The notes under the pieces: generated by a model
What the model was told of the DNA's origin: nothing
Databases searched by the model: none
What the model saw: the letters and a program-made list of their open reading frames with translations, nothing else
DNA from: Candidatus Kinetoplastibacterium crithidii (ex Angomonas deanei ATCC 30255)
GTDB lineage: Bacteria; Pseudomonadota; Gammaproteobacteria; Burkholderiales; Burkholderiaceae_B
Reading direction: 5' to 3'
DNA length: 64,000 nt
Assembly: GCF_000319225.1 (NCBI RefSeq)
Contig: NC_019815.1
Span: forward strand, 744,001-808,000
Shown here: piece by piece, positions 1 to 64,000 of the stretch
Numbering within the stretch: position 1 is the stretch's first letter
Layout of the letters: each line of letters starts with the position of its first letter
Translations under genes and position numbers: made by a program

Positions 1-73
1 ATAGAAAAATAATTAATAATAAAAAATATATAATTTATAACAAAATTTTACAACTATATATATCTAAATGTTA

Positions 74-82
74 TGCTATAAT
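74..82 (+). promoter_or_regulatory. Extended -10 promoter of tRNA-Lys(CTT)
   Basis: The sequence TGCTATAAT is an extended -10 element (TG, one base, then a perfect TATAAT). It lies 10 bases before the mature tRNA 5' end, so transcription would start within a few bases of the tRNA. No good -35 box is seen at 17 bp, which is typical of extended -10 promoters. The same TATGnTAnnAT form recurs before other stable RNA genes in this window. Confidence 0.5.
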
Positions 83-92
83 GGAAATTTAT

Positions 93-168
93 GGGTTGTT
101 AGCTCAGTTGGTAGAGCAGCGGACTCTTAATCCGTAGGTCGAGTGTTCGAGTCACTCACAGCCCACCA
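93..168 (+). tRNA. tRNA-Lys (anticodon CTT)
   Basis: A 76-base cloverleaf. The acceptor stem GGGTTGT pairs with ACAGCCC (one G-U), the D arm is GCTC/GAGC, the anticodon loop is CTCTTAA giving anticodon CTT, and the T stem is GAGTG/CACTC. The CCA end is encoded. It reads AAG codons; a second lysine tRNA (TTT) lies at 9697-9772. Confidence 0.97.
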
Positions 169-289
169 TTCATTATAACTTACAGTAACAAGTTGGATCT
201 TATTGCAAAAGATATGTTACATATAGTTAATTTATTTAAAAATTTTGACTGATATATAATATATTGATTGTGCATAACTGTATGTATAC

Positions 290-2692
290 ATGGGTTTTTG
301 TAAACATGAAAGTAACTTTCTAGTTGTAGACTCTACAGTATTGTTAGCGATAAAGACTGTGCACAATTTTTTGGTTTTTCTAATATATATATTATTTTCT
401 TTCTATAGTGGCCGCGTTATATCTTTATCTCTTGATGAGACGGTAGCAATTAATTTCTATAGATTCAGTGTATGTAAGCATAATCAATTATATCTGAATC
501 ATCCAACAATACACACACAGTCTGTTTTAATAGAAGCTGATAATGTAGTTGTCGATGATACTTATTTAAATCTAAAATCTAATGCCAAGATAAGTAGTAA
601 TAATAATATTTTTATGGGAGATCTAATTACTATCAATAGGCTAGATCACAATTTATGCATATATGGATTTTCAAGTATTTTAAATAAAGGAAACCTTTTT
701 GTTGGTCGCAATCTTTTTTTTGATCTGAAAAAATATATTGGTAGATTAGAAGATGTAAAATTATGGTTGGAACCTAATAAAAGCTATATCGAATCTAGTA
801 AGGTTGAGTTTCTTACTTCTTCAAGAATTAAATTAAGTAATCCTATATATAGTAGTTGTTTATGTAACAAAAGAACTTGGTATACAAAGTCTGATTATAT
901 TTATTTGAATCTCCAAAAAAATGAGGCTATTTCTAGAAATAGTTTTTTGTATTTTTATAATGTCCCAATTTTATTTTTTCCTTATTTGAGTTTTCCTTTA
1001 AATAAGGAATCAAAATCTGGTTTTTTATTTCCTACATATGGAATTACATCTGTTGATGGATTAGATATTAGTTTGCCATATTACTTTAGTCTTAGTAATA
1101 GATGTGATATGACAATAGCTCCAAGAATTATGTCAAAAAGAGGTCTAATGCTTGAGAGTGAAGTAAGATATTTGTATAAGGATATATCAGGTTGTTTTAC
1201 TGGTAATTATATACATTATGATAATTTGGTTCATAAACATAGATGGTTTTATAATTGGAAAAGTCATATTGTTATCTCTAATGCTGTTAATTTTAATATT
1301 AATCTCTCAAGAGTCTCAGATGCAGATTATTTTAATGATTTTGACTACATATGGTCGAATAAATTTTCTGCAAAAAGTTTATTGCAAACTTGTCAGTTGA
1401 GTTTAGATGCTAATAATTTTCAAGGAAAGATTAGGTTTTTAAAAAATCAACTTTTAAAAGAATTATCTAACGCAGATTTATTTGATAAATTGCCAGAAAT
1501 TGCCTTTTGTGGAAATTTAGACGGTTATAAAAAAAGTAATATTAAAATTTATTCTAATATTACAAATATTAGAAGAGTGGGTACTAATAGATTGAGTTCT
1601 TTAGAGGCAGATTGTGCTACAAGGTTACAAATATATCCTTCTATTTCTTGTAATATAAATAAAAATGAATATTATATTAAACCCAAAATAGGAATACACA
1701 TTTCTAGGTATTGGGTTAATAATGCTCTAGATGTAAAGCAGAGAATAATATCTAGAAGTCTTCCGATTCTTTCCTTAGATGGAGGAGCCAGTTATTATAG
1801 GAATATTTTTTTATTTGGGCAGGAAAACAAACAAATAATAGAGCCTAAATTTTTCTATTTATATGTGCCATATAAAAATCAGTCTGACATACCTTGTTAC
1901 GATACGTTTTTATTAAATTTTAATTTTTCCAGACTGTTTAAAGAAAATATATATTCCGGAGGCTGGGATCGGATACCTAATGCGAATAATGTAACATTTT
2001 CTATTACAACAAAACTATTAGAATCCAACAATAGTTTAGAGAGGATTTCTTTTTCCGTAGCTAGAATATTTTTTTTAAAACCAAGAAATATTTTTATTCC
2101 TAGTGAAAATCTTAATAATAATTATGAGAAGAAAATTTTATCCTCTATGAGGCTCTTATTAGCAGATAATCTACGATTGGAAGGACAAATCAAATATGAT
2201 TATGTTAATAATAGGCTAGGTGATTTGTCTGTTATAACGAACTATTTTCCTAGTATTCTTAAAAATGTATATCTATCTTATAATTATAGCTTAAACAAAC
2301 TAGATCATAGAGCATGCCTTAATAAGAGACAGAACAATATTAGTTTAGCTTTTCAATGGCCTATAAATGAATCTTTTTATAGTGTTTGCAGGTTTGATTA
2401 TTTATTATGTTTTGAAAAAAATAATAAGACTAATTTTCATAAAGTTTCTTCTGAGATGATACAATCAATACTAGGCATCGAGTATAAGAAAGATAACTGC
2501 TGGGTAGGTAGAGTAGTTGTTCATTCTAAAAATAATACTAAATATAATACGGCTTTATTTTTGCAAATAGAATTTACAGGTTTAGGTTCTTTAGGTTTAG
2601 ATCCTATAAAATTATTGAGGAAAAATATACCTGGTTATCATACTACGAGTTATAAAAATAAGCTTGGCGATATTTTTGAGATATATAAATAA
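290..2692 (+). CDS. lptD: LPS-assembly protein LptD
   Basis: Outer-membrane beta-barrel that, with LptE, inserts lipopolysaccharide into the outer leaflet. The 800-residue product has a hydrophobic export segment near residues 23-42, an OstA-like N-terminal beta domain with the Cys pair and following Trp typical of LptD (CLCNKRTW, about residues 195-202), then a long C-terminal barrel with alternating aromatic residues that ends in the conserved GLGSLGLDP region. Length matches the family. The export segment sits unusually far from the chosen ATG, so the true start may lie further in. The stop overlaps the start of surA by one base (TAATG), so translation is probably coupled. Sequence is divergent and rich in Asn, Ile and Lys, as expected at this base composition, but uninterrupted. 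Confidence 0.93.
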   Translation: MGFCKHESNFLVVDSTVLLAIKTVHNFLVFLIYILFSFYSGRVISLSLDETVAINFYRFSVCKHNQLYLNHPTIHTQSVLIEADNVVVDDTYLNLKSNAKISSNNNIFMGDLITINRLDHNLCIYGFSSILNKGNLFVGRNLFFDLKKYIGRLEDVKLWLEPNKSYIESSKVEFLTSSRIKLSNPIYSSCLCNKRTWYTKSDYIYLNLQKNEAISRNSFLYFYNVPILFFPYLSFPLNKESKSGFLFPTYGITSVDGLDISLPYYFSLSNRCDMTIAPRIMSKRGLMLESEVRYLYKDISGCFTGNYIHYDNLVHKHRWFYNWKSHIVISNAVNFNINLSRVSDADYFNDFDYIWSNKFSAKSLLQTCQLSLDANNFQGKIRFLKNQLLKELSNADLFDKLPEIAFCGNLDGYKKSNIKIYSNITNIRRVGTNRLSSLEADCATRLQIYPSISCNINKNEYYIKPKIGIHISRYWVNNALDVKQRIISRSLPILSLDGGASYYRNIFLFGQENKQIIEPKFFYLYVPYKNQSDIPCYDTFLLNFNFSRLFKENIYSGGWDRIPNANNVTFSITTKLLESNNSLERISFSVARIFFLKPRNIFIPSENLNNNYEKKILSSMRLLLADNLRLEGQIKYDYVNNRLGDLSVITNYFPSILKNVYLSYNYSLNKLDHRACLNKRQNNISLAFQWPINESFYSVCRFDYLLCFEKNNKTNFHKVSSEMIQSILGIEYKKDNCWVGRVVVHSKNNTKYNTALFLQIEFTGLGSLGLDPIKLLRKNIPGYHTTSYKNKLGDIFEIYK

Positions 2693-4056
2693 TGCATAAA
2701 ATAAAAAAATTGGTCATTTTATATTTTTTTATAACATTTCTTACTTTAGTAAGTTATTTTGCTTCGGCAATAGAAAAAAGTAGTGATTGTAAATCTTTTT
2801 CTTGCGATAAGATCGCACTTGTTGTTAATGATCAAGTGTTTACTTTGAGAGATCTATTAAACGAAGAGAATAATCTGTGCATAGAGTTAGAAAAAAAAGG
2901 AGTTCAGAAAGGTCAGAGAAATATTAGAGAAAATGCTATAAATAGGATCATTGAAAAAGCATTGATAATTCAAGAGTCTAATAAAAAAGGTATTTTTGTA
3001 AATAATAGTGAACTTAATAGTGTTATAGATAATATACTTATACATAATAATATTAATTTAGATCAGATGCGTTTGCAGGTGGAGAGAGATAATATAAGTT
3101 GGGACTCATATTTAGAAATGTTACGTTGCGATATATATAAAAACTATTTATGCCAACATATTATGGATGAAAAAAGAATTATTGCTAATAGTGATATAGA
3201 TATTTTCTTAAAAAAATCAAAATTTGTTGATAAAAAATATTTAGAAATTAGTAACAGTAAAAACAATCAAGTACTTTCTTTAGCACAGATTTTGATCAAA
3301 GTTCCAGAGAATGCTTCATCTGAAGATATTCAGGGTTTTTATCATAAAGCTGAATCATTGCGAAATAAATTACTTATTGGTGATAATTTTTCTGATATTG
3401 CTAAAGAATTCTCAGATGGACCTGAATCTTCTATTGGCGGTTTTTTGGGAAAAAAAACATTAGATTTTTGGCCTGATTTGTTCATTGAAAATATTAATTT
3501 TTTATCTGAAGGTCAGATTAGTGAAGTTTTTCGTAGTAAAAAAGGATTCCATATACTAAAAATAATTAGTATAGATTTTTCTAATATAGAAAAAGCTGCT
3601 TCTAGTAATAACTTGGAAGAACAAGTATATTTAAAACAAATACTAGTAAAGAAATCTTTTGCTACATCTGCTTCGGATGCTGTTATTTATTTGTCTCATA
3701 TACGTCAGGCAATTGTGTCAGAAAGTATTAGTTTTAAAGATGCAGCACAACATTATTCACAAGATATTACTGCTCCTCAAGGTGGTGATATTGGTTGGAT
3801 CAGTACCAATAGTTTAGTTCCAGAATTTAGAGATGCTATCAAAAATTTAGGAGATAAGAAACTTACAGAGGTAATTACTTCATCTGAAGGTTATTATTTG
3901 CTAAAATTATGTGACAAAAGGATATTTGATTTTACTGAAAACAAGAAACGTAATTATGCTTATCAATGTTTATTTGATTTGCAAGTTGATCCTGTGTTCT
4001 CAAACTGGTTGGAATTTATAAAATCAAAGTCACAGATAGATATCAAATGTTTATAA
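2692..4056 (+). CDS. surA: Periplasmic chaperone / peptidyl-prolyl isomerase SurA
   Basis: Periplasmic chaperone that escorts unfolded outer-membrane proteins, including LptD, to the BAM complex. The 454-residue product starts with a signal peptide (basic KIKK, hydrophobic core, likely cleavage after ASA near residue 26). It then has the SurA N-terminal chaperone domain and two parvulin PPIase repeats, one around LAQILIKVPENA (residues ~202-300) and one around LKQILVKK (~315-410), then a C-terminal helix. It overlaps the lptD stop by one base. In free-living relatives the order is lptD-surA-pdxA-rsmA; here pdxA is missing and rsmA follows 27 bases later. Confidence 0.95.
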   Translation: MHKIKKLVILYFFITFLTLVSYFASAIEKSSDCKSFSCDKIALVVNDQVFTLRDLLNEENNLCIELEKKGVQKGQRNIRENAINRIIEKALIIQESNKKGIFVNNSELNSVIDNILIHNNINLDQMRLQVERDNISWDSYLEMLRCDIYKNYLCQHIMDEKRIIANSDIDIFLKKSKFVDKKYLEISNSKNNQVLSLAQILIKVPENASSEDIQGFYHKAESLRNKLLIGDNFSDIAKEFSDGPESSIGGFLGKKTLDFWPDLFIENINFLSEGQISEVFRSKKGFHILKIISIDFSNIEKAASSNNLEEQVYLKQILVKKSFATSASDAVIYLSHIRQAIVSESISFKDAAQHYSQDITAPQGGDIGWISTNSLVPEFRDAIKNLGDKKLTEVITSSEGYYLLKLCDKRIFDFTENKKRNYAYQCLFDLQVDPVFSNWLEFIKSKSQIDIKCL

Positions 4057-4083
4057 TTAATGCTTATTTAATATATTGTAATT

Positions 4084-4869
4084 ATGGTTGTTCATAAAGC
4101 TAGGAAGCGTTTTGGCCAGAATTTTTTGGTGGATGATAGTGTAATACATAATATTATCTCAACTTTTAAACCTATGAAACATGATTATGTTGTCGAGATT
4201 GGCCCTGGTTTGTCAGCAATAACAGAGCCATTGATTCATTCGGTAAATGAGTTATTGTGTATAGAAATAGATCGTGATTTAGTAAAAATCTTAGAACACA
4301 AATTTTCTAAATATAAGAATGTTAGAATTATCGAGTCTGATGTTCTAAATTTTGATTTTAACACTTTAAATATAGGCATAAGGCTTATTGGTAACTTACC
4401 ATATAATATTTCGACTCAATTATTATTTAAAATAATGGAGTTTAGTGATCAAATTATTGATGCACATTTTATGTTACAAAGAGAAGTTGTTGACAGAATG
4501 ATTGCTCAGCCATCTAGTTCCGATTATGGTCGTTTATCCGTCATGTTACAAGAGTGTTATGAAATTGAGAGATTATTTGATATTAGACCTGATTCATTTA
4601 ATCCTATGCCTAAGGTTTTTTCATCATTTGTTCGCATTAAGCCCTTATCTTTTAACAGAGTTAGGCCGAAAAACTATAATATATTTAAACAATTAGTAAC
4701 TAGAGCTTTCTCACAAAAAAGAAAAATTTTGAAAAACTCTTTAGGAGAATGGTCTAAACACCTTGATTGGGAAGCTTTAGATCTCAATTCTCAAATAAGA
4801 GCTGAAAATCTTTCTGTAAGTAAATTTATAATGATTTCGGATTTTTTGCACAATAAAGGCCTTATGTAA
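4084..4869 (+). CDS. rsmA: 16S rRNA (adenine1518-N6/adenine1519-N6)-dimethyltransferase
   Basis: KsgA/RsmA dimethylates two adjacent adenines in helix 45 of 16S rRNA, a late 30S assembly checkpoint. The 261-residue product opens with ARKRFGQNFLVD, has the SAM-binding motif VVEIGPGLSAIT (about residues 37-48) and the catalytic NLPYNIS motif near residue 107. Length is normal. The upstream partner surA is 27 bases away and the stop codon is 7 bases from the convergent mgtE stop. The hairpin at 4860-4886 contains both stop codons. Confidence 0.97.
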   Translation: MVVHKARKRFGQNFLVDDSVIHNIISTFKPMKHDYVVEIGPGLSAITEPLIHSVNELLCIEIDRDLVKILEHKFSKYKNVRIIESDVLNFDFNTLNIGIRLIGNLPYNISTQLLFKIMEFSDQIIDAHFMLQREVVDRMIAQPSSSDYGRLSVMLQECYEIERLFDIRPDSFNPMPKVFSSFVRIKPLSFNRVRPKNYNIFKQLVTRAFSQKRKILKNSLGEWSKHLDWEALDLNSQIRAENLSVSKFIMISDFLHNKGLM

Positions 4870-4886
4870 CTAAGGATTATATAAGG
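4860..4886. terminator. Hairpin spanning the rsmA and mgtE stop codons
   Basis: CCTTATGTAA and TTATATAAGG form a 10-bp stem with one G-U pair and a 7-base loop. The left arm contains the rsmA stop codon and the right arm starts at the convergent mgtE stop. No long T run follows on either strand, so terminator function is only a suggestion from its position. Confidence 0.4.
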
Positions 4887-6331
4887 AAAATAGTTGATAA
4901 ACCTAGGAATATCAGAAATCCTAAAGAATCTGTTACAAAAGTCAAAAGCACTGATGATCCTATTGCTGGATCTTTTCCAAAACGAGACCTTAGTATTGGC
5001 ACTAAAACTCCAACTAAGGTGCCTATTAAAACATTACACACAATAGCTCCCATCATTACTAAGGCAATCATCATTGATTTAGACATAGCCCATGCAAAAA
5101 TAGCAGCTACTATACCGCCACAACTCCCTACTAGTGAAGCTACAAGCATTTCTCTTTTTAGTAATTGCCAAAGATCTCTTTCTGTAATATGACCAGTAGC
5201 TATTGCTCTTATTACCATTGTCATTGTTTGATTACCAGAATTTCCACCTATTCCTGCTACTATTGACATAAGAAAGGCTAATATTACTAGTTTGCTTACA
5301 GTTCCCTCAAATCTAGATGCTATGAATGAGGAAACAGATGCAGTAAATAAGTTAGCTAGTAACCAAGGGGCCCTATTTATTAGGGCTGTTGTTAAATTAG
5401 AAAATATATCTTCTTCTTGTAAGCCAGCTCTCGATAGTTCTTGTACTTGTGAGTTTTCTTGTATGACATCGACTACATCTGCAATAGTTACTCTACCAAT
5501 TAGTTTCCCATTTTCATCTATTACAGGAGCTGATACAAGATCATATCTTTCAAAAGCTCCAGCTGCATCTATATCAGAATCTAGTGGGTTTAATGTTAGG
5601 AAATCACTACTCATTAATGTTTTTACTTCTGCGTCAGGTTCGCTGATTAATATAGTAGTTAGAGCCAAAACACCTTGTATTTTGTCTTGTCTATCTACAA
5701 CAAATATTTGGTCTGTATGATCGGGTAGTTCTTGTAGTCTGCGTAAATACCGTAAAACAACTTCTAGGGTTATATCTTCTCTAACCTTTATTAATTCGAA
5801 ATCCATTAAAGCGCCGACGCTTTCTTCTGGATAACCCATAGCTTCTATGAGTTGAGAACGCTCATAATCATTCAATTTTTTTTGAACTTCAGCAATAGCT
5901 TCTGGTGGTAAATCAGGAGATATATAAGCTAATTCGTCAGTGTCAAGATTACTAATAGCAGCGACAAGACTACTTATAGACATGGTTTCTATAAGTGAAC
6001 TTCTGGCCCAACTTTCTACTTCTATAAGAATATTTGCAATATAATCTTTCCTTACTATAGACCAGATAAGTTGTCTTTTATCTGTCGGTAATGATTCTAA
6101 TATAAAGGCGATATCTGCTGGATGTAGACTATTGATAAAACTTTCTAAATTATTGATATAATCTTTTTCTACAGATAGAATTGTTTTGTCTGATTCTACT
6201 TCTGATATGAATGAATGTTTTTTTAAATATTCTTGAACCTTTAATAATGCTTTTTGTGCATCTTCCGTGTCAAGTCGACGTAATGAGGCATCATTAGGTG
6301 TTTTGTTGCTTAAATTATTAGTTTGTGTCAT
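4877..6331 (-). CDS. mgtE: Magnesium transporter MgtE
   Basis: Mg2+-selective channel/transporter of the inner membrane. The 484-residue product has the MgtE layout: an N-terminal superhelical domain with HPADIAFILESLP (about residues 75-87), two CBS domains (roughly 170-295, with GALMDFELIKV and the second at LMSSDFLTLNP) that sense cytosolic Mg2+, a connecting helix, and five C-terminal membrane helices including the pore-type motif GIGGNSGNQ (about residue 365). Its start overlaps the end of the upstream thioesterase gene by 14 bases, so the two are probably co-transcribed. It is complete. Confidence 0.95.
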   Translation of the reverse strand: MTQTNNLSNKTPNDASLRRLDTEDAQKALLKVQEYLKKHSFISEVESDKTILSVEKDYINNLESFINSLHPADIAFILESLPTDKRQLIWSIVRKDYIANILIEVESWARSSLIETMSISSLVAAISNLDTDELAYISPDLPPEAIAEVQKKLNDYERSQLIEAMGYPEESVGALMDFELIKVREDITLEVVLRYLRRLQELPDHTDQIFVVDRQDKIQGVLALTTILISEPDAEVKTLMSSDFLTLNPLDSDIDAAGAFERYDLVSAPVIDENGKLIGRVTIADVVDVIQENSQVQELSRAGLQEEDIFSNLTTALINRAPWLLANLFTASVSSFIASRFEGTVSKLVILAFLMSIVAGIGGNSGNQTMTMVIRAIATGHITERDLWQLLKREMLVASLVGSCGGIVAAIFAWAMSKSMMIALVMMGAIVCNVLIGTLVGVLVPILRSRFGKDPAIGSSVLLTFVTDSLGFLIFLGLSTIFLI

Positions 6332-6740
6332 TTTTATTTTCTAATGATGGCAATATGCGACTTTTGCCATTGTTATCCGTAGCTACAAATGTTAACACGG
6401 CTTCAGCTGCTTTAATTAGATTATTTTGGAATGGTCTTTTTTCTGTATAAACAGTTACTGATACTGTTATAGATGTTCTGCCTGTTTTTATGATGCGTGC
6501 AAATATATTAACGAGGTCGCCAATTTTTATTGCACTAATGAATTGCATAGAATTTATAGCAACAGTGGCTACTCTTCCTGAAGCTACTTTAGTAGCTGGT
6601 ACAGAAGCAGCTAGATCTATTTGTGACATAATCCATCCTCCGAATACATCACCATTAACATTGGCATCAGCAGGCATAGGCATAATTTTTAAAATTAATT
6701 CTTTATAGTTTATATGTTCTGGTTTTAATGTTTCCATCAT
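6318..6740 (-). CDS. Acyl-CoA thioesterase, YciA-like hotdog fold
   Basis: A 140-residue single hotdog-domain protein predicted to hydrolyse acyl-CoA to free acid and CoA. The MPMPADANVNGDVFGGWIMS region (about 16-35) carries the conserved Asn and Asp of the YciA/BFIT family catalytic site; the segment INSMQFISAIKIGDLVNI follows the usual core. The first residues are MMETL, so either ATG could be used. The gene overlaps the downstream mgtE start by 14 bases. Substrate preference cannot be read from sequence. Confidence 0.85.
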   Translation of the reverse strand: MMETLKPEHINYKELILKIMPMPADANVNGDVFGGWIMSQIDLAASVPATKVASGRVATVAINSMQFISAIKIGDLVNIFARIIKTGRTSITVSVTVYTEKRPFQNNLIKAAEAVLTFVATDNNGKSRILPSLENKNDTN

Positions 6741-6878
6741 TTCAATATATAGTGGTTTGTTTTCTTAAAGTTATATGATAATTTACAGTTTACTAGAGTT
6801 TATATGATATATTCGTTTTTTATTTTGAGATTATAAGATATCAAAAATTAAGGTGTTTCTTTTTTATTTTATCAATTG

Positions 6879-7766
6879 TTATAATATGATGTTATCACAT
6901 AATATATCTTGTAATTCTGCGTTGATATATTTATATAATTTAGAATTACTAGCTAGAATCCATCCGTTACTTGGCCATGGTTTTTGTTGCAATATATCTT
7001 CACATATGCCATTTGCTTCTCTTAGGATAACAGTTCCAGCAGCTGTATCCCAAGGAGAAAGATCTAGTTCTATATATCCATCATACCTACCACAAGCTAC
7101 CCATGCTAGATCCAAAGAAGCAGAGCCCATTTTCCTAATGCTACTTGCTTGTTTTGTAATTTTTTGAGCTATTTTTGTGTGAATTGTTTGATGAGTATAA
7201 TTATTAGAAGGTAATCCTATAGCTATTATTGATTTACTTAAATTATCTTTATTGCTACAAAATATTTTTTGTTTATTAAGGCAAGAACCAAACCCGAACA
7301 ATGATGTGAATAACTCTTCACGACATGGGTCATATATCACGCCTAAAATTGGAGTTTCTTCTGATAGAATATTATTATTTATAGTAGTTCCTTTTTTAGC
7401 TACTAGGGCAATTGAAATTGCGTAATGTGGTATTCCATGAAGGAAATTAGTAGTTCCATCTAATGGATCTATACACCATGTAGCAGACGCATTATTAGAT
7501 TGTCCAGACTCCTCGGCTAAAAAGCCTAAAGAATATTCAGTATTTGATTTTAATTTAGTAATTATAGCTGTTTCTGATTCATAGTCTGCTTGGGTTACTA
7601 TAGCATTATCCTTCTGCGTAATAATAAGTTCTGTTTTTTTTAAAGAGTAGCTTCTTAAAATTTTTGCTCCTTCTAACGCGGCTTCAATAGCTAAGTTAAG
7701 TAGTTTGTTAAGATCAGTTTCTTTAAAAATTAAGCTTGTTTTGTTGGTATGATTATGCATATACAA
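6879..7766 (-). CDS. suhB: Inositol-1-monophosphatase family protein SuhB
   Basis: Mg2+-dependent phosphatase family; SuhB in gamma-proteobacteria also acts in rRNA transcription antitermination. The 295-residue product has all metal-site motifs: EES at 85-87, WCIDPLDGTTNF at 97-108 and PWD at 238-240. It is slightly longer than usual because of about 20 extra N-terminal residues; Met3 is an alternative start. It stands alone, 138 bases from the thioesterase gene and divergent from mnmC. The cellular role in this organism is inferred. Confidence 0.92.
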   Translation of the reverse strand: MYMHNHTNKTSLIFKETDLNKLLNLAIEAALEGAKILRSYSLKKTELIITQKDNAIVTQADYESETAIITKLKSNTEYSLGFLAEESGQSNNASATWCIDPLDGTTNFLHGIPHYAISIALVAKKGTTINNNILSEETPILGVIYDPCREELFTSLFGFGSCLNKQKIFCSNKDNLSKSIIAIGLPSNNYTHQTIHTKIAQKITKQASSIRKMGSASLDLAWVACGRYDGYIELDLSPWDTAAGTVILREANGICEDILQQKPWPSNGWILASNSKLYKYINAELQDILCDNIIL

Positions 7767-7854
7767 GGTTTATTATTGTTAGATATTTTTTGGAAGCTTA
7801 TTTTGAAATTTTTGGATATATATACTATAAAATAAATATTTATCATAATTATAT

Positions 7855-9639
7855 ATGAGATTAGCATATAGTAAAGTGAGTAACATATTGGATATTAATA
7901 AGGAGTTATTGCTTTCTTATCATGTGTTTATTGTTGGGAATAAACTTCCATGGAAATGGCAATTTAAGGATCGTTTTACAATATGCCAGACTAGTTTTAA
8001 TAATGGATTAGATTTTCTAGTTACATGGGAGACTTGGAAGAATGATATAAATAGATGTTCTCATTTGCATTATGTTGTACTTGAGTCAAGTAGTTATTGT
8101 AAAACGTATTTGAGAAATATTTATTGCAATTTGCCAACCAAATTACTTAGCTATGCTGATTCCTTGTTATGTAAACTACCTAATTATTATCCTGGAATTT
8201 ATAGACTAGAATTTGAACATTGTAATTTAACTTTGACTTTATTTCTTGGAGTTAAACATGTGCTTTCCAAAGAGATAGTTGCTAGATTTAATGCATACTT
8301 TTTAAGTCATCCAACTGCAGAAGAGCGAGAATATTTTAAGAAAATAGTCTTGAATTTATCTAAATTAGGTGCTAAAGAGTCTACTATATCTATCATTAAA
8401 AGAGACGATTATATATTAAATATTTTGTATGAAATTGGTTTTAAGATTTATATCGAAAATACTAGTGTGAGAGATTTATATAGAATTGTTGGGGTATGGT
8501 CGCGTATATGGTCCTCAGAATATAGTCCTTTGATACGGAATAATAAAAAAATTGTTATCATTGGAGCAGGGCTTTCAGGTGTTGGTATAGCTCATGCATT
8601 GAGTATTAGAGGTATAGAATCAAATATTATCGATATTGATATTACTGGTGATAGTCATATAGGTCATTTAGGAGCTTCTTTGAGTCCTTCTATATCAGTT
8701 GATAATAATATTTTATCTCGTTTAGTAAGATTGGGTATGGAGCAAGCTTGGTCAAGGTGGTCTAATTTAATGCCCAAAGCTTTTTTAGATCGCTGTGGTT
8801 CATTGCAGCTAGATATAAAATTTAAAAATGATAAGATATTTGATCTTATAAATAATGATTCTTTATTAAGTAATTTATACAGATATGTTGATAGGATAGA
8901 AGCAAGTAATATAGCAGGTATAGGAGTTTCTAGTGGTGGTATTTTTTGTAAAAATAGTATGGTAGTTTCTCCTAGAATTCTCATAAATAGAATATTAAAA
9001 TTATCAAAAATTAATGTAATTCAACAATTTATAACAAAGTTAGATAAAAAAGAAGATAAGTGGATTATATTTGGTAAAGATGGTAAACAACTGGCTAGTG
9101 CTGATATATTAATATTAGCAAACTCATATAATTCTTTGAGTTTATTAAACAGTATTAAATCACAACATTCTCTTATAGATTTATTCAAGGCTAGGAGAGT
9201 CTTAGGAGAAGTAGCATTAATTAAAGATATTGATTTGCAAGGTGGACCCAATTGTATTTTAGAAGGGCAATGTTACATTCTGCCATCAAAGAATGGATAT
9301 TGTATTGTAGGCGGGACATATTTAAGTGATTTTAGAAATGATCTCTTGGTAAAGAAATCAAGGTTAGATAATTTGTCTAACTTAGCAGATTCCTTGAATG
9401 CTACACATAATATTTATCATAAACATATATCTTATTGGCATGGAGAAAGGATGGTTTTGCCTAACAGAATTCCTATGATAGGTAATGTTGTTGATAATAA
9501 CAATCTTTTTCTGGCTATTGGATATGCTTCTAGAGGTTTGTGTTGGTCTTCTCTTGGTGGCGACATAATTGCTTCTCAAATTTGTGGTGAGCCATTGTTA
9601 ATAGAAAAACAAATGATGACAATTTTGAAACCAAGGTGA
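7855..9639 (+). CDS. mnmC: MnmC: FAD oxidoreductase domain with degenerate methyltransferase domain
   Basis: MnmC performs the last two steps of mnm5s2U34 synthesis in tRNA: the C-terminal FAD domain removes the carboxymethyl group and the N-terminal domain methylates with SAM. In this 594-residue product the FAD domain looks intact: dinucleotide motif IGAGLSGVG near residues 235-243, and a C-terminal GYASRGLCWSSLGG motif. The N-terminal half still aligns (VGNKLPWKWQ, then FTICQTSFNNGLDFL at about 41-55), but the usual GFGTGLNFL SAM-binding motif has become SFNNGLDFL. The usual FLDGFAP catalytic stretch has become FLSHPTA (from about residue 149), so the key Asp is gone. The sequence shows this directly; loss of methyltransferase activity is inferred. 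Confidence 0.9.
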   Translation: MRLAYSKVSNILDINKELLLSYHVFIVGNKLPWKWQFKDRFTICQTSFNNGLDFLVTWETWKNDINRCSHLHYVVLESSSYCKTYLRNIYCNLPTKLLSYADSLLCKLPNYYPGIYRLEFEHCNLTLTLFLGVKHVLSKEIVARFNAYFLSHPTAEEREYFKKIVLNLSKLGAKESTISIIKRDDYILNILYEIGFKIYIENTSVRDLYRIVGVWSRIWSSEYSPLIRNNKKIVIIGAGLSGVGIAHALSIRGIESNIIDIDITGDSHIGHLGASLSPSISVDNNILSRLVRLGMEQAWSRWSNLMPKAFLDRCGSLQLDIKFKNDKIFDLINNDSLLSNLYRYVDRIEASNIAGIGVSSGGIFCKNSMVVSPRILINRILKLSKINVIQQFITKLDKKEDKWIIFGKDGKQLASADILILANSYNSLSLLNSIKSQHSLIDLFKARRVLGEVALIKDIDLQGGPNCILEGQCYILPSKNGYCIVGGTYLSDFRNDLLVKKSRLDNLSNLADSLNATHNIYHKHISYWHGERMVLPNRIPMIGNVVDNNNLFLAIGYASRGLCWSSLGGDIIASQICGEPLLIEKQMMTILKPR

Positions 9640-9668
9640 AATTAATATTGATATTAATTTGTTTAATA

Positions 9669-9677
9669 TGGTAGAAT
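9669..9677 (+). promoter_or_regulatory. Extended -10 promoter of tRNA-Lys(TTT)
   Basis: TGGTAGAAT is a TG-n-TAGAAT extended -10 element 19 bases upstream of the tRNA. It has the same form as the element before tRNA-Lys(CTT). No clear -35 box is seen. Confidence 0.4.
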
Positions 9678-9696
9678 AAAACTTGTCTTTGGTAAT

Positions 9697-9772
9697 GGGG
9701 TGTTAGCTCAGCCGGTAGAGCAGTTGACTTTTAATCAATTGGTCGTGGGTTCGATTCCCGCACACCCCACCA
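9697..9772 (+). tRNA. tRNA-Lys (anticodon TTT)
   Basis: A 76-base cloverleaf with acceptor GGGGTGT/ACACCCC, D arm GCTC/GAGC, anticodon stem GTTGA/TCAAT around loop CTTTTAA (anticodon TTT), T stem GTGGG/CCCGC with one T-G pair, and encoded CCA. It reads AAA and AAG. Position U34 of this tRNA is a substrate of the MnmC pathway, whose gene lies just upstream. Confidence 0.97.
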
Positions 9773-9956
9773 GACATCTGTTTCAGATTTTATTTGTAGG
9801 ACTCAAAACACTCTAAACTATTCTGGTTTTAAATAATAAGATTGGTTTATTCAATAATTTTCAATTGTTTGAAAATTCATCTATATATAAAAGATATCAG
9901 GATCTCAAAGGGAATTTTACTAAGATGATAGATTTAGTTTTGTCTAACTCTAGTTA

Positions 9957-10033
9957 TGGCGGAGCGGACGGGACTCGAACCCGCGACCCCCGGCGTGACA
10001 GGCCGGTATTCTAACCAACTGAACTACCGCTCC
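9957..10033 (-). tRNA. tRNA-Asp (anticodon GTC)
   Basis: A 77-base cloverleaf on the minus strand with acceptor GGAGCGG/CCGCTCC, anticodon loop CTGTCAC (GTC), strong anticodon stem CCGGC/GCCGG, discriminator G and encoded CCA. It is the last of the Ala-Glu-Asp tandem. Confidence 0.97.
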
Positions 10034-10048
10034 GAATTAACAATTCTA

Positions 10049-10124
10049 TGGCGTCCCCTAGGGGATTCGAACCCCTGTACTCACCGTGAAAGGGTGATGT
10101 CCTAGGCCTCTAGACGAAGGGGAC
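10049..10124 (-). tRNA. tRNA-Glu (anticodon TTC)
   Basis: A 76-base cloverleaf on the minus strand with acceptor GTCCCCT/AGGGGAC, anticodon loop CTTTCAC (TTC), T stem AGGGG/CCCCT and encoded CCA. It is the middle member of the Ala-Glu-Asp tandem and is probably processed from a common transcript. Confidence 0.97.
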
Positions 10125-10132
10125 AAATAATT

Positions 10133-10208
<76 letters not shown>

Positions 10209-10332
10209 TACACAAATTTTTTGTATACATATATCTAAAAATTATTTCAGTATTATGACTTAAATTTTATCTATATGCAAGCTTATAAATTAAATATGTA
10301 TTTTTTATTTAATATATTTTAAATGTATTTGA

Positions 10333-11181
10333 CTATTTTATAGTACGCTTTACTCTAAGCCATAAAGCTTTTCTTGCATTTGCTCTGATAACTTCTAATT
10401 GTAGATCTTCGTATACAGACTTGTCGCCACATTGTGGTATTTTGTTTAATTCTCCCACTAGCCATCCTCCAACGCTATCATATTCCGTATTTGGTAAATT
10501 CGTTTTTATATAATCATTAAAATGATTTATGTCAGTAGAAGCCATTACTATCCATTGGTTTGGTCCATCTGCAAATATAGAATTATTTTCAGTATTATCA
10601 AATTCATCTTCTATATTTCCAACTATTTGTTCTAGAACATCTTCCATAGTAACAAGCCCTGATATTCCGCCATGTTCATCTATGACTATGGCCATATGGT
10701 TTCTGCTTATTCTAAATTCCCTTAGAAGTATGTTAAGTTTTTTTGATTCTGGAATAAAAAATGCAGATCTAATTAACGATTTTAATGTTATCTGTGGATC
10801 AGAAATATAGCGTAATAGTTCTTTTGCTAAAACTATTCCTATAACATTATCACGTTCTCCTTCAAATATAGGAAAACGTGAATGGGTGCTTTCTAGTATC
10901 GTACTAACCATTTCAGATATTGGAGTCGAAACTTCCAGCATATGCATTTTAGAGCGAGGAACCATTATTTCGCCACTTGTTTTATTGGATAATACTAAGC
11001 TTCCATCTATTATTGATAGTACGTCATAATCTATAATTCCTTTTGTATTTGCTGCAGTTAATATTTTTTTTAGATGATCTAAGTTATTAGGTGTATGTCT
11101 AAATTTAGACATAAGTAGTTCTATCATAGACTTTATAGAAAATTTATTAATTTTATATTTTGGTTTGATATAGTCATTCAC
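10333..11181 (-). CDS. corC: CorC/HlyC-type CBS-domain protein (Mg2+/Co2+ efflux factor)
   Basis: CorC (YbeX) is a soluble CBS-pair protein linked to Mg2+/Co2+ homeostasis and ribosome metabolism. The product has two CBS domains (EIMVPRSKMHMLEV and the part leading to VIDEHGGISGLVTMEDVLEQIVGNIEDE) and the C-terminal transporter-associated domain (YDSVGGWLVGELNKIP). I chose the GTG at 11181 (282 residues) because MNDYIKPKYK resembles the family N-terminus. An in-frame ATG at 11262 would add 27 unrelated residues and an ATG lies at 11127. It is the last gene of the conserved miaB-phoH-ybeY-corC operon. Confidence 0.9.
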   Translation of the reverse strand: MNDYIKPKYKINKFSIKSMIELLMSKFRHTPNNLDHLKKILTAANTKGIIDYDVLSIIDGSLVLSNKTSGEIMVPRSKMHMLEVSTPISEMVSTILESTHSRFPIFEGERDNVIGIVLAKELLRYISDPQITLKSLIRSAFFIPESKKLNILLREFRISRNHMAIVIDEHGGISGLVTMEDVLEQIVGNIEDEFDNTENNSIFADGPNQWIVMASTDINHFNDYIKTNLPNTEYDSVGGWLVGELNKIPQCGDKSVYEDLQLEVIRANARKALWLRVKRTIK

Positions 11182-11304
11182 GTTTATGTTACCAAATTTT
11201 ATCTCATAGGATGAAAATCGTAGAAAATTTTTTGAAATCAAAATTTTATAGTTATAATACATTGCATATACATAACATTGATATGTTGTGTATGTTCTAC
11301 GAGC

Positions 11305-11793
11305 TTATTGTTCATAAGGATTCTTTATTTTTAGATTTTCAAGTATTGAAATTTCAATACTTTCCATTTCTAGTGCTTCTAAATGTTCTTTATGATCGAA
11401 TCCTAATGCATGTAATACACCATGTATTACTATATGAGCTGCATGTTCAAATCTGTTTTTATTTTGCTCCTCAGCTTCTTTGTATATAATAGGTAGACAA
11501 AGAACTAAATCAGCAGTTAATAAATTTTCAGTTATTCCATACTCAAATGTTAAAACATTTGTTGCATAATCTTTATTTCGAAAGGATTTATTCAATAATC
11601 TACCTTCTTCTTCTTCTACTAGTCTCACTGTTATTATAATTGATTTTATTTCTTTTGATATGAAATTAGTAGTAGATTCAATCGATTTGCGAACCCATTT
11701 TCTTATTTTCCATCTAGGAATTTCACAATTTTGAGTAGCATATTGTATAGATAGAGACAGTTTAGCTGTTGGATTAAGATTAGCTTTTCTCAT
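11305..11793 (-). CDS. ybeY: Endoribonuclease YbeY (rRNA maturation factor)
   Basis: Zinc-dependent single-strand endoribonuclease needed for 16S rRNA 3' maturation and 70S quality control. The 162-residue product carries the metal-binding H-x3-H-x5-H signature as HGVLHALGFDH (residues 124-134) and the conserved Arg in KSFRNKDYATNVLTF (about 69-83). Its start overlaps the phoH stop by 14 bases, so translation is probably coupled. Confidence 0.96.
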   Translation of the reverse strand: MRKANLNPTAKLSLSIQYATQNCEIPRWKIRKWVRKSIESTTNFISKEIKSIIITVRLVEEEEGRLLNKSFRNKDYATNVLTFEYGITENLLTADLVLCLPIIYKEAEEQNKNRFEHAAHIVIHGVLHALGFDHKEHLEALEMESIEISILENLKIKNPYEQ

Positions 11794-12757
11794 AAGCTTC
11801 TACTATTTTTGATACTAGAGGGTGTCGCATTATGTCTTTTTGTGTAAATCTTGTTATAGAAATTCCATCTATATCATTTAAAATTGATATGGCATGACTT
11901 AAACCACTTTTCTGTCCTTTTTGTAAATCTATTTGCGATGGGTCACCAGTAATAACTGCTTTACTATGGAAACCTATTCTTGTAAGAAACATCTTCATTT
12001 GTTCTGGAGTAGTATTTTGAGACTCATCTAGTATTATGAAAGAATTGTTTAATGTTCTTCCTCTCATGTATGCTAAAGGAGCTATTTCTATAATTTGTTT
12101 CTCTATTAGTTTTTGAACTTTTTCTGCTCCAATAAACTCATATAAGATATCATATAATGGTCTTAGATATGGATCTATTTTCTGGGTCAAATCTCCTGGT
12201 AGAAACCCTAGTCTTTCTCCTGCTTCTACTGCTGGACGTGTCAGTAATATTTTTTTTATTATGCCTAGTTCTAGATATCTAATTGCGCAAACTATTGCTA
12301 ACATTGTTTTCCCAGTACCTGCAGGCCCAATACTAAAATTAATGACGTTTTTATAAATGTTTTCTAAACATTTATGTTGTTGATTACTTTTAGGTTTAAA
12401 TTTGCTAAAGTTAAAAAAATCATTATAACAATTTTGTTCATTTATTTCTGGTTCGTTATTTATAGATTCATTTTCTCTAATTTCTTTTATACCTAAGAAT
12501 ATATCTTTTTCCATTAGCTCCTGTTTTTTTGCTTGTTCATAGAATGAATATAAAGCTTTTTTTGCCAATAAGAAATCTTGTCCCTGTATTTTGAAGATAT
12601 TGCCAATTCTTGTTATGTAAGTATTTGTGTTATCAGATAATATTTTAATATTTATATCCAAAGGACCACACAGTCTTGATATAACAAAATTAGCATTTGT
12701 TTCATCAAAGATGATTTGATCACAATTTATTTGTTTTTTGCTTATATTGTTTTGCAT
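11780..12757 (-). CDS. PhoH-like ATPase (YbeZ)
   Basis: PhoH-family P-loop ATPase that works with YbeY in RNA metabolism. The product has the Walker A motif GPAGTGKT (about residues 144-151), GERLGFLPGDL, the Walker B-like FIILDESQNTTPEQMKMFLTR and TGDPSQIDL. I chose the ATG at 12757 (325 residues), just after the miaB stop, because its N-terminus fits the family; an upstream in-frame ATG at 12793 would overlap miaB by 23 bases. The gene belongs to the miaB-phoH-ybeY-corC operon. Confidence 0.93.
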   Translation of the reverse strand: MQNNISKKQINCDQIIFDETNANFVISRLCGPLDINIKILSDNTNTYITRIGNIFKIQGQDFLLAKKALYSFYEQAKKQELMEKDIFLGIKEIRENESINNEPEINEQNCYNDFFNFSKFKPKSNQQHKCLENIYKNVINFSIGPAGTGKTMLAIVCAIRYLELGIIKKILLTRPAVEAGERLGFLPGDLTQKIDPYLRPLYDILYEFIGAEKVQKLIEKQIIEIAPLAYMRGRTLNNSFIILDESQNTTPEQMKMFLTRIGFHSKAVITGDPSQIDLQKGQKSGLSHAISILNDIDGISITRFTQKDIMRHPLVSKIVEAYEKS

Positions 12758-12770
12758 TATTATAATTAAC

Positions 12771-14138
12771 TTATTGAGCGTAGTTAATTTCACCTCTTAG
12801 TGTATTGCTGTTTATTTGAGTTATTTTTATATCTACCAAATCACCTATATTGCTATTATTGCATGCAAAATTAACAACTCTATTATTTTCAGTTCGTCCC
12901 ATTAGTTCGTTCGCATTGTTTTTTGAGACTCCTTCTATTAGAATTCTTTGTGTAGAATGAAGCATAGATTGGGAGATATTTTTTGCTTGATCATTGATTA
13001 AACTTTGTAGTCTTTGTAATCTTTGTAATTTTATTTCATGACTATTGATGTCAGGTATATTAGCTGCTGGAGTGCCTGGTCTTGGAGAGTATATAAAAGA
13101 AAATGATGTATCAAATCCAACATCTTCTATTAATGCCAGAGTTTTTTTAAAATCATCTTCAGTCTCCCCTGGAAAGCCAACTATAAAATCTGAGGATACT
13201 TTTAATCCAGGTCTTGCTGTTCTCAAATTCCTAATAATTGATTTGTATTCAATAGAGGAATATCCTCTCTTCATCGCAGATAAAATTTTGTCACTACCAG
13301 ATTGCACTGGTAAGTGTAAGAATGATACTAATTTTGGTAAATTAACATAAGCATCATATATTCTTTTAGTCATTTCTCTAGGGTGAGATGTTGTGTATCT
13401 AATCCTTTCTATACCTGGTATTTCATGTATATATTCTAAAAGCATTGCAAGGTCTGCTATTTCTTTGCTTTGTCCTATCACCCCTCTATAAGCATTAACG
13501 TTTTGTCCCAATAGAGTAATTTCTTTGATTCCATTATTTGCAAGATCTGCAATCTCTAATAACACGTCTTCAAATGGCCTTGATACTTCAGTGCCTCTAG
13601 TGTAGGGGACAACACAAAAACTACAGTATTTGCTACATCCTTCCATTATAGAGACGAAAGCTGTTGGTTTAGTTATTTTTGGCAGTGGTATAGAATCAAA
13701 CTTTTCTATTTCTGGAAAGCTTATATCTATTTGTGGTTTATTATTTAGAATTCTTGAATCTATCAAAGAAGATACTTTATGTATGGTTTGTGGTCCAAAC
13801 ACTATATCTACATAAGGAGCTCTTTTTATTATTTCATGACCTTCTTGACTAGCTACGCACCCTCCAACTCCTATAATAAGATTTGGATTTTCTTCTTTGA
13901 TCTCTTTTATTCTTCCTAAATCTGAAAACACTTTTTCTTGGGCTTTTTCTCTTATCGAGCAAGTGTTTAATATGATGATATCAGCTTTTTCAGCTTGTTT
14001 TACTATTTCAATTTGTTTTTTTGTTCCTAGTATATCAATAATTTTTTCTGAGTCATATTCATTCATTTGACAGCCAAAAGTTTTAATATACACATTATAT
14101 TTATTTATGTTTTTGTTTTCTGAGTCTTTTTTATGCAT
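12771..14138 (-). CDS. miaB: tRNA-2-methylthio-N6-dimethylallyladenosine synthase
   Basis: Radical-SAM methylthiotransferase that converts i6A37 to ms2i6A37 in tRNAs reading U-starting codons. The 455-residue product has the N-terminal UPF0004 domain with its three cluster cysteines (C23, C60, C94), the radical-SAM motif CSKYCSFC (C168, C172, C175) and a C-terminal TRAM domain. All cluster ligands are present. First gene of the miaB-phoH-ybeY-corC set. It needs MiaA for its substrate; that gene is not in this window. Confidence 0.97.
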
Positions 14139-14183
14139 TGGTTTTGATGAAGAATTTAATAATTGTATTTTGTTATATGCAGA

Positions 14184-15116
14184 CTAATCATGTGTTTCTG
14201 CATGAAATGCTTTTTTTCCAAATTTCATTAGCAAAGCTAGTGAAGAAGAAACAAATATAGACGAATAAATACCAAACCATATTCCTATAGTGAGAGCAAC
14301 AGCAAAATAATGCAAAGATGCACCTCCAAATAGTAATATTGATAAAATCATGAATTGGGTTGAACCATGTGTGATTATTGTTCTAGAAATAGTTTGAGTT
14401 ATTGATTTATTAATTAAGGCTTTTGTGTTTTTTATGTTTTTAGGGCCTATGTACTTTAAATAATTTTCTCTTACTCTATCCATTACAATTACTGATTCAT
14501 TAACAGAATATCCTAGTGCAGCAAGCGTTCCTGCTAATACAGAAAGGGAAAACTCCCATTGAAAAAAAGCAAAAAATCCTAGAATAATTACTACATCATG
14601 CAGATTTGCCATGACAACAGCAGCAGCTATTATCAATTCAAATCTAATGCTTAAATAAAATATGATGCCTATGACTAACATAATTACAGATAGCAACATA
14701 TCTTGTAATAACTTTTCTCCTACTTGTGGTCCTATAAATTCTGTTTTATTTATATTAAATGAATTATCATATTTTTGTAGTTCACTTAGTATAGTAGATG
14801 TTGTAGTTTCTAGAGAAAAATTTTCTAAATTTGGTAATCTTATTATTATTTCTTTCGAAGACCCAAGATATTGAACTTGTATATGTTCTATATGTGGAAT
14901 ATTTGTTAGAGATGACTTGATTTCATCAAGTTGTAGTATTTTTTCTCCAGAGTAGGACGCTTCTATAATTGATCCACCAGTGAATTCAGTGGATAGATTA
15001 AAGCCTTTATGATATATAAAAAATAAAGACACAGTAAACGTTACTAAACTTATGATATTTAGTAAAACAGCATATCGCATAAAATGTATAGTTTTACTAA
15101 TGCGGAACAGTTCCAT
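14184..15116 (-). CDS. secF: Protein translocase subunit SecF
   Basis: Inner-membrane partner of SecD that uses the proton motive force to help late steps of Sec export. The 310-residue product has a first membrane helix, the conserved FTGGSIIEASY region in the periplasmic loop (about 40-50), and five C-terminal membrane helices with LGYSVNESVIVMDRVREN (about 210-227). It lies 29 bases after secD in the queA-tgt-yajC-secD-secF operon and is full length. Confidence 0.97.
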   Translation of the reverse strand: MELFRISKTIHFMRYAVLLNIISLVTFTVSLFFIYHKGFNLSTEFTGGSIIEASYSGEKILQLDEIKSSLTNIPHIEHIQVQYLGSSKEIIIRLPNLENFSLETTTSTILSELQKYDNSFNINKTEFIGPQVGEKLLQDMLLSVIMLVIGIIFYLSIRFELIIAAAVVMANLHDVVIILGFFAFFQWEFSLSVLAGTLAALGYSVNESVIVMDRVRENYLKYIGPKNIKNTKALINKSITQTISRTIITHGSTQFMILSILLFGGASLHYFAVALTIGIWFGIYSSIFVSSSLALLMKFGKKAFHAETHD

Positions 15117-15145
15117 TGTATATTACCTAAAAATCTTATTAATTG

Positions 15146-17020
15146 CTAATCTAAACTTCTTGGTTTCCAAATTTGGCCAATATATATTTTTTTTATGTTT
15201 TTTTTACTTCCATAGAATAGATTAATTAAAAATTTTACAAATATTACAGAAGAAAAAATTGATGATAAGATGCCAATGCAATGTACTACAGCAAATCCTC
15301 TTATAGATCCTGACCCTAATATTAATAAAGATAAACCAACAATAAAAGTGGTTAAGTTTGAATCTAAGATAGTATTCCATGCCTTTTCAAACCCATCTTC
15401 TATTGATTTTTTTGGTGAATTTGACTCATTTCGTAACTCTTCTCTTATGCGTTCGTTTATTAAAACATTAGCATCTATTGAAATCCCTATTGTTAGCGCA
15501 ATGGCCGCTATACCTGGTAATGTAATTGTTGCTTGTAATATTGATAATGCGGAAATTAATAGTACTATGTTTAATGCTAATCCAATGGAAGCAAATATGC
15601 CAAAGATTTGATAGTATAATGTCATGAAAATTACTATAGCAGAAAAGCCATAAAATATAGATTTCATTCCTTTATCTATATTGCTGGATCCTAAGCTTGG
15701 CCCTATGATTTTCTCTTCTATTATGTTCATAGGAGCAGATAGCAGTCCTGAACGAAGTATCAAAGATATATCAGCTGCTTCTTGATAATTCATAGATCCA
15801 GTTATTTGTATATTTCCATTAGGAATTTCACTTCTTATTATTGGTGCTGTTATAATTTCCCCTTTTCCTTCTTCATATATTAATATCGCTAACCTTTTAT
15901 TTATATTATCTCTTGTCACATCTTTGAAGATCCTCGCTCCTTTATTATCTAAAGTCAAATTGACAGATGGCTGACCAGTTTGTGGATCTCTTCCAGGTTG
16001 TGCATTATATATGTTCGCACTGTTAATAATAGGATGGGCATGTACTGCTATTCTATTATTATGTTTATCGCAAAAAAGTTCTTTGCCAATTGGAATTATT
16101 CCTTGAGATAGTGATAATTGTGTTGATTTTGAGTCATCAACTAACCTGAATTCTATTGTGGCAGTTCTTCCAAGAATTTCTTTGGCTTTCATAATATCTT
16201 GTAGGCCTGGCAATTGAACTATTATTTCATCAGATCCTTGTTGTTGAATTACAGGTTCAGATACCCCTAAAGCATTTATACGATTATTTAATGTTAGTAG
16301 GTTTTGTTGAATCGCTCGTTTTTTTATTTCTGATATTTTAGAAGGTTCAAATTTACATTCAAGTTGATTTCCTATTATATTAGTAATAATTCCATCGACA
16401 GAAGATTTTATTTTTTTGTTGAGTTCATTAATATCATGATTGTTTGCTAGAGATATACGAATACTTTTGCTGTCATTGTATATTTTTCTAACGTCTAACT
16501 TATGTTTTTTTGTTATTGCTTTGATATCCATTAATAAATTATCATAGTTAGAAGATATAGCTTTATCTATATCAACCTTAATTAAAATATGAATACCACC
16601 TCTTAAATCTAAACCAAGTACGATTGGTTTAGGTGTGAAAGGTCCTAGTTTTAGCATCCATTTCGGAATATTGGAGACTATATTAGGCGTAACAATATAG
16701 GGGTTAGATGCGTATGTATTATTTAGTAAATTTTCTATTATGCTGGTGGATATTATTTGATCATCAGGATATAACAAAAGAATATCTATAATAGACGAGT
16801 CGCCTTTTTTTACAAGTGAACATTTTTTATATGGAATATTCACTTGTTTTATTGCTGCTTCAATTTTTGCTGCTAGCAAATCATCAACTTGTATATTTTT
16901 TTTTACACTTCTAATTTGGATAGATGGAGACACACCATATAGATTTGGTATGAAATACAGAATTCCTATAAAAACTGTTAGTATTATAAGAATGTTTTTC
17001 CATCTTGGGTAGCAGTTCAT
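15146..17020 (-). CDS. secD: Protein translocase subunit SecD
   Basis: Large subunit of the SecDF translocation motor. The 624-residue product has one N-terminal membrane helix, the GLDLRGGIHILIKV motif (about 140-153), the large periplasmic P1 domain with the signature GRDPQTGQPSVNLTLD, and a C-terminal block of membrane helices with GIAAIALTIGISIDANVLINERIREE. Length and motif order are typical. Upstream yajC is 53 bases away; secF is 29 bases downstream. Confidence 0.97.
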   Translation of the reverse strand: MNCYPRWKNILIILTVFIGILYFIPNLYGVSPSIQIRSVKKNIQVDDLLAAKIEAAIKQVNIPYKKCSLVKKGDSSIIDILLLYPDDQIISTSIIENLLNNTYASNPYIVTPNIVSNIPKWMLKLGPFTPKPIVLGLDLRGGIHILIKVDIDKAISSNYDNLLMDIKAITKKHKLDVRKIYNDSKSIRISLANNHDINELNKKIKSSVDGIITNIIGNQLECKFEPSKISEIKKRAIQQNLLTLNNRINALGVSEPVIQQQGSDEIIVQLPGLQDIMKAKEILGRTATIEFRLVDDSKSTQLSLSQGIIPIGKELFCDKHNNRIAVHAHPIINSANIYNAQPGRDPQTGQPSVNLTLDNKGARIFKDVTRDNINKRLAILIYEEGKGEIITAPIIRSEIPNGNIQITGSMNYQEAADISLILRSGLLSAPMNIIEEKIIGPSLGSSNIDKGMKSIFYGFSAIVIFMTLYYQIFGIFASIGLALNIVLLISALSILQATITLPGIAAIALTIGISIDANVLINERIREELRNESNSPKKSIEDGFEKAWNTILDSNLTTFIVGLSLLILGSGSIRGFAVVHCIGILSSIFSSVIFVKFLINLFYGSKKNIKKIYIGQIWKPRSLD

Positions 17021-17073
17021 ATTTATTTATATAAAGTTAATAATGAAAAAGTGTCAAATTACATTTGTTGTGA

Positions 17074-17418
17074 TTATAATGATTTTATTGTTCCTCTAGG
17101 CATTGTACCAATAACAGCATTTTTTTGAACAATTATTTCCACTGGTTGACTATTTGAACGCGAGACTTCAAGAAATATATAATTATCTTGTATTTTGCTA
17201 ATTATGCCCATTATTCCTCCAGAAGTAGTAATTTCATCACCTTTAGATAATGATAAAATTAAATTCTTATGTTCTTTTTGGCGTTTTATTTGTGGTCTAA
17301 TCATTAAAAAATATAAAACTACAAACATTATTATTATAGGAAACATACCCATTATCGTATTGCTTTCTGCAGAGGTAGCATTTGCAATAATAAAATTTGA
17401 AGAGTTTATAAAATTCAT
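17074..17418 (-). CDS. yajC: Sec translocon accessory protein YajC
   Basis: Small single-span membrane protein of the SecDF-YajC complex. The 114-residue product has a membrane segment at about residues 26-42, directly followed by the hallmark MIRPQIKRQKEH, then the soluble part with LSKGDEITTSGGIMGII. Genes on both sides (tgt upstream, secD downstream) match the standard operon. Confidence 0.96.
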   Translation of the reverse strand: MNFINSSNFIIANATSAESNTIMGMFPIIIMFVVLYFLMIRPQIKRQKEHKNLILSLSKGDEITTSGGIMGIISKIQDNYIFLEVSRSNSQPVEIIVQKNAVIGTMPRGTIKSL

Positions 17419-17479
17419 TTTAAATTCCTTTAAGGATTAGTATTTTCTAGGTTGTTTATATAACAGGAAGTTATTCATT

Positions 17480-19677
<2,198 letters not shown>

Positions 19678-19765
19678 CTTAAGGTATATTAAACTAATAA
19701 AATTGACATTATTATATTCTAGCTGTTATTTGAAACAACATATTCAAAAATATGCAGTATTTTCT

Positions 19766-20506
19766 CTACTCATACCAATTCATCAAGCTAATAACAGCTG
19801 CTACTATTGTAATACCTGCAGTTTCTGTGCGTAATATTCTATTACCAAAATTAACGAATTTGATATCATGTATTTTTCTTGCTTGAGCACATTCTTCCTC
19901 AGTCCATCCTCCTTCAGGTCCTATCATTATAGATAATTTTTTTGTATTAATTTGTGTTTTTAAAACTTCTGTTAGATTTTGACTATGTATTGGATGACAA
20001 AATAAATGTGTTTGGTTTGATATTGATGCTAAGTATCGATCAAATGATATTGGGTTTTCTATAGCCATAAGTTGGTTGCGACCACATTGTGCACTAGCTG
20101 ATCTGATTATTTTTTCCCAATGTCTTATCTTGTTTTGTAATTTTTCATTGGTTAATTGAACTATACTTCTGTTTGTTTTTAATGGAATTATTTTCTGCAC
20201 TCCTAACTCAACGGCTTTTTCTATTATAAGATCCATTTTATTGTTAGTCGTTAAAGACTGTACAAGTGTAATCGACCCTTGAAGTTCTATTTCTTTAGAG
20301 TTGAATGATAATATTTTTGCATAAGCAGATTCTTTAACAAATGTTATTGTTGCATTATATTCTCCATTTTTTCCATTAAACAATATAATATCATCATTGT
20401 TTTGTAGTCTTAAGACTTGTTTAGCGTAATGTGTTATTTCCTTTGGTAATAACACATTTATATCTGGAGATAAATTACTTTCTAAGAAGAAACGAGGTCG
20501 ACGCAT
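19766..20506 (-). CDS. rsmE: 16S rRNA (uracil1498-N3)-methyltransferase
   Basis: SPOUT-class methyltransferase that modifies U1498 of 16S rRNA. The 246-residue product starts with RRPRFF as usual, has the EKAVELGVQKIIPL segment (about 113-126), the SAM-knot MIGPEGGWTEEE (about 192-203) and the C-terminal LGNRILRTETA-like sequence (here FGNRILRTETA). Length is normal. It lies upstream of queA by 88 bases and divergent from tkt. Confidence 0.95.
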   Translation of the reverse strand: MRRPRFFLESNLSPDINVLLPKEITHYAKQVLRLQNNDDIILFNGKNGEYNATITFVKESAYAKILSFNSKEIELQGSITLVQSLTTNNKMDLIIEKAVELGVQKIIPLKTNRSIVQLTNEKLQNKIRHWEKIIRSASAQCGRNQLMAIENPISFDRYLASISNQTHLFCHPIHSQNLTEVLKTQINTKKLSIMIGPEGGWTEEECAQARKIHDIKFVNFGNRILRTETAGITIVAAVISLMNWYE

Positions 20507-20635
20507 ATTTATTAATTTCTCATTAAGAATAAGATATTTTAATACAAACTTGCTAGTTTTTTAAAATATTTTGATAGATTTTGTAATAGTAATAGATATT
20601 TATTATAAGAATTTTATCTTTATCTTTTTTCTAAG

Positions 20636-20644
20636 TGTTAGAAT
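20636..20644 (+). promoter_or_regulatory. Possible extended -10 promoter of tkt
   Basis: TGTTAGAAT (TG-n-TAGAAT) sits 27 bases before the tkt start codon in the rsmE/tkt divergent spacer. It is the same form as the elements before stable RNA genes here. No convincing -35 box is seen. Confidence 0.35.
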
Positions 20645-20671
20645 TACAATTTATCAAATAATTTTTAATCA

Positions 20672-22750
20672 ATGAAATCAAAGAGCCTTTATATGAACAA
20701 AGACATATATAAATCTAAAATTGTTTTGGCTGATGCCATTCGTGTTCTAGCAATGGATGCAGTGCAGCAAGCTAACTCTGGGCATCCTGGTGCTCCTATG
20801 GGTATGGCAGAGATGGCACAGGCAATATGGAAAGATAATTTAAAACATAATCCAAATGATCCAGGATGGATTAATAGAGATCGTTTTGTTTTGTCAAATG
20901 GTCACAGTTCTATGTTGCTTTACGCTGTTTTGCATTTAACTGGCTATGATGTTTCAATGAACGATATTAGGAATTTTCGTCAGTTGCATTCTAAAACCCC
21001 TGGGCATCCTGAAGTTGGAATTACTCCAGGTATAGAAACAACAACAGGACCTCTTGGTCAGGGGTTAGCTAATGCTGTTGGTATGGCATTAGCAGAATCT
21101 TTATTAGCAGAAGAGTTTAATAAGCCAGGTTTTGATATCATAAATCACAATACATATGCAATGGTGGGAGATGGTTGCCTTATGGAAGGCATTTCTCATG
21201 AAGTTTGTTCTCTTGCTGGCACGTTAAAATTATCTAAACTAATAGTTTTATACGATGATAATGGTATTTCTATAGATGGAAATGTAAAACATTGGTTTAA
21301 TGACGATACTGCAGGACGATTCAGAGGATATGGTTGGAACGTTATTACAGATATAAATGGTCATGATGCTTCTGCTATAAATGCAGCTATAAAGTTAGCT
21401 CGCTCTCAATCTAAAAAACCAACAATAATTATTTGCAAAACTACCATTGGCAAAGGTTCGCCAAATATGGCAGGTACTCATAATGTGCATGGATCTCCTT
21501 TAGGTAAGGATGAGATATTAGCATCTAGAGAATTTCTTGGATGGCCTCATGATCCATTCGTGATTCCTCAAGAAATGTATGATGCTTGGGATGCTAGGGA
21601 ATCTGGGGAGAAGGCGCAAGCAATATGGAAATCTAAATTTGATTCTTATGCAATTGAATATCCAAGTTTTGCTCATGAACTTAAACGTAGAATGAACGGT
21701 GAGTTACCATGTAATTTTGATGAGTTTGTTCAAAACTTTATAAAAACAACAGTTAAAAAAGCAGAAACCTTAGCTACAAGAAAAGCTTCTCAACTTGCAA
21801 TTGCAGAGATAGCTAATACATTGCCTGAATTTTTAGGAGGTTCTGCTGATTTGACAGGTTCTAACTATACAGATTGGAAAGGAGTTGCTCCTGTTAGAGC
21901 TGCTAATGATAAAGGGATATCATTTGGAAGACATATTAATTACGGTGTTCGTGAATTCGGTATGGCTGCAATTATGAATGGTATTGCATTGCATGGAGGC
22001 TACTTGCCTTTTGGCGGAACATTTTTAACTTTCTCAGATTATTCTCGTAATGCAATTCGTATGGCTGCCTTAATGAAACAAAGGGTTATACATGTATTCA
22101 CGCATGATTCTATAGGATTAGGAGAAGATGGTCCCACTCATCAGTCTATTGAACATGTGGCTAGTTTACGTCTGATTCCAAATTTATCAGTATGGAGGCC
22201 TTGTGATACTGTAGAAACTGTAGTTGCTTGGGAATATGCAATTAAGAGGCCAGTCAGTGTTGGTATGGATGTTAGAGATGGTGGTCCTACGGCATTATTG
22301 CTTTCCAGGCAAAACCTTCCTTTTGTCGAACGTGATTCTTCTACAATTAACTCTATAGAAAAGGGCGGTTATATCCTAAAAGATGTTGACAATGCACAAG
22401 CAATAATTATTGCTACAGGTTCAGAAATTGCTATAGCTTTGGATGCCCAAAATAAATTAAATGAATTAGGTATTGGGGTTAGGATAGTTTCTATGCCTAG
22501 CACCGATGTTTTTGATAAACAAGATAATAGTTGGAAAGAAAAAGTTTTGCCAGGCAATCTTCCAAAGATTGCAATAGAAGCTGGTGTAACTTCCGGATGG
22601 TATAAGTATGTTGGCTTAGATGGTTTGGTTTTAGGTATAGATCGTTATGGAGAATCAGCTCCAGCCGGAGAGTTATTTAAATTTTTTGGATTGACATCAG
22701 ATAATGTTGTTTCGTCAGTGAAAAAGATTTTGTCATTGAAAGGGGTTTAG
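20672..22750 (+). CDS. tkt: Transketolase
   Basis: Thiamine-diphosphate enzyme of the non-oxidative pentose phosphate pathway. The 692-residue product has the N-terminal [13 protein letters not shown] motif (about 33-45), the ThDP/Mg motif beginning [14 protein letters not shown] (about 164-177), the pyrimidine-domain motif with [19 protein letters not shown] (about 428-446) and the [16 protein letters not shown] stretch. The second Met (20693) is a possible start. It precedes gap by two bases and, with tal at 41.7-42.7 kb, gives a full non-oxidative branch. Confidence 0.97.
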
Positions 22751-22752
22751 TT

Positions 22753-23763
22753 ATGTCTATCAGAGTGGCTATTAATGGTTATGGGCGAATAGGTCGGAAT
22801 ATTTTAAGAGCTCATTATGAAGGTGGAAAAAAACATGATATAGAAATTGTTGCTATAAATGATATGGGCAATGTGGAGTCTAGTGCTCATTTAACAAGAT
22901 TTGATACTGCCCATGGAAGATTTACAGGTACAGTTTCTGTAGAAAAAGATTGTATGATAGTTAATGGTGACAGAATTAGAATGTTTTCTAATAGGAATCC
23001 AGAAGAATTGCCTTGGAGAGATTTAGGTATTGATGTTGTTATGGAGTGCACTGGTATTTTTACATCTAAATCGAAGGCTATGGTGCATATTAATAATGGA
23101 GCTAAGAAAGTTGTGATATCTGCTCCAGGTGGTAGTGATGTAGATGCAACTATTGTTTTTGGAGTTAATGATAATTTACTGAAATCTAATCATACAATTA
23201 TTTCTAATGCTTCTTGTACTACAAATTGTTTGGTGCCTTTAGTTAAACCTCTTCATGATTCTATTGGTATAGAAACAGGTCTTATGACCACAGTGCACTC
23301 ATATACCAATGATCAAGTTTTAACAGATGTTTCGCATAATGATTTGCGTAGGGCAAGATCTGCAACCATGAATATGATTCCAACAAAAACTGGAGCAGCT
23401 GCTGCAGTTGGTTTGGTACTTCCTGATTTAAAAGGCAAGTTAGATGGATATTCAATAAGAGTCCCAACTATTAATGTTTCATTGGTAGATTTATCTTTTG
23501 TTGCAAAAAGGAGTACTTCTGTTGATGAGGTAAATGAAACAATTAGATTGGCCTCTGAAGGTTATCTAAAGGGTGTTTTAGAATTTAATCAAGATTTGTT
23601 AGTTTCTAGTGATTACAATCACAATCCTGCATCAAGCATTTTTGATTCTACCTTGACAAAGGTATCTGGAAGACTTGTTAAAGTATTTTCATGGTATGAC
23701 AATGAATGGGGGTTCTCCAATAGAATGCTAGATACTACGATTGCGTTAATGTTTGCCAAGTAG
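22753..23763 (+). CDS. gap: Glyceraldehyde-3-phosphate dehydrogenase
   Basis: Oxidises glyceraldehyde-3-phosphate to 1,3-bisphosphoglycerate with NAD(P)+. The 336-residue product has the N-terminal NAD motif [10 protein letters not shown] (about 7-16), the catalytic NASCTTNC with nucleophile Cys near residue 155, and the C-terminal [11 protein letters not shown]. Two bases separate it from tkt, so the pair is surely one transcript. A strong hairpin (23779-23830) lies between it and pgk. Confidence 0.98.
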
Positions 23764-23778
23764 TTCTATTTTTATTTT

Positions 23779-23830
23779 ATGGGCATATTTAGAGTGTAGA
23801 GTCTATTATAACAACTCTTGGTATGCCCAT
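23779..23830 (+). promoter_or_regulatory. Intercistronic hairpin between gap and pgk
   Basis: ATGGGCATA pairs perfectly with TATGCCCAT (9 bp); after a 3x3 internal loop the stem continues with AGAGT/ACTCT (5 bp) and an 18-base apical loop. Only TTATTATG follows, so it is not a classic terminator. It could be a processing site, an mRNA-stabilising structure, or an attenuator within the tkt-gap-pgk run. Confidence 0.5.
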
Positions 23831-23863
23831 TTATTATGTTTAGGTTATCAAGGAGATTTTTAG

Positions 23864-25060
23864 ATGACCAAAGTAAAAACTCTAAGAGAGTTATCAAAAT
23901 CAGGTTTTTTGCTAAATAAAAAGGTTTTTATTAGGGCCGATTTGAATGTGCCTTTTGATAATGAAGGTCATATCACAGAAGATACTAGGATAAGAGCTTC
24001 AGTGCCAGGAATTAGAATGGCTTTGGATGCTGGTGCTGCTGTAATGGTTACGTCTCACTTAGGTCGTCCTAAGGAGGGTATATTTACTAAACAAGATTCT
24101 TTGGTAAGGGTTGCTCAACGGTTATCAGAAATTTTAGGTATGCAAATCGAGCTAATTAAAGATTGGGTTGATGGTGTTAAGGTTGCCCCTGGTCAGGTTG
24201 TTTTGCTAGAAAACTGCCGTGTAAATGTTGGTGAAAAAAATAATGATGAGGATCTATCACGTAAAATGGCAGCCTTATGTGATGTTTATGTAAATGATGC
24301 TTTTGGAACAGCTCACAGGATTGAAGCTAGTACTTATGGTATTGCTAAATTTGCTCCTGTGGCTTGTGCTGGTCCTTTATTAGAACAAGAATTACATGCT
24401 CTTGGAAAAGTATTTGAACAACCTAAAAAGCCATTAGTTGCTATTGTAGGAGGATCAAAAGTATCTACAAAATTATCTGTTTTAAGATTCTTATCTCAAA
24501 AAGTGGATTATTTGATTGTTGGTGGTGGAATAGCTAATACTTTTATGATGGCGACAGGATTGCCTATTGGAAAATCTTTAGTGGAGCCTGGTGAGTTAGA
24601 AAATGCTAATATTATAATTAATAGTATGAGGAATAGAGGTGCTGATGTTCCAATACCAGTGGATGTAGTATGTGCCAAATCTTTTAGTTCCGAATCTTTA
24701 GGCGTTTTAAAAAAGTCAGAAGATGTATCCGAAGATGATATGATTTTAGATATAGGACCGGAAACATCTGAGATGTTTGGTTCTATTTTGGAAAGAGCTG
24801 GCACTATAGTTTGGAATGGACCAGTTGGTGTTTTTGAATTTAAGAGTTTTGCTAGTGGTACAGAATTTATATCTAAAAAAATAGCAAAAACTAATGCCTT
24901 CTCAGTCGCTGGAGGAGGAGATACTTTGGCAGCTATAGATAAATTTGGTGTTCTTAATGAAATTGATTATATTTCAACGGGTGGTGGAGCTTTCTTAGAA
25001 TTTTTAGAGGGCAAGAAGTTACCTGCTGTATCTATATTAGAAGAACGAGCCAATGACTAG
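23864..25060 (+). CDS. pgk: Phosphoglycerate kinase
   Basis: Transfers phosphate between 1,3-bisphosphoglycerate and ADP. The 398-residue product has the substrate motif [11 protein letters not shown] (about 22-32), [23 protein letters not shown] (about 193-205) and the C-terminal [12 protein letters not shown] nucleotide motif. A good AAGGAG-type site precedes the ATG. Its stop codon overlaps that of the convergent pit gene by four bases. In free-living relatives pyruvate kinase follows here; it is absent. Confidence 0.97.
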
Positions 25061-26544
25061 AGTTTTGTTGCAAATATACCAAGTAAAAATAAAATAGCAG
25101 ATAAAGAAATTGCTGCTGGCAAAGTGAGAATCCATGCCAGCAGTATTTGTTTGACAGTGTTTTTTTGCAGAGTAACTTTATTAGCAACTATTGTCCCAGC
25201 TATTCCTGATGATAGTACGTGTGTGGTTGAAACTGGTAGATTTAATAAATTGGCTGCTCCTATTGCCAAAACCGCTGTAACTTGAGCAGAAGCTCCTTGA
25301 GCATAAGTCATTCCTTGAGTGCCTATCCTTTCTCCAACTGTCATTACAACTCTTTTCCATCCTATCATTGTCCCACATCCAAGAGCTGTTGCTACAGCAA
25401 TGACAACCCATAATGGTGCATATTCGATTGTTGATGTTATGTCAGATCTCAGTCTTTCTAAATCTTCTGCTTCAGATGTTGGCAGTTTTTGTTCTCTCAT
25501 AATATTTTTAGCTATGTCATCAAGACAAAGTAAGTTTTTTCTAGTGTCTATTCTTTGTTTAACAGATAAAAGTTCATATTTAGATAGATTTTTTAGAGTT
25601 ATATCAATTTCATTTATGGTTATTTTTGTCATTTCTGGATTACAACTTAATTGTGTAGTTATATCAGTATTGATAACCTGTTTATTTATGTCTAGATATT
25701 TATTGATATAACTATAATTTCTATTGTAAAAGTCATTTAGGTGAAGAGTTGCGTTTCTTGTTCTATCTATTTGATATGATGTGCTATTTAAGTTTAAAGC
25801 ATAATTTGCTGGAACTATGCCTATTAATACCAACATTACTAATCCTATTCCTTTCTGCCCATCGTTTGACCCATGTGCAAAGCTAACTCCCATAGCAGAT
25901 ATAACAAGTATCAAACGATTCCAGAATGGAGGGTGTTTCTTAGCTTCTAAAAGCCGTCTTTGCTTAGGAGTATAATGCATATTTGAATTTGGTCTCCAGC
26001 TTTTTAACAGAAAAAATATCCATCCTGCTAATATAAATCCTATGATTGGGGATACTATCATGGATAACCCTACATCTATAGCTTTGGCCCAATTGACCCC
26101 ATCCTGTATTGGTATGCTATTTTCCCATGCATTTGCTAATCCAACACCTAGTATTGATCCAATAAGAGTATGAGAACTAGAGGCTGGTATGCCAAAAAAC
26201 CATGTTCCAAGATTCCAGATTATCGCTGCAGATACCATAGAAAAAATCATTATTAGACCGCGTGTACTGTTTACGTTTAATAATAATTCTACAGGGAGTA
26301 AGTGTACTATGGTGTAGACTATTCCTACACCACCAGTCAGGACTCCTAAAAAGTTGAATATTCCTGCAAGTAGAACTGCTAGTCTAGGAGGCATGGCCTT
26401 TGTATATATTACTGTAGCAACAGCATTTGCTGTGTCATGAAATCCATTTATAAATTCATAAATGAGCACGAATGCTAGAGCCATAATAAGGCCAAAACAA
26501 ACCCAAACACTTAAACCAGAGAATATATTTAGCATAGTTGGCAA
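25057..26544 (-). CDS. pit: Inorganic phosphate transporter, PiT family
   Basis: Low-affinity, proton-coupled metal-phosphate symporter of the inner membrane. The 495-residue product has the two inverted PiT signatures, [21 protein letters not shown] near the N-terminus (about 33-53) and the [15 protein letters not shown] region (about 224-238). About ten membrane helices are arranged in two halves around a long hydrophilic loop (about 250-370), as in PitA. Convergent with pgk with a four-base stop overlap. It sits where pyk lies in related genomes. Confidence 0.93.
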
Positions 26545-26854
26545 TATTTTAAAATTGGCATTTTAAATTTTATTTATAAATAAAGATAACAGACTATTCA
26601 TTATAATACATAATACATAATATAAAGTTATGGTAATGAATATATAAATCTTACTAATCTAGGAATTTAGAGTACAAAACCATACTAAGCTTGATTAGTA
26701 TGAAACAAATTATGTTTTTTTTAAAGAATTAAATAAAGTTTTTCAACTAAAATAATTTTACTCTATAAAAGTGGTAATATTAATATTAAAAATAATATTT
26801 TAAAATACATATTTCATATATGTTTGATTTGATCTTATTGGGAGTTAGCTCTTT
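26545..26854. other. Non-coding 310-base spacer between divergent pit and fba
   Basis: This is the longest spacer in the window. It has no open frame of note and is very AT-rich, with TAATATTAATATT-like runs near 26775-26805. It must hold the promoters of both divergent genes. TATAAA at 26764-26769 with TTCAAC at 26742-26747 (16-base gap) is a weak promoter candidate for fba. A perfect inverted repeat at 26681-26702 is listed separately. Confidence 0.6.
26681..26702. repeat. Perfect 8-bp inverted repeat in the pit/fba spacer
   Basis: CATACTAA and TTAGTATG flank the 6-base centre GCTTGA. The repeat is about midway between two divergent genes, where no transcript should end, so an operator or a hairpin in a 5' leader is more likely than a terminator. 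In such AT-rich DNA a chance repeat cannot be ruled out. Confidence 0.45.
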
Positions 26855-27907
26855 ATGTCTTTGGTATCTATGCGTCAATTGCTTGATCATGCAGCGGAAA
26901 ATTGTTATGGCATTCCAGCCTTCAACGTTAACAATTTAGAACAAGTACAGGCTATTATGGAAGCTGCTCATGAAACTAATAGTCCAGTAATAATGCAAGC
27001 TTCTGCTGGGGCAAGAAAGTATGCAGGAGAATGTTTTCTGAAAAATCTTATAAAGGCAGCAGTTGAGTCTTACCCTCACATACCTGTGGTGATGCATCAA
27101 GATCATGGTCAGTCTCCTAGTATATGTGAGAGCGCTATAAGCATGGGTTTTTCTAGTGTTATGATGGATGGTTCTCTTAGGGAAGATGGTAAAACAGTTG
27201 CTGATTATGACTACAATGTTAAGGTTACAAAAAAAGTTGTAGAGATATCACATAAAAAAGGTGTTACTGTCGAGGGAGAGTTAGGATGTTTAGGATCATT
27301 AGAAACATTAGAAGGTGATAAAGAGGATGGTCATGGAGCAGATGGCAAATTAACTGTTGAACAATTATTGACAGACCCTAATCAAGCTGTTGATTTTGTA
27401 GCTAGAACTCAAATTGATGCTTTGGCTATTGCAATAGGTACTAGTCATGGTGCTTATAAATTTACAAGAAAACCTACTGGAGATATTTTATCTATTAAAA
27501 GAATAAAGGAAATACACTCAAGATTACCTAATACACATTTAGTTATGCATGGTAGTTCTAGTGTTCCACAAGATCTCTTGGCAGAAATAAGACAGTTTGG
27601 TGGTGATATAAAGGAGACATATGGTGTGCCTGTAGAGGAAATACAGGAGGCCATAAAATATGGTGTTCGAAAAGTTAATATAGATACTGATATTAGGTTA
27701 GCTATGACTGCAGCCATACGGAGATTTTTTATAGAGAATCCAAGTAAGTTTGATCCTCGTGAATATTTGAAACCTGCTCGTTTTGCCGCTAAAGAAATAT
27801 GTACCAAAAGATATTTACAATTTGGATCAGCAGGTTATGCTGATAAAATAACTCCTATAAGTTTGGATAAAATGGCTAGGCGTTATATAAATAGAGATTT
27901 CAATTAA
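26855..27907 (+). CDS. fba: Fructose-bisphosphate aldolase, class II
   Basis: Zn-dependent aldolase interconverting fructose-1,6-bisphosphate with DHAP and G3P. The 350-residue product has the zinc/catalytic motif [11 protein letters not shown] (about 78-88), VEGELGCLG (about 137-145), [12 protein letters not shown] (about 189-200) and the C-terminal [18 protein letters not shown], all of the CbbA-like class IIB type found in beta-proteobacteria. The ATG at 26855 is preceded by GGGAG about 10 bases upstream. It heads fba-purC-purE-purK-sua5. Confidence 0.97.
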
Positions 27908-27943
27908 TAAGTTTAGTGAGTTTTTTTATTAGAGAGGTTCATT

Positions 27944-28822
27944 ATGAATGCATTATTGCAATCTGGTATAAAATCATTACCATTAATTTCTAGAGGTAAG
28001 GTACGTGATATTTATGCTGTTGATGATGATAAATTATTAATTGTTGTAACTGATAGAATTTCTGCTTTTGATGTTATTTTGGATGATCCTATTCCTGGTA
28101 AGGGTTTAGTATTAAATAAAATGACGGAATTTTGGCTTAATAAACTACAGCATATAGTACCTAATCACTCTACTGGAATTGCTCCTGAAACTGTAGTTTC
28201 AGTTGATGAGATAGAATTCGTTAAAGATAGGGCAGTAGTAGTAAAAAGATTGAAGCCAATAATGATTGAGGCTGTTGTTAGAGGTTATCTGATTGGTTCT
28301 GGTTGGCAAGAATATCAAAAAACAGGGTCTGTATGCGGAATTAAACTACCAGGTGCTTTAAATAAGGCAAGTAAACTTGAGGAAGTTATTTTTACTCCTG
28401 CTGCAAAAGCTGAGCAAGGCTCACACGATGAGAATGTTAGCTTTAGCTATGTTAAAAGTTTGGTTGGCAACGACTTAGCTAATAAAATTAAAGATATCAG
28501 CATTCAGTTGTACCAAGAAGCTTATGGATTTGCAATAGCTAGAGGCATCATCATTGCTGATACTAAGTTTGAATTTGGCTTGGATCAAAATGGTGTTTTG
28601 TATTTGATGGATGAAGTATTAACTCCAGATTCTTCTCGTTTTTGGCCTCTTGATAGTTATGAGGAAGGATCAAGTCCAGTTTCATTTGACAAGCAATTTG
28701 TAAGAGATTGGCTGGAGTTACAAAACTGGAATAAAACTGCCCCTGCTCCTAAGCTTCCAAAGGATGTTATTCAGAAGACTTCAGATAAATATTATGAAGC
28801 TCTTGATAGATTTACAAGTTAA
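27944..28822 (+). CDS. purC: Phosphoribosylaminoimidazole-succinocarboxamide synthase
   Basis: SAICAR synthase: joins CAIR and aspartate with ATP in purine synthesis. The 292-residue product has the N-terminal [11 protein letters not shown] motif (about 18-28), [12 protein letters not shown] (about 35-46), [13 protein letters not shown] and [11 protein letters not shown] with [14 protein letters not shown]. It is of the longer bacterial/yeast-like type typical of beta-proteobacteria. GAGAGG precedes the ATG. purE follows after 33 bases. Confidence 0.97.
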
Positions 28823-28855
28823 ATAAATTTTGGTTTTATTTTATCGAGATACTTT

Positions 28856-29353
28856 ATGCAAAAATCAAATGTTCCTATTGTTGGATTGGTTATGGGTTCA
28901 TCAAGTGATTGGGATATTATGAAACAATCAGCGAGAATCTTGGATGAGTTTAATTTGTTTTATGAGGCTAAAGTAGTTTCTGCTCATAGAATGCCTAAGG
29001 AAATGGTAGATTATGCGGTCTCTGCGTCTAGTAGAGGGTTGCAAGGAATAATTGCTGGTGCTGGTGGGGCAGCTCATTTGCCTGGAATGATTGCTTCTTT
29101 AACAGAGTTGCCTGTTTTTGGTGTCCCTATACCATCTAAGTATCTATTAGGAGAAGATTCGTTGCTATCGATTGTTCAGATGCCCAAAGGTATTCCAGTA
29201 GCTACATTTGCTATTGGAGAGGCAGGAGCTATAAATGCTTCATTACATTTGATAGCAAACTTATCTGTTCATGATGGAGCATTAAGGAATCAACTGAAAG
29301 AATATCGGCAACATCAAAATGAATTGGCATGTAGTATGAAACTCCCTTTCTAA
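28856..29353 (+). CDS. purE: N5-carboxyaminoimidazole ribonucleotide mutase
   Basis: Converts N5-CAIR, made by PurK, to CAIR, the PurC substrate. The 165-residue product has the GSSSDWDIM motif (about 14-22), VSAHRMPKEM (about 41-50) and GAGGAAHLPGMIAS, as in class I PurE. It lies between its pathway neighbours purC and purK. Confidence 0.97.
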   Translation: MQKSNVPIVGLVMGSSSDWDIMKQSARILDEFNLFYEAKVVSAHRMPKEMVDYAVSASSRGLQGIIAGAGGAAHLPGMIASLTELPVFGVPIPSKYLLGEDSLLSIVQMPKGIPVATFAIGEAGAINASLHLIANLSVHDGALRNQLKEYRQHQNELACSMKLPF

Positions 29354-29395
29354 ATTGTTCAAATATTTGTAAATTATTTTTAGGAATAATGTGAT

Positions 29396-30589
29396 ATGTC
29401 TTTATTTGATTCTATTAGTTTTATTAAGCCTGGTTCATGGCTTGGTTTGTTGGGTGGTGGTCAATTGGGGAAAATGTTTTGTAATTCAGCACAACAGCTG
29501 GGTTACAAAGTAGTGGTCATTGATCCTAGCAATGATAATCCTGCATCTGCTGTGGCTGATTTACATTTACAGTCATCTTATGATGATGAAGATGTCCTTA
29601 ATCATTTTTCATCTATATGTAAATCTGTGACTGTAGAGTTCGAAAATATACCAGTTCATAGTTTGAGTTTTTTAGCGAAAAAAAAAGTTAGAGTTTGCCC
29701 ATCATACGAATCAATTGCTATTGCTCAAAATCGTATACTAGAGAAGGAGTTTATAAGTTCCTTAGGTATTGATTTAGCTCCATATGCAGTTTTATATGAT
29801 TATGAAGATTGCATTAATATAAGTGAGAATTTATTTCCAGGCATTTTGAAAGTTGCTCAATTGGGATATGACGGAAAAGGTCAAATTAGAGTTAAAGATA
29901 AGGGGCAGTTAATAAAAGCTTTTGATGATTTAGGTAAAGTTCCATCAGTTTTTGAGAAGATGTTACCTTTAGACCAAGAGTTATCTATTGTTGTTGCTAG
30001 AGGTTTTAATGGCAAAACTCAGGAGTTCCCTCCATCTATTAATTTTCATAGCTCAGGTATTCTCTCTAGTTCTATAATTACTAGTTCTAATCATGAAATA
30101 TACAGTAATATTGATATTTCTAGAGTTAGCTTTATTGCAAAAAAAATTATTGATTCATTAAAATATACTGGAGTGCTGTGTATTGAGTTTTTTATTGTTG
30201 GCAATAGAATTATAGTTAATGAAATAGCTCCTAGACCTCATAATAGTGGACATTATTCTATAGAAGCTTGTATTACCAGTCAATTTGAACAGCAAGTTAG
30301 AGCAATGGTTGGGTTGCCATTGGGAGATACGTCATTAATGTCTTCTGCTATTATGATTAATTTATTGGGAGACGTGTGGTTTGATAAGTCAAGTGGATTG
30401 CAAAGAGAGCCAAATTGGGTGCAGGCGTTAGATATCTTAGGAGCTAAGTTGCATTTATATGGTAAAAATGAGGCAAGAATAGGTCGCAAGATGGGTCATA
30501 TTACATTGTTGGGTAATGATGTATATGAGTTGAATAAAAGAGCTTATGATCTATGTTCGATAATAGGAATAGATTATGAAAGTGTTTAG
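29396..30589 (+). CDS. purK: N5-carboxyaminoimidazole ribonucleotide synthase
   Basis: ATP-grasp enzyme that carboxylates AIR with bicarbonate. The 397-residue product has the N-terminal GLLGGGQLGKMF motif (about 17-28), the ATP-grasp KVAQLGYDGKGQIRV (about 152-166) and the metal-binding NEIAPRPHNSGHYSIEA (about 276-292). Full length. It completes the purC-purE-purK route from AIR to SAICAR. sua5 begins 31 bases downstream. Confidence 0.96.
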   Translation: MSLFDSISFIKPGSWLGLLGGGQLGKMFCNSAQQLGYKVVVIDPSNDNPASAVADLHLQSSYDDEDVLNHFSSICKSVTVEFENIPVHSLSFLAKKKVRVCPSYESIAIAQNRILEKEFISSLGIDLAPYAVLYDYEDCINISENLFPGILKVAQLGYDGKGQIRVKDKGQLIKAFDDLGKVPSVFEKMLPLDQELSIVVARGFNGKTQEFPPSINFHSSGILSSSIITSSNHEIYSNIDISRVSFIAKKIIDSLKYTGVLCIEFFIVGNRIIVNEIAPRPHNSGHYSIEACITSQFEQQVRAMVGLPLGDTSLMSSAIMINLLGDVWFDKSSGLQREPNWVQALDILGAKLHLYGKNEARIGRKMGHITLLGNDVYELNKRAYDLCSIIGIDYESV

Positions 30590-30620
30590 TCAAAAAGTTG
30601 GTAGAATGGACGGATAAAAA

Positions 30621-31623
30621 TTGGACATTATAGATAAAGCTTTACAATATCTTCTAGCCAGTAAGGTCATTGTGTTTCCAACAGAGACTGTATATGGACT
30701 TGGAGCTGATGCTGAAAACATAGAAGCTGTTAGAAAGGTTTACTCGATTAAGGGTCGTCCATTGAGTCATCCTGTGATCCTTCATTTACCTAAAGTAGAT
30801 GATCTTGCTTATTGGGCTTCTGATATTCCTGATGAGGCATATAAATTGGCTGATATTTTTTGGCCAGGACCTTTAACTTTAGTTTTAAAAAAATCTTCTA
30901 ATGTTCCAGACATAGTGACTGGAGGGCAGAATACAGTTGGAATAAGGTGTCCATCGCATCCAGTTGCGCAAGAAATTCTTATTGCTTTTGCAAAAAGCAA
31001 AAACCATAAAAAAGGAGCTTTAGCTGCTCCTTCTGCTAATATGTTTGGCAAGATATCTCCTACTTGCTCGAGTCATGTATACAATGAATTTAATAAAGAA
31101 TATTTGAAAGAGATTTTTGTTGTAGATGGTGGGGTTTCAAATATAGGAATTGAATCTACAATTATAGATTTATCAGGTATAAGAGAAGGAAAAAAAGCAT
31201 CAGTATTGAGGCCAGGGCATATAACAGAAATGAATATTGCGAAAATTATTGAATTAGAATCAAAAGATTTGTCTAGCAATTCAATTGTTGTTTCTGGTTC
31301 TCTAAAATCACATTATGCTACTATTACCCCTCTAACTGTTATTGATGATACTTTTTTTTTCTAAAAACTTGTCGGTTTTTGCACAAAAAGTTGATAGATT
31401 AGCTGTACTATATTATGGAGATAAACCGATTAATGTCGAAGAAAATATAGATTTGTATTATATGTCTTCTGATCCAATAATTTATGCTAGACATTTATAC
31501 GCTATGTTGAGGAAAATCGATTCTAAAAAATATTCTAGAATATTTGTTAAAGATTTACCTTTTTTAGCTGAATGGGATGCTATCAGAGATAGATTATATA
31601 AAGCGGCTGCAGGTTTTAATTAA
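30621..31623 (+). CDS. sua5: Threonylcarbamoyl-AMP synthase (Sua5 type), reading frame broken at a T9 run
   Basis: Sua5/TsaC makes threonylcarbamoyl-AMP for the essential t6A37 modification of ANN-reading tRNAs. The first frame (30621-31364, TTG start) holds the whole YrdC domain: FPTETVYGLGADA, KGRPLSHPVILHL, GIRCPSHPVAQEIL, SANMFGKISPT. It then runs into a T9 tract at 31352-31360 and stops a few codons later. The next frame (to 31623) continues exactly with the C-terminal Sua5 domain (KNLSVFAQKVDRLAVLYYGD and onward). Removing one T gives a continuous product of 333 residues, the normal Sua5 length. Slippage on the T tract, a sequencing error, or real truncation to a TsaC-like protein are all possible. 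An ATG at 30606 is not usable, being followed by an in-frame stop. Confidence 0.85.
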
Positions 31624-31647
31624 TATTTATTACTAAATTTTATTAGT

Positions 31648-32571
31648 ATGAACAATCAAATAAGTGAGATAGATGTTTCTGCTCGTTTTATATCTAAGTT
31701 TTTAAATTCAATCTGGTTGGAGGAAGGTTTATCTGATAATACAATTATCTCATATAGAAATGACTTGAATTCATTTGCTGCATGGATGGGAAAAATTTTT
31801 GCTAAGAATATTATTGATGATGTCAACGTTGAAAGAATTGAAGAATGGTTTGCTAATAACGATGGTTCAATGATAAAGTCATCTACATCTAATAGACGGT
31901 TAGCTGCTTTAAAGCGTTTTTATTCATGGGCTATGAGAGAAGGCTTGCTTTTATGCAATCCTTGTCTAAATATAAAAATGGCTAAATCATATAGGAATAT
32001 TCCGAGCACTCTATCAGAAGAAGAAGTAGAAAAGTTGATAACATCTCCTGATGTAAGCAATGCTCGAGGTCTAAGGGATAGAGCTATGTTAGAAATGCTA
32101 TACTCAACAGGCCTAAGAGTATCAGAGTTAGTTAGTTTAAAGTTAAGAGATATTAACCTAGATGATGGTGTTGTACATGTGGTTCTTGGTAAAGGCAGTA
32201 AAGATAGATTGGTCCCTTTAGGAGAAGAGTGTATTTTCTGGATATGTAAATATTTGGAGGATTCACGTAGTCGTATTATAAAGTATAAAAACAGTGAAGT
32301 TTTATTCGTTACAAATCAATTGACATCGATGTCTAGGCAAGCATTTTGGCAATTAGTTAAAAAATATGCTTTGTTAGCGCAAATTAATATTCCTATTTCT
32401 CCCCATGTTTTACGTCATGCCTTTGCTACTCACCTACTAAATCATGGGGCTGATCTAAGGGTAGTACAATTGTTATTAGGTCATTCTGATATTTCAAGCA
32501 CGCAGATTTACACACATGTAGCAAATGAAAGGCTTAAGACTTTACATTTAAAACACCATCCTCGCGGCTAA
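31648..32571 (+). CDS. xerD: Site-specific tyrosine recombinase XerD
   Basis: XerD acts with XerC at dif to resolve chromosome dimers. The 307-residue product has the N-terminal SAM-like core-binding domain and the catalytic domain with the first Arg in STGLRVSEL (R157), Lys in GKGSKDRLVPL, the H-x2-R of SPHVLRHAFATHLLNHGADLR (in part), H in LLGHSDISSTQ and the nucleophile Tyr in IYTHV (Y288). XerD rather than XerC is chosen from overall similarity at the termini. Its partner is not in the window. Confidence 0.93.
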   Translation: MNNQISEIDVSARFISKFLNSIWLEEGLSDNTIISYRNDLNSFAAWMGKIFAKNIIDDVNVERIEEWFANNDGSMIKSSTSNRRLAALKRFYSWAMREGLLLCNPCLNIKMAKSYRNIPSTLSEEEVEKLITSPDVSNARGLRDRAMLEMLYSTGLRVSELVSLKLRDINLDDGVVHVVLGKGSKDRLVPLGEECIFWICKYLEDSRSRIIKYKNSEVLFVTNQLTSMSRQAFWQLVKKYALLAQINIPISPHVLRHAFATHLLNHGADLRVVQLLLGHSDISSTQIYTHVANERLKTLHLKHHPRG

Positions 32572-32592
32572 ATAGAAGTATTTTCTATTTAG
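32568..32592. repeat. Perfect 10-bp hairpin overlapping the xerD stop codon
   Basis: CTAAATAGAA and TTCTATTTAG form a perfect 10-bp stem with the loop GTATT. The xerD stop codon lies inside the left arm. No T tract follows on either strand. It sits between xerD and the convergent tRNA-Arg(CCT), so it could end or stabilise either transcript. Confidence 0.4.
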
Positions 32593-32613
32593 AACTAAAT
32601 ATGTTATACCACC

Positions 32614-32688
32614 TGGCCTCGCCGAGTGGAATTGAACCACTAACTGACCCTTAGGAGGGGTCTGTTATATCCATTTAACTACGGCGAG
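32614..32688 (-). tRNA. tRNA-Arg (anticodon CCT)
   Basis: A 75-base cloverleaf on the minus strand with acceptor CTCGCCG/CGGCGAG, anticodon stem GACCC/GGGTC around loop CTCCTAA (CCT), a 4-base variable region, T stem AGTGG/CCACT, and encoded CCA. It reads AGG. Confidence 0.96.
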
Positions 32689-32787
32689 AATGTTTTCTTA
32701 TTAAAAATAGAAATATGATTTTCAGTCATTTTCTAGATGAGATTTTTTGTTTGATTCTTAATTATATTTATTCTTATTTTCATTATT

Positions 32788-35409
32788 ATGCAGAACTCAA
32801 TTTTTGAAAAAATTAATATCCAAGATATTTGTAGTACTCCAGCAAATGAAATATTGATTTTGACTTCTAGTAAGCGTCAGGCTAGTCGTTTGAAGAATGA
32901 TATTATAGAACAAGTAAAAAAAACGCAAAAAACACAAGAACTACCAGAGATTTTGCCATTAAATTCCTGGGTTGTAAAGGTTTTTGATAATATATCTTCT
33001 TTCTTTAATCATAAAAATGACATTGTTTATGTTCTAAACCAAATAAGTGAACAAATGTTGTGGGATAAAGTAATTAAGATGGAAGAGTCTGAGAATTATT
33101 TATTAAATTTTCATCAAGCTTCTATTTTAGCTATGGAGGCAAAGCAATTAATTCATGAGCTATGTTTAGATATTTCTAGTAATCATTCAAATGAAGAGTA
33201 TAAAAGATTTATTCACTGGAAAAACTGTTATTACAATGAATTAAAAAAGATAAATGCAGTAGATTTTGATTATATATATGAATACATCATAAATTTCATT
33301 GATCGAAAAGACATTATATTTCCTAAATATGTAGTTTTATTTGGATTTATAGAAATATCTCCAAGATTATCAAGATTGTTGAAAAAAATATTATATTTCG
33401 GTTCATCTGTAAAATTATTTACCCATTCTGTAGTTCGCAGTAACGAGAGTTATATTTGTGCATGTGATAGTGTTCAGGATGAATGGAGACAGTCCGCAAT
33501 TTGGATTTCAAAAGAACTTATGAAGAATCCTAATGGTAAGTATGCAATTGTTACTCCACATCTGGATAAACAAGCGCCTATGGCTAAACGTATATTAGAA
33601 AATTATTTCAGTGTCAATGAGCCATTGTTAGAGTTTAATATTTCATCAGCTAGGTCTTGTATTGATTGGCCTATTACTAATGTCGCTATATCTTGGTTGG
33701 ATTTTTTTGCTAATGTTGCTTTTTATAAAAATTGTGAAGTGGCTCTTTTTAGTTCAGTTTTATTAAGAGGATGTTGTATTGATGATGTTAATTTATTTGA
33801 TTTATATACTTCTGTAGAGCTTGAAATAAGAAGTAAATATTATTTAAATATCACATTGGATAATATTTTAAGAGAATTACAAAATACTAGATTAGGAAAA
33901 TGCCTATCTATTGTCTTTTCTAGATGGATTAACCAATGTTTGAGGATAGAATCTTGGGTTAGAGTAATAAGATTTTCACTTGATTCTATTCATTTTCCAG
34001 GTGAAAAAAAAATAGATAGTGAGACATATCAAACTATAGAAAATCTTGATGCTCTATTTGATAATTTTGTATTACTAGATCCTTTATTCGGGCATTTAAA
34101 TTCTATAGAGGTAATAAAATTATTTAAAACGTTTGCTAGAAGAAGTTGTTTTCAAATAAAAGATAATTCTTCTTCTGTTTTTGAAGTGCTTGATATACAA
34201 GATGCTGTTAATGTTAAATGGGATGCTTTGTGGGTTATAGGAATGGACCAGGAAAAATTTCCTTCATCCCCAAGCCCTAATCCTTTTCTGCCTTTGTCTG
34301 TGTTAAGAGCAAATAATGTTCCTAGGTCAACTCCAGAGAGAGAATATATTTGGGCACAAAAAATCTATAATGGGCTTATTGCATCAGCTAATATGATTAT
34401 ATTTAGTTATTCAAAAACAATAGATGAGCAAATAACAGCACCTTCATTTCTGATAAGTAAAGATTCTAAAGAGAGAGTTTGCATAAGTTATAAAGATACT
34501 TTTTATAAAGTTCCTATAGATATTATTAATGACTCAAAAGGTCCTATTACTGATTCTAATGAGATCAATGTTATTAGTGGAATTGGTCTTCTCGAGGCCC
34601 AATCAAGATGTCCTTTATGGGCATTCGCAAAATATAGATTAGGGGCATCTCGTTTGCCGTCTTATGATATAAATGATAGGTATAGCCTTAAAAGAGGAAT
34701 TTTAATTCATGATTCTTTAGCAGAATTTTGGAAAACAGTTAAAGATCATTCAGTTCTTTTAGAAACTCCTACGCACATTTTAGACAATCTATTACTAGAC
34801 TGCATTCATAATGTTTCACGAAAAAATATGTTTGTTTATGGGAATACTTTACTAAATCTCGAAATTGAACGAACCTTTACAATTATAAAAAATTTTCTAT
34901 TTCTAGAAAAAGATAGATTGCAGTTTAAAATTATGTTTTTAGAACAAGATATTAATTGGCAATATAAAAACATATCTTTAAATTTAAGACCAGATAGAAT
35001 TGATTTTTTATCAGAAGGTAAGATATTAATCATAGATTATAAGACAGGCAACTCACTTTTTTATCCAGAGAAAGATTGGGCTCGAATAAGGCCTATAAAT
35101 TTGCAACTTCCTATATATTCATTAGCTTGTCTTAATACATTATGCTTAGATACGCAAGGATTAGCAGTTTTTTTTATAAATGCTAAAGAATTATCGGTTA
35201 AAGGTCTATCTATTGAAGATATTGGGTTGCCAAATATTACTTTGCTTAGTGATGTTTTGTGGAATGACATGATTAATAAATTATATAAAAAAATTACTTT
35301 TATTCTAGATGAATATATAAATGGAGTTGCTGATAATAAATATTTTTCTGAGGAAGATCTAAGATTTTGTGATGTCATGCCTTTTTTGCGTTTAAATCTC
35401 AATGAATAG
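32788..35409 (+). CDS. AddB-like PD-(D/E)XK nuclease, probable DNA double-strand break repair protein
   Basis: The 873-residue product resembles the proteobacterial 'probable DNA repair protein' family (AddB-like) that sits beside an AddA-like helicase. The N-terminal part is a degenerate helicase fold (ILILTSSKRQASRLKNDI, no Walker A). The middle has the conserved WVIGMDQEKFPSSPSPNPFLP-type stretch (about 482-502). The C-terminal nuclease has QSRCPLWAFAKYRL, RGILIHDSLAEFW, RPDRID (Asp near 735) and IIDYKTG (D750-x-K752), so its active site looks complete. It ends 5 bases before the helicase gene. Function in end resection is inferred from family and pairing; no RecBCD genes are seen here. 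Confidence 0.82.
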   Translation: MQNSIFEKINIQDICSTPANEILILTSSKRQASRLKNDIIEQVKKTQKTQELPEILPLNSWVVKVFDNISSFFNHKNDIVYVLNQISEQMLWDKVIKMEESENYLLNFHQASILAMEAKQLIHELCLDISSNHSNEEYKRFIHWKNCYYNELKKINAVDFDYIYEYIINFIDRKDIIFPKYVVLFGFIEISPRLSRLLKKILYFGSSVKLFTHSVVRSNESYICACDSVQDEWRQSAIWISKELMKNPNGKYAIVTPHLDKQAPMAKRILENYFSVNEPLLEFNISSARSCIDWPITNVAISWLDFFANVAFYKNCEVALFSSVLLRGCCIDDVNLFDLYTSVELEIRSKYYLNITLDNILRELQNTRLGKCLSIVFSRWINQCLRIESWVRVIRFSLDSIHFPGEKKIDSETYQTIENLDALFDNFVLLDPLFGHLNSIEVIKLFKTFARRSCFQIKDNSSSVFEVLDIQDAVNVKWDALWVIGMDQEKFPSSPSPNPFLPLSVLRANNVPRSTPEREYIWAQKIYNGLIASANMIIFSYSKTIDEQITAPSFLISKDSKERVCISYKDTFYKVPIDIINDSKGPITDSNEINVISGIGLLEAQSRCPLWAFAKYRLGASRLPSYDINDRYSLKRGILIHDSLAEFWKTVKDHSVLLETPTHILDNLLLDCIHNVSRKNMFVYGNTLLNLEIERTFTIIKNFLFLEKDRLQFKIMFLEQDINWQYKNISLNLRPDRIDFLSEGKILIIDYKTGNSLFYPEKDWARIRPINLQLPIYSLACLNTLCLDTQGLAVFFINAKELSVKGLSIEDIGLPNITLLSDVLWNDMINKLYKKITFILDEYINGVADNKYFSEEDLRFCDVMPFLRLNLNE

Positions 35410-35414
35410 TATAT

Positions 35415-38400
35415 ATGTCTGAAAATATAAAAGATTTTAAGATCAGGGAAGAAGCCTTAAATATTCACGAGTCTTTCATTGTACAAGCTCCTGCCGGTTC
35501 AGGTAAAACAGAGCTTTTAACAAATCGTTTTTTAGCATTATTGTCAAATGTTCTTGTTCCAGAGGAAATTGTAGCTATTACGTTTACACGTAAAGCAGCT
35601 AATGAAATGAGGCGTCGTATTATAGAAAGATTACAAATCGCTAAAGATACGGAAATTTATAATGATGAGCCTTTTAGCTTAAAATTATCTAGAGAAGTCT
35701 TAAAAAGAGACTCTTTATTTGGGTGGAATATTTTGCAGCATCCAGCCAGATTAATGATAAAAACATTTGATTCTTTCTGTGCTCAAATTGTTTCAAATTT
35801 GCCTTGGCTATCAAGAATGGGAGGATTACCAGTTATCTCTAGCGATATGCAGTTCCATTATGATTCTGCTGCTAAATCAACAATAGCCTTAATCGATAAA
35901 TTTGATTATGTAAAAAGTTTATTATTAAACCTAGATTTAGATATAAATTTTGCAACAAGACTCATATCAGACATGCTTAAAAAACGAGACCAGTGGTTGC
36001 CAATTTTGAGATATGGCCTTGATAAAGAATTGATAGAATCAAATTTAAAATTGACAATAGAGAATGACATATCAAGGTTGTTGAAAGAATTACCTGAAAA
36101 TTGGCAAAGTTCTATACAGGAGCCTATAAGAATAGCAGCAAAAAATCTGTATAAAATTAATCCTAATAATGTTTTGGAGCCATTGCTAGATTGGGATTAT
36201 CTTATTAGTAATAAAATTAGTGATTTACGCAAATGGAAGGCTATTGCATCATTATTTTTAACAGCAAAAAAAACATTACGTAGTACTAAATCTTTTAATA
36301 AGAGTCTTGGTTTTGATTCAGGCTCTTCTTCCAAGGAAATTTTAATAAATTGGTTAAATTCAATGGGTTCAAATTCTTCTTGGGTTTCTCATCTCGCAAT
36401 GATTAGTTACGCTCCAGATCCTTTTTTGACTGATAAACAATGGAGAGATTTGACTGTTCAATTAAAAACTTTATCTTTGTCTGTAGCAAATCTTATATTG
36501 CGTTTTAATAATGTATCCGAAGTAGATTTTATAGAAATAACACAAAGAGCATCAATAGCTTTAGGTAGTGATGATTATCCGAATGATCTTTTATTAAAAC
36601 TAGATAACAAAATTAATCATATACTGATAGATGAGTTTCAAGACACTAGTAGGGCTCATTTCGATATTATAAAAAAATTGATTTCTGGTTGGCAAAATGA
36701 TGATGGAAGGACATTATTCTTGGTAGGTGATCCGATGCAATCAATATACAGTTTTAGAAAAGCGGAGGTTGGTCTTTTTTTACAGGTTATAGAAAATGGT
36801 ATTGGTTGTTTGAAACCAAAGCATTTAAAACTTGTAAATAACTTTCGTTCCCATCCTATAATTGTTAATTGGATTAATGGAGTTTTTAAAGAAATTTTTC
36901 CTAATAAAAACGATGAGGATTTAGGAGCTGTGTCTTATACTGATTCTGTCACCTCTCTTCATGATGCGCCAGATTCTTTGATTAAATTTCATTGTGTTCA
37001 AGGTACGGAAAATCGAGAGGCTAGGTTAGCTCAGACAGCAATAAACATTATTCAAGAAACGATTAATAACTATGGTATTAATCATACTATTGCGGTTTTA
37101 GTACGATCTCGTAATAACATTAACTATCTAACTTCTTTAATGAGTCAGAATAACATTAGATTTAGGTCTGTTGATATCGTACCTTTAGCTAATAAGCCAG
37201 TTGTATCTGATTTACTACAGCTTATAAGGGCTCTAAAACATCCAGGTGATAGACTTGCTTGGTTATCAATATTGAGATCTCCTTTTTTTGGTTTGACCTT
37301 AGATAATATGCATAAATTGTTTGGTAATGATCATAAGACACCGGTTCCTTTCCTATTAAATAATTTTTTTGGATCTGGTAATTCAGAATTTGATTTGTTT
37401 GATGAAAATCAAATGTCAGTTTTTCTTAAGCTTGGTTTAACTAACTTAGATTGTATGCGATTGTTTAGGTTGAAAGATTTGCTATCTTCTTATAGTTGCT
37501 TTAATAATATGTCACCAGCATTGTTTATACAGTCTTTGTGGAATAATTTAGGCGGCTCTAGTGTTTATAGCGACAAGGATGCATCCGGTGATGCAGAGCT
37601 GATTTTCGATTTGATTGATGAGTCATTTCCTTATGGTGAAATAGATATAGAGCAGCTGGAGCGCAAAGTTAATAATTTGTATGCTTCATCTAATGTTGCT
37701 TCTAAAGATGCAGTTGTTGATATTATGACTATCCACAAAGCAAAAGGTTTGGAGTTTGATTCAGTTTTATTATATGGTTTGCATCAATCTATGAAAAGTG
37801 ATCAAGAGCCATTAATAAGATTCGAATCAAATTCAAGTGGTGTATTATTCTCTCCAGCAAAACCAAAAATAGATCTTGAACTTGATAAAATGTCTAGTTA
37901 TTTGAAATACCGTAATAAGGTGAAGACTTCATATGAGTTAGATCGATTGCTTTATGTTGCAGCTACTAGATCAAAAAAAAATTTGCATTTAATCTCTAGC
38001 GTTGTAGTAGATGACGATGGAAAAATTATGCCTCCTGTTTCAGATAGTTTATTAAGTAGGTTATGTAATAAAATGGATATTCAGAATATCATTATGAACA
38101 ATGATATTCTAGATGAAAACCAAAATGCTCTTGCTTCAAAAAAATTAGGAAATAAATTATTACATAGAGTTTCTACAGAAGGTATTTCTATATTAGATAA
38201 AAATAGGAAAAATTTGTTTTTGAAATATAACGATGCATATCATAAGGAGTGGAGCCGTCAACACGATTACCAATCCATTTTAGGAACAGTCATGCATTTT
38301 TGGTTGAATCGCATTGGAATTGATAGTGTGAATTTATGGAATATTAATAAATTAAAATCTCACAGAGAACTTATATACAGACAGCTAATAAAAAATGGAA

Positions 38401-38774
38401 TTCCGTATTCTAAGGCTGATGAATATACATGTATAATATTTAGGGCTTTAGAGAATACTCTGACAGATGATAGAGGTATATGGTTATTATCACATCATAA
38501 TAACTCACATAGAGAATGGTCTTTGGTGGATAGTAAAGGAATAATTTCAGTCTTAGATCTTGCAATAGATCTAGGAGATAAATGGTTAATTGTTGATTAC
38601 AAATTATCAGATATAAAAGAAAATGAGACATATAATAGTTTTATTAATAGGATAAAACAAGCTTATATAGCTCAGTTAACAAGGTATCGTGATGCATTAA
38701 ATAAGTTTGACGGTAGAAAATCTTATGCAGCTATATATTGCCCGTTACCTAGGATATGGATTGAATGTTGTTAA
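35415..38774 (+). CDS. AddA-like UvrD/REP-family helicase-nuclease
   Basis: The 1119-residue product has all superfamily 1 helicase motifs: Walker A APAGSGKT (25-32), AITFTRKAANEMRRR, the Walker B-type ILIDEFQDTS, LFLVGDPMQSIYSFR, MTIHKAKGLEFDSVLL and LLYVAATRSKKNL. The C-terminus holds a RecB-like nuclease (LDLAIDLGDKWLIVDYK). With the gene just upstream it forms an AddAB-like complex that would unwind and trim double-strand ends for RecA loading. The symbol addA is plausible, but these beta-proteobacterial proteins are distant from the Bacillus enzymes, so none is given. No interruption in 3.4 kb, which argues that it is under selection. Confidence 0.87.
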   Translation: MSENIKDFKIREEALNIHESFIVQAPAGSGKTELLTNRFLALLSNVLVPEEIVAITFTRKAANEMRRRIIERLQIAKDTEIYNDEPFSLKLSREVLKRDSLFGWNILQHPARLMIKTFDSFCAQIVSNLPWLSRMGGLPVISSDMQFHYDSAAKSTIALIDKFDYVKSLLLNLDLDINFATRLISDMLKKRDQWLPILRYGLDKELIESNLKLTIENDISRLLKELPENWQSSIQEPIRIAAKNLYKINPNNVLEPLLDWDYLISNKISDLRKWKAIASLFLTAKKTLRSTKSFNKSLGFDSGSSSKEILINWLNSMGSNSSWVSHLAMISYAPDPFLTDKQWRDLTVQLKTLSLSVANLILRFNNVSEVDFIEITQRASIALGSDDYPNDLLLKLDNKINHILIDEFQDTSRAHFDIIKKLISGWQNDDGRTLFLVGDPMQSIYSFRKAEVGLFLQVIENGIGCLKPKHLKLVNNFRSHPIIVNWINGVFKEIFPNKNDEDLGAVSYTDSVTSLHDAPDSLIKFHCVQGTENREARLAQTAINIIQETINNYGINHTIAVLVRSRNNINYLTSLMSQNNIRFRSVDIVPLANKPVVSDLLQLIRALKHPGDRLAWLSILRSPFFGLTLDNMHKLFGNDHKTPVPFLLNNFFGSGNSEFDLFDENQMSVFLKLGLTNLDCMRLFRLKDLLSSYSCFNNMSPALFIQSLWNNLGGSSVYSDKDASGDAELIFDLIDESFPYGEIDIEQLERKVNNLYASSNVASKDAVVDIMTIHKAKGLEFDSVLLYGLHQSMKSDQEPLIRFESNSSGVLFSPAKPKIDLELDKMSSYLKYRNKVKTSYELDRLLYVAATRSKKNLHLISSVVVDDDGKIMPPVSDSLLSRLCNKMDIQNIIMNNDILDENQNALASKKLGNKLLHRVSTEGISILDKNRKNLFLKYNDAYHKEWSRQHDYQSILGTVMHFWLNRIGIDSVNLWNINKLKSHRELIYRQLIKNGIPYSKADEYTCIIFRALENTLTDDRGIWLLSHHNNSHREWSLVDSKGIISVLDLAIDLGDKWLIVDYKLSDIKENETYNSFINRIKQAYIAQLTRYRDALNKFDGRKSYAAIYCPLPRIWIECC

Positions 38775-38836
38775 ATCTTGTTACTTTTTCTTACTGTTTT
38801 TATAGTTAATGATTTTTTTTGTTGATAGCTTTATTA

Positions 38837-38845
38837 TGTTAAAAT
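38837..38845 (+). promoter_or_regulatory. Extended -10 promoter of the SRP RNA gene
   Basis: TGTTAAAAT (TG-n-TAAAAT, preceded by TA) ends 7 bases before the predicted 5' end of the SRP RNA, exactly where a -10 element should be. It matches the TATGnTAnnAT form seen before tRNA genes here. Confidence 0.5.
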
Positions 38846-38852
38846 TCAGATG

Positions 38853-38950
38853 GGCGGTATTATCTTTGCATGATGATGTAGTGAACTTGGTCAGATTGGG
38901 AACAAAGCAGCCATAACTATAGATATTTCAGTGCAAAAGATTTTACCGCC
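38853..38950 (+). ncRNA. ffs: Signal recognition particle RNA, 4.5S type
   Basis: A hairpin RNA of about 98 bases. The ends pair as GGCGGTA/TACCGCC. The apical part contains GGTCAG, a short stem TTG/CAA closed by the tetraloop GGAA, then AGCAGCC, which is the Ffh-binding helix 8 with its asymmetric loop. Compared with the E. coli tip (TCC-GGAA-GGA), both strands of the short stem have changed together, keeping pairing. It lies just upstream of dnaX, as in related genomes. Exact ends are estimated from the terminal stem. Confidence 0.9.
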
Positions 38951-38986
38951 TTATTCTCTTAATTTAATTAGGTGTTAGTGTATTTA

Positions 38987-40660
38987 ATGAGTTATTTAGT
39001 TTTAGCTAGGAAATGGCGACCTAAGTCTTTTGATGAGGTCGTAGGGCAAGATCATGTTGTAAAAGCTTTGGTAAACTCACTGAATTCTCAGCGTTTGCAT
39101 CATGCTTGGTTATTTTCAGGAATAAGAGGGGTAGGGAAAACTTCTCTGGCTAGAATATTGGCAAAATCATTAAATTGTGAGAGAGGAATCACATCAAAGC
39201 CATGTGGTACATGCTCTTCTTGCAGAGGAATTGACTCAGGGGGATCATTAGACTATTTAGAGCTAGATGCAGCCTCTAATAGAGGTGTAGAGGAAATGTC
39301 TAATCTCCTTTCTCAAGCTAATTATACTCCTGTCATCGGTAGATTTAAAGTATTTCTAGTTGACGAAGTACACATGCTTACTAACCATGCCTTTAATTCT
39401 ATATTGAAAACATTAGAAGAACCGCCAGATCATGTGAAGTTTATTTTTGCCACAACTGATCTTCATAAGATCCCAATAACAGTACTTTCTCGTTGTTTGT
39501 GTTTTAACTTGAGGAAGATGTCAGATAATTATCTAATAAAACAATTGTCTGTAATATTGTCGAACGAAAGAATATCTTTTGATGAATCATCACTAGTGAT
39601 GATTGCGAGATTGGCTAAAGGTTCCATGCGAGATGCATTGTCTTTGACTGATCAAGCTATATCTTATGGGGATGGAGTAATAAGCATAGTTGCTTTAAGA
39701 GAAATGTTTGGCATGGTTGATTCAGCAAAGGTTATCCATCTTTTGCAATCTATTTTACTTAATGACGTGAAGTCATTAATAGATATAGCTGACAATGTAA
39801 TTGATAGTGGCTTTTCATATGAAACTTTTTTATCAGATTTAGCAATTTTATTGTCTAGAGTTGCTATTATACAACATTTTTCAGATTCTGAAATTAATGA
39901 TATAGATTTAATTTCTTTTAAAGACAATATTTCTCCAGATTTGACTCAGCTATTATATGCGGTGGTAACTCATAGTTCTCAAGAGCTGGCACAATCACCA
40001 GATCAATATAGTGGTTTTTTGATGATTTGTTTCAGATTGTTATCTTTAGCATCACAATTTAGTAATAATAATTTTATTAATGAATCACTACCTAAGTTGA
40101 ATAATAGTGAGATTTATAATAGCACTAAACAAGAATTATCTATTTCATCTAATAAAAATATTTTTGTTAATGAGCAGAAAAATGATTTAGTCTTGTTGAA
40201 GAAGGCTGCTGAGATTAATATTGTTGAAGATAAAGATTCCAAAAAATTAGACAAAAAAAATATAGATTTTGACTTGGTATCGTTTTCTAACAATGATTGG
40301 TTAGAGCTTGTTCCTAAGTTATCTCTGCATGGTTTTGTTCTTGAGTTAGCTAGACAAAGTGAATTTGTAAAAGTATTTGAAAATAATTTTACAATTAGAG
40401 TTTCTATTCCTACATTGGCTAGTCATGAAAACAAATTACGTTTGCAAACAGTTCTCAGTGAATATTTTGATATGACTATCAAATTAGATATATTGGTTGG
40501 CGCTACTGGGGATAAAACAGCGCATGCTCGTTCTCAGGCACAACAGCTCTATAAAAAAAAACAGCTAGAACAAATTGTTGATGATGATCCTTTTGTAAAA
40601 GAAGTGGTTGCAACTTTGGATGGTGACGTTCTTATTGATTCTATTTCTGAGTTAGATTAA
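38987..40660 (+). CDS. dnaX: DNA polymerase III subunit gamma/tau
   Basis: Clamp-loader ATPase that also ties the replicase together. The product (557 residues from the ATG at 38987, which gives the usual MSYLVLARKWRP start) has Walker A GVRGVGKTSLAR-type sequence (about 44-55), the four-Cys zinc module CGTCSSC near 76-82, the Walker B region VFLVDEVHMLT, sensor 1 and the SRC motif. A GTG at 38972 would add five residues. The tau tail is short and Lys/Asn-rich. An A8 run at 40253-40260 (codons 423-425) is placed so that slipping one base either way gives a stop within a few codons and a product of 425-428 residues, close in size to the E. coli gamma form. Confidence 0.95.
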   Translation: MSYLVLARKWRPKSFDEVVGQDHVVKALVNSLNSQRLHHAWLFSGIRGVGKTSLARILAKSLNCERGITSKPCGTCSSCRGIDSGGSLDYLELDAASNRGVEEMSNLLSQANYTPVIGRFKVFLVDEVHMLTNHAFNSILKTLEEPPDHVKFIFATTDLHKIPITVLSRCLCFNLRKMSDNYLIKQLSVILSNERISFDESSLVMIARLAKGSMRDALSLTDQAISYGDGVISIVALREMFGMVDSAKVIHLLQSILLNDVKSLIDIADNVIDSGFSYETFLSDLAILLSRVAIIQHFSDSEINDIDLISFKDNISPDLTQLLYAVVTHSSQELAQSPDQYSGFLMICFRLLSLASQFSNNNFINESLPKLNNSEIYNSTKQELSISSNKNIFVNEQKNDLVLLKKAAEINIVEDKDSKKLDKKNIDFDLVSFSNNDWLELVPKLSLHGFVLELARQSEFVKVFENNFTIRVSIPTLASHENKLRLQTVLSEYFDMTIKLDILVGATGDKTAHARSQAQQLYKKKQLEQIVDDDPFVKEVVATLDGDVLIDSISELD

Positions 40661-40709
40661 CGTTTTTGTAATGGCAATATTAATATGTCAATTTTAAGGT
40701 CCGTATATT

Positions 40710-41033
40710 ATGAAAAATCAAATTGCAGGATTGATGCGTCAGGCGCAGCAAGTACAAGAAAATATGAAAAAAGTCCAAGATTCTTTAGCAGATATAGAAG
40801 TTGAAGGGTCTTCTGGTGGAGGCTTAGTAAGCATTAACATGACTTGTAAATATGATGTTAAGAAAATTAAAATAGATCCAAGTTTATTATCTGAAGATAA
40901 AGATATGTTGGAAGATTTGTTGGCAGCTGCTTTTAACGATGCTGTACGTAAAGCAGAGCAATTATCACAAGAAAAAGTATCTGCTATTACAGCTGGTTTT
41001 CCAATGCCAGGTGGCATGAAATTTCCATTTTAG
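40710..41033 (+). CDS. YbaB/EbfC family nucleoid-associated protein
   Basis: Small DNA-binding protein that nearly always sits between dnaX and recR. The 107-residue product opens with [20 protein letters not shown], has [24 protein letters not shown]-type core sequence (about 32-55) and ends with the family's [12 protein letters not shown]. Its precise role is not settled; links to recombination repair come mainly from its neighbour recR. Confidence 0.95.
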
Positions 41034-41079
41034 AGTAAAATTTATTCATTTAAAAATCGTGCCAATTTACGGAATATTT

Positions 41080-41694
41080 ATGGAAGAGCAGCAAATAAGT
41101 GAACCTGAGCCTTTAATTAATCTAATTAAGGCTTTAAAACGCCTTCCTGGAATAGGTATAAGGTCAGCTAGGAGAATAGCTTACCATTTGATGCAATATG
41201 ACTTGCAAGGTGCAAATTCACTAAGTATTGCTTTGTCAGAAGCTACTGGTAGTTTGCAACATTGTATTAGTTGTAATAGTTTTTCTGAAACAGACTTATG
41301 CGTTACATGTTCCAGTTCTTTCAGAGATAAGAGTTTGTTATGTATAGTCGAAACTCCATCTGATTTAATTAATTTAGAAGCAAGTCATGGTTATAAGGGT
41401 TTGTATTATGTATTAATGGGCAGAATATCGCCATTGGATGGCATTGGTCCAAAAGAATTAAATTTTCATAAAATTTCTGAAAGAATAAACAAAGGTGGTA
41501 TAGAAGAGGTGATCATTGCCACTGGATTTACTGCTGAAGGTGAAACGACAGCTCAGTTTTTAATTGATATGTTGGTGCCTTTTGGCATAAAGACTAGTCG
41601 TTTGGCAAGAGGAGTTCCTGCAGGTAGCGAATTGGAATATATCGATGCAGGAACTATAGCTTGGGCTTTGATGGACCGTAAGTCTAATTTATAA
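41080..41694 (+). CDS. recR: Recombination mediator protein RecR
   Basis: Works with RecO (and RecF) to load RecA on SSB-coated gaps. The product (204 residues from the ATG at 41080, preceded by CGGAAT) has the helix-hairpin-helix LKRLPGIGIRSARRIAYHL, the four-Cys zinc finger CISCNSFSETDLCVTC and the Toprim domain ending in ARGVPAGSELEYID. An upstream in-frame GTG at 41059 is less likely. Completes the ffs-dnaX-ybaB-recR neighbourhood. Confidence 0.96.
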   Translation: MEEQQISEPEPLINLIKALKRLPGIGIRSARRIAYHLMQYDLQGANSLSIALSEATGSLQHCISCNSFSETDLCVTCSSSFRDKSLLCIVETPSDLINLEASHGYKGLYYVLMGRISPLDGIGPKELNFHKISERINKGGIEEVIIATGFTAEGETTAQFLIDMLVPFGIKTSRLARGVPAGSELEYIDAGTIAWALMDRKSNL

Positions 41695-41702
41695 AAATTT
41701 TC

Positions 41703-42656
41703 TTATCGCAAAGTTTTTTCAATTATTTTTTCAAGAGAAAGAACATCTTTGATAAATATTCTGATTCCTTCTGATAGTTTTTCAGTGGCCATTTGATCTT
41801 CATTTAGCATTGATCTAAATTCAATTTCAGAAATGTGTTTAGTATGAAGTGGTTTGATAAGACTATTGGATGTTAGCTTAGGAATAGTGCTTCCTGGGGT
41901 ATTTTCTAACTTTGTAATAAGTTCTGGACTTATGGTTAAAAGGTCACAACCAGACAAGGCCAAAATTTGATGGATATTTCTAAAGCTTGCTCCCATTATT
42001 TCTGTACCTATTTCTAGAGATTTATAGTAGTTATAAATTGTTACAACTGATTTTACTCCAGGATCATTTTGGCCATGATTTTTTTCTTCGTCCCAATTAG
42101 ATCCAGCATGGTTTTTATACCAGTCATAAATTCTACCAACGAAAGGAGATATCAATGTTACTTTTGATTGTGCACATGCTATTGCTTGTGTTAAAGAGAA
42201 GAGTAGTGTTAGATTGCAATGTATGCCTTCTAATTCAAGGATTTCTGCTGCTTTAATACCTTCCCATGTTGCGGCAATTTTTATTAGAATTCTTTCTCTT
42301 TTAATGCCAGATTTTTCATACAGATTAATCAAATAACGAGCTTTTTCTATAGTTGCTTTTGTATTAAAAGATAGTCTGGCGTCTACTTCTGTAGATACTC
42401 TGCCAGGTATTATTTTTAGTATTTCTTTTCCAAAAGACACCGTTATATTATCAGCTATTTCGGATAAAGACATGTGTTTACAGTGTTTAATTGTATCTGT
42501 TAACACATGATTGTACTCTTCTTTTTGTATTGCTTTTAATATTAAGGAAGGGTTTGTTGTCGCGTCAATTGGTTTCAATGTTTTCATTGCTTCAAAGTTT
42601 CCTGTGTCAGCAACAACTACAGTGTATTTTCTTAGTGATTCTAGTTGATTATGCAT
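41703..42656 (-). CDS. tal: Transaldolase
   Basis: Moves a dihydroxyacetone unit between sugar phosphates in the non-oxidative pentose phosphate pathway. The product (317 residues from the ATG at 42656) begins [20 protein letters not shown], like TalB, and has [10 protein letters not shown], the Schiff-base Lys in [12 protein letters not shown] and [16 protein letters not shown] with [12 protein letters not shown]. An in-frame ATG at 42671 would add five residues. Convergent with recR with an 8-base gap. Confidence 0.96.
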
Positions 42657-42800
42657 GATAATAAATTTCAAAAAGTAGTTTTTAAATTAAAATTAGAATA
42701 ATATATAAAGTGATGTTAAAAAAATGTTGTTTTTATAAATATTAAGTGAATGTACAACAGTAATAGCTGATTGTCGATACTAAAAATACTAGGGTTTATC

Positions 42801-43952
42801 GTGTTTTCTCAACTTTTTAAATATAGAAGTAAGTTTTCACCAGCAGTATTGGCTTTATCTTGCGGTGATGTTTTTAAAGGTATATCTATAGGAGCCCCTG
42901 GATATGCAGTTGCAGAAGTTGTTTTTAATACGTCTATGACTGGTTATCAAGAGATTCTTACAGATCCTAGCTATACAGGACAAATAGTCACTTTGACTTA
43001 TCCTCACATAGGAAATACTGGAGTCAATAATGAAGATGTGGAATCAAGTCAAATACATGTTTCAGGTTTGATAATACGTAGTTGTCTCAGTAGGGTTTCT
43101 AATTTTCGATCTAATCAGTCTTTGCCTGATTATTTGAAAAACAATGGAATTGTTGCTATTTCAGATATTGATACTAGAAAACTAACTCGTATTTTACGAG
43201 ATAGAGGTTCTCAGGGTTCATGTATTCTTGTTGGGGATGATGTTGATAAGGCTATTAATTTAGCTAAAAGTTTTTCTGGTATGGCAGGCCAAGACTTGGC
43301 TAAAACTGTTTCTAGAAAAACAAAAGAGTCATGGAATGAAAGTGTTTGGCAGTTAGGAGAAGGTTTTTCTAATGTTAATCAATCAAAATTTCGAATTGTT
43401 GCTTATGATTTTGGAGTTAAAAGCAATATATTGAGACTTTTGGTAGATCGCGGCTGTGATGTCACTATTGTTCCTGCACAAACTAGTGCATCAGATGTCA
43501 TGAATTTGAATCCAGATGGAATATTTTTGTCAAATGGTCCAGGTGATCCAGAGCCATGTGATTATGCAATAGAGTCAATCAAAGTATTCCTAGACAAAAA
43601 GATACCTTTGTTTGGTATTTGTTTAGGTCATCAATTGATGGCATTGGCTTTAGGAGCAAAGACTATCAAGATGAAGACAGGTCATCATGGAGCGAATCAT
43701 CCTGTTCAGGATATGCAGTCAAAGAAGGTTTTTATTACTAGTCAAAATCATGGTTTTGCTGTTGATGCTAATACATTACCAAAAAATGCTAGAGTAACTC
43801 ATGTTTCATTATTTGACGGATCTTTGCAGGGTTTTGAATTACTAGATCGTCCTGCATTTTGTTTCCAAGGTCATCCTGAGGCTAGTCCCGGACCTGTAGA
43901 TATTGCTATTTTATTTGATAAATTTATTACTCTAATGTCCTCAAGAAAATAA
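42801..43952 (+). CDS. carA: Carbamoyl-phosphate synthase small subunit
   Basis: Glutaminase subunit that passes ammonia to CarB. The product has the CPSase N-terminal domain ([20 protein letters not shown]-type signature) and a class I amidotransferase domain with nucleophile Cys in FGICLGHQL (C274) and the His-Glu pair in [12 protein letters not shown] chose the GTG at 42801 (383 residues) because AGGG lies 6 bases upstream and the N-terminus then matches relatives. A TTG at 42771 would add ten residues. It is followed by carB after 10 bases. Confidence 0.95.
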
Positions 43953-43962
43953 AGGTTGTAAA

Positions 43963-46900
43963 ATGCCAAAGCGTAAAGACCTAAAAAGCATTCTTATTAT
44001 TGGAGCTGGTCCTATAGTTATAGGCCAAGCTTGTGAGTTTGATTATTCTGGAGCGCAAGCTTGTAAAGCGCTTAAAGCGGAAGGGTTTCGTACTATTCTA
44101 GTTAATAGTAACCCAGCCACTATCATGACAGATCCAGAGACTGCTGATGTAACTTATATAGAACCTATAAATTTTCAAGCTTTAGAGAAAATTATAGAAA
44201 AAGAAAGACCTGATGCGTTATTACCTACTATGGGTGGTCAGACAGCATTGAATTGTGCTTTAGATTTAGCACATCATGGTATTTTAGATAAATATAATGT
44301 TGAGTTAATTGGGGCAAATGCTGCTGCAATTGAAAAAGCTGAAGATCGTCAAAAATTTAAGCAAGCCATGACAAATATAGGGTTAGAATCTGCTAAATCA
44401 GGTATGGCTCATAGTATGGAAGAGGCTTGGGATGTTCAACGTAATATTGCCTCATCAGGTATTTCTGCTTTTCCTGTTGTAATACGTCCTAGTTTTACAA
44501 TGGGAGGTTCAGGAGGCGGTATTGCTTATAATGCAGAAGAATTTGAAGATATTTGTCTTAGAGGCTTAGAAGCCTCACCTACGAATGAACTTTTAATAGA
44601 AGAATCTTTGCTTGGTTGGAAAGAATTTGAAATGGAAGTAATTCGTGATAAGGTTGATAATTGCATAATAATATGTTCCATAGAAAATTTAGATCCAATG
44701 GGTGTCCATACTGGTGATTCTATTACAGTTGCTCCTGCGCAAACATTGACAGACAAAGAATACCAAATTATGAGGAGTGCTTCTATTGCTGTTTTGCGTG
44801 AAATAGGAGTGGATACAGGTGGATCTAACGTTCAATTCGCTGTAAATCCTAAGAATGGACGCATGGTTGTTATAGAAATGAATCCTCGAGTTTCAAGATC
44901 CTCTGCTTTGGCTTCGAAGGCTACTGGTTTTCCAATAGCTAAAGTAGCAGCCTTGTTAGCTGTTGGGTATACTCTTGATGAGTTGAAAAATGATATAACT
45001 GGTGGTTTAACTCCAGCTTCGTTCGAACCTTCTATTGATTATGTTGTAACAAAGGTTCCAAGATTTGCTTTTGAAAAATTCCCAACAGCTAATTCCAGAT
45101 TGACAACACAGATGAAGTCAGTTGGTGAGGTTATGGCTATTGGTAGAACTTTTCAAGAATCATTCCAAAAAGCTCTTAGAGGTTTAGAGGTTGGTGTAGA
45201 TGGACTAAATCAGAAAACAGTCGATTGTGAAACATTGCAAGTAGAACTTGGAGAACCTGGTCCTGAAAGAATATGGTATGTTGCTGATGCTTTTGCTCAA
45301 AAATGGACAGTAGATGAAGTACATAACATCACGAAGATAGACCCATGGTTTTTAGATCAAATAAAAGAAATAGTAGATATAGAGCTGTCATTAGAAAATT
45401 ATAATTTGGCTGATTTAGATTATAAAACTTTATTTGAACTAAAAAGGAGAGGTTTTTCTGATTCTCGCATAGGTTACTTATTAGATTCGTCTGAATATGA
45501 AATAAGAAAATTACGTTATGAATTAGGAATTATTCCTGTTTACAAAAGAGTTGATACATGTGCTTCTGAATTTTCTACAAATACTGCTTACATGTATTCT
45601 ACATATGAGGATGAATGTGAGTCTAAACCTTCAGCTGATAAACAAAAAGTTATCATTTTAGGCGGTGGTCCTAATAGAATAGGTCAGGGTATTGAATTTG
45701 ATTATTGTTGCGTACATGCTTCTCTTGCTTTACGAGAAGATGGTTATGAAACAATAATGATCAATTGTAACCCTGAAACTGTTTCTACTGATTATGATAT
45801 TTCTGACAGGTTATATTTCGAGCCTTTAACATTAGAAAATGTGCTAGAAATTGTTAATAAAGAAAATCCTATTGGTGTAATAGTTCATTATGGTGGACAA
45901 ACTCCATTGAAATTAGCGAAAGCTTTAGAAGCTAATGGCGTTCCAATTATTGGTACAAGTCCAGAGTCTATCGACATAGCAGAAGATAGGGAAAGATTTC
46001 AAAAATTGTTGAATAAAATCAACTTAAGGCAACCTCCAAATCGTACAGCTAGAACTGAATCTGAGGCTCTAACTTTAGCTGTGGAAATAGGTTATCCGTT
46101 AGTTGTTCGTCCTAGTTATGTTTTGGGAGGAAGAGCTATGGAAATTGTTCATGAGCAAAATGATCTTGAAAGATATATGAGAGATGCAGTAAAAGTCAGT
46201 AATGACTCTCCAGTATTATTAGATAGGTTTTTAAATCATGCTACTGAAGTAGATGTAGATTGTTTAGCAGATGGGTCTAATTTTTTTATAGCTGGCGTAA
46301 TGGAGCATATAGAACAAGCAGGTGTTCATTCTGGGGACTCTGCATGTAGTTTGCCTCCTTATTCTCTTTCAGAGGAGATTATTTCTGAAATAAAATCTCA
46401 AACTGGATTAATAGCTAAATCCTTAAATGTTAAAGGATTGATGAATATTCAGTTTGCAGTACAAGATGGCGATGTATATGTCTTAGAAGTAAATCCTAGA
46501 GCATCTCGTACAGTTCCATATGTATCAAAGTCTACTGGATTACAATTAGCTAAGGTGGCTGCTAGAATCAAAGTTGGTAAGAGTTTATTGGAACAGAATG
46601 TATTAAATGAAATTAGTCCTGATTATTTTTCTGTAAAGGAAGCTGTTTTTCCATTTGTTAAGTTTCCAGGAGTGGATACAATTCTTGGTCCTGAGATGAA
46701 GTCAACAGGTGAAGTTATGGGTGTTGGCAAAACATTTGGTGAGGCTTATGTAAAAGCTCAATTAGGTGCTGGAGTAAAATTGCCTAATTCTGGCACTGCC
46801 TTTATCAGCGTTAGAGATCAGGATAAGAATATAGTTGTTGAGATTGCTAAAGGTTTATATGAACTTGGTTTTCAACTCGTTGCTTCCAAAGGTACAGCTC

Positions 46901-47202
46901 AAAAAATAATTGATGCAGGTCTTCCTGTTAAAATCGTAAATAAGGTTAATGAGGGTCGTCCTCATATTGTAGATATGATTAGAAATGGTGAGATCTCCTT
47001 GGTTATTAATACAGTAGAAGAAAGGAGAAATGCTATTGTTGATTCTAGAATGATTCGTGTTCAGTCTTTAGCTAATCGAGTTACCTGTTTTACAACGGTC
47101 TCTGGGGCTCGTGCTGCTGTTCAGGGTATGCATTATCTAAGAGGTTCTTCAGGAATGCAGGTTTATTCTTTACAAGAATTACATGCTTCTTTACGAAAAT
47201 AA
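43963..47202 (+). CDS. carB: Carbamoyl-phosphate synthase large subunit
   Basis: Makes carbamoyl phosphate from bicarbonate, ammonia and two ATP, for pyrimidines and arginine. The 1079-residue product shows the duplicated ATP-grasp layout: first half with [19 protein letters not shown] and [13 protein letters not shown], second half with [19 protein letters not shown] and [14 protein letters not shown], then the MGS-like allosteric domain near the C-terminus ([23 protein letters not shown] region). Complete and well conserved. A terminator hairpin follows at 47279-47308. Confidence 0.98.
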
Positions 47203-47278
47203 CTATATTGGTTTATAAAAGTCTATTGTAAACAATTTATTGCAATAATATTTAAAATTGTAGATAATAGCAGGTTGA

Positions 47279-47308
47279 AACCCCGATTCTTATATGAGTC
47301 GGGGTTTT
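47279..47308 (+). terminator. Rho-independent terminator after carB
   Basis: AACCCCGATTC pairs with GAGTCGGGGTT (11 bp with one G-T pair) around the loop TTATAT, followed by TTGTATTT. It is the most GC-rich hairpin among the spacers and separates the carAB transcript from greA, whose ATG is 51 bases downstream. Confidence 0.8.
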
Positions 47309-47358
47309 GTATTTATGATTTATGTTCATAAGTTAATAACTTTATAGGAAAACATATT

Positions 47359-47835
47359 ATGTCTACGATTCCTCTTACAGTTAAAGGAGCAGAATCTTTG
47401 CGTAAAGAATTACATCAATTGAAGACAGAGGAAAGACCATTAGTAATTAACGCAATAGCTGAAGCACGTTCACATGGAGATCTTTCAGAAAATGCAGAAT
47501 ATGATGCAGCTCGTGAGCGTCAAGGTTTTATTGAAAGCCGTATTTCCAATTTAGAATCAATTCTTTCGAATGCTCAAATCATTGATCCTACAAGCATTGC
47601 ATCAGAAGGGAGGGTGGTTTTCGGAGCTACTGTTTGCATCGAAGATATAGCTTCTCGTCAAAGACATTCCTATCAAATAGTTGGAGATGCTGAAGCTGAT
47701 ATTAAATTAAATTTGATATCTATTTCCAGCCCGATGGCTAGAGCAATGATAGGTAAAGAAGAAGGAGACATAATAGACGTAAAAGCTCCATCTGGAAATT
47801 ATGAGTATGAGATTATAGAAATCAATTATGTCTAG
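47359..47835 (+). CDS. greA: Transcription elongation factor GreA
   Basis: Rescues backtracked RNA polymerase by stimulating transcript cleavage. The 158-residue product has the N-terminal coiled coil with the tip motif [15 protein letters not shown] (about 41-55) carrying the acidic residues that reach the active centre, and the C-terminal FKBP-like domain ([14 protein letters not shown]). Full length. Confidence 0.97.
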
Positions 47836-47852
47836 ATTTAAATCTATTTTGA

Positions 47853-47893
47853 GGCAAAAGGATAATTCCAGTTTTTAGAAAAATTCTTTTGCC
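47853..47893. terminator. Hairpin between convergent greA and yhbY
   Basis: GGCAAAAG and CTTTTGCC form a perfect 8-bp stem around a 25-base loop in the 63-base spacer between two convergent genes. The position suits a bidirectional terminator, but the loop is long and the T tract is weak. Confidence 0.4.
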
Positions 47894-47898
47894 ATGTT

Positions 47899-48201
47899 TT
47901 ATAGGTAGGATTGTTCTGTTAAGTTATCTTCTCTTTCTTTGTAAATAACACAAGTCTTTCCTATCTGTTGAATTAGTTGGCATTTAATATCTTTGCATAT
48001 GGTTTCTATAATTTGTAGCCGATCTGATTTTTCTTTTCCATGGATTTTTAATTTTATAAGTTCGTGCGCTTTGATTGTAAAGTTAATTTCTTTCAGGACT
48101 TCTTGCGTAATTCCTTTATATCCTACTGTTACTGTAGGCTTTAATTTATGTGCAAGATTATTTAGTTTGGTGCGTTTGTTGTGAATGGAATTTTTATTCA
48201 T
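47899..48201 (-). CDS. yhbY: CRM-domain RNA-binding protein YhbY
   Basis: Small CRM-domain protein that binds pre-50S particles. The 100-residue product covers one CRM domain, with LKPTVTVGYKGITQEVLKEI (about 21-40), the GxxG-like HGKEKSDR loop, and the C-terminal IGKTCVIYKE. It is divergent from rlmE with only 22 bases between the start codons, so the promoters must overlap one of the coding regions. Confidence 0.9.
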   Translation of the reverse strand: MNKNSIHNKRTKLNNLAHKLKPTVTVGYKGITQEVLKEINFTIKAHELIKLKIHGKEKSDRLQIIETICKDIKCQLIQQIGKTCVIYKEREDNLTEQSYL

Positions 48202-48223
48202 ATATGTTTGAGGTCTTATAATA

Positions 48224-48859
48224 ATGTCAAAATATAAATCATCTAAGAAATGGGTAAAAGAACATATTGCAGATCCTTATGTAAAGCTTGCACAAAAGTT
48301 TGATTATAGAGCACGTTCAGCCTTCAAGCTAATTGAGATAATAGAGACACTCAAAATAAATTTTGCAAGCAATAAAATAGTAGTAGATCTAGGTTCTTCT
48401 CCAGGTAGTTGGTCTCAGGTAATGCGCAACAAGATGATTCTACCAAATGGTAACATAAATGGAAGGATTATTGCATTAGATATATTATCGATGGAACCAA
48501 TTTCTGGTGTTGATTTTATACAAGGAGATTTTAGAGATGTAGAAATACAAGAAATATTAAAAAATACTTTGTATAATCAACTAGTAGATATTGTAATTTC
48601 TGATATGGCCCCCAATTTAACAGGTATTGCTAGTGCAGATAGTGCAAGAGTTCAAGATGTTTGTGAGTTGGCTATGAGTTTCTCTGTAGATAATTTAAAA
48701 AGCAATGGTGTTATGATAGTCAAAGCTTTTCATGGCGCTGGTTTTTCGCAAATTGTACACTTATACAAGAAATTTTTTAAAAAAGTTGTCGAGTTTAAGC
48801 CTAAAGCTTCTCGTGACAGGTCATCAGAGACTTTTTTAATAGCACAAAATCTCAAGTAA
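48224..48859 (+). CDS. rlmE: 23S rRNA (uridine2552-2'-O)-methyltransferase
   Basis: RlmE (FtsJ/RrmJ) methylates U2552 in the A loop of 23S rRNA at a late 50S stage. The 211-residue product has RSAFKLIEI, the SAM motif VVDLGSSPGSWSQ (about 55-67) and the K-D-K-E catalytic set, with Asp in ISDMAPNLTG, Lys in MIVKAFHGAGF and Glu in SSETF. It precedes ftsH, as in most proteobacteria. Confidence 0.97.
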   Translation: MSKYKSSKKWVKEHIADPYVKLAQKFDYRARSAFKLIEIIETLKINFASNKIVVDLGSSPGSWSQVMRNKMILPNGNINGRIIALDILSMEPISGVDFIQGDFRDVEIQEILKNTLYNQLVDIVISDMAPNLTGIASADSARVQDVCELAMSFSVDNLKSNGVMIVKAFHGAGFSQIVHLYKKFFKKVVEFKPKASRDRSSETFLIAQNLK

Positions 48860-48919
48860 GCATATTGATGGTTTTAAAAAAATATTAATTTTTGATTAAA
48901 ACAATTATTCCTATATGTT

Positions 48920-48948
48920 TTGAATGATATAATTATAACTAGTATAAT
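48920..48948 (+). promoter_or_regulatory. Sigma-70 promoter upstream of ftsH
   Basis: TTGAAT and a perfect TATAAT are separated by exactly 17 bases. The start point would be near 48955, giving an untranslated leader of about 110 bases before the ftsH TTG codon at 49066. This is the best two-box promoter seen in the window. Confidence 0.6.
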
Positions 48949-49065
48949 ATATCTCTATATGTTTGTTTCTTATTCTATTTTTAGAATCAGAATTTTTATT
49001 TTATGTTGACTCCCTCCAAAGGGTCTAATGTAGCTAATTTTGTAATTGTAAGCAGGAGTTCTACT

Positions 49066-50913
49066 TTGAATAGTTCTTTTTCAAAAGTTACAGTATGGAT
49101 AGGAATAGCCCTAGTGCTTTTTACTGTATTTAAACATTTTGACGGACGTAGTAGGTTTCAAGAGAACTATACCTATACTCATTTTATGGATGATGTTCGT
49201 TCAGGACATATTAAAAAAGTCGAAGTACAAGGTGATGTTTTGCGTGTATTGTCCGACAATGGGCGAATCTATTCTGTAGTATCTCCTGGAGATTTATGGA
49301 TGGTTTCTGACTTATTGAAAAACAATGTACAGGTTATTGCTAAGCCTAGAGAAGAGCCTTCATTTTTAGTAAGCGTTTTTGTTTCATGGTTTCCTATGCT
49401 TTTATTGATAGGTATATGGGTATTCTTTATGAGACAAATGCAAGGTGGAGGTAAAGGTGGAGCTTTTAGTTTTGGTAAGTCTAGAGCGAAAATGTTAGAT
49501 GATTCTAATAATAATACTACATTTGCTGATGTAGCTGGATGTGATGAAGCAAAGGAAGAAGTTCAGGAATTAGTCGACTTTTTGAAAGAGCCAACTAAAT
49601 TCCAAGTTTTAGGTGGTCGTATACCTAAAGGTGTGCTGATGGTTGGTTCTCCTGGAACTGGAAAAACATTATTAGCTAGAGCGATAGCAGGGGAAGCCAA
49701 AGTTCCTTTTTTTAGCATTTCTGGATCTGACTTTGTCGAAATGTTTGTTGGCGTTGGTGCTTCTCGTGTAAGAGATATGTTTGAAAACGCAAAAAAACAT
49801 GCTCCATGTATAATTTTTATTGATGAAATAGATGCAGTTGGTAGACAGCGAGGTGCAGGTGTAGGTGGTGGTAATGATGAAAGAGAGCAAACTCTTAATC
49901 AAATGCTGGTTGAAATGGATGGATTTGAAACAGGTCAAGGTGTTGTGGTTGTGGCGGCAACTAATAGACCTGATGTTTTAGATCCAGCGTTACTTAGACC
50001 AGGTCGTTTTGATAGGCAAGTAGTTGTTCCTTTGCCTGATATTAGAGGCAGAGAACAAATATTAAATGTTCATATGAAACAAGTTCCTTTATCTGAAGAT
50101 GTTGATTCTTCTATTATAGCTCGTGGAACCCCAGGTTTTTCTGGTGCTGATTTAGCTAATTTAGTTAATGAGGCAGCTTTATTTGCAGCTAGAAGAAATG
50201 CAAAAAAAGTAGAAATGTTGGATTTTGAAAAAGCTAAAGATAAAATCATAATGGGTTCAGAAAGAAGGTCTATTGTCATGCCAGAAGAGGAACGTCGCAA
50301 TACTGCTTATCATGAATCTGGTCATGCTGTTGTAGCAAAATTTTTACCAAAAACAGATCCTGTTCATAAAGTCACAATCATTCCTAGAGGTTTAGCTTTA
50401 GGAGTAACTATGCAATTGCCAGAACATGATCGTTATAGCATGGATAAAAATCGGTTATTGAATATGATTTCAGTGTTATTTGGTGGTCGTATTGCTGAGG
50501 AGATATTTATGAATCAAATGACTACAGGAGCCTCTAATGATTTTGAGAGAGCTACTTCCATTGCTAGGGATATTGTTACTAGATATGGAATGTCTAAAGA
50601 ATTAGGCCCAATGATATATGCTGATAATGAGAATGAGGTCTTTTTAGGTCGTAGTGTGACTAAGACAGTACATGTTTCAGAAGCTACCATGCAAAAAGTT
50701 GATAATGAAATTAGAAAAATTATAGATGAACAGTACAATATTGCAAGAAATATTATAGAGTCCAATCATGACGTTGTTGAAAATATGGCTTTAGCCTTAT
50801 TGGATATAGAAACAATTAATGCAGATCAGATTGATGCAATTGTTTCTAGAAAGATAACCAAGGATGATAATGGCAAGATTGTATTTATTGATTCTAGTAA
50901 ATATAGTTCTTGA
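49066..50913 (+). CDS. ftsH: ATP-dependent zinc metalloprotease FtsH
   Basis: Membrane-anchored AAA+ protease that degrades misfolded membrane proteins and regulators such as LpxC. I chose the TTG at 49066: AGGAG lies 7 bases upstream and the product then starts [17 protein letters not shown] as in Bordetella-type FtsH (615 residues). An ATG at 49003 would add 21 unlikely residues before the first membrane helix. It has two membrane helices around a small periplasmic domain, Walker A GSPGTGKT (about 194-201), [13 protein letters not shown], the SRH region and the zinc motif HESGH (416-420). Complete. Confidence 0.97.
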
Positions 50914-50949
50914 TATTTGTATTTAACCCATAGTTTTTGGTTTATTCTT

Positions 50950-51792
50950 ATGAGTTTTGGTAGTAAAAAAATTAGGTGTGGGCGTTTTGTGATTGATTAT
51001 TCAAATCCTGTTGTTATGGGCATCTTAAATGTTACTCCTGATTCTTTTTCAGATGCTGGGAAATATTACTCATACAAGAATGCTATATCTCATGCTGAAA
51101 AGATGATTAATGAAGGGGTGGATATAATAGATATAGGAGCCGAGTCCACAAGACCTGGTTCTTTGCCGGTTCCGAAAGATGAAGAATTGAAGCGTTTGTT
51201 ACCTGTAATTAGATGCTTGTTGAAATATGATATTCCTTTATCTATAGACACTTATAAACCGGAAGTAATGCAAGTTGTTCTTGATGAAGGTGTTGATTTA
51301 ATAAATGACGTATATGGTTTTTGTTCATCAAAGGCTATAGATGTAGTCTCTTCTTATAATTGTGCTCTTTGTGTAATGCATATGAAAGGGGATCCTTTTA
51401 ATATGCAAGATAATATTCTCGATGTTGATATCGTTAGTAATGTTTATAATTTTTTTAGTAGAATTATTAATGAATTTATTAGTAAAAAAATAAGTTTGGA
51501 TAGAGTAATATTAGATCCAGGCATAGGGTTTGGGAAGACTTTTTATCAAAATCTTACTCTGATAAAAAAACTAGAGGCCTTTCGTTATAATAGCTTGCCT
51601 ATTTTGGTGGGTTTGTCGAGAAAATCATTTATCGGTAGTATTATAGGGCATGATCCATCAGATCGTTTATTTGGTAGTATATCTGCTATGTTAGCATCTA
51701 TTTCTCATGGTGCTAATTTTGTAAGAGTCCATGATGTTGCTGCGACTAGAGAATCTATAAAAGTCTGGCAGGCTATAAATCAGAGTTCTTGA
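50950..51792 (+). CDS. folP: Dihydropteroate synthase
   Basis: Joins p-aminobenzoate to dihydropterin pyrophosphate in folate synthesis. The product (280 residues from the ATG at 50950) has MGILNVTPDSFSDAG, DIGAESTRPGS, SIDTYKPEV, LDPGIGFGKT and VGLSRKSFIG, the full set of substrate motifs. An in-frame TTG at 50917 would add eleven residues without support. It lies between ftsH and glmM (3-base gap to glmM), the usual order. Confidence 0.96.
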   Translation: MSFGSKKIRCGRFVIDYSNPVVMGILNVTPDSFSDAGKYYSYKNAISHAEKMINEGVDIIDIGAESTRPGSLPVPKDEELKRLLPVIRCLLKYDIPLSIDTYKPEVMQVVLDEGVDLINDVYGFCSSKAIDVVSSYNCALCVMHMKGDPFNMQDNILDVDIVSNVYNFFSRIINEFISKKISLDRVILDPGIGFGKTFYQNLTLIKKLEAFRYNSLPILVGLSRKSFIGSIIGHDPSDRLFGSISAMLASISHGANFVRVHDVAATRESIKVWQAINQSS

Positions 51793-51795
51793 TTT

Positions 51796-53136
51796 ATGTA
51801 TAAAAATAAATATTTTGGTACAGATGGTATTAGAGGTCTAGTAGGTGGTTCATTGATAAATATTGAATTTGCCTTTAGACTAGGCTTTGCAGCCGGCCTC
51901 GTTTTTGCTGATAGGTATAACAATTGTAATAAAGCGGTTATTATTACTAGAGATACTAGATCTTCTAGTAGCATGTTAGAATCTGCGATACAAACTGGTT
52001 TTTTAGCTTCAGGTGTAGATGTTTTTATAGCTGATTCATATCCTATGCCTACTTCTTCTGCATCTTTTCTTGTAAAGTCTTTAAATGTTTTAGCTGGAGT
52101 TGTTGTTAGTGCTTCTCATAATCCATATCATTATAATGGGTTTAAATTTTTTTCCCATGATGGGTTTAAACTTTCTGAAGAAGTAGAAATAGAAATAGAA
52201 CGCAGAATAGACGAATGCAAACTAGATATTAGTTATGCTAATAAATTTGGCCAGTCGAGGCTTCTAAAAACTTCTGTAAACCAATACATCAGATTTTGCC
52301 AAGATAGTTTTCCTGATAATCTGAGTCTTAGAGGATTGAGGATTGTTGTTGATGCAGCAAATGGTTCTGCTTATAAGATAGCACCAACTGTATTTAAAAA
52401 TCTTGGTGCAGAAGTCTATTCAATAGGAGTTGATCCTGATGGTTTTAATATAAATGATGGAGTAGGCTCTTTATCTACAGAACTTTTATCAGATACAGTA
52501 GTAAAAAATAAGGCAGATTTAGGAATAGCTTTAGATGGTGATTCAGACAGGGTAAAGATATTGGACTCAAAAGGAACTGAATTTGCTGGAGATGAACTGT
52601 TGTATGTAATAATCAAAGATCGTTTGCTTTTTAATAGAGTAGAAGGTGTGGTTGGAACTTGTATGACCAACTATGGTTTTGAATTGCAGATGAGGAAATT
52701 AGGAATTGGTTTTGATAGAGCAAATGTTGGTGATCGTAGTGTTACTGAGCAGTTGAATAAGAGAGGATGGTTATATGGTGGAGAGAATTCTGGCCATATA
52801 GTTTGTTTAGATTATCATACTACTGGAGATGGGATAATAGCAGCATTGCAAGTGTTGGCTGCTATAGTAAGATCACAGGAAAATCTATCAAGTATATTAT
52901 CTGATTTGCATATGTATTCACAAAAAATTATTAATATTCCGTGGGATACTACACTTAGTTGGGAAGACAATAATTCTTTGAAATCTATTTTTGAAGTTGT
53001 TAAGAAAGAATTAGATGGAAGAGGTAGAATTCTTATAAGAAAATCTGGAACAGAACCAGTTTTGCGTGTCATGGTAGAGGCTGAACAAATGGTTTTGGTG
53101 GAAGAAAGTATTTCCAAAATCATATCCTGCATTTAA
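51796..53136 (+). CDS. glmM: Phosphoglucosamine mutase
   Basis: Interconverts glucosamine-6-P and glucosamine-1-P on the path to UDP-GlcNAc for peptidoglycan and LPS. The 446-residue product has FGTDGIRGLVG, the active phosphoserine in VSASHNPYHYNG (S107), the metal loop ALDGDSDRVKI and the sugar-binding GGENSGHIV, and ends with RKSGTEPVLRVM. Complete. It is followed by a 125-base spacer with two alternative hairpins before ppk1. Confidence 0.97.
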   Translation: MYKNKYFGTDGIRGLVGGSLINIEFAFRLGFAAGLVFADRYNNCNKAVIITRDTRSSSSMLESAIQTGFLASGVDVFIADSYPMPTSSASFLVKSLNVLAGVVVSASHNPYHYNGFKFFSHDGFKLSEEVEIEIERRIDECKLDISYANKFGQSRLLKTSVNQYIRFCQDSFPDNLSLRGLRIVVDAANGSAYKIAPTVFKNLGAEVYSIGVDPDGFNINDGVGSLSTELLSDTVVKNKADLGIALDGDSDRVKILDSKGTEFAGDELLYVIIKDRLLFNRVEGVVGTCMTNYGFELQMRKLGIGFDRANVGDRSVTEQLNKRGWLYGGENSGHIVCLDYHTTGDGIIAALQVLAAIVRSQENLSSILSDLHMYSQKIINIPWDTTLSWEDNNSLKSIFEVVKKELDGRGRILIRKSGTEPVLRVMVEAEQMVLVEESISKIISCI

Positions 53137-53180
53137 TGCTATTCTAAGATATATTTTATTATTAATGATTTTAAATGTCA

Positions 53181-53205
53181 TTGTTTGAAGCTTGTCAAAC
53201 AAGCT
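53181..53205 (+). promoter_or_regulatory. Two mutually exclusive hairpins upstream of ppk1
   Basis: TTGTTTGA (53181-53188) pairs with TCAAACAA (53195-53202) around AGCTTG. Alternatively AGCTTGT (53189-53195) pairs with ACAAGCT (53199-53205) around CAA. The two 7-8-bp stems share bases, so only one can form. The pair lies 57 bases before the ppk1 start codon. Neither stem is followed by a T tract. Confidence 0.45.
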
Positions 53206-53261
53206 ATACTCATATTAAAGTTAATTGATTTTTCATGCAATGATGGTTTTGTAAAAAATAT

Positions 53262-55340
53262 ATGCTAAATTCTTTCTCTAAAGATTCTTTATTTTTAAAT
53301 AGAGATCTATCTTTCTTAAAATTTAATTCACGTGTTCTTAATCTTGCAGAAAGTTCAAGTTATCCTCTTTTAGAACGTCTGAAATATGTTTGTATAGTCA
53401 GTCTAAATTTGGATGAGTTTTTTGAAATAAGGATAGCTTCATTAAAGGAACAGCAACGATTACACCCAGATTTGGATAGTACTTATGGAGTAACACTATT
53501 TGAAGAGTTTTTTAAAATACAGCAGGAAATTCACTTTATAGTCGATAAACAATACGATATTCTTCAAAATTATATTGTACCTGAATTATTGTCAAATGAT
53601 GTTTCTATACCGTATATTTTTGATTGGAATGAAAATCAAAAAAATTGGGCGAAAGAAGTTTTTATTAACGAAGTAATGCCATTATTAACTCCAATAGGTT
53701 TAGATCCTGCTCATCCTTTTCCTATGGTTTATAATAAAAGTCTTAATTTTATAGTTTCATTATCAGGAATAGATGCATTTGGTAGGCAAGCTTCTATAGC
53801 TATAGTGCAAATGCCGAAAGCATTACCAAGATTAATAAAAATGCCTATAACTATATCTAATCATAAATATAGTTATGTTATGTTGACATCTTTATTGAAG
53901 GCATTTATAGGAGAGTTATTTCCGGGGTTGGTAATCAATGGTTGTTACCAATGGCGTGTTACAAGAAATAGTAATTTATTTGTCGATGAAGAAGAAGTGA
54001 CTAATTTAAGATTGGCCTTACAAGGGGAGTTATCTCAAAGACATTTTGGGGCGGCAGTAAGACTTGAGATAGATGAGTCAACTCCTGATTTATTAAAGTC
54101 TTTCTTGCAAAAAGAATTTTCTTTATCTTCATACGACCTGTATACAGTAAAAGGTCCTGTTAACATTTCTAGACTTATTCAAATTTGTAGCATTAAAGAA
54201 CTGCAGCATTTAGCATTTAAAACATATATCCCATCTATACCAACTCCATTTCGCTTAGCAAAAGACAAGCCTAATGTATTATTTAATTTTTTGAAAAAAC
54301 AAGATGTTTTGCTTCATCATCCATATCAATCTTTCCAGCCAGTTATTGATTTTTTAACAGCAGCCTCGTTAGACCCTGAAGTCGTTGCTATTAAACAAAC
54401 TATCTATCGTACAGGTGAAGATTCAGAGTTGATGAAAATTTTATTATTAGCTGCTCGTATGGGTAAAGAAGTAACAGTTGTGGTGGAATTAATGGCTAGA
54501 TTTGATGAGCAAACAAATATTAATTGGGCAGCTAAATTAGAAGAAGTCGGAGCTCATGTGGTTTATGGTGTTGTTTCTTATAAAACACATGCTAAAATGG
54601 CTTTGATTTTACGTAGAGAAAAAGGTCTATTGAATAGGTATGCTCACTTAAGCACAGGTAATTATCATCCTCACACTTCGAATTCATATACAGACTTTGG
54701 TGTTATTACATCTGATCCTAGATTATGCGAAGATGTTGATAAGGTTTTTTTTCAACTAACAGGACTCGGATCACGTTTGCCCATGAATTATCTTTTATGT
54801 TCTCCTTTTACGCTACATGATGGAATTATTGCGATGATAAGAAAGGAATCTGAAATAGCAAATAAAGGTAGACCAGCAAAAATAATGGCTAAAATGAATT
54901 CCTTATTGGAACCAGAGATAATAAAAGAGCTTTATAAAGCTAGTGATGCTGGTGTTCAAATAGATTTGATTGTTAGAGGGGTTTGTGCCTTAAGGGCTGG
55001 TATTCCAGGCTTGTCTGAGAATATAAGAGTTCGTTCTATCTTAGGAAGATTTTTAGAGCATTCAAGAGTTTTTTATTTTTATTCAGATGGGGAAGAAAAA
55101 TTATTTTTATCATCTGCTGATTGGATGGAAAGGAATTTTTTCAGAAGAGTAGAAGTTGCTTTTCCAATTGTGAATGTTAGCATAAAGAAAAGGATTATCG
55201 AAGAAGCTTTTTCTTATGGATTAAAAGAGAGTGAGTTTGCTTGGGAGCAATATGATGGTGAGTATTTTAAAGTCTTAAATAATCAAAATGAATTAAGCTT
55301 TAGTTCTCAAAATTATCTTATGGATGTTTTTAGGTCATGA
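53262..55340 (+). CDS. ppk1: Polyphosphate kinase 1
   Basis: Reversibly polymerises the gamma-phosphate of ATP into polyphosphate. The 692-residue product has the N-terminal LNRDLSFLKFNSRVL, the head domain, and the two phospholipase-D-like catalytic domains with the autophosphorylated His in SYKTHAKMAL (H443) and the second in LEHSRVFYFYS. Length and motifs are normal, so the enzyme is probably active. Phosphate would come from the Pit transporter encoded at 25-26.5 kb. Confidence 0.96.
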   Translation: MLNSFSKDSLFLNRDLSFLKFNSRVLNLAESSSYPLLERLKYVCIVSLNLDEFFEIRIASLKEQQRLHPDLDSTYGVTLFEEFFKIQQEIHFIVDKQYDILQNYIVPELLSNDVSIPYIFDWNENQKNWAKEVFINEVMPLLTPIGLDPAHPFPMVYNKSLNFIVSLSGIDAFGRQASIAIVQMPKALPRLIKMPITISNHKYSYVMLTSLLKAFIGELFPGLVINGCYQWRVTRNSNLFVDEEEVTNLRLALQGELSQRHFGAAVRLEIDESTPDLLKSFLQKEFSLSSYDLYTVKGPVNISRLIQICSIKELQHLAFKTYIPSIPTPFRLAKDKPNVLFNFLKKQDVLLHHPYQSFQPVIDFLTAASLDPEVVAIKQTIYRTGEDSELMKILLLAARMGKEVTVVVELMARFDEQTNINWAAKLEEVGAHVVYGVVSYKTHAKMALILRREKGLLNRYAHLSTGNYHPHTSNSYTDFGVITSDPRLCEDVDKVFFQLTGLGSRLPMNYLLCSPFTLHDGIIAMIRKESEIANKGRPAKIMAKMNSLLEPEIIKELYKASDAGVQIDLIVRGVCALRAGIPGLSENIRVRSILGRFLEHSRVFYFYSDGEEKLFLSSADWMERNFFRRVEVAFPIVNVSIKKRIIEEAFSYGLKESEFAWEQYDGEYFKVLNNQNELSFSSQNYLMDVFRS

Positions 55341-55361
55341 TGCCATTTTTTTATAAAATAT

Positions 55362-55390
55362 TTGACATTTTTATTAAATATTGTAATAAT
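55362..55390 (+). promoter_or_regulatory. Promoter of tRNA-Pro
   Basis: A perfect TTGACA (55362-55367) is followed after 16 to 17 bases by TAATAAT (55384-55390), which serves as the -10 box. Transcription would start about 18 bases before the tRNA. It is the only consensus -35 box seen before a tRNA gene in this window. Confidence 0.5.
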
Positions 55391-55414
55391 TGGTCACTAG
55401 TTAGAATATATTTT

Positions 55415-55491
55415 CGGGGCGTAGCGCAGCCTGGTAGCGCATCTGCTTTGGGAGCAGAGGGTCGTGAGTTCGAATCCCACCGCCCCGACCA
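55415..55491 (+). tRNA. tRNA-Pro (anticodon TGG)
   Basis: A 77-base cloverleaf with acceptor CGGGGCG/CGCCCCG, anticodon stem TCTGC/GCAGA, loop TTTGGGA (TGG), and encoded CCA. The T stem GTGAG/CCCAC has an A-C mismatch at 52-62, where GTGGG would be expected. It is 6 bases from the convergent end of rfbC. Confidence 0.95.
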
Positions 55492-55497
55492 TGTTTT

Positions 55498-56037
55498 TTA
55501 ATTTATGAAATCCTTAAATTTTTGGCCTTTTCTGTCTTTTTCTGAAACAATAGGATGATCTTTGATTGGCCAGTTAATTTTTAGCGTCTCATCATTCCAT
55601 ACAATACATCTTTCCAGATTTGGTTGATAGAATTGAGTTGTTTTGTATAATACTATAGCTTTTTTAGATAAAACTAAAAACCCATGAGCAAATCCTTCTG
55701 GTATCCATAGTTGTTCTCTATTTGATGATTTCAATATAATGCTTTCCCATTTTCCAAATGTTGAAGACCCATATCTCAAATCTACGACAACATCAAAAAT
55801 TTTGCCATATAGTACTTGAATAAGTTTAGCTTGTGGTTTTATTGTTTGAAAGTGTAATCCTCGTAAGACATTATGTTTTGATATTGAGCAATTATCTTGA
55901 ACAAAAGGATAGTCTTTCATTACAAGTTTTTGAAACTTTAAGGAATTAAAACTTTCAAAAAAAGATCCTCTTGTATCTCTGAAAATTTTTGGTTTTATAA
56001 TTAATAAATTTTGTATGGTTAATGGTTTAGTAATCAT
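55498..56037 (-). CDS. rfbC: dTDP-4-dehydrorhamnose 3,5-epimerase
   Basis: Third step of dTDP-L-rhamnose synthesis. The 179-residue cupin-fold product has the catalytic His in LRGLHFQ (about 58-64), VVDLRYGSSTFGKW (about 84-97) and WIPEGFAHGFLVLS (about 111-124). Its start overlaps the rfbD stop by four bases. In many genomes rfbA lies between rfbD and rfbC; it is missing here. Product may feed O-antigen or other surface glycans. Confidence 0.95.
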   Translation of the reverse strand: MITKPLTIQNLLIIKPKIFRDTRGSFFESFNSLKFQKLVMKDYPFVQDNCSISKHNVLRGLHFQTIKPQAKLIQVLYGKIFDVVVDLRYGSSTFGKWESIILKSSNREQLWIPEGFAHGFLVLSKKAIVLYKTTQFYQPNLERCIVWNDETLKINWPIKDHPIVSEKDRKGQKFKDFIN

Positions 56038-56924
56038 ATTTTTTCACTGGATGAAACTATTTCCTCAATAGTTTCATCCAGACAAGTATTAAATACAGGT
56101 AAGTTGCTGGATAATTTATTAATTTTTTTATTTCCTAATAAACAAGAGTATTTTGGTCTAATGGCTCCATTATAAAATTCGCTTTTTATTGATATTATTT
56201 TATTACATTTTATGTTAAATGATTTTTTTCTTATTTTTTTTAAGAAAAGAGAGGCTAAATCATACCTAGTAATAATATTATTAATGCTTACATTGTAAAT
56301 GTCTACTCCATTTTTTTTATATAACTTCATTATTGCATTTACAGTTATTTCTGCTATTGCTTTTGCAGATAATGGTGATCCATATTGATCGTCTACTACA
56401 TTTATAGTTTCTTTGATCTTAGATAACTCTAAAATTTTTTTTAGGAAATTTCTACTTTTTGCTGAAAAAATCCAACTTGTTCTAAATATTAATGAATTAC
56501 AAGAACTATTAAGGATATATAAATCAGCTGCTAGCTTTGAATGTCCATATATATTTAAAGGGTTGGTATAATCAGACTCTTTATATCTTTTACTGTTTTT
56601 ACCGTCAAAAACGTAGTCGCTAGAAAAATGAACTAGCAAGGATTTCGTATCTTTTATGTATCGAACTATGCTTTTTATAGACTCATAGTTTATTTTGTAT
56701 GTTAATTCTATATTATGTTCTGCTTTTTCTACATCTGTATATGCCACTGCATTTATCACTATATCTGGATATATTGTTAGAAGTTTATAATAAATAGCTT
56801 CTGTATATATGAAATCTATATCATTTCTATCCCAGCAAATTAATTCTATATTATCTATTTTTATAAATTTTGTATATAATTCTGCTCCGAGTTGTCCTTT
56901 GCTGCCAATAAGTATAATTTTCAT
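56034..56924 (-). CDS. rfbD: dTDP-4-dehydrorhamnose reductase
   Basis: Final NAD(P)H-dependent step to dTDP-L-rhamnose. The 296-residue Rossmann-fold product has the N-terminal GSKGQLGAEL (about 7-16), VHFSSDYVFDG (about 98-108), the catalytic YGHSKLAAD (Tyr and Lys) and RTSWIFSAKSRNFLKKIL. Sequence is rich in Lys, Ile and Asn and more divergent than housekeeping genes nearby, but the catalytic residues are kept. It lies 3 bases after rfbB. Confidence 0.94.
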   Translation of the reverse strand: MKIILIGSKGQLGAELYTKFIKIDNIELICWDRNDIDFIYTEAIYYKLLTIYPDIVINAVAYTDVEKAEHNIELTYKINYESIKSIVRYIKDTKSLLVHFSSDYVFDGKNSKRYKESDYTNPLNIYGHSKLAADLYILNSSCNSLIFRTSWIFSAKSRNFLKKILELSKIKETINVVDDQYGSPLSAKAIAEITVNAIMKLYKKNGVDIYNVSINNIITRYDLASLFLKKIRKKSFNIKCNKIISIKSEFYNGAIRPKYSCLLGNKKINKLSSNLPVFNTCLDETIEEIVSSSEKI

Positions 56925-56927
56925 ATA

Positions 56928-57935
56928 TTATTTAAATAGTTTTAATTTTTTTAAGTACCAATTTACAGTTTTATGCAGTCCAGATGTTATTTCTTCTATA
57001 GGTTTCCATTTCATTATTGTTTGAATTTTTGTTGAGTCAATAGAGTATCTTGTATCATGTCCTGGACGATCATTTATAAATTTAATATTTATTTTATAAG
57101 TCTCGTAATTTTTCTTAGGATAAGTTTTATCTAGGATTTCGCATAACAGGATAGCAAGTTCTAGGTTGTTTATTTCATTATTAGCTCCAATGTTATAGCT
57201 TTCTCCTGGTATGCCATATTTGATTATTTTGATTAGTGCATTGCAATGGTCTGTTACATATAGCCAGTCTCTGATTTGTTGGCCATCACCATATATCGGT
57301 ATAATAGTATTATGTAGCGCAGATGTAATTATTTTTGGTATAAACTTTTCTGTATGTTGGTGTGGCCCATAATTATTTGTGCTAATAGTTATTATTACTG
57401 GGAATCCATATGTTTGAAAAAAAGATTGTGCTATATGATTAGCTGATGCTTTACTGGCTGAATATGGATTGTTTGTTTTGTATGGGCTGTTTTCTGCAAA
57501 AGGTTTTTCATTTTTTTTTAATGATCCATAAATCTCATCTGTAGATATTTGTATAAATTTAAATTTTTCTTTCTTATCTTGGTTAATGTTTGCCCAATAG
57601 TATTTACAAGTTTCGATGAAGTTAAGAAAATCCATTATATTATTTTGAGCGAATATTTTTGGATTTGAAATTGATGTATCTACATGTGTTTCTGCTGCAA
57701 AATTTATGATTAAATCTGGCTGATACTTGTGTAGTATGTTTTTTACAAGATTAACATTGCCAATATTGCCTTTGATAAATTTATAGTTTTTAATTTCTAT
57801 AGGAATATTTTTTATATTTGATGAATAACTTAACTTATCTAGATTTATTATTTTTCGATTTTCGGAAGTATTATTCCAGATTTTTATAAAATTAGATCCT
57901 ATAAATCCGGCTCCTCCTGTAATTAATATAGTCAT
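56928..57935 (-). CDS. rfbB: dTDP-glucose 4,6-dehydratase
   Basis: Converts dTDP-glucose to dTDP-4-keto-6-deoxyglucose. The 335-residue SDR product has the NAD motif TGGAGFIGSNF (about 6-16), NFAAETHVD, the ISTDEIYG motif with catalytic Asp-Glu, and Tyr/Lys in YSASKASANH. First gene of rfbB-rfbD-rfbC on the minus strand. Its substrate is made by RfbA, not encoded in this window. Confidence 0.96.
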   Translation of the reverse strand: MTILITGGAGFIGSNFIKIWNNTSENRKIINLDKLSYSSNIKNIPIEIKNYKFIKGNIGNVNLVKNILHKYQPDLIINFAAETHVDTSISNPKIFAQNNIMDFLNFIETCKYYWANINQDKKEKFKFIQISTDEIYGSLKKNEKPFAENSPYKTNNPYSASKASANHIAQSFFQTYGFPVIITISTNNYGPHQHTEKFIPKIITSALHNTIIPIYGDGQQIRDWLYVTDHCNALIKIIKYGIPGESYNIGANNEINNLELAILLCEILDKTYPKKNYETYKINIKFINDRPGHDTRYSIDSTKIQTIMKWKPIEEITSGLHKTVNWYLKKLKLFK

Positions 57936-58070
57936 ATGTTGATAAATTTATATATTTTTAAAAGTAAATTAAATAATTTATTCCTGCAACACTATCTTTT
58001 AGATTTTTATTTTGTTAGAATTCTAATGTTTTGTCAGATTTAATATTTATGTATAGGCATTAAAAGATTG

Positions 58071-58147
58071 GCGGTAGTAGCTCAGTAGGATAGAGCACGA
58101 GCCTTCTAAGCCCGGGGTCGGGGGTTCGAATCCCTCCTACCGCGCCA
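58071..58147 (+). tRNA. tRNA-Arg (anticodon TCT)
   Basis: A 77-base cloverleaf with acceptor GCGGTAG/CTACCGC, D arm GCTC/GAGC, anticodon loop CTTCTAA (TCT), T stem GGGGG/CCCTC with one G-T, and encoded CCA. The anticodon stem CGAGC/GCCCG has an A-C mismatch at 29-41; CGGGC would pair perfectly. It reads AGA, a very common Arg codon in this AT-rich genome. Confidence 0.94.
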
Positions 58148-58264
58148 TATTTTATTATAATTATAAATTAGTTGTAGGAATAGACTTTTTGTAATTTTTT
58201 AGCCAGTATTTTTAATTCTGATAAGTGGTATTTTTGCTATCTATTGTTTTATTCAAGTTGGAAT

Positions 58265-58273
58265 ATGCTAATA
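58265..58273 (+). promoter_or_regulatory. Extended -10 promoter of tRNA-His
   Basis: TGCTAATAT (TG-n-TAATAT, preceded by TA) ends 19 bases before the tRNA. TTGTTT at 58244-58249 lies 18 bases upstream and could be the -35 box. Confidence 0.45.
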
Positions 58274-58292
58274 TTTTATTCTTGATGCAGAG

Positions 58293-58368
58293 GTGGTCGT
58301 AGCTCAGTTGGTAGAGTCCCGGATTGTGATTCCGGTTGTCGTGGGTTCGAGCCCCATCGACCACCCCA
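58293..58368 (+). tRNA. tRNA-His (anticodon GTG)
   Basis: A 76-base cloverleaf with acceptor GTGGTCG/CGACCAC, anticodon stem CCGGA/TCCGG around TTGTGAT (GTG) and encoded CCA. The extra G-1 required in histidine tRNA is encoded at 58292 and faces discriminator C73. dapA starts 32 bases downstream. Confidence 0.97.
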
Positions 58369-58400
58369 ATTTGTATTAGAAAATTTCGGAGCCTTTGATG

Positions 58401-59297
58401 ATGGCAAGCCATGTAAATCCTATTTTTAGTGGTAGTATTGTAGCTTTAGTTACTCCTATGTTGCCTGATGGCACCTGCGATTTTGATTCGTACCGTTCTT
58501 TGATTGACTGGCATATATCTGAAGGTACTGATGCTATGGTTGTGGTAGGCACAACTGGAGAGTCTCCTTCTGTGTCTTTTGATGAACATGCTGAATTAAT
58601 TAAAGTTGCTGTAGAGCATTCTAATGGTCGTATACCGGTGATTGCTGGAGTCGGTGCTAATTCTACAAGCGAAGCTATTTATTTAACAGAGCATGCCAAA
58701 AGAGTTGGTGCTCATGCAGGTTTATCGGTTGTTCCTTATTACAATAAGCCTTCTCAAGAAGGAATATATAAGCATTTTAAAATGATTGCAGAGTCTGTCG
58801 ATTTGCCTATTATTTTATATAATGTGCCAGGAAGAACTGTAGCTGATATTAGCAATGAGACTGTTGTTAGACTATCTGAAATACCAGGTATTATTGGATT
58901 AAAAGATGCAACTGGTGATATAGCTAGAGGAGTACTCTTGTTAAGAGAAGTTCCTAATAGTTTTCAAGTTTTTAGTGGAGATGATCCTACTGCAGCGGCA
59001 TTTATTATGTTGGGAGCTGCTGGAAATATTTCGGTTACAGCTAATATTGCACCTAGACTTGTGCATGATTTATGTGAGGCTGCGAAAATTGGAGATGTTC
59101 CTATGGTGCGCCAACTTAATATGAAATTATCTTTGCTGAATAAAGCTTTGTTTGTTGAGGCTAATCCTATACCTGTTAAGTGGGCTTTGAGTGAGTTAGG
59201 TCTTACACCTTTAGGGTATCGTTTGCCTTTGGTTTCTTTGAGTGAGACTAATCATGCTTTTGTTAGAAAGGCAATGAAGGTAGCTGGTATTCTTTAG
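58401..59297 (+). CDS. dapA: 4-hydroxy-tetrahydrodipicolinate synthase
   Basis: Condenses pyruvate and aspartate semialdehyde in the lysine/diaminopimelate pathway. The product has [14 protein letters not shown] (about 46-59), [11 protein letters not shown], the ILYNVPGRT region with the proton-relay Tyr, and the Schiff-base Lys in IGLKDATGD (K168). TTG (58395), ATG (58398) and ATG (58401) lie in a row; I chose the last, 9 bases after GGAG. A good terminator follows at 59333-59370. Confidence 0.97.
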
Positions 59298-59332
59298 TAA
59301 GAAAACATCTTATTAAATCAGTAGTAGTTATT

Positions 59333-59370
59333 AAAAAAACTTATGATATTGATAATCATAAGTTTTTTTT
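59333..59370. terminator. Bidirectional terminator between dapA and mutS
   Basis: AAAAAAACTTATGAT pairs with ATCATAAGTTTTTTT around a 7-base loop. The A tract on one side and T tract on the other make a Rho-independent terminator that can work in both directions for the convergent dapA and mutS. Confidence 0.75.
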
Positions 59371-59422
59371 GTCTTTTTCTTATATTGATAATTAATATAC
59401 ATGCAATATATTAAATGTTATG

Positions 59423-62053
59423 TTACTGGTTATTAATAATTATTTTCTGTATGCTTTTTAGTTTGTTTAAGCTTTCTAATGGCGTTGTTTCATCTACGTT
59501 TATATTTAAAATAACTTTTTTGAGTTTTTCATATTGTTCTAGCTCATAGTTATGAGCATTTGAAATTGGTTGTATGTCATTTTCAATAGTTGGTTCTTTT
59601 ATTGAATTAAGTTTTTCTATAGATTTTTGTATTACTTCTATTGGTAATCCTGCTTTTTTTGCAACTTGGATCCCATAGCTTTGATTTGCTGGTCCATTTT
59701 TTAGTTCATGCAAGAATATTAGATCATCTTCTGTTTCTATAGCACTCATATGTACATTAGTTGCTTGTTTATGAATATGAGGTATTTTAGTTAATTCAAA
59801 GTAATGAGTTGCAAAAATAGTTAAAGATTTATTATAGTTTAATAGATAGTCAGCTATACCCCATGCTAGTGATATACCTTCATTTGTAGAAGTGCCTCTA
59901 CCTATTTCATCTATTAGTACCAAGCTATTTTTATTGCTAGACGAAAGTATTATTGATGCTTCTGTCATTTCTACCATGAAAGTAGATTTTCCTCCTGATA
60001 TATCATCTGAAGCCCCAATTCTTGTAAATATTCTATCAATTGTTCCTATTTTTGCTTCATATGCAGGTACAAAACTTCCTACTTTTGCGAGAAGTGATAT
60101 TAAGGCAATTTGCCTCATATATGTAGATTTCCCACCCATATTGGGTCCTGTTATTATGAGCATTTTTTGTTCATTACTAAGAAAACAATCATTCGGAACA
60201 AATGTTTCTATATGAGCTTCTACTATTGGATGTCTTCCTGATTTTATTATTATTTCATTTTCATTGCTTATAGTAGGGCATGTCCATTCATATACAAAGG
60301 CATGTTCTGCTAGAGCAGACAATACATCAAATTCGGCAATTGCTTTAGCACATTCTATTAGATTTGTTATATAGTTGTTTAATTTTTGTATTATTTGCTC
60401 ATATAAATATTTTTCTCTAGATAAAGCTTTTTCTTTGGCAGATAATATTTTGTCTTCCCATGTTTTTAGTTCTGGAATAGTAAATCTTTCTACATTTTTT
60501 AGAGTTTGTATTCTTTTGTAATGTGATGGAGCTTTTTCAATTTGACCTTTAGTTATTTCTATGTAAAAACCATGTATTCTGCTAAATGATAATCTTAAAT
60601 TGGTAATGCCTGTCTTAATTTTTTCCTTTGTTTCTAGTTCTTGCAGATATGTGTTTTCATTTTTAGAAATAGATCTTAATGTATCTAACTCATGATCAAA
60701 ACCATCCGCTATTACATTTCCTTCTTTTATTGAGTATGCTGGCTCAGGATTTATTGACTCATTTATTAAGTCGTATATTGATGTATCTATTAGTAACTTT
60801 TCTTTGATATTTGTTATCTTTTCTGATTTTTTAATTATAATTAATAGTGAATTAATTTGTGGTATGATTTTTATAGTGTTTTTTACATAGATTAATTCTT
60901 TAGGACGAATTGATTTTAGTGCTATTCTTGATGTTATTCTTTCTAAATCAGGTATTTCTTTCAATAGATTTCTAATGGTTTGTATAATATTATTATTTTC
61001 TAATTTATCTTTTTTGTTTATTGATAGTAAACTATTTATAGCATCTTGCCTTAGTTTAATTTCTTTGTCATTAGTCAATGGGTTATGTAACCATTTTTTT
61101 AGCAGTCTGCTACCCATAGAAGTATTACATCTATCTAAATGTGAAAAAAGTGTAGGTGATTTTTCTCCATAGATAGTTTGAGTTATTTCTAAATTTCTTC
61201 TTGTGAATGGGTCTAGAAAAACAAATTGTTTTGAATGCTCTACCTGTATTGTCCGGATATGTGATAAGGCATAAATAGATTGTGCTTTATAAGCATATCT
61301 TAGGATGGCTCCTGCAGCTCCTATATATGACGAATTTGTGGATATGCCAAAACTATCAAGTGATAATATTTCAAAATGAGTTAATAAATGTTTTAAGGCA
61401 TTTTCATAATCAAAGTGCCATTTAGGAACTTTAGTATATGTAGCACTGAAATCTTGTGTGCTAGTTAAATTATATTCTTCAGGTATAATTATTTCAGTTG
61501 GCGATAACCTATGTAATTCTGATTTTAGTTCTTGTAATGATTGACATTCCATTACCTTAAAATCACCATTTGCTAGATTTAAATAAGAAATCCCTATTTT
61601 TTGTTTATTATATTGATATGGATCGATAGCGACCATTGCACTATCTGATTTTGATGACAGTAGAGATTCTTCTGTTATAGTTCCAGGAGTTATAATTCTA
61701 ACTATTTTCCTCTCAACTAGATTTGTTTTAGAATTGCTGAAATCAGTAATTTGTTCGCAAATAGCTACAGATTCTCCTTGCTCTATAAGTTTTTTTAGGT
61801 ATTGCTCTAGTGAGTTTGCCGGTATTCCAGCCATAGGTATAGGTATGCCGTTTATAAATCCTCTTTTTGTTAGATTAATATTTAATAAAAGAGATCCCTT
61901 TTCAGCATCTTCATAAAACATTTCATAAAAATCTCCCATTCTGAAGAAAAGCAACATACTTCCTGCTTCTTTTTTTAAGGAAATATATTGTTGCATTAGT
62001 GGGCTTAATCCTTCTACTATGGTCGGCATTTTAATGCAAGAATGTTTTTTCAT
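59423..62053 (-). CDS. mutS: DNA mismatch repair protein MutS
   Basis: Recognises mismatches and starts repair with MutL. The 876-residue product has the mismatch-binding [11 protein letters not shown] motif (about 36-46, with the Phe-x-Glu wedge), connector and lever domains, Walker [10 protein letters not shown], the Walker B region [12 protein letters not shown] and the C-terminal helix-turn-helix. Full length. A 37-base gap separates it from the upstream FMN reductase gene, so they are probably co-transcribed. Confidence 0.97.
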
Positions 62054-62090
62054 ATAATGTTTTTGTGGGTGCTATTTTTTTAAAATTTGC

Positions 62091-62651
62091 TTATATAGTT
62101 TTTTTTAACCAAGCTGTATATTGATTAACCCATGATTTTATAAAATTCAAAGTATATTCTTCATTAATTATGGATAATTCTGGGTCAAAAATATTATCAT
62201 GGCAATGCAGCATTAATTCTGGTATAGGCATTGTAATAACGCCTAATGATGATAGTATTTGTCTTAGGTGGTATTGCGCAGAACATGTTCCAGATTTGCT
62301 AATAGATCCACCAATAATAGCTGCTTTCTTATTTTTCCATGAGTTTTGACCGTATGGTCTAGATATCCAATCTATTGCGTTTTTTAGAGCTGCTGGTATA
62401 GATTTATTATGTTCAGGTGTTATAAAAAGCACTGAATCTGTATTCATTATCTCATTTTTTAGTTCTGCTATTTTTTCTGGAAAATTTTTTTCATGGTCTT
62501 CATTGTATAAAGGCAAATCAGATATTTTTATATATTTAAATATTAGATCTTTACATGAAATTTGTTCTGCAGTTTTAGCTATTTTAAAATTTATAGAGTC
62601 TTTTTTTAAACTTCCTATAAAGACCGCTACTGTTATTTTTTGTGTGGTCAT
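62091..62651 (-). CDS. NADPH-dependent FMN reductase family protein
   Basis: The 186-residue flavodoxin-fold product resembles ChrR/YieF quinone or chromate reductases. It has the FMN phosphate loop GSLKKDSINFKIA (about 14-26), FITPEHNKSIPAALKNAIDW (about 75-94, the family PEYN-type motif) and GGSISKSGT. Likely a soluble flavin reductase that transfers electrons from NADPH to quinones or other acceptors; the real substrate is unknown. Upstream of mutS on the same strand. Confidence 0.87.
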   Translation of the reverse strand: MTTQKITVAVFIGSLKKDSINFKIAKTAEQISCKDLIFKYIKISDLPLYNEDHEKNFPEKIAELKNEIMNTDSVLFITPEHNKSIPAALKNAIDWISRPYGQNSWKNKKAAIIGGSISKSGTCSAQYHLRQILSSLGVITMPIPELMLHCHDNIFDPELSIINEEYTLNFIKSWVNQYTAWLKKTI

Positions 62652-62793
62652 AATTAGTTATTTCATTTGTTTTTAATAGTAATTTATTTGTATAATTTGT
62701 AATTTTAGCATGGCTATAGATATTTCTGATAATAAATGAGAAATAGGTGGTATGTTTTATTATTTTGGTAAGAATAATTTTCAGGGGTTTTGT

Positions 62794-63573
62794 ATGCTTA
62801 TAATCAAAGATTTTATGTTTAATTTGTTATTTTCTGCTGTCATTTTAGTTTTCGGTTGGTGGTTTTCTTCAGTTATAGGTCGTTGGTTTCAAAGGGCAGT
62901 GAATTTATCAGCTCATATAGATGCTACTGTTGTTCCAATGTTAAAATCTTTGATTGTCTGGAGCATTAGAATATTTACATCAATTGCTGTTCTTTCTAGA
63001 TTTGGAGTTCAAACCGCTAGCATAATAGCTGTCTTGGGAGCTGCAGGTTTGGCTATAGGTCTTGCGTTGCAAGGAACATTGCAAAATATAGCAGCAGGCA
63101 TTATGTTACTATTGCTTAGACCTATCAGAGTTGGTGAGTATATATCTTTAAAAACCTCTGAAGAGGGAGTTATTCAAGAAGTAGGTCTGTTTTTAACTAA
63201 AATTATTCAACCAGATGGCATCCATTTATCTTTGCCAAATAGCATGGTTTGGAATTCAACAATAACCAATTTTAGTCGTAATACTACACGAAGAGTAGAT
63301 ATACCAGTATTTTTAAGATATGAGGATGATATAGAGTTGGCTATTCAACTAATTATGGATGTTGTTTTATCGAATAAATATTTATTAAAGGATCCAGAGC
63401 CTTTAGTTAAAGTTGTAGATTTTAGAGAACTAGCGATAGTTGTTAATATAAGAGCATGGTCTAATACTACAACATATTGGGATTTTCGCTGGTGTTTGTA
63501 CAACGAAGTATGGAAAGTTTTAAGGAAAAATGGTTTTAAATCACCAATTGTAGTTAGGGAATTAAGTAATTGA
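62794..63573 (+). CDS. Small-conductance mechanosensitive channel (MscS family)
   Basis: Membrane channel that releases solutes on hypo-osmotic shock. The product has three N-terminal membrane helices, the Gly/Ala-rich pore helix with GAAGLAIGLALQGTLQN, and a cytoplasmic beta domain (RPIRVGEYISL onward). I chose the ATG at 62794 (259 residues), which has AGGGG 6 bases upstream; an ATG at 62752 would add 14 residues. Convergent with trmJ with 13 bases between the stops. Confidence 0.92.
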   Translation: MLIIKDFMFNLLFSAVILVFGWWFSSVIGRWFQRAVNLSAHIDATVVPMLKSLIVWSIRIFTSIAVLSRFGVQTASIIAVLGAAGLAIGLALQGTLQNIAAGIMLLLLRPIRVGEYISLKTSEEGVIQEVGLFLTKIIQPDGIHLSLPNSMVWNSTITNFSRNTTRRVDIPVFLRYEDDIELAIQLIMDVVLSNKYLLKDPEPLVKVVDFRELAIVVNIRAWSNTTTYWDFRWCLYNEVWKVLRKNGFKSPIVVRELSN

Positions 63574-63586
63574 TGTTTTTATTTTT

Positions 63587-64000
63587 TTAATATCTGTTGA
63601 TAATAGATTCAAAGATACCATGTAAAATATTTATTTCATTTTTTTTGAGATTTGATCTTAATGCTAATTGTGTTAATTTGAGCATGAGATGTTTTGGTTT
63701 TAATGGGTTAAGGAAGTTAATCTTTATAAGAATCTTTTCTAACTTTTCTAAAAGAGTAATGATTTCTGAAATTGATGCCATGTCATTGTTTTTGTTTTTT
63801 TTATGTGAATTTTGTTTTGTGATGTTTATGTTTTGTTCCATAATTGCATAATATAGCTCCCATGCAACTATTTGCAATGCATGTGATATATTTAGAGATT
63901 GGTATTCTGGATTAGATGGTATATTAGCAATGCAATTGCATAGTGATATTTGTTGATTAGTTAACCCATGATTTTCTGATCCAAATACAAATGATATTTC
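63587..64000 (-). CDS. trmJ: tRNA (cytidine/uridine-2'-O-)-methyltransferase TrmJ, C-terminal part
   Basis: SPOUT enzyme that methylates the 2'-OH of residue 32 in tRNA. The gene enters from the right edge, so its start lies outside the window. The visible 137 codons include the SAM-knot motifs VFGSENHGLTNQQ and IPSNPEYQSLNISHALQIVAWE (in part), then a variable linker and the C-terminal helical region. The reading frame is open to the edge; the true start cannot be set here. Confidence 0.88.
   Translation of the reverse strand, partial: EISFVFGSENHGLTNQQISLCNCIANIPSNPEYQSLNISHALQIVAWELYYAIMEQNINITKQNSHKKNKNNDMASISEIITLLEKLEKILIKINFLNPLKPKHLMLKLTQLALRSNLKKNEINILHGIFESIINRY

Follow-up and report, generated by a model that had tools for sequence, protein, structure and literature searches.

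The frame break in sua5 of the Angomonas deanei symbiont genome CP003978 is probably a homopolymer-length error of 454 sequencing

In the deposited genome of Candidatus Kinetoplastibacterium crithidii, the gene sua5 is divided between two reading frames that meet at a tract of nine T residues. Very probably, the living bacterium carries an intact long-form gene, and the break at T9 is a homopolymer-length error of 454 pyrosequencing that was left uncorrected. This explanation, which a preliminary description of this DNA had listed only as an alternative, fits best because the sequence stems from a 454 project and because the sample of 208 genes contains 10, including several vital ones, with the same kind of split at an A/T run. 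The true tract would then differ in length from the deposited one, and sua5 would be an ordinary single-copy gene for a long-form Sua5, probably unbroken in the cell.

Sua5 is the threonylcarbamoyl-AMP synthase that catalyzes the first step of tRNA t6A synthesis. The window analyzed here, a stretch of 64,000 nucleotides, comprises bases 744,001–808,000 of the single-contig, 821,813-bp genome of the A. deanei symbiont (hereafter G000), and the features discussed are collected in Table 1. In profile searches, residues 11–199 of the upstream part match the YrdC family PF01300 (E 1.5e-50), while the downstream part matches positions 60–136 of the Sua5_C family PF03481 (E 6.4e-12), confirming the two frames meeting at T9 that the preliminary description had delineated. 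The N-terminal YrdC domain of a long-form Sua5 is therefore present, whereas Sua5_C lies outside the YrdC frame in the deposited sequence and inside it in all seven relatives of the genus. Directly after T9 there is one C followed by an in-frame UAA. A search of the entire genome with PF01300 returned one match, sua5 itself, and thus no second copy of tsaC/sua5. Regarding the t6A partner genes, G000 yields two TsaD-family matches, the stronger with E 5.0e-89, and a TsaE match with E 8.3e-33. No literature dealing with Kinetoplastibacterium together with threonylcarbamoyl was found.

Table 1. Coordinates of the sua5 features (window positions) and of two further broken genes (genome positions, with locus positions in brackets).
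Feature	Position	Strand	Remarks
sua5 upstream part, 247 aa	30621-31364	+	TTG start; TAA just after the T tract; encodes the YrdC catalytic domain and the interdomain segment
sua5 downstream part, second frame	31342-31623	+	Most of Sua5_C; PF03481 match
T9 tract	31352-31360	+	Junction of both sua5 frames; run length probably wrong in the 454 assembly
metG (MetRS)	G000:C1:722171 (L054 ~2171)	-	Split at A9
valS (ValRS)	G000:C1:254095 (L096 ~1096)	-	Split at T8

Each of the 40 relatives searched has at least one PF01300 match, and the seven other genomes of the genus all contain a single PF01300 gene with an intact frame of 332–353 codons. In six of them the frame measures 332–335 codons, with which the 333-residue protein restored in the preliminary description agrees. 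PF03481 is found in all eight genus genomes, within the long frame in every one except G000. The frameshift is shared by none of the seven relatives, and none has T9 at the junction site, the two nearest having shorter T runs. Ribosomal frameshifting at this U-rich site, yielding full-length Sua5, is extremely unlikely: a shift at a repetitive site beside a stop is conceivable, given the C and the in-frame UAA that adjoin the tract, but the site is not conserved in any of the seven relatives and, thus, is not an inherited programmed signal, a candidate that was rejected for this reason.

The constraint on both parts was estimated as pairwise dN/dS by Nei–Gojobori counts over 244 upstream and 86 downstream codons. 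Among G000 and its two nearest relatives, PNG-M02 (G006) and TCC2435 (G007), the upstream values are 0.31 (G000–G006), 0.17 (G000–G007), and 0.17 (G006–G007), and the downstream values 0.41, 0.34, and 0.22 in the same order. In pairs with G005, a more distant relative, the upstream part gives 0.34 for G000, 0.41 for G006, and 0.25 for G007, and the downstream part 0.71, 0.55, and 0.77, so that in this comparison the broken gene lies inside the range of the unbroken ones. In every one of the six pairs the downstream part evolves faster than the upstream part, also in the three between unbroken genes, and the downstream excess that G000 shows against its near relatives is slight, being based on 19–22.5 nonsynonymous changes. 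Moreover, the downstream part contains no additional stops. Decay of this part was therefore rejected, as the preliminary description had held, since there is no extra stop and the constraint is not clearly looser than among intact relatives. A downstream part that is not visibly decaying is compatible with an intact or a rescued gene, and also with a break that occurred very recently.

The last of these would correspond to a real, recent mutation after which the 247-residue product functions by itself as a short TsaC does, with decay of the downstream part imminent. TsaC enzymes of a single domain are functional in numerous bacteria, and the E. coli gene tsaC has been described as interchangeable with yeast SUA5 (PMC9654439). 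In addition, the catalytic domain is complete in the 247-residue product and Sua5_C incomplete, and the downstream dN/dS values of G000 exceed the upstream ones (0.41 versus 0.31 with G006, and 0.34 versus 0.17 with G007). However, the downstream part is also the faster one between unbroken genes (0.22 versus 0.17 for G006–G007, and 0.77 versus 0.25 for G007–G005), it has acquired no further stop, the long form is kept in all seven relatives, and the other broken genes of the G000 assembly favor an error. A switch to a short TsaC-like enzyme, which the preliminary description had also considered, is consequently highly improbable, the downstream dN/dS of 0.41 and 0.34 and the long form of all seven relatives leaving it unsupported.

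The sequencing history of these genomes bears directly on the preferred explanation, a 454 error. The G000 sequence (CP003978, 821,813 bp) was obtained by 454-based pyrosequencing of host cells, as judged from the main text of PMC3616161, in which the word Illumina does not occur. The other genome of that paper is G002 (820,037 bp). PNG-M02 (816,901 bp), the symbiont of A. ambiguus, is described as sequenced with PacBio and Illumina reads, and TCC2435 by 454 and Illumina (PMC8229890). The same source gives 821,930 bp for the assembly of the A. deanei TCC036E symbiont. The two new genomes of that paper exceed TCC036E in the number of annotated pseudogenes, most of which are frameshifted, so that frameshifts in an annotation are no peculiarity of 454-only data.

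Breaks of the sua5 type were surveyed in the window plus ten 20-kb stretches of G000, a sample of 264 kb or 32% of the genome, with the matching stretches of G006 as the reference. ORFs were filtered for overlap and begun at a start codon; stop-to-stop ORFs gave many false matches from antisense frames and upstream extensions. In the forward direction, the survey started from 315 G006 ORFs with a length of 100 codons or more, 208 of which were matched in G000, the 107 unmatched ones including those on five G006 stretches taken from non-corresponding places. In the reverse direction, 214 of 218 G000 ORFs were matched in G006. A preliminary filtered survey had matched 136 of 250 G006 ORFs, with 156,760 of the 264,000 bases aligned; this lower count is due to five sampled stretches being located in a region that is inverted relative to G006. 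Broken genes were named by NCBIfam from their unbroken G006 copies, two names remaining below the family cut-off, namely that of the phosphoglycolate-phosphatase-like (gph-like) gene and, just below it, that of the lolC/E-family gene.

Ten of the 208 matched G006 ORFs (4.8%) are split between two frames in G000, and none of the 214 matched G000 ORFs was classed as a single-run break specific to G006 (Fisher's exact p = 0.0008). Thus, in this sample, like breaks exist in other conserved genes of the 454 assembly and not in the better-sequenced relative. Every one of the ten falls within an A/T run or directly borders one; this run has 9 bases in two genes (sua5 and metG), 8 in five (rpsK, rpiA, dxs, dnaG, and hflK), and 7 in three (the gph-like gene, der, and the lolC/E gene), with the local alignment more divergent and the exact lesion less clear for der, dnaG, and hflK. 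Since A/T runs of at least 7 bases occupy about 1.2% of the sampled bases, this placement is not due to chance, and it is predicted both by sequencing error and by real slippage. Within the 64-kb window, sua5 is the sole break of this type. The reverse survey flagged seven rows, none counted as a single-run break of G006: three rows concern one ORF and one row another, both with multiple lesions in G006, two mirror the hflK and rpsK breaks of G000, and one corresponds to a fused G000 ORF. The two multi-lesion ORFs, which we take to be MsbA-like (three rows) and LptF-like (one row), probably represent, in contrast, real gene decay in the A. ambiguus symbiont. The multi-lesion genes of G006 (L055:18860-19999 and L061:11775-12148) are unbroken in G000.

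Several of the genes affected are vital. The gene metG is unbroken in all seven genus relatives. The break in valS, which is unbroken in G006 and G007, was met outside the sample and hence is not included among the 10 of 208. In rpsK, encoding S11, the break is located near the start and puts just the normal N-terminus of the G000 protein out of frame, and the conserved domain is open in all eight genus genomes. The breaks in der, hflK, dnaG, and dxs fall within 13 kb (G000:C1:262440-275119, L048), starting about 8 kb past valS, and the four together with valS span approximately 21 kb (254–275 kb). The chance of finding at least 4 of 10 breaks in one given 20-kb stretch is 0.005, or about 0.05 allowing for ten stretches. 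This cluster suggests poor coverage of the region in the assembly, and low local read depth would explain it. Elsewhere, on the minus strand of L050:16138-18033 (G000:C1 at about 436–438 kb), a single ORF of 632 codons corresponds to two separate G006 genes, presumably asd- and truA-like; G000 lacks the intergenic sequence located between two short direct repeats, owing either to a real deletion or to a repeat collapse in the assembly.

Some observations were counted against a sequencing error. Homopolymer lengths in G000 mostly equal those of G006: 479 of 507 comparable homologous runs of at least 6 bases are identical in length, G000 being shorter in 11 and longer in 17, a count that leaves out tracts with differing flanks or gap placement, including those of sua5 and metG. 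In nine of the compared pairs the G000 run has 9 bases, and all nine are of equal length in G006. The equal runs indicate that the G000 assembly is not grossly wrong. Moreover, 16 of 18 runs of at least 9 bases inside sampled ORFs are not at a detected break. In the window, six other 9-base A/T runs are found in unbroken ORFs (at 16896, 29678, 34004, 37973, 40553, and 57511), and those at 16896, 29678, 37973, and 40553 also appear 9 bases long in G006, judged by their place in the ORF, which suggests that such tracts are tolerated in intact genes. As controls based on stop-to-stop ORFs, G002 presented two broken ORFs among 77 matched of 179 G003 ORFs, and G003 four among 80 matched of 183 G002 ORFs, several of them near A/T runs and some near or before the start; run-associated breaks are thus not confined to G000. 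Finally, similar frameshifts have been reported in an Illumina genome of Blochmannia (PMC3017870).

The preliminary description had favored another explanation, in which T9 is real and RNA polymerase slippage would give a mixed mRNA population, part of it encoding full-length Sua5. The G000 genome is AT-rich and reduced, and the downstream frame of sua5 is under the constraint that a rescued gene would require (dN/dS 0.41 and 0.34 over 86 codons). Runs of nine A or T residues are described as slipping in bacterial transcription, correction of 12–50% of transcripts is reported for long poly(A) runs of insect endosymbionts (PMC5009743), and eight such frameshifted genes, including dnaX and dnaG, are described in Blochmannia vafer (PMC3017870). 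However, the T9 tract is absent from the site in all seven relatives, the sequence stems from a 454 project, and slippage would be needed at once for metG, valS, dnaG, der, dxs, and the S11 start, several of these at runs of only 7–8 bases, against the 9-base and long poly(A) runs of PMC5009743. Run-length errors left uncorrected are far more likely than a cell that depends on slippage for Sua5, the S11 start, MetRS, ValRS, primase, and Der together. Rescue of sua5 by slippage is therefore unlikely, and it is very unlikely that the breaks are real on the scale of the assembly, with about 5% of genes expressed only via slippage at 7–9-base A/T runs, unlike in G006.

With 454 error as the preferred explanation, about 5% of the sampled genes in CP003978, vital ones included, appear to have homopolymer-associated breaks, and it is advisable to consult a second assembly before gene loss, host dependence, or protein import in this model symbiont is deduced from that record. 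If, on the other hand, the breaks were real, the slippage rescue known from endosymbionts would be extended to a much larger scale; if T9 in sua5 were real, the gene would join the known slippage-rescued genes of endosymbionts.

The G000 breaks can be compared with three known systems. Like long-form Sua5, G000 encodes YrdC, the interdomain segment, and Sua5_C, but as deposited the reading frame breaks inside the stretch that the Sua5_C model covers. The errors described for contigs of a 454 metagenome assembly affected 2.13–2.78% of genes and favored A/T and longer runs (PMC3277595), and the G000 breaks share with them this preference, the splitting of a few percent of genes, and the conservation of the genes otherwise. 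The rate in G000 (10 of 208, 4.8%) is of that order, though higher, in a genome of about 31% G+C that is richer in A/T runs than that metagenome, with about 47% G+C. The slippage-rescued genes of Blochmannia and Buchnera with frameshifts at poly(A)/poly(T) tracts, as described in PMC3017870 and PMC5009743, resemble sua5 in belonging to AT-rich obligate symbionts, in carrying a single homopolymer indel upstream of a constrained frame, and in including informational genes. Among those breaks, some have been conserved across species and some are reported to yield mixed mRNA, whereas the break in G000 occurs in one assembly only; nevertheless, sharing with relatives is not strictly required, since lineage-specific frameshifts have been proposed in B. 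vafer (PMC3017870).
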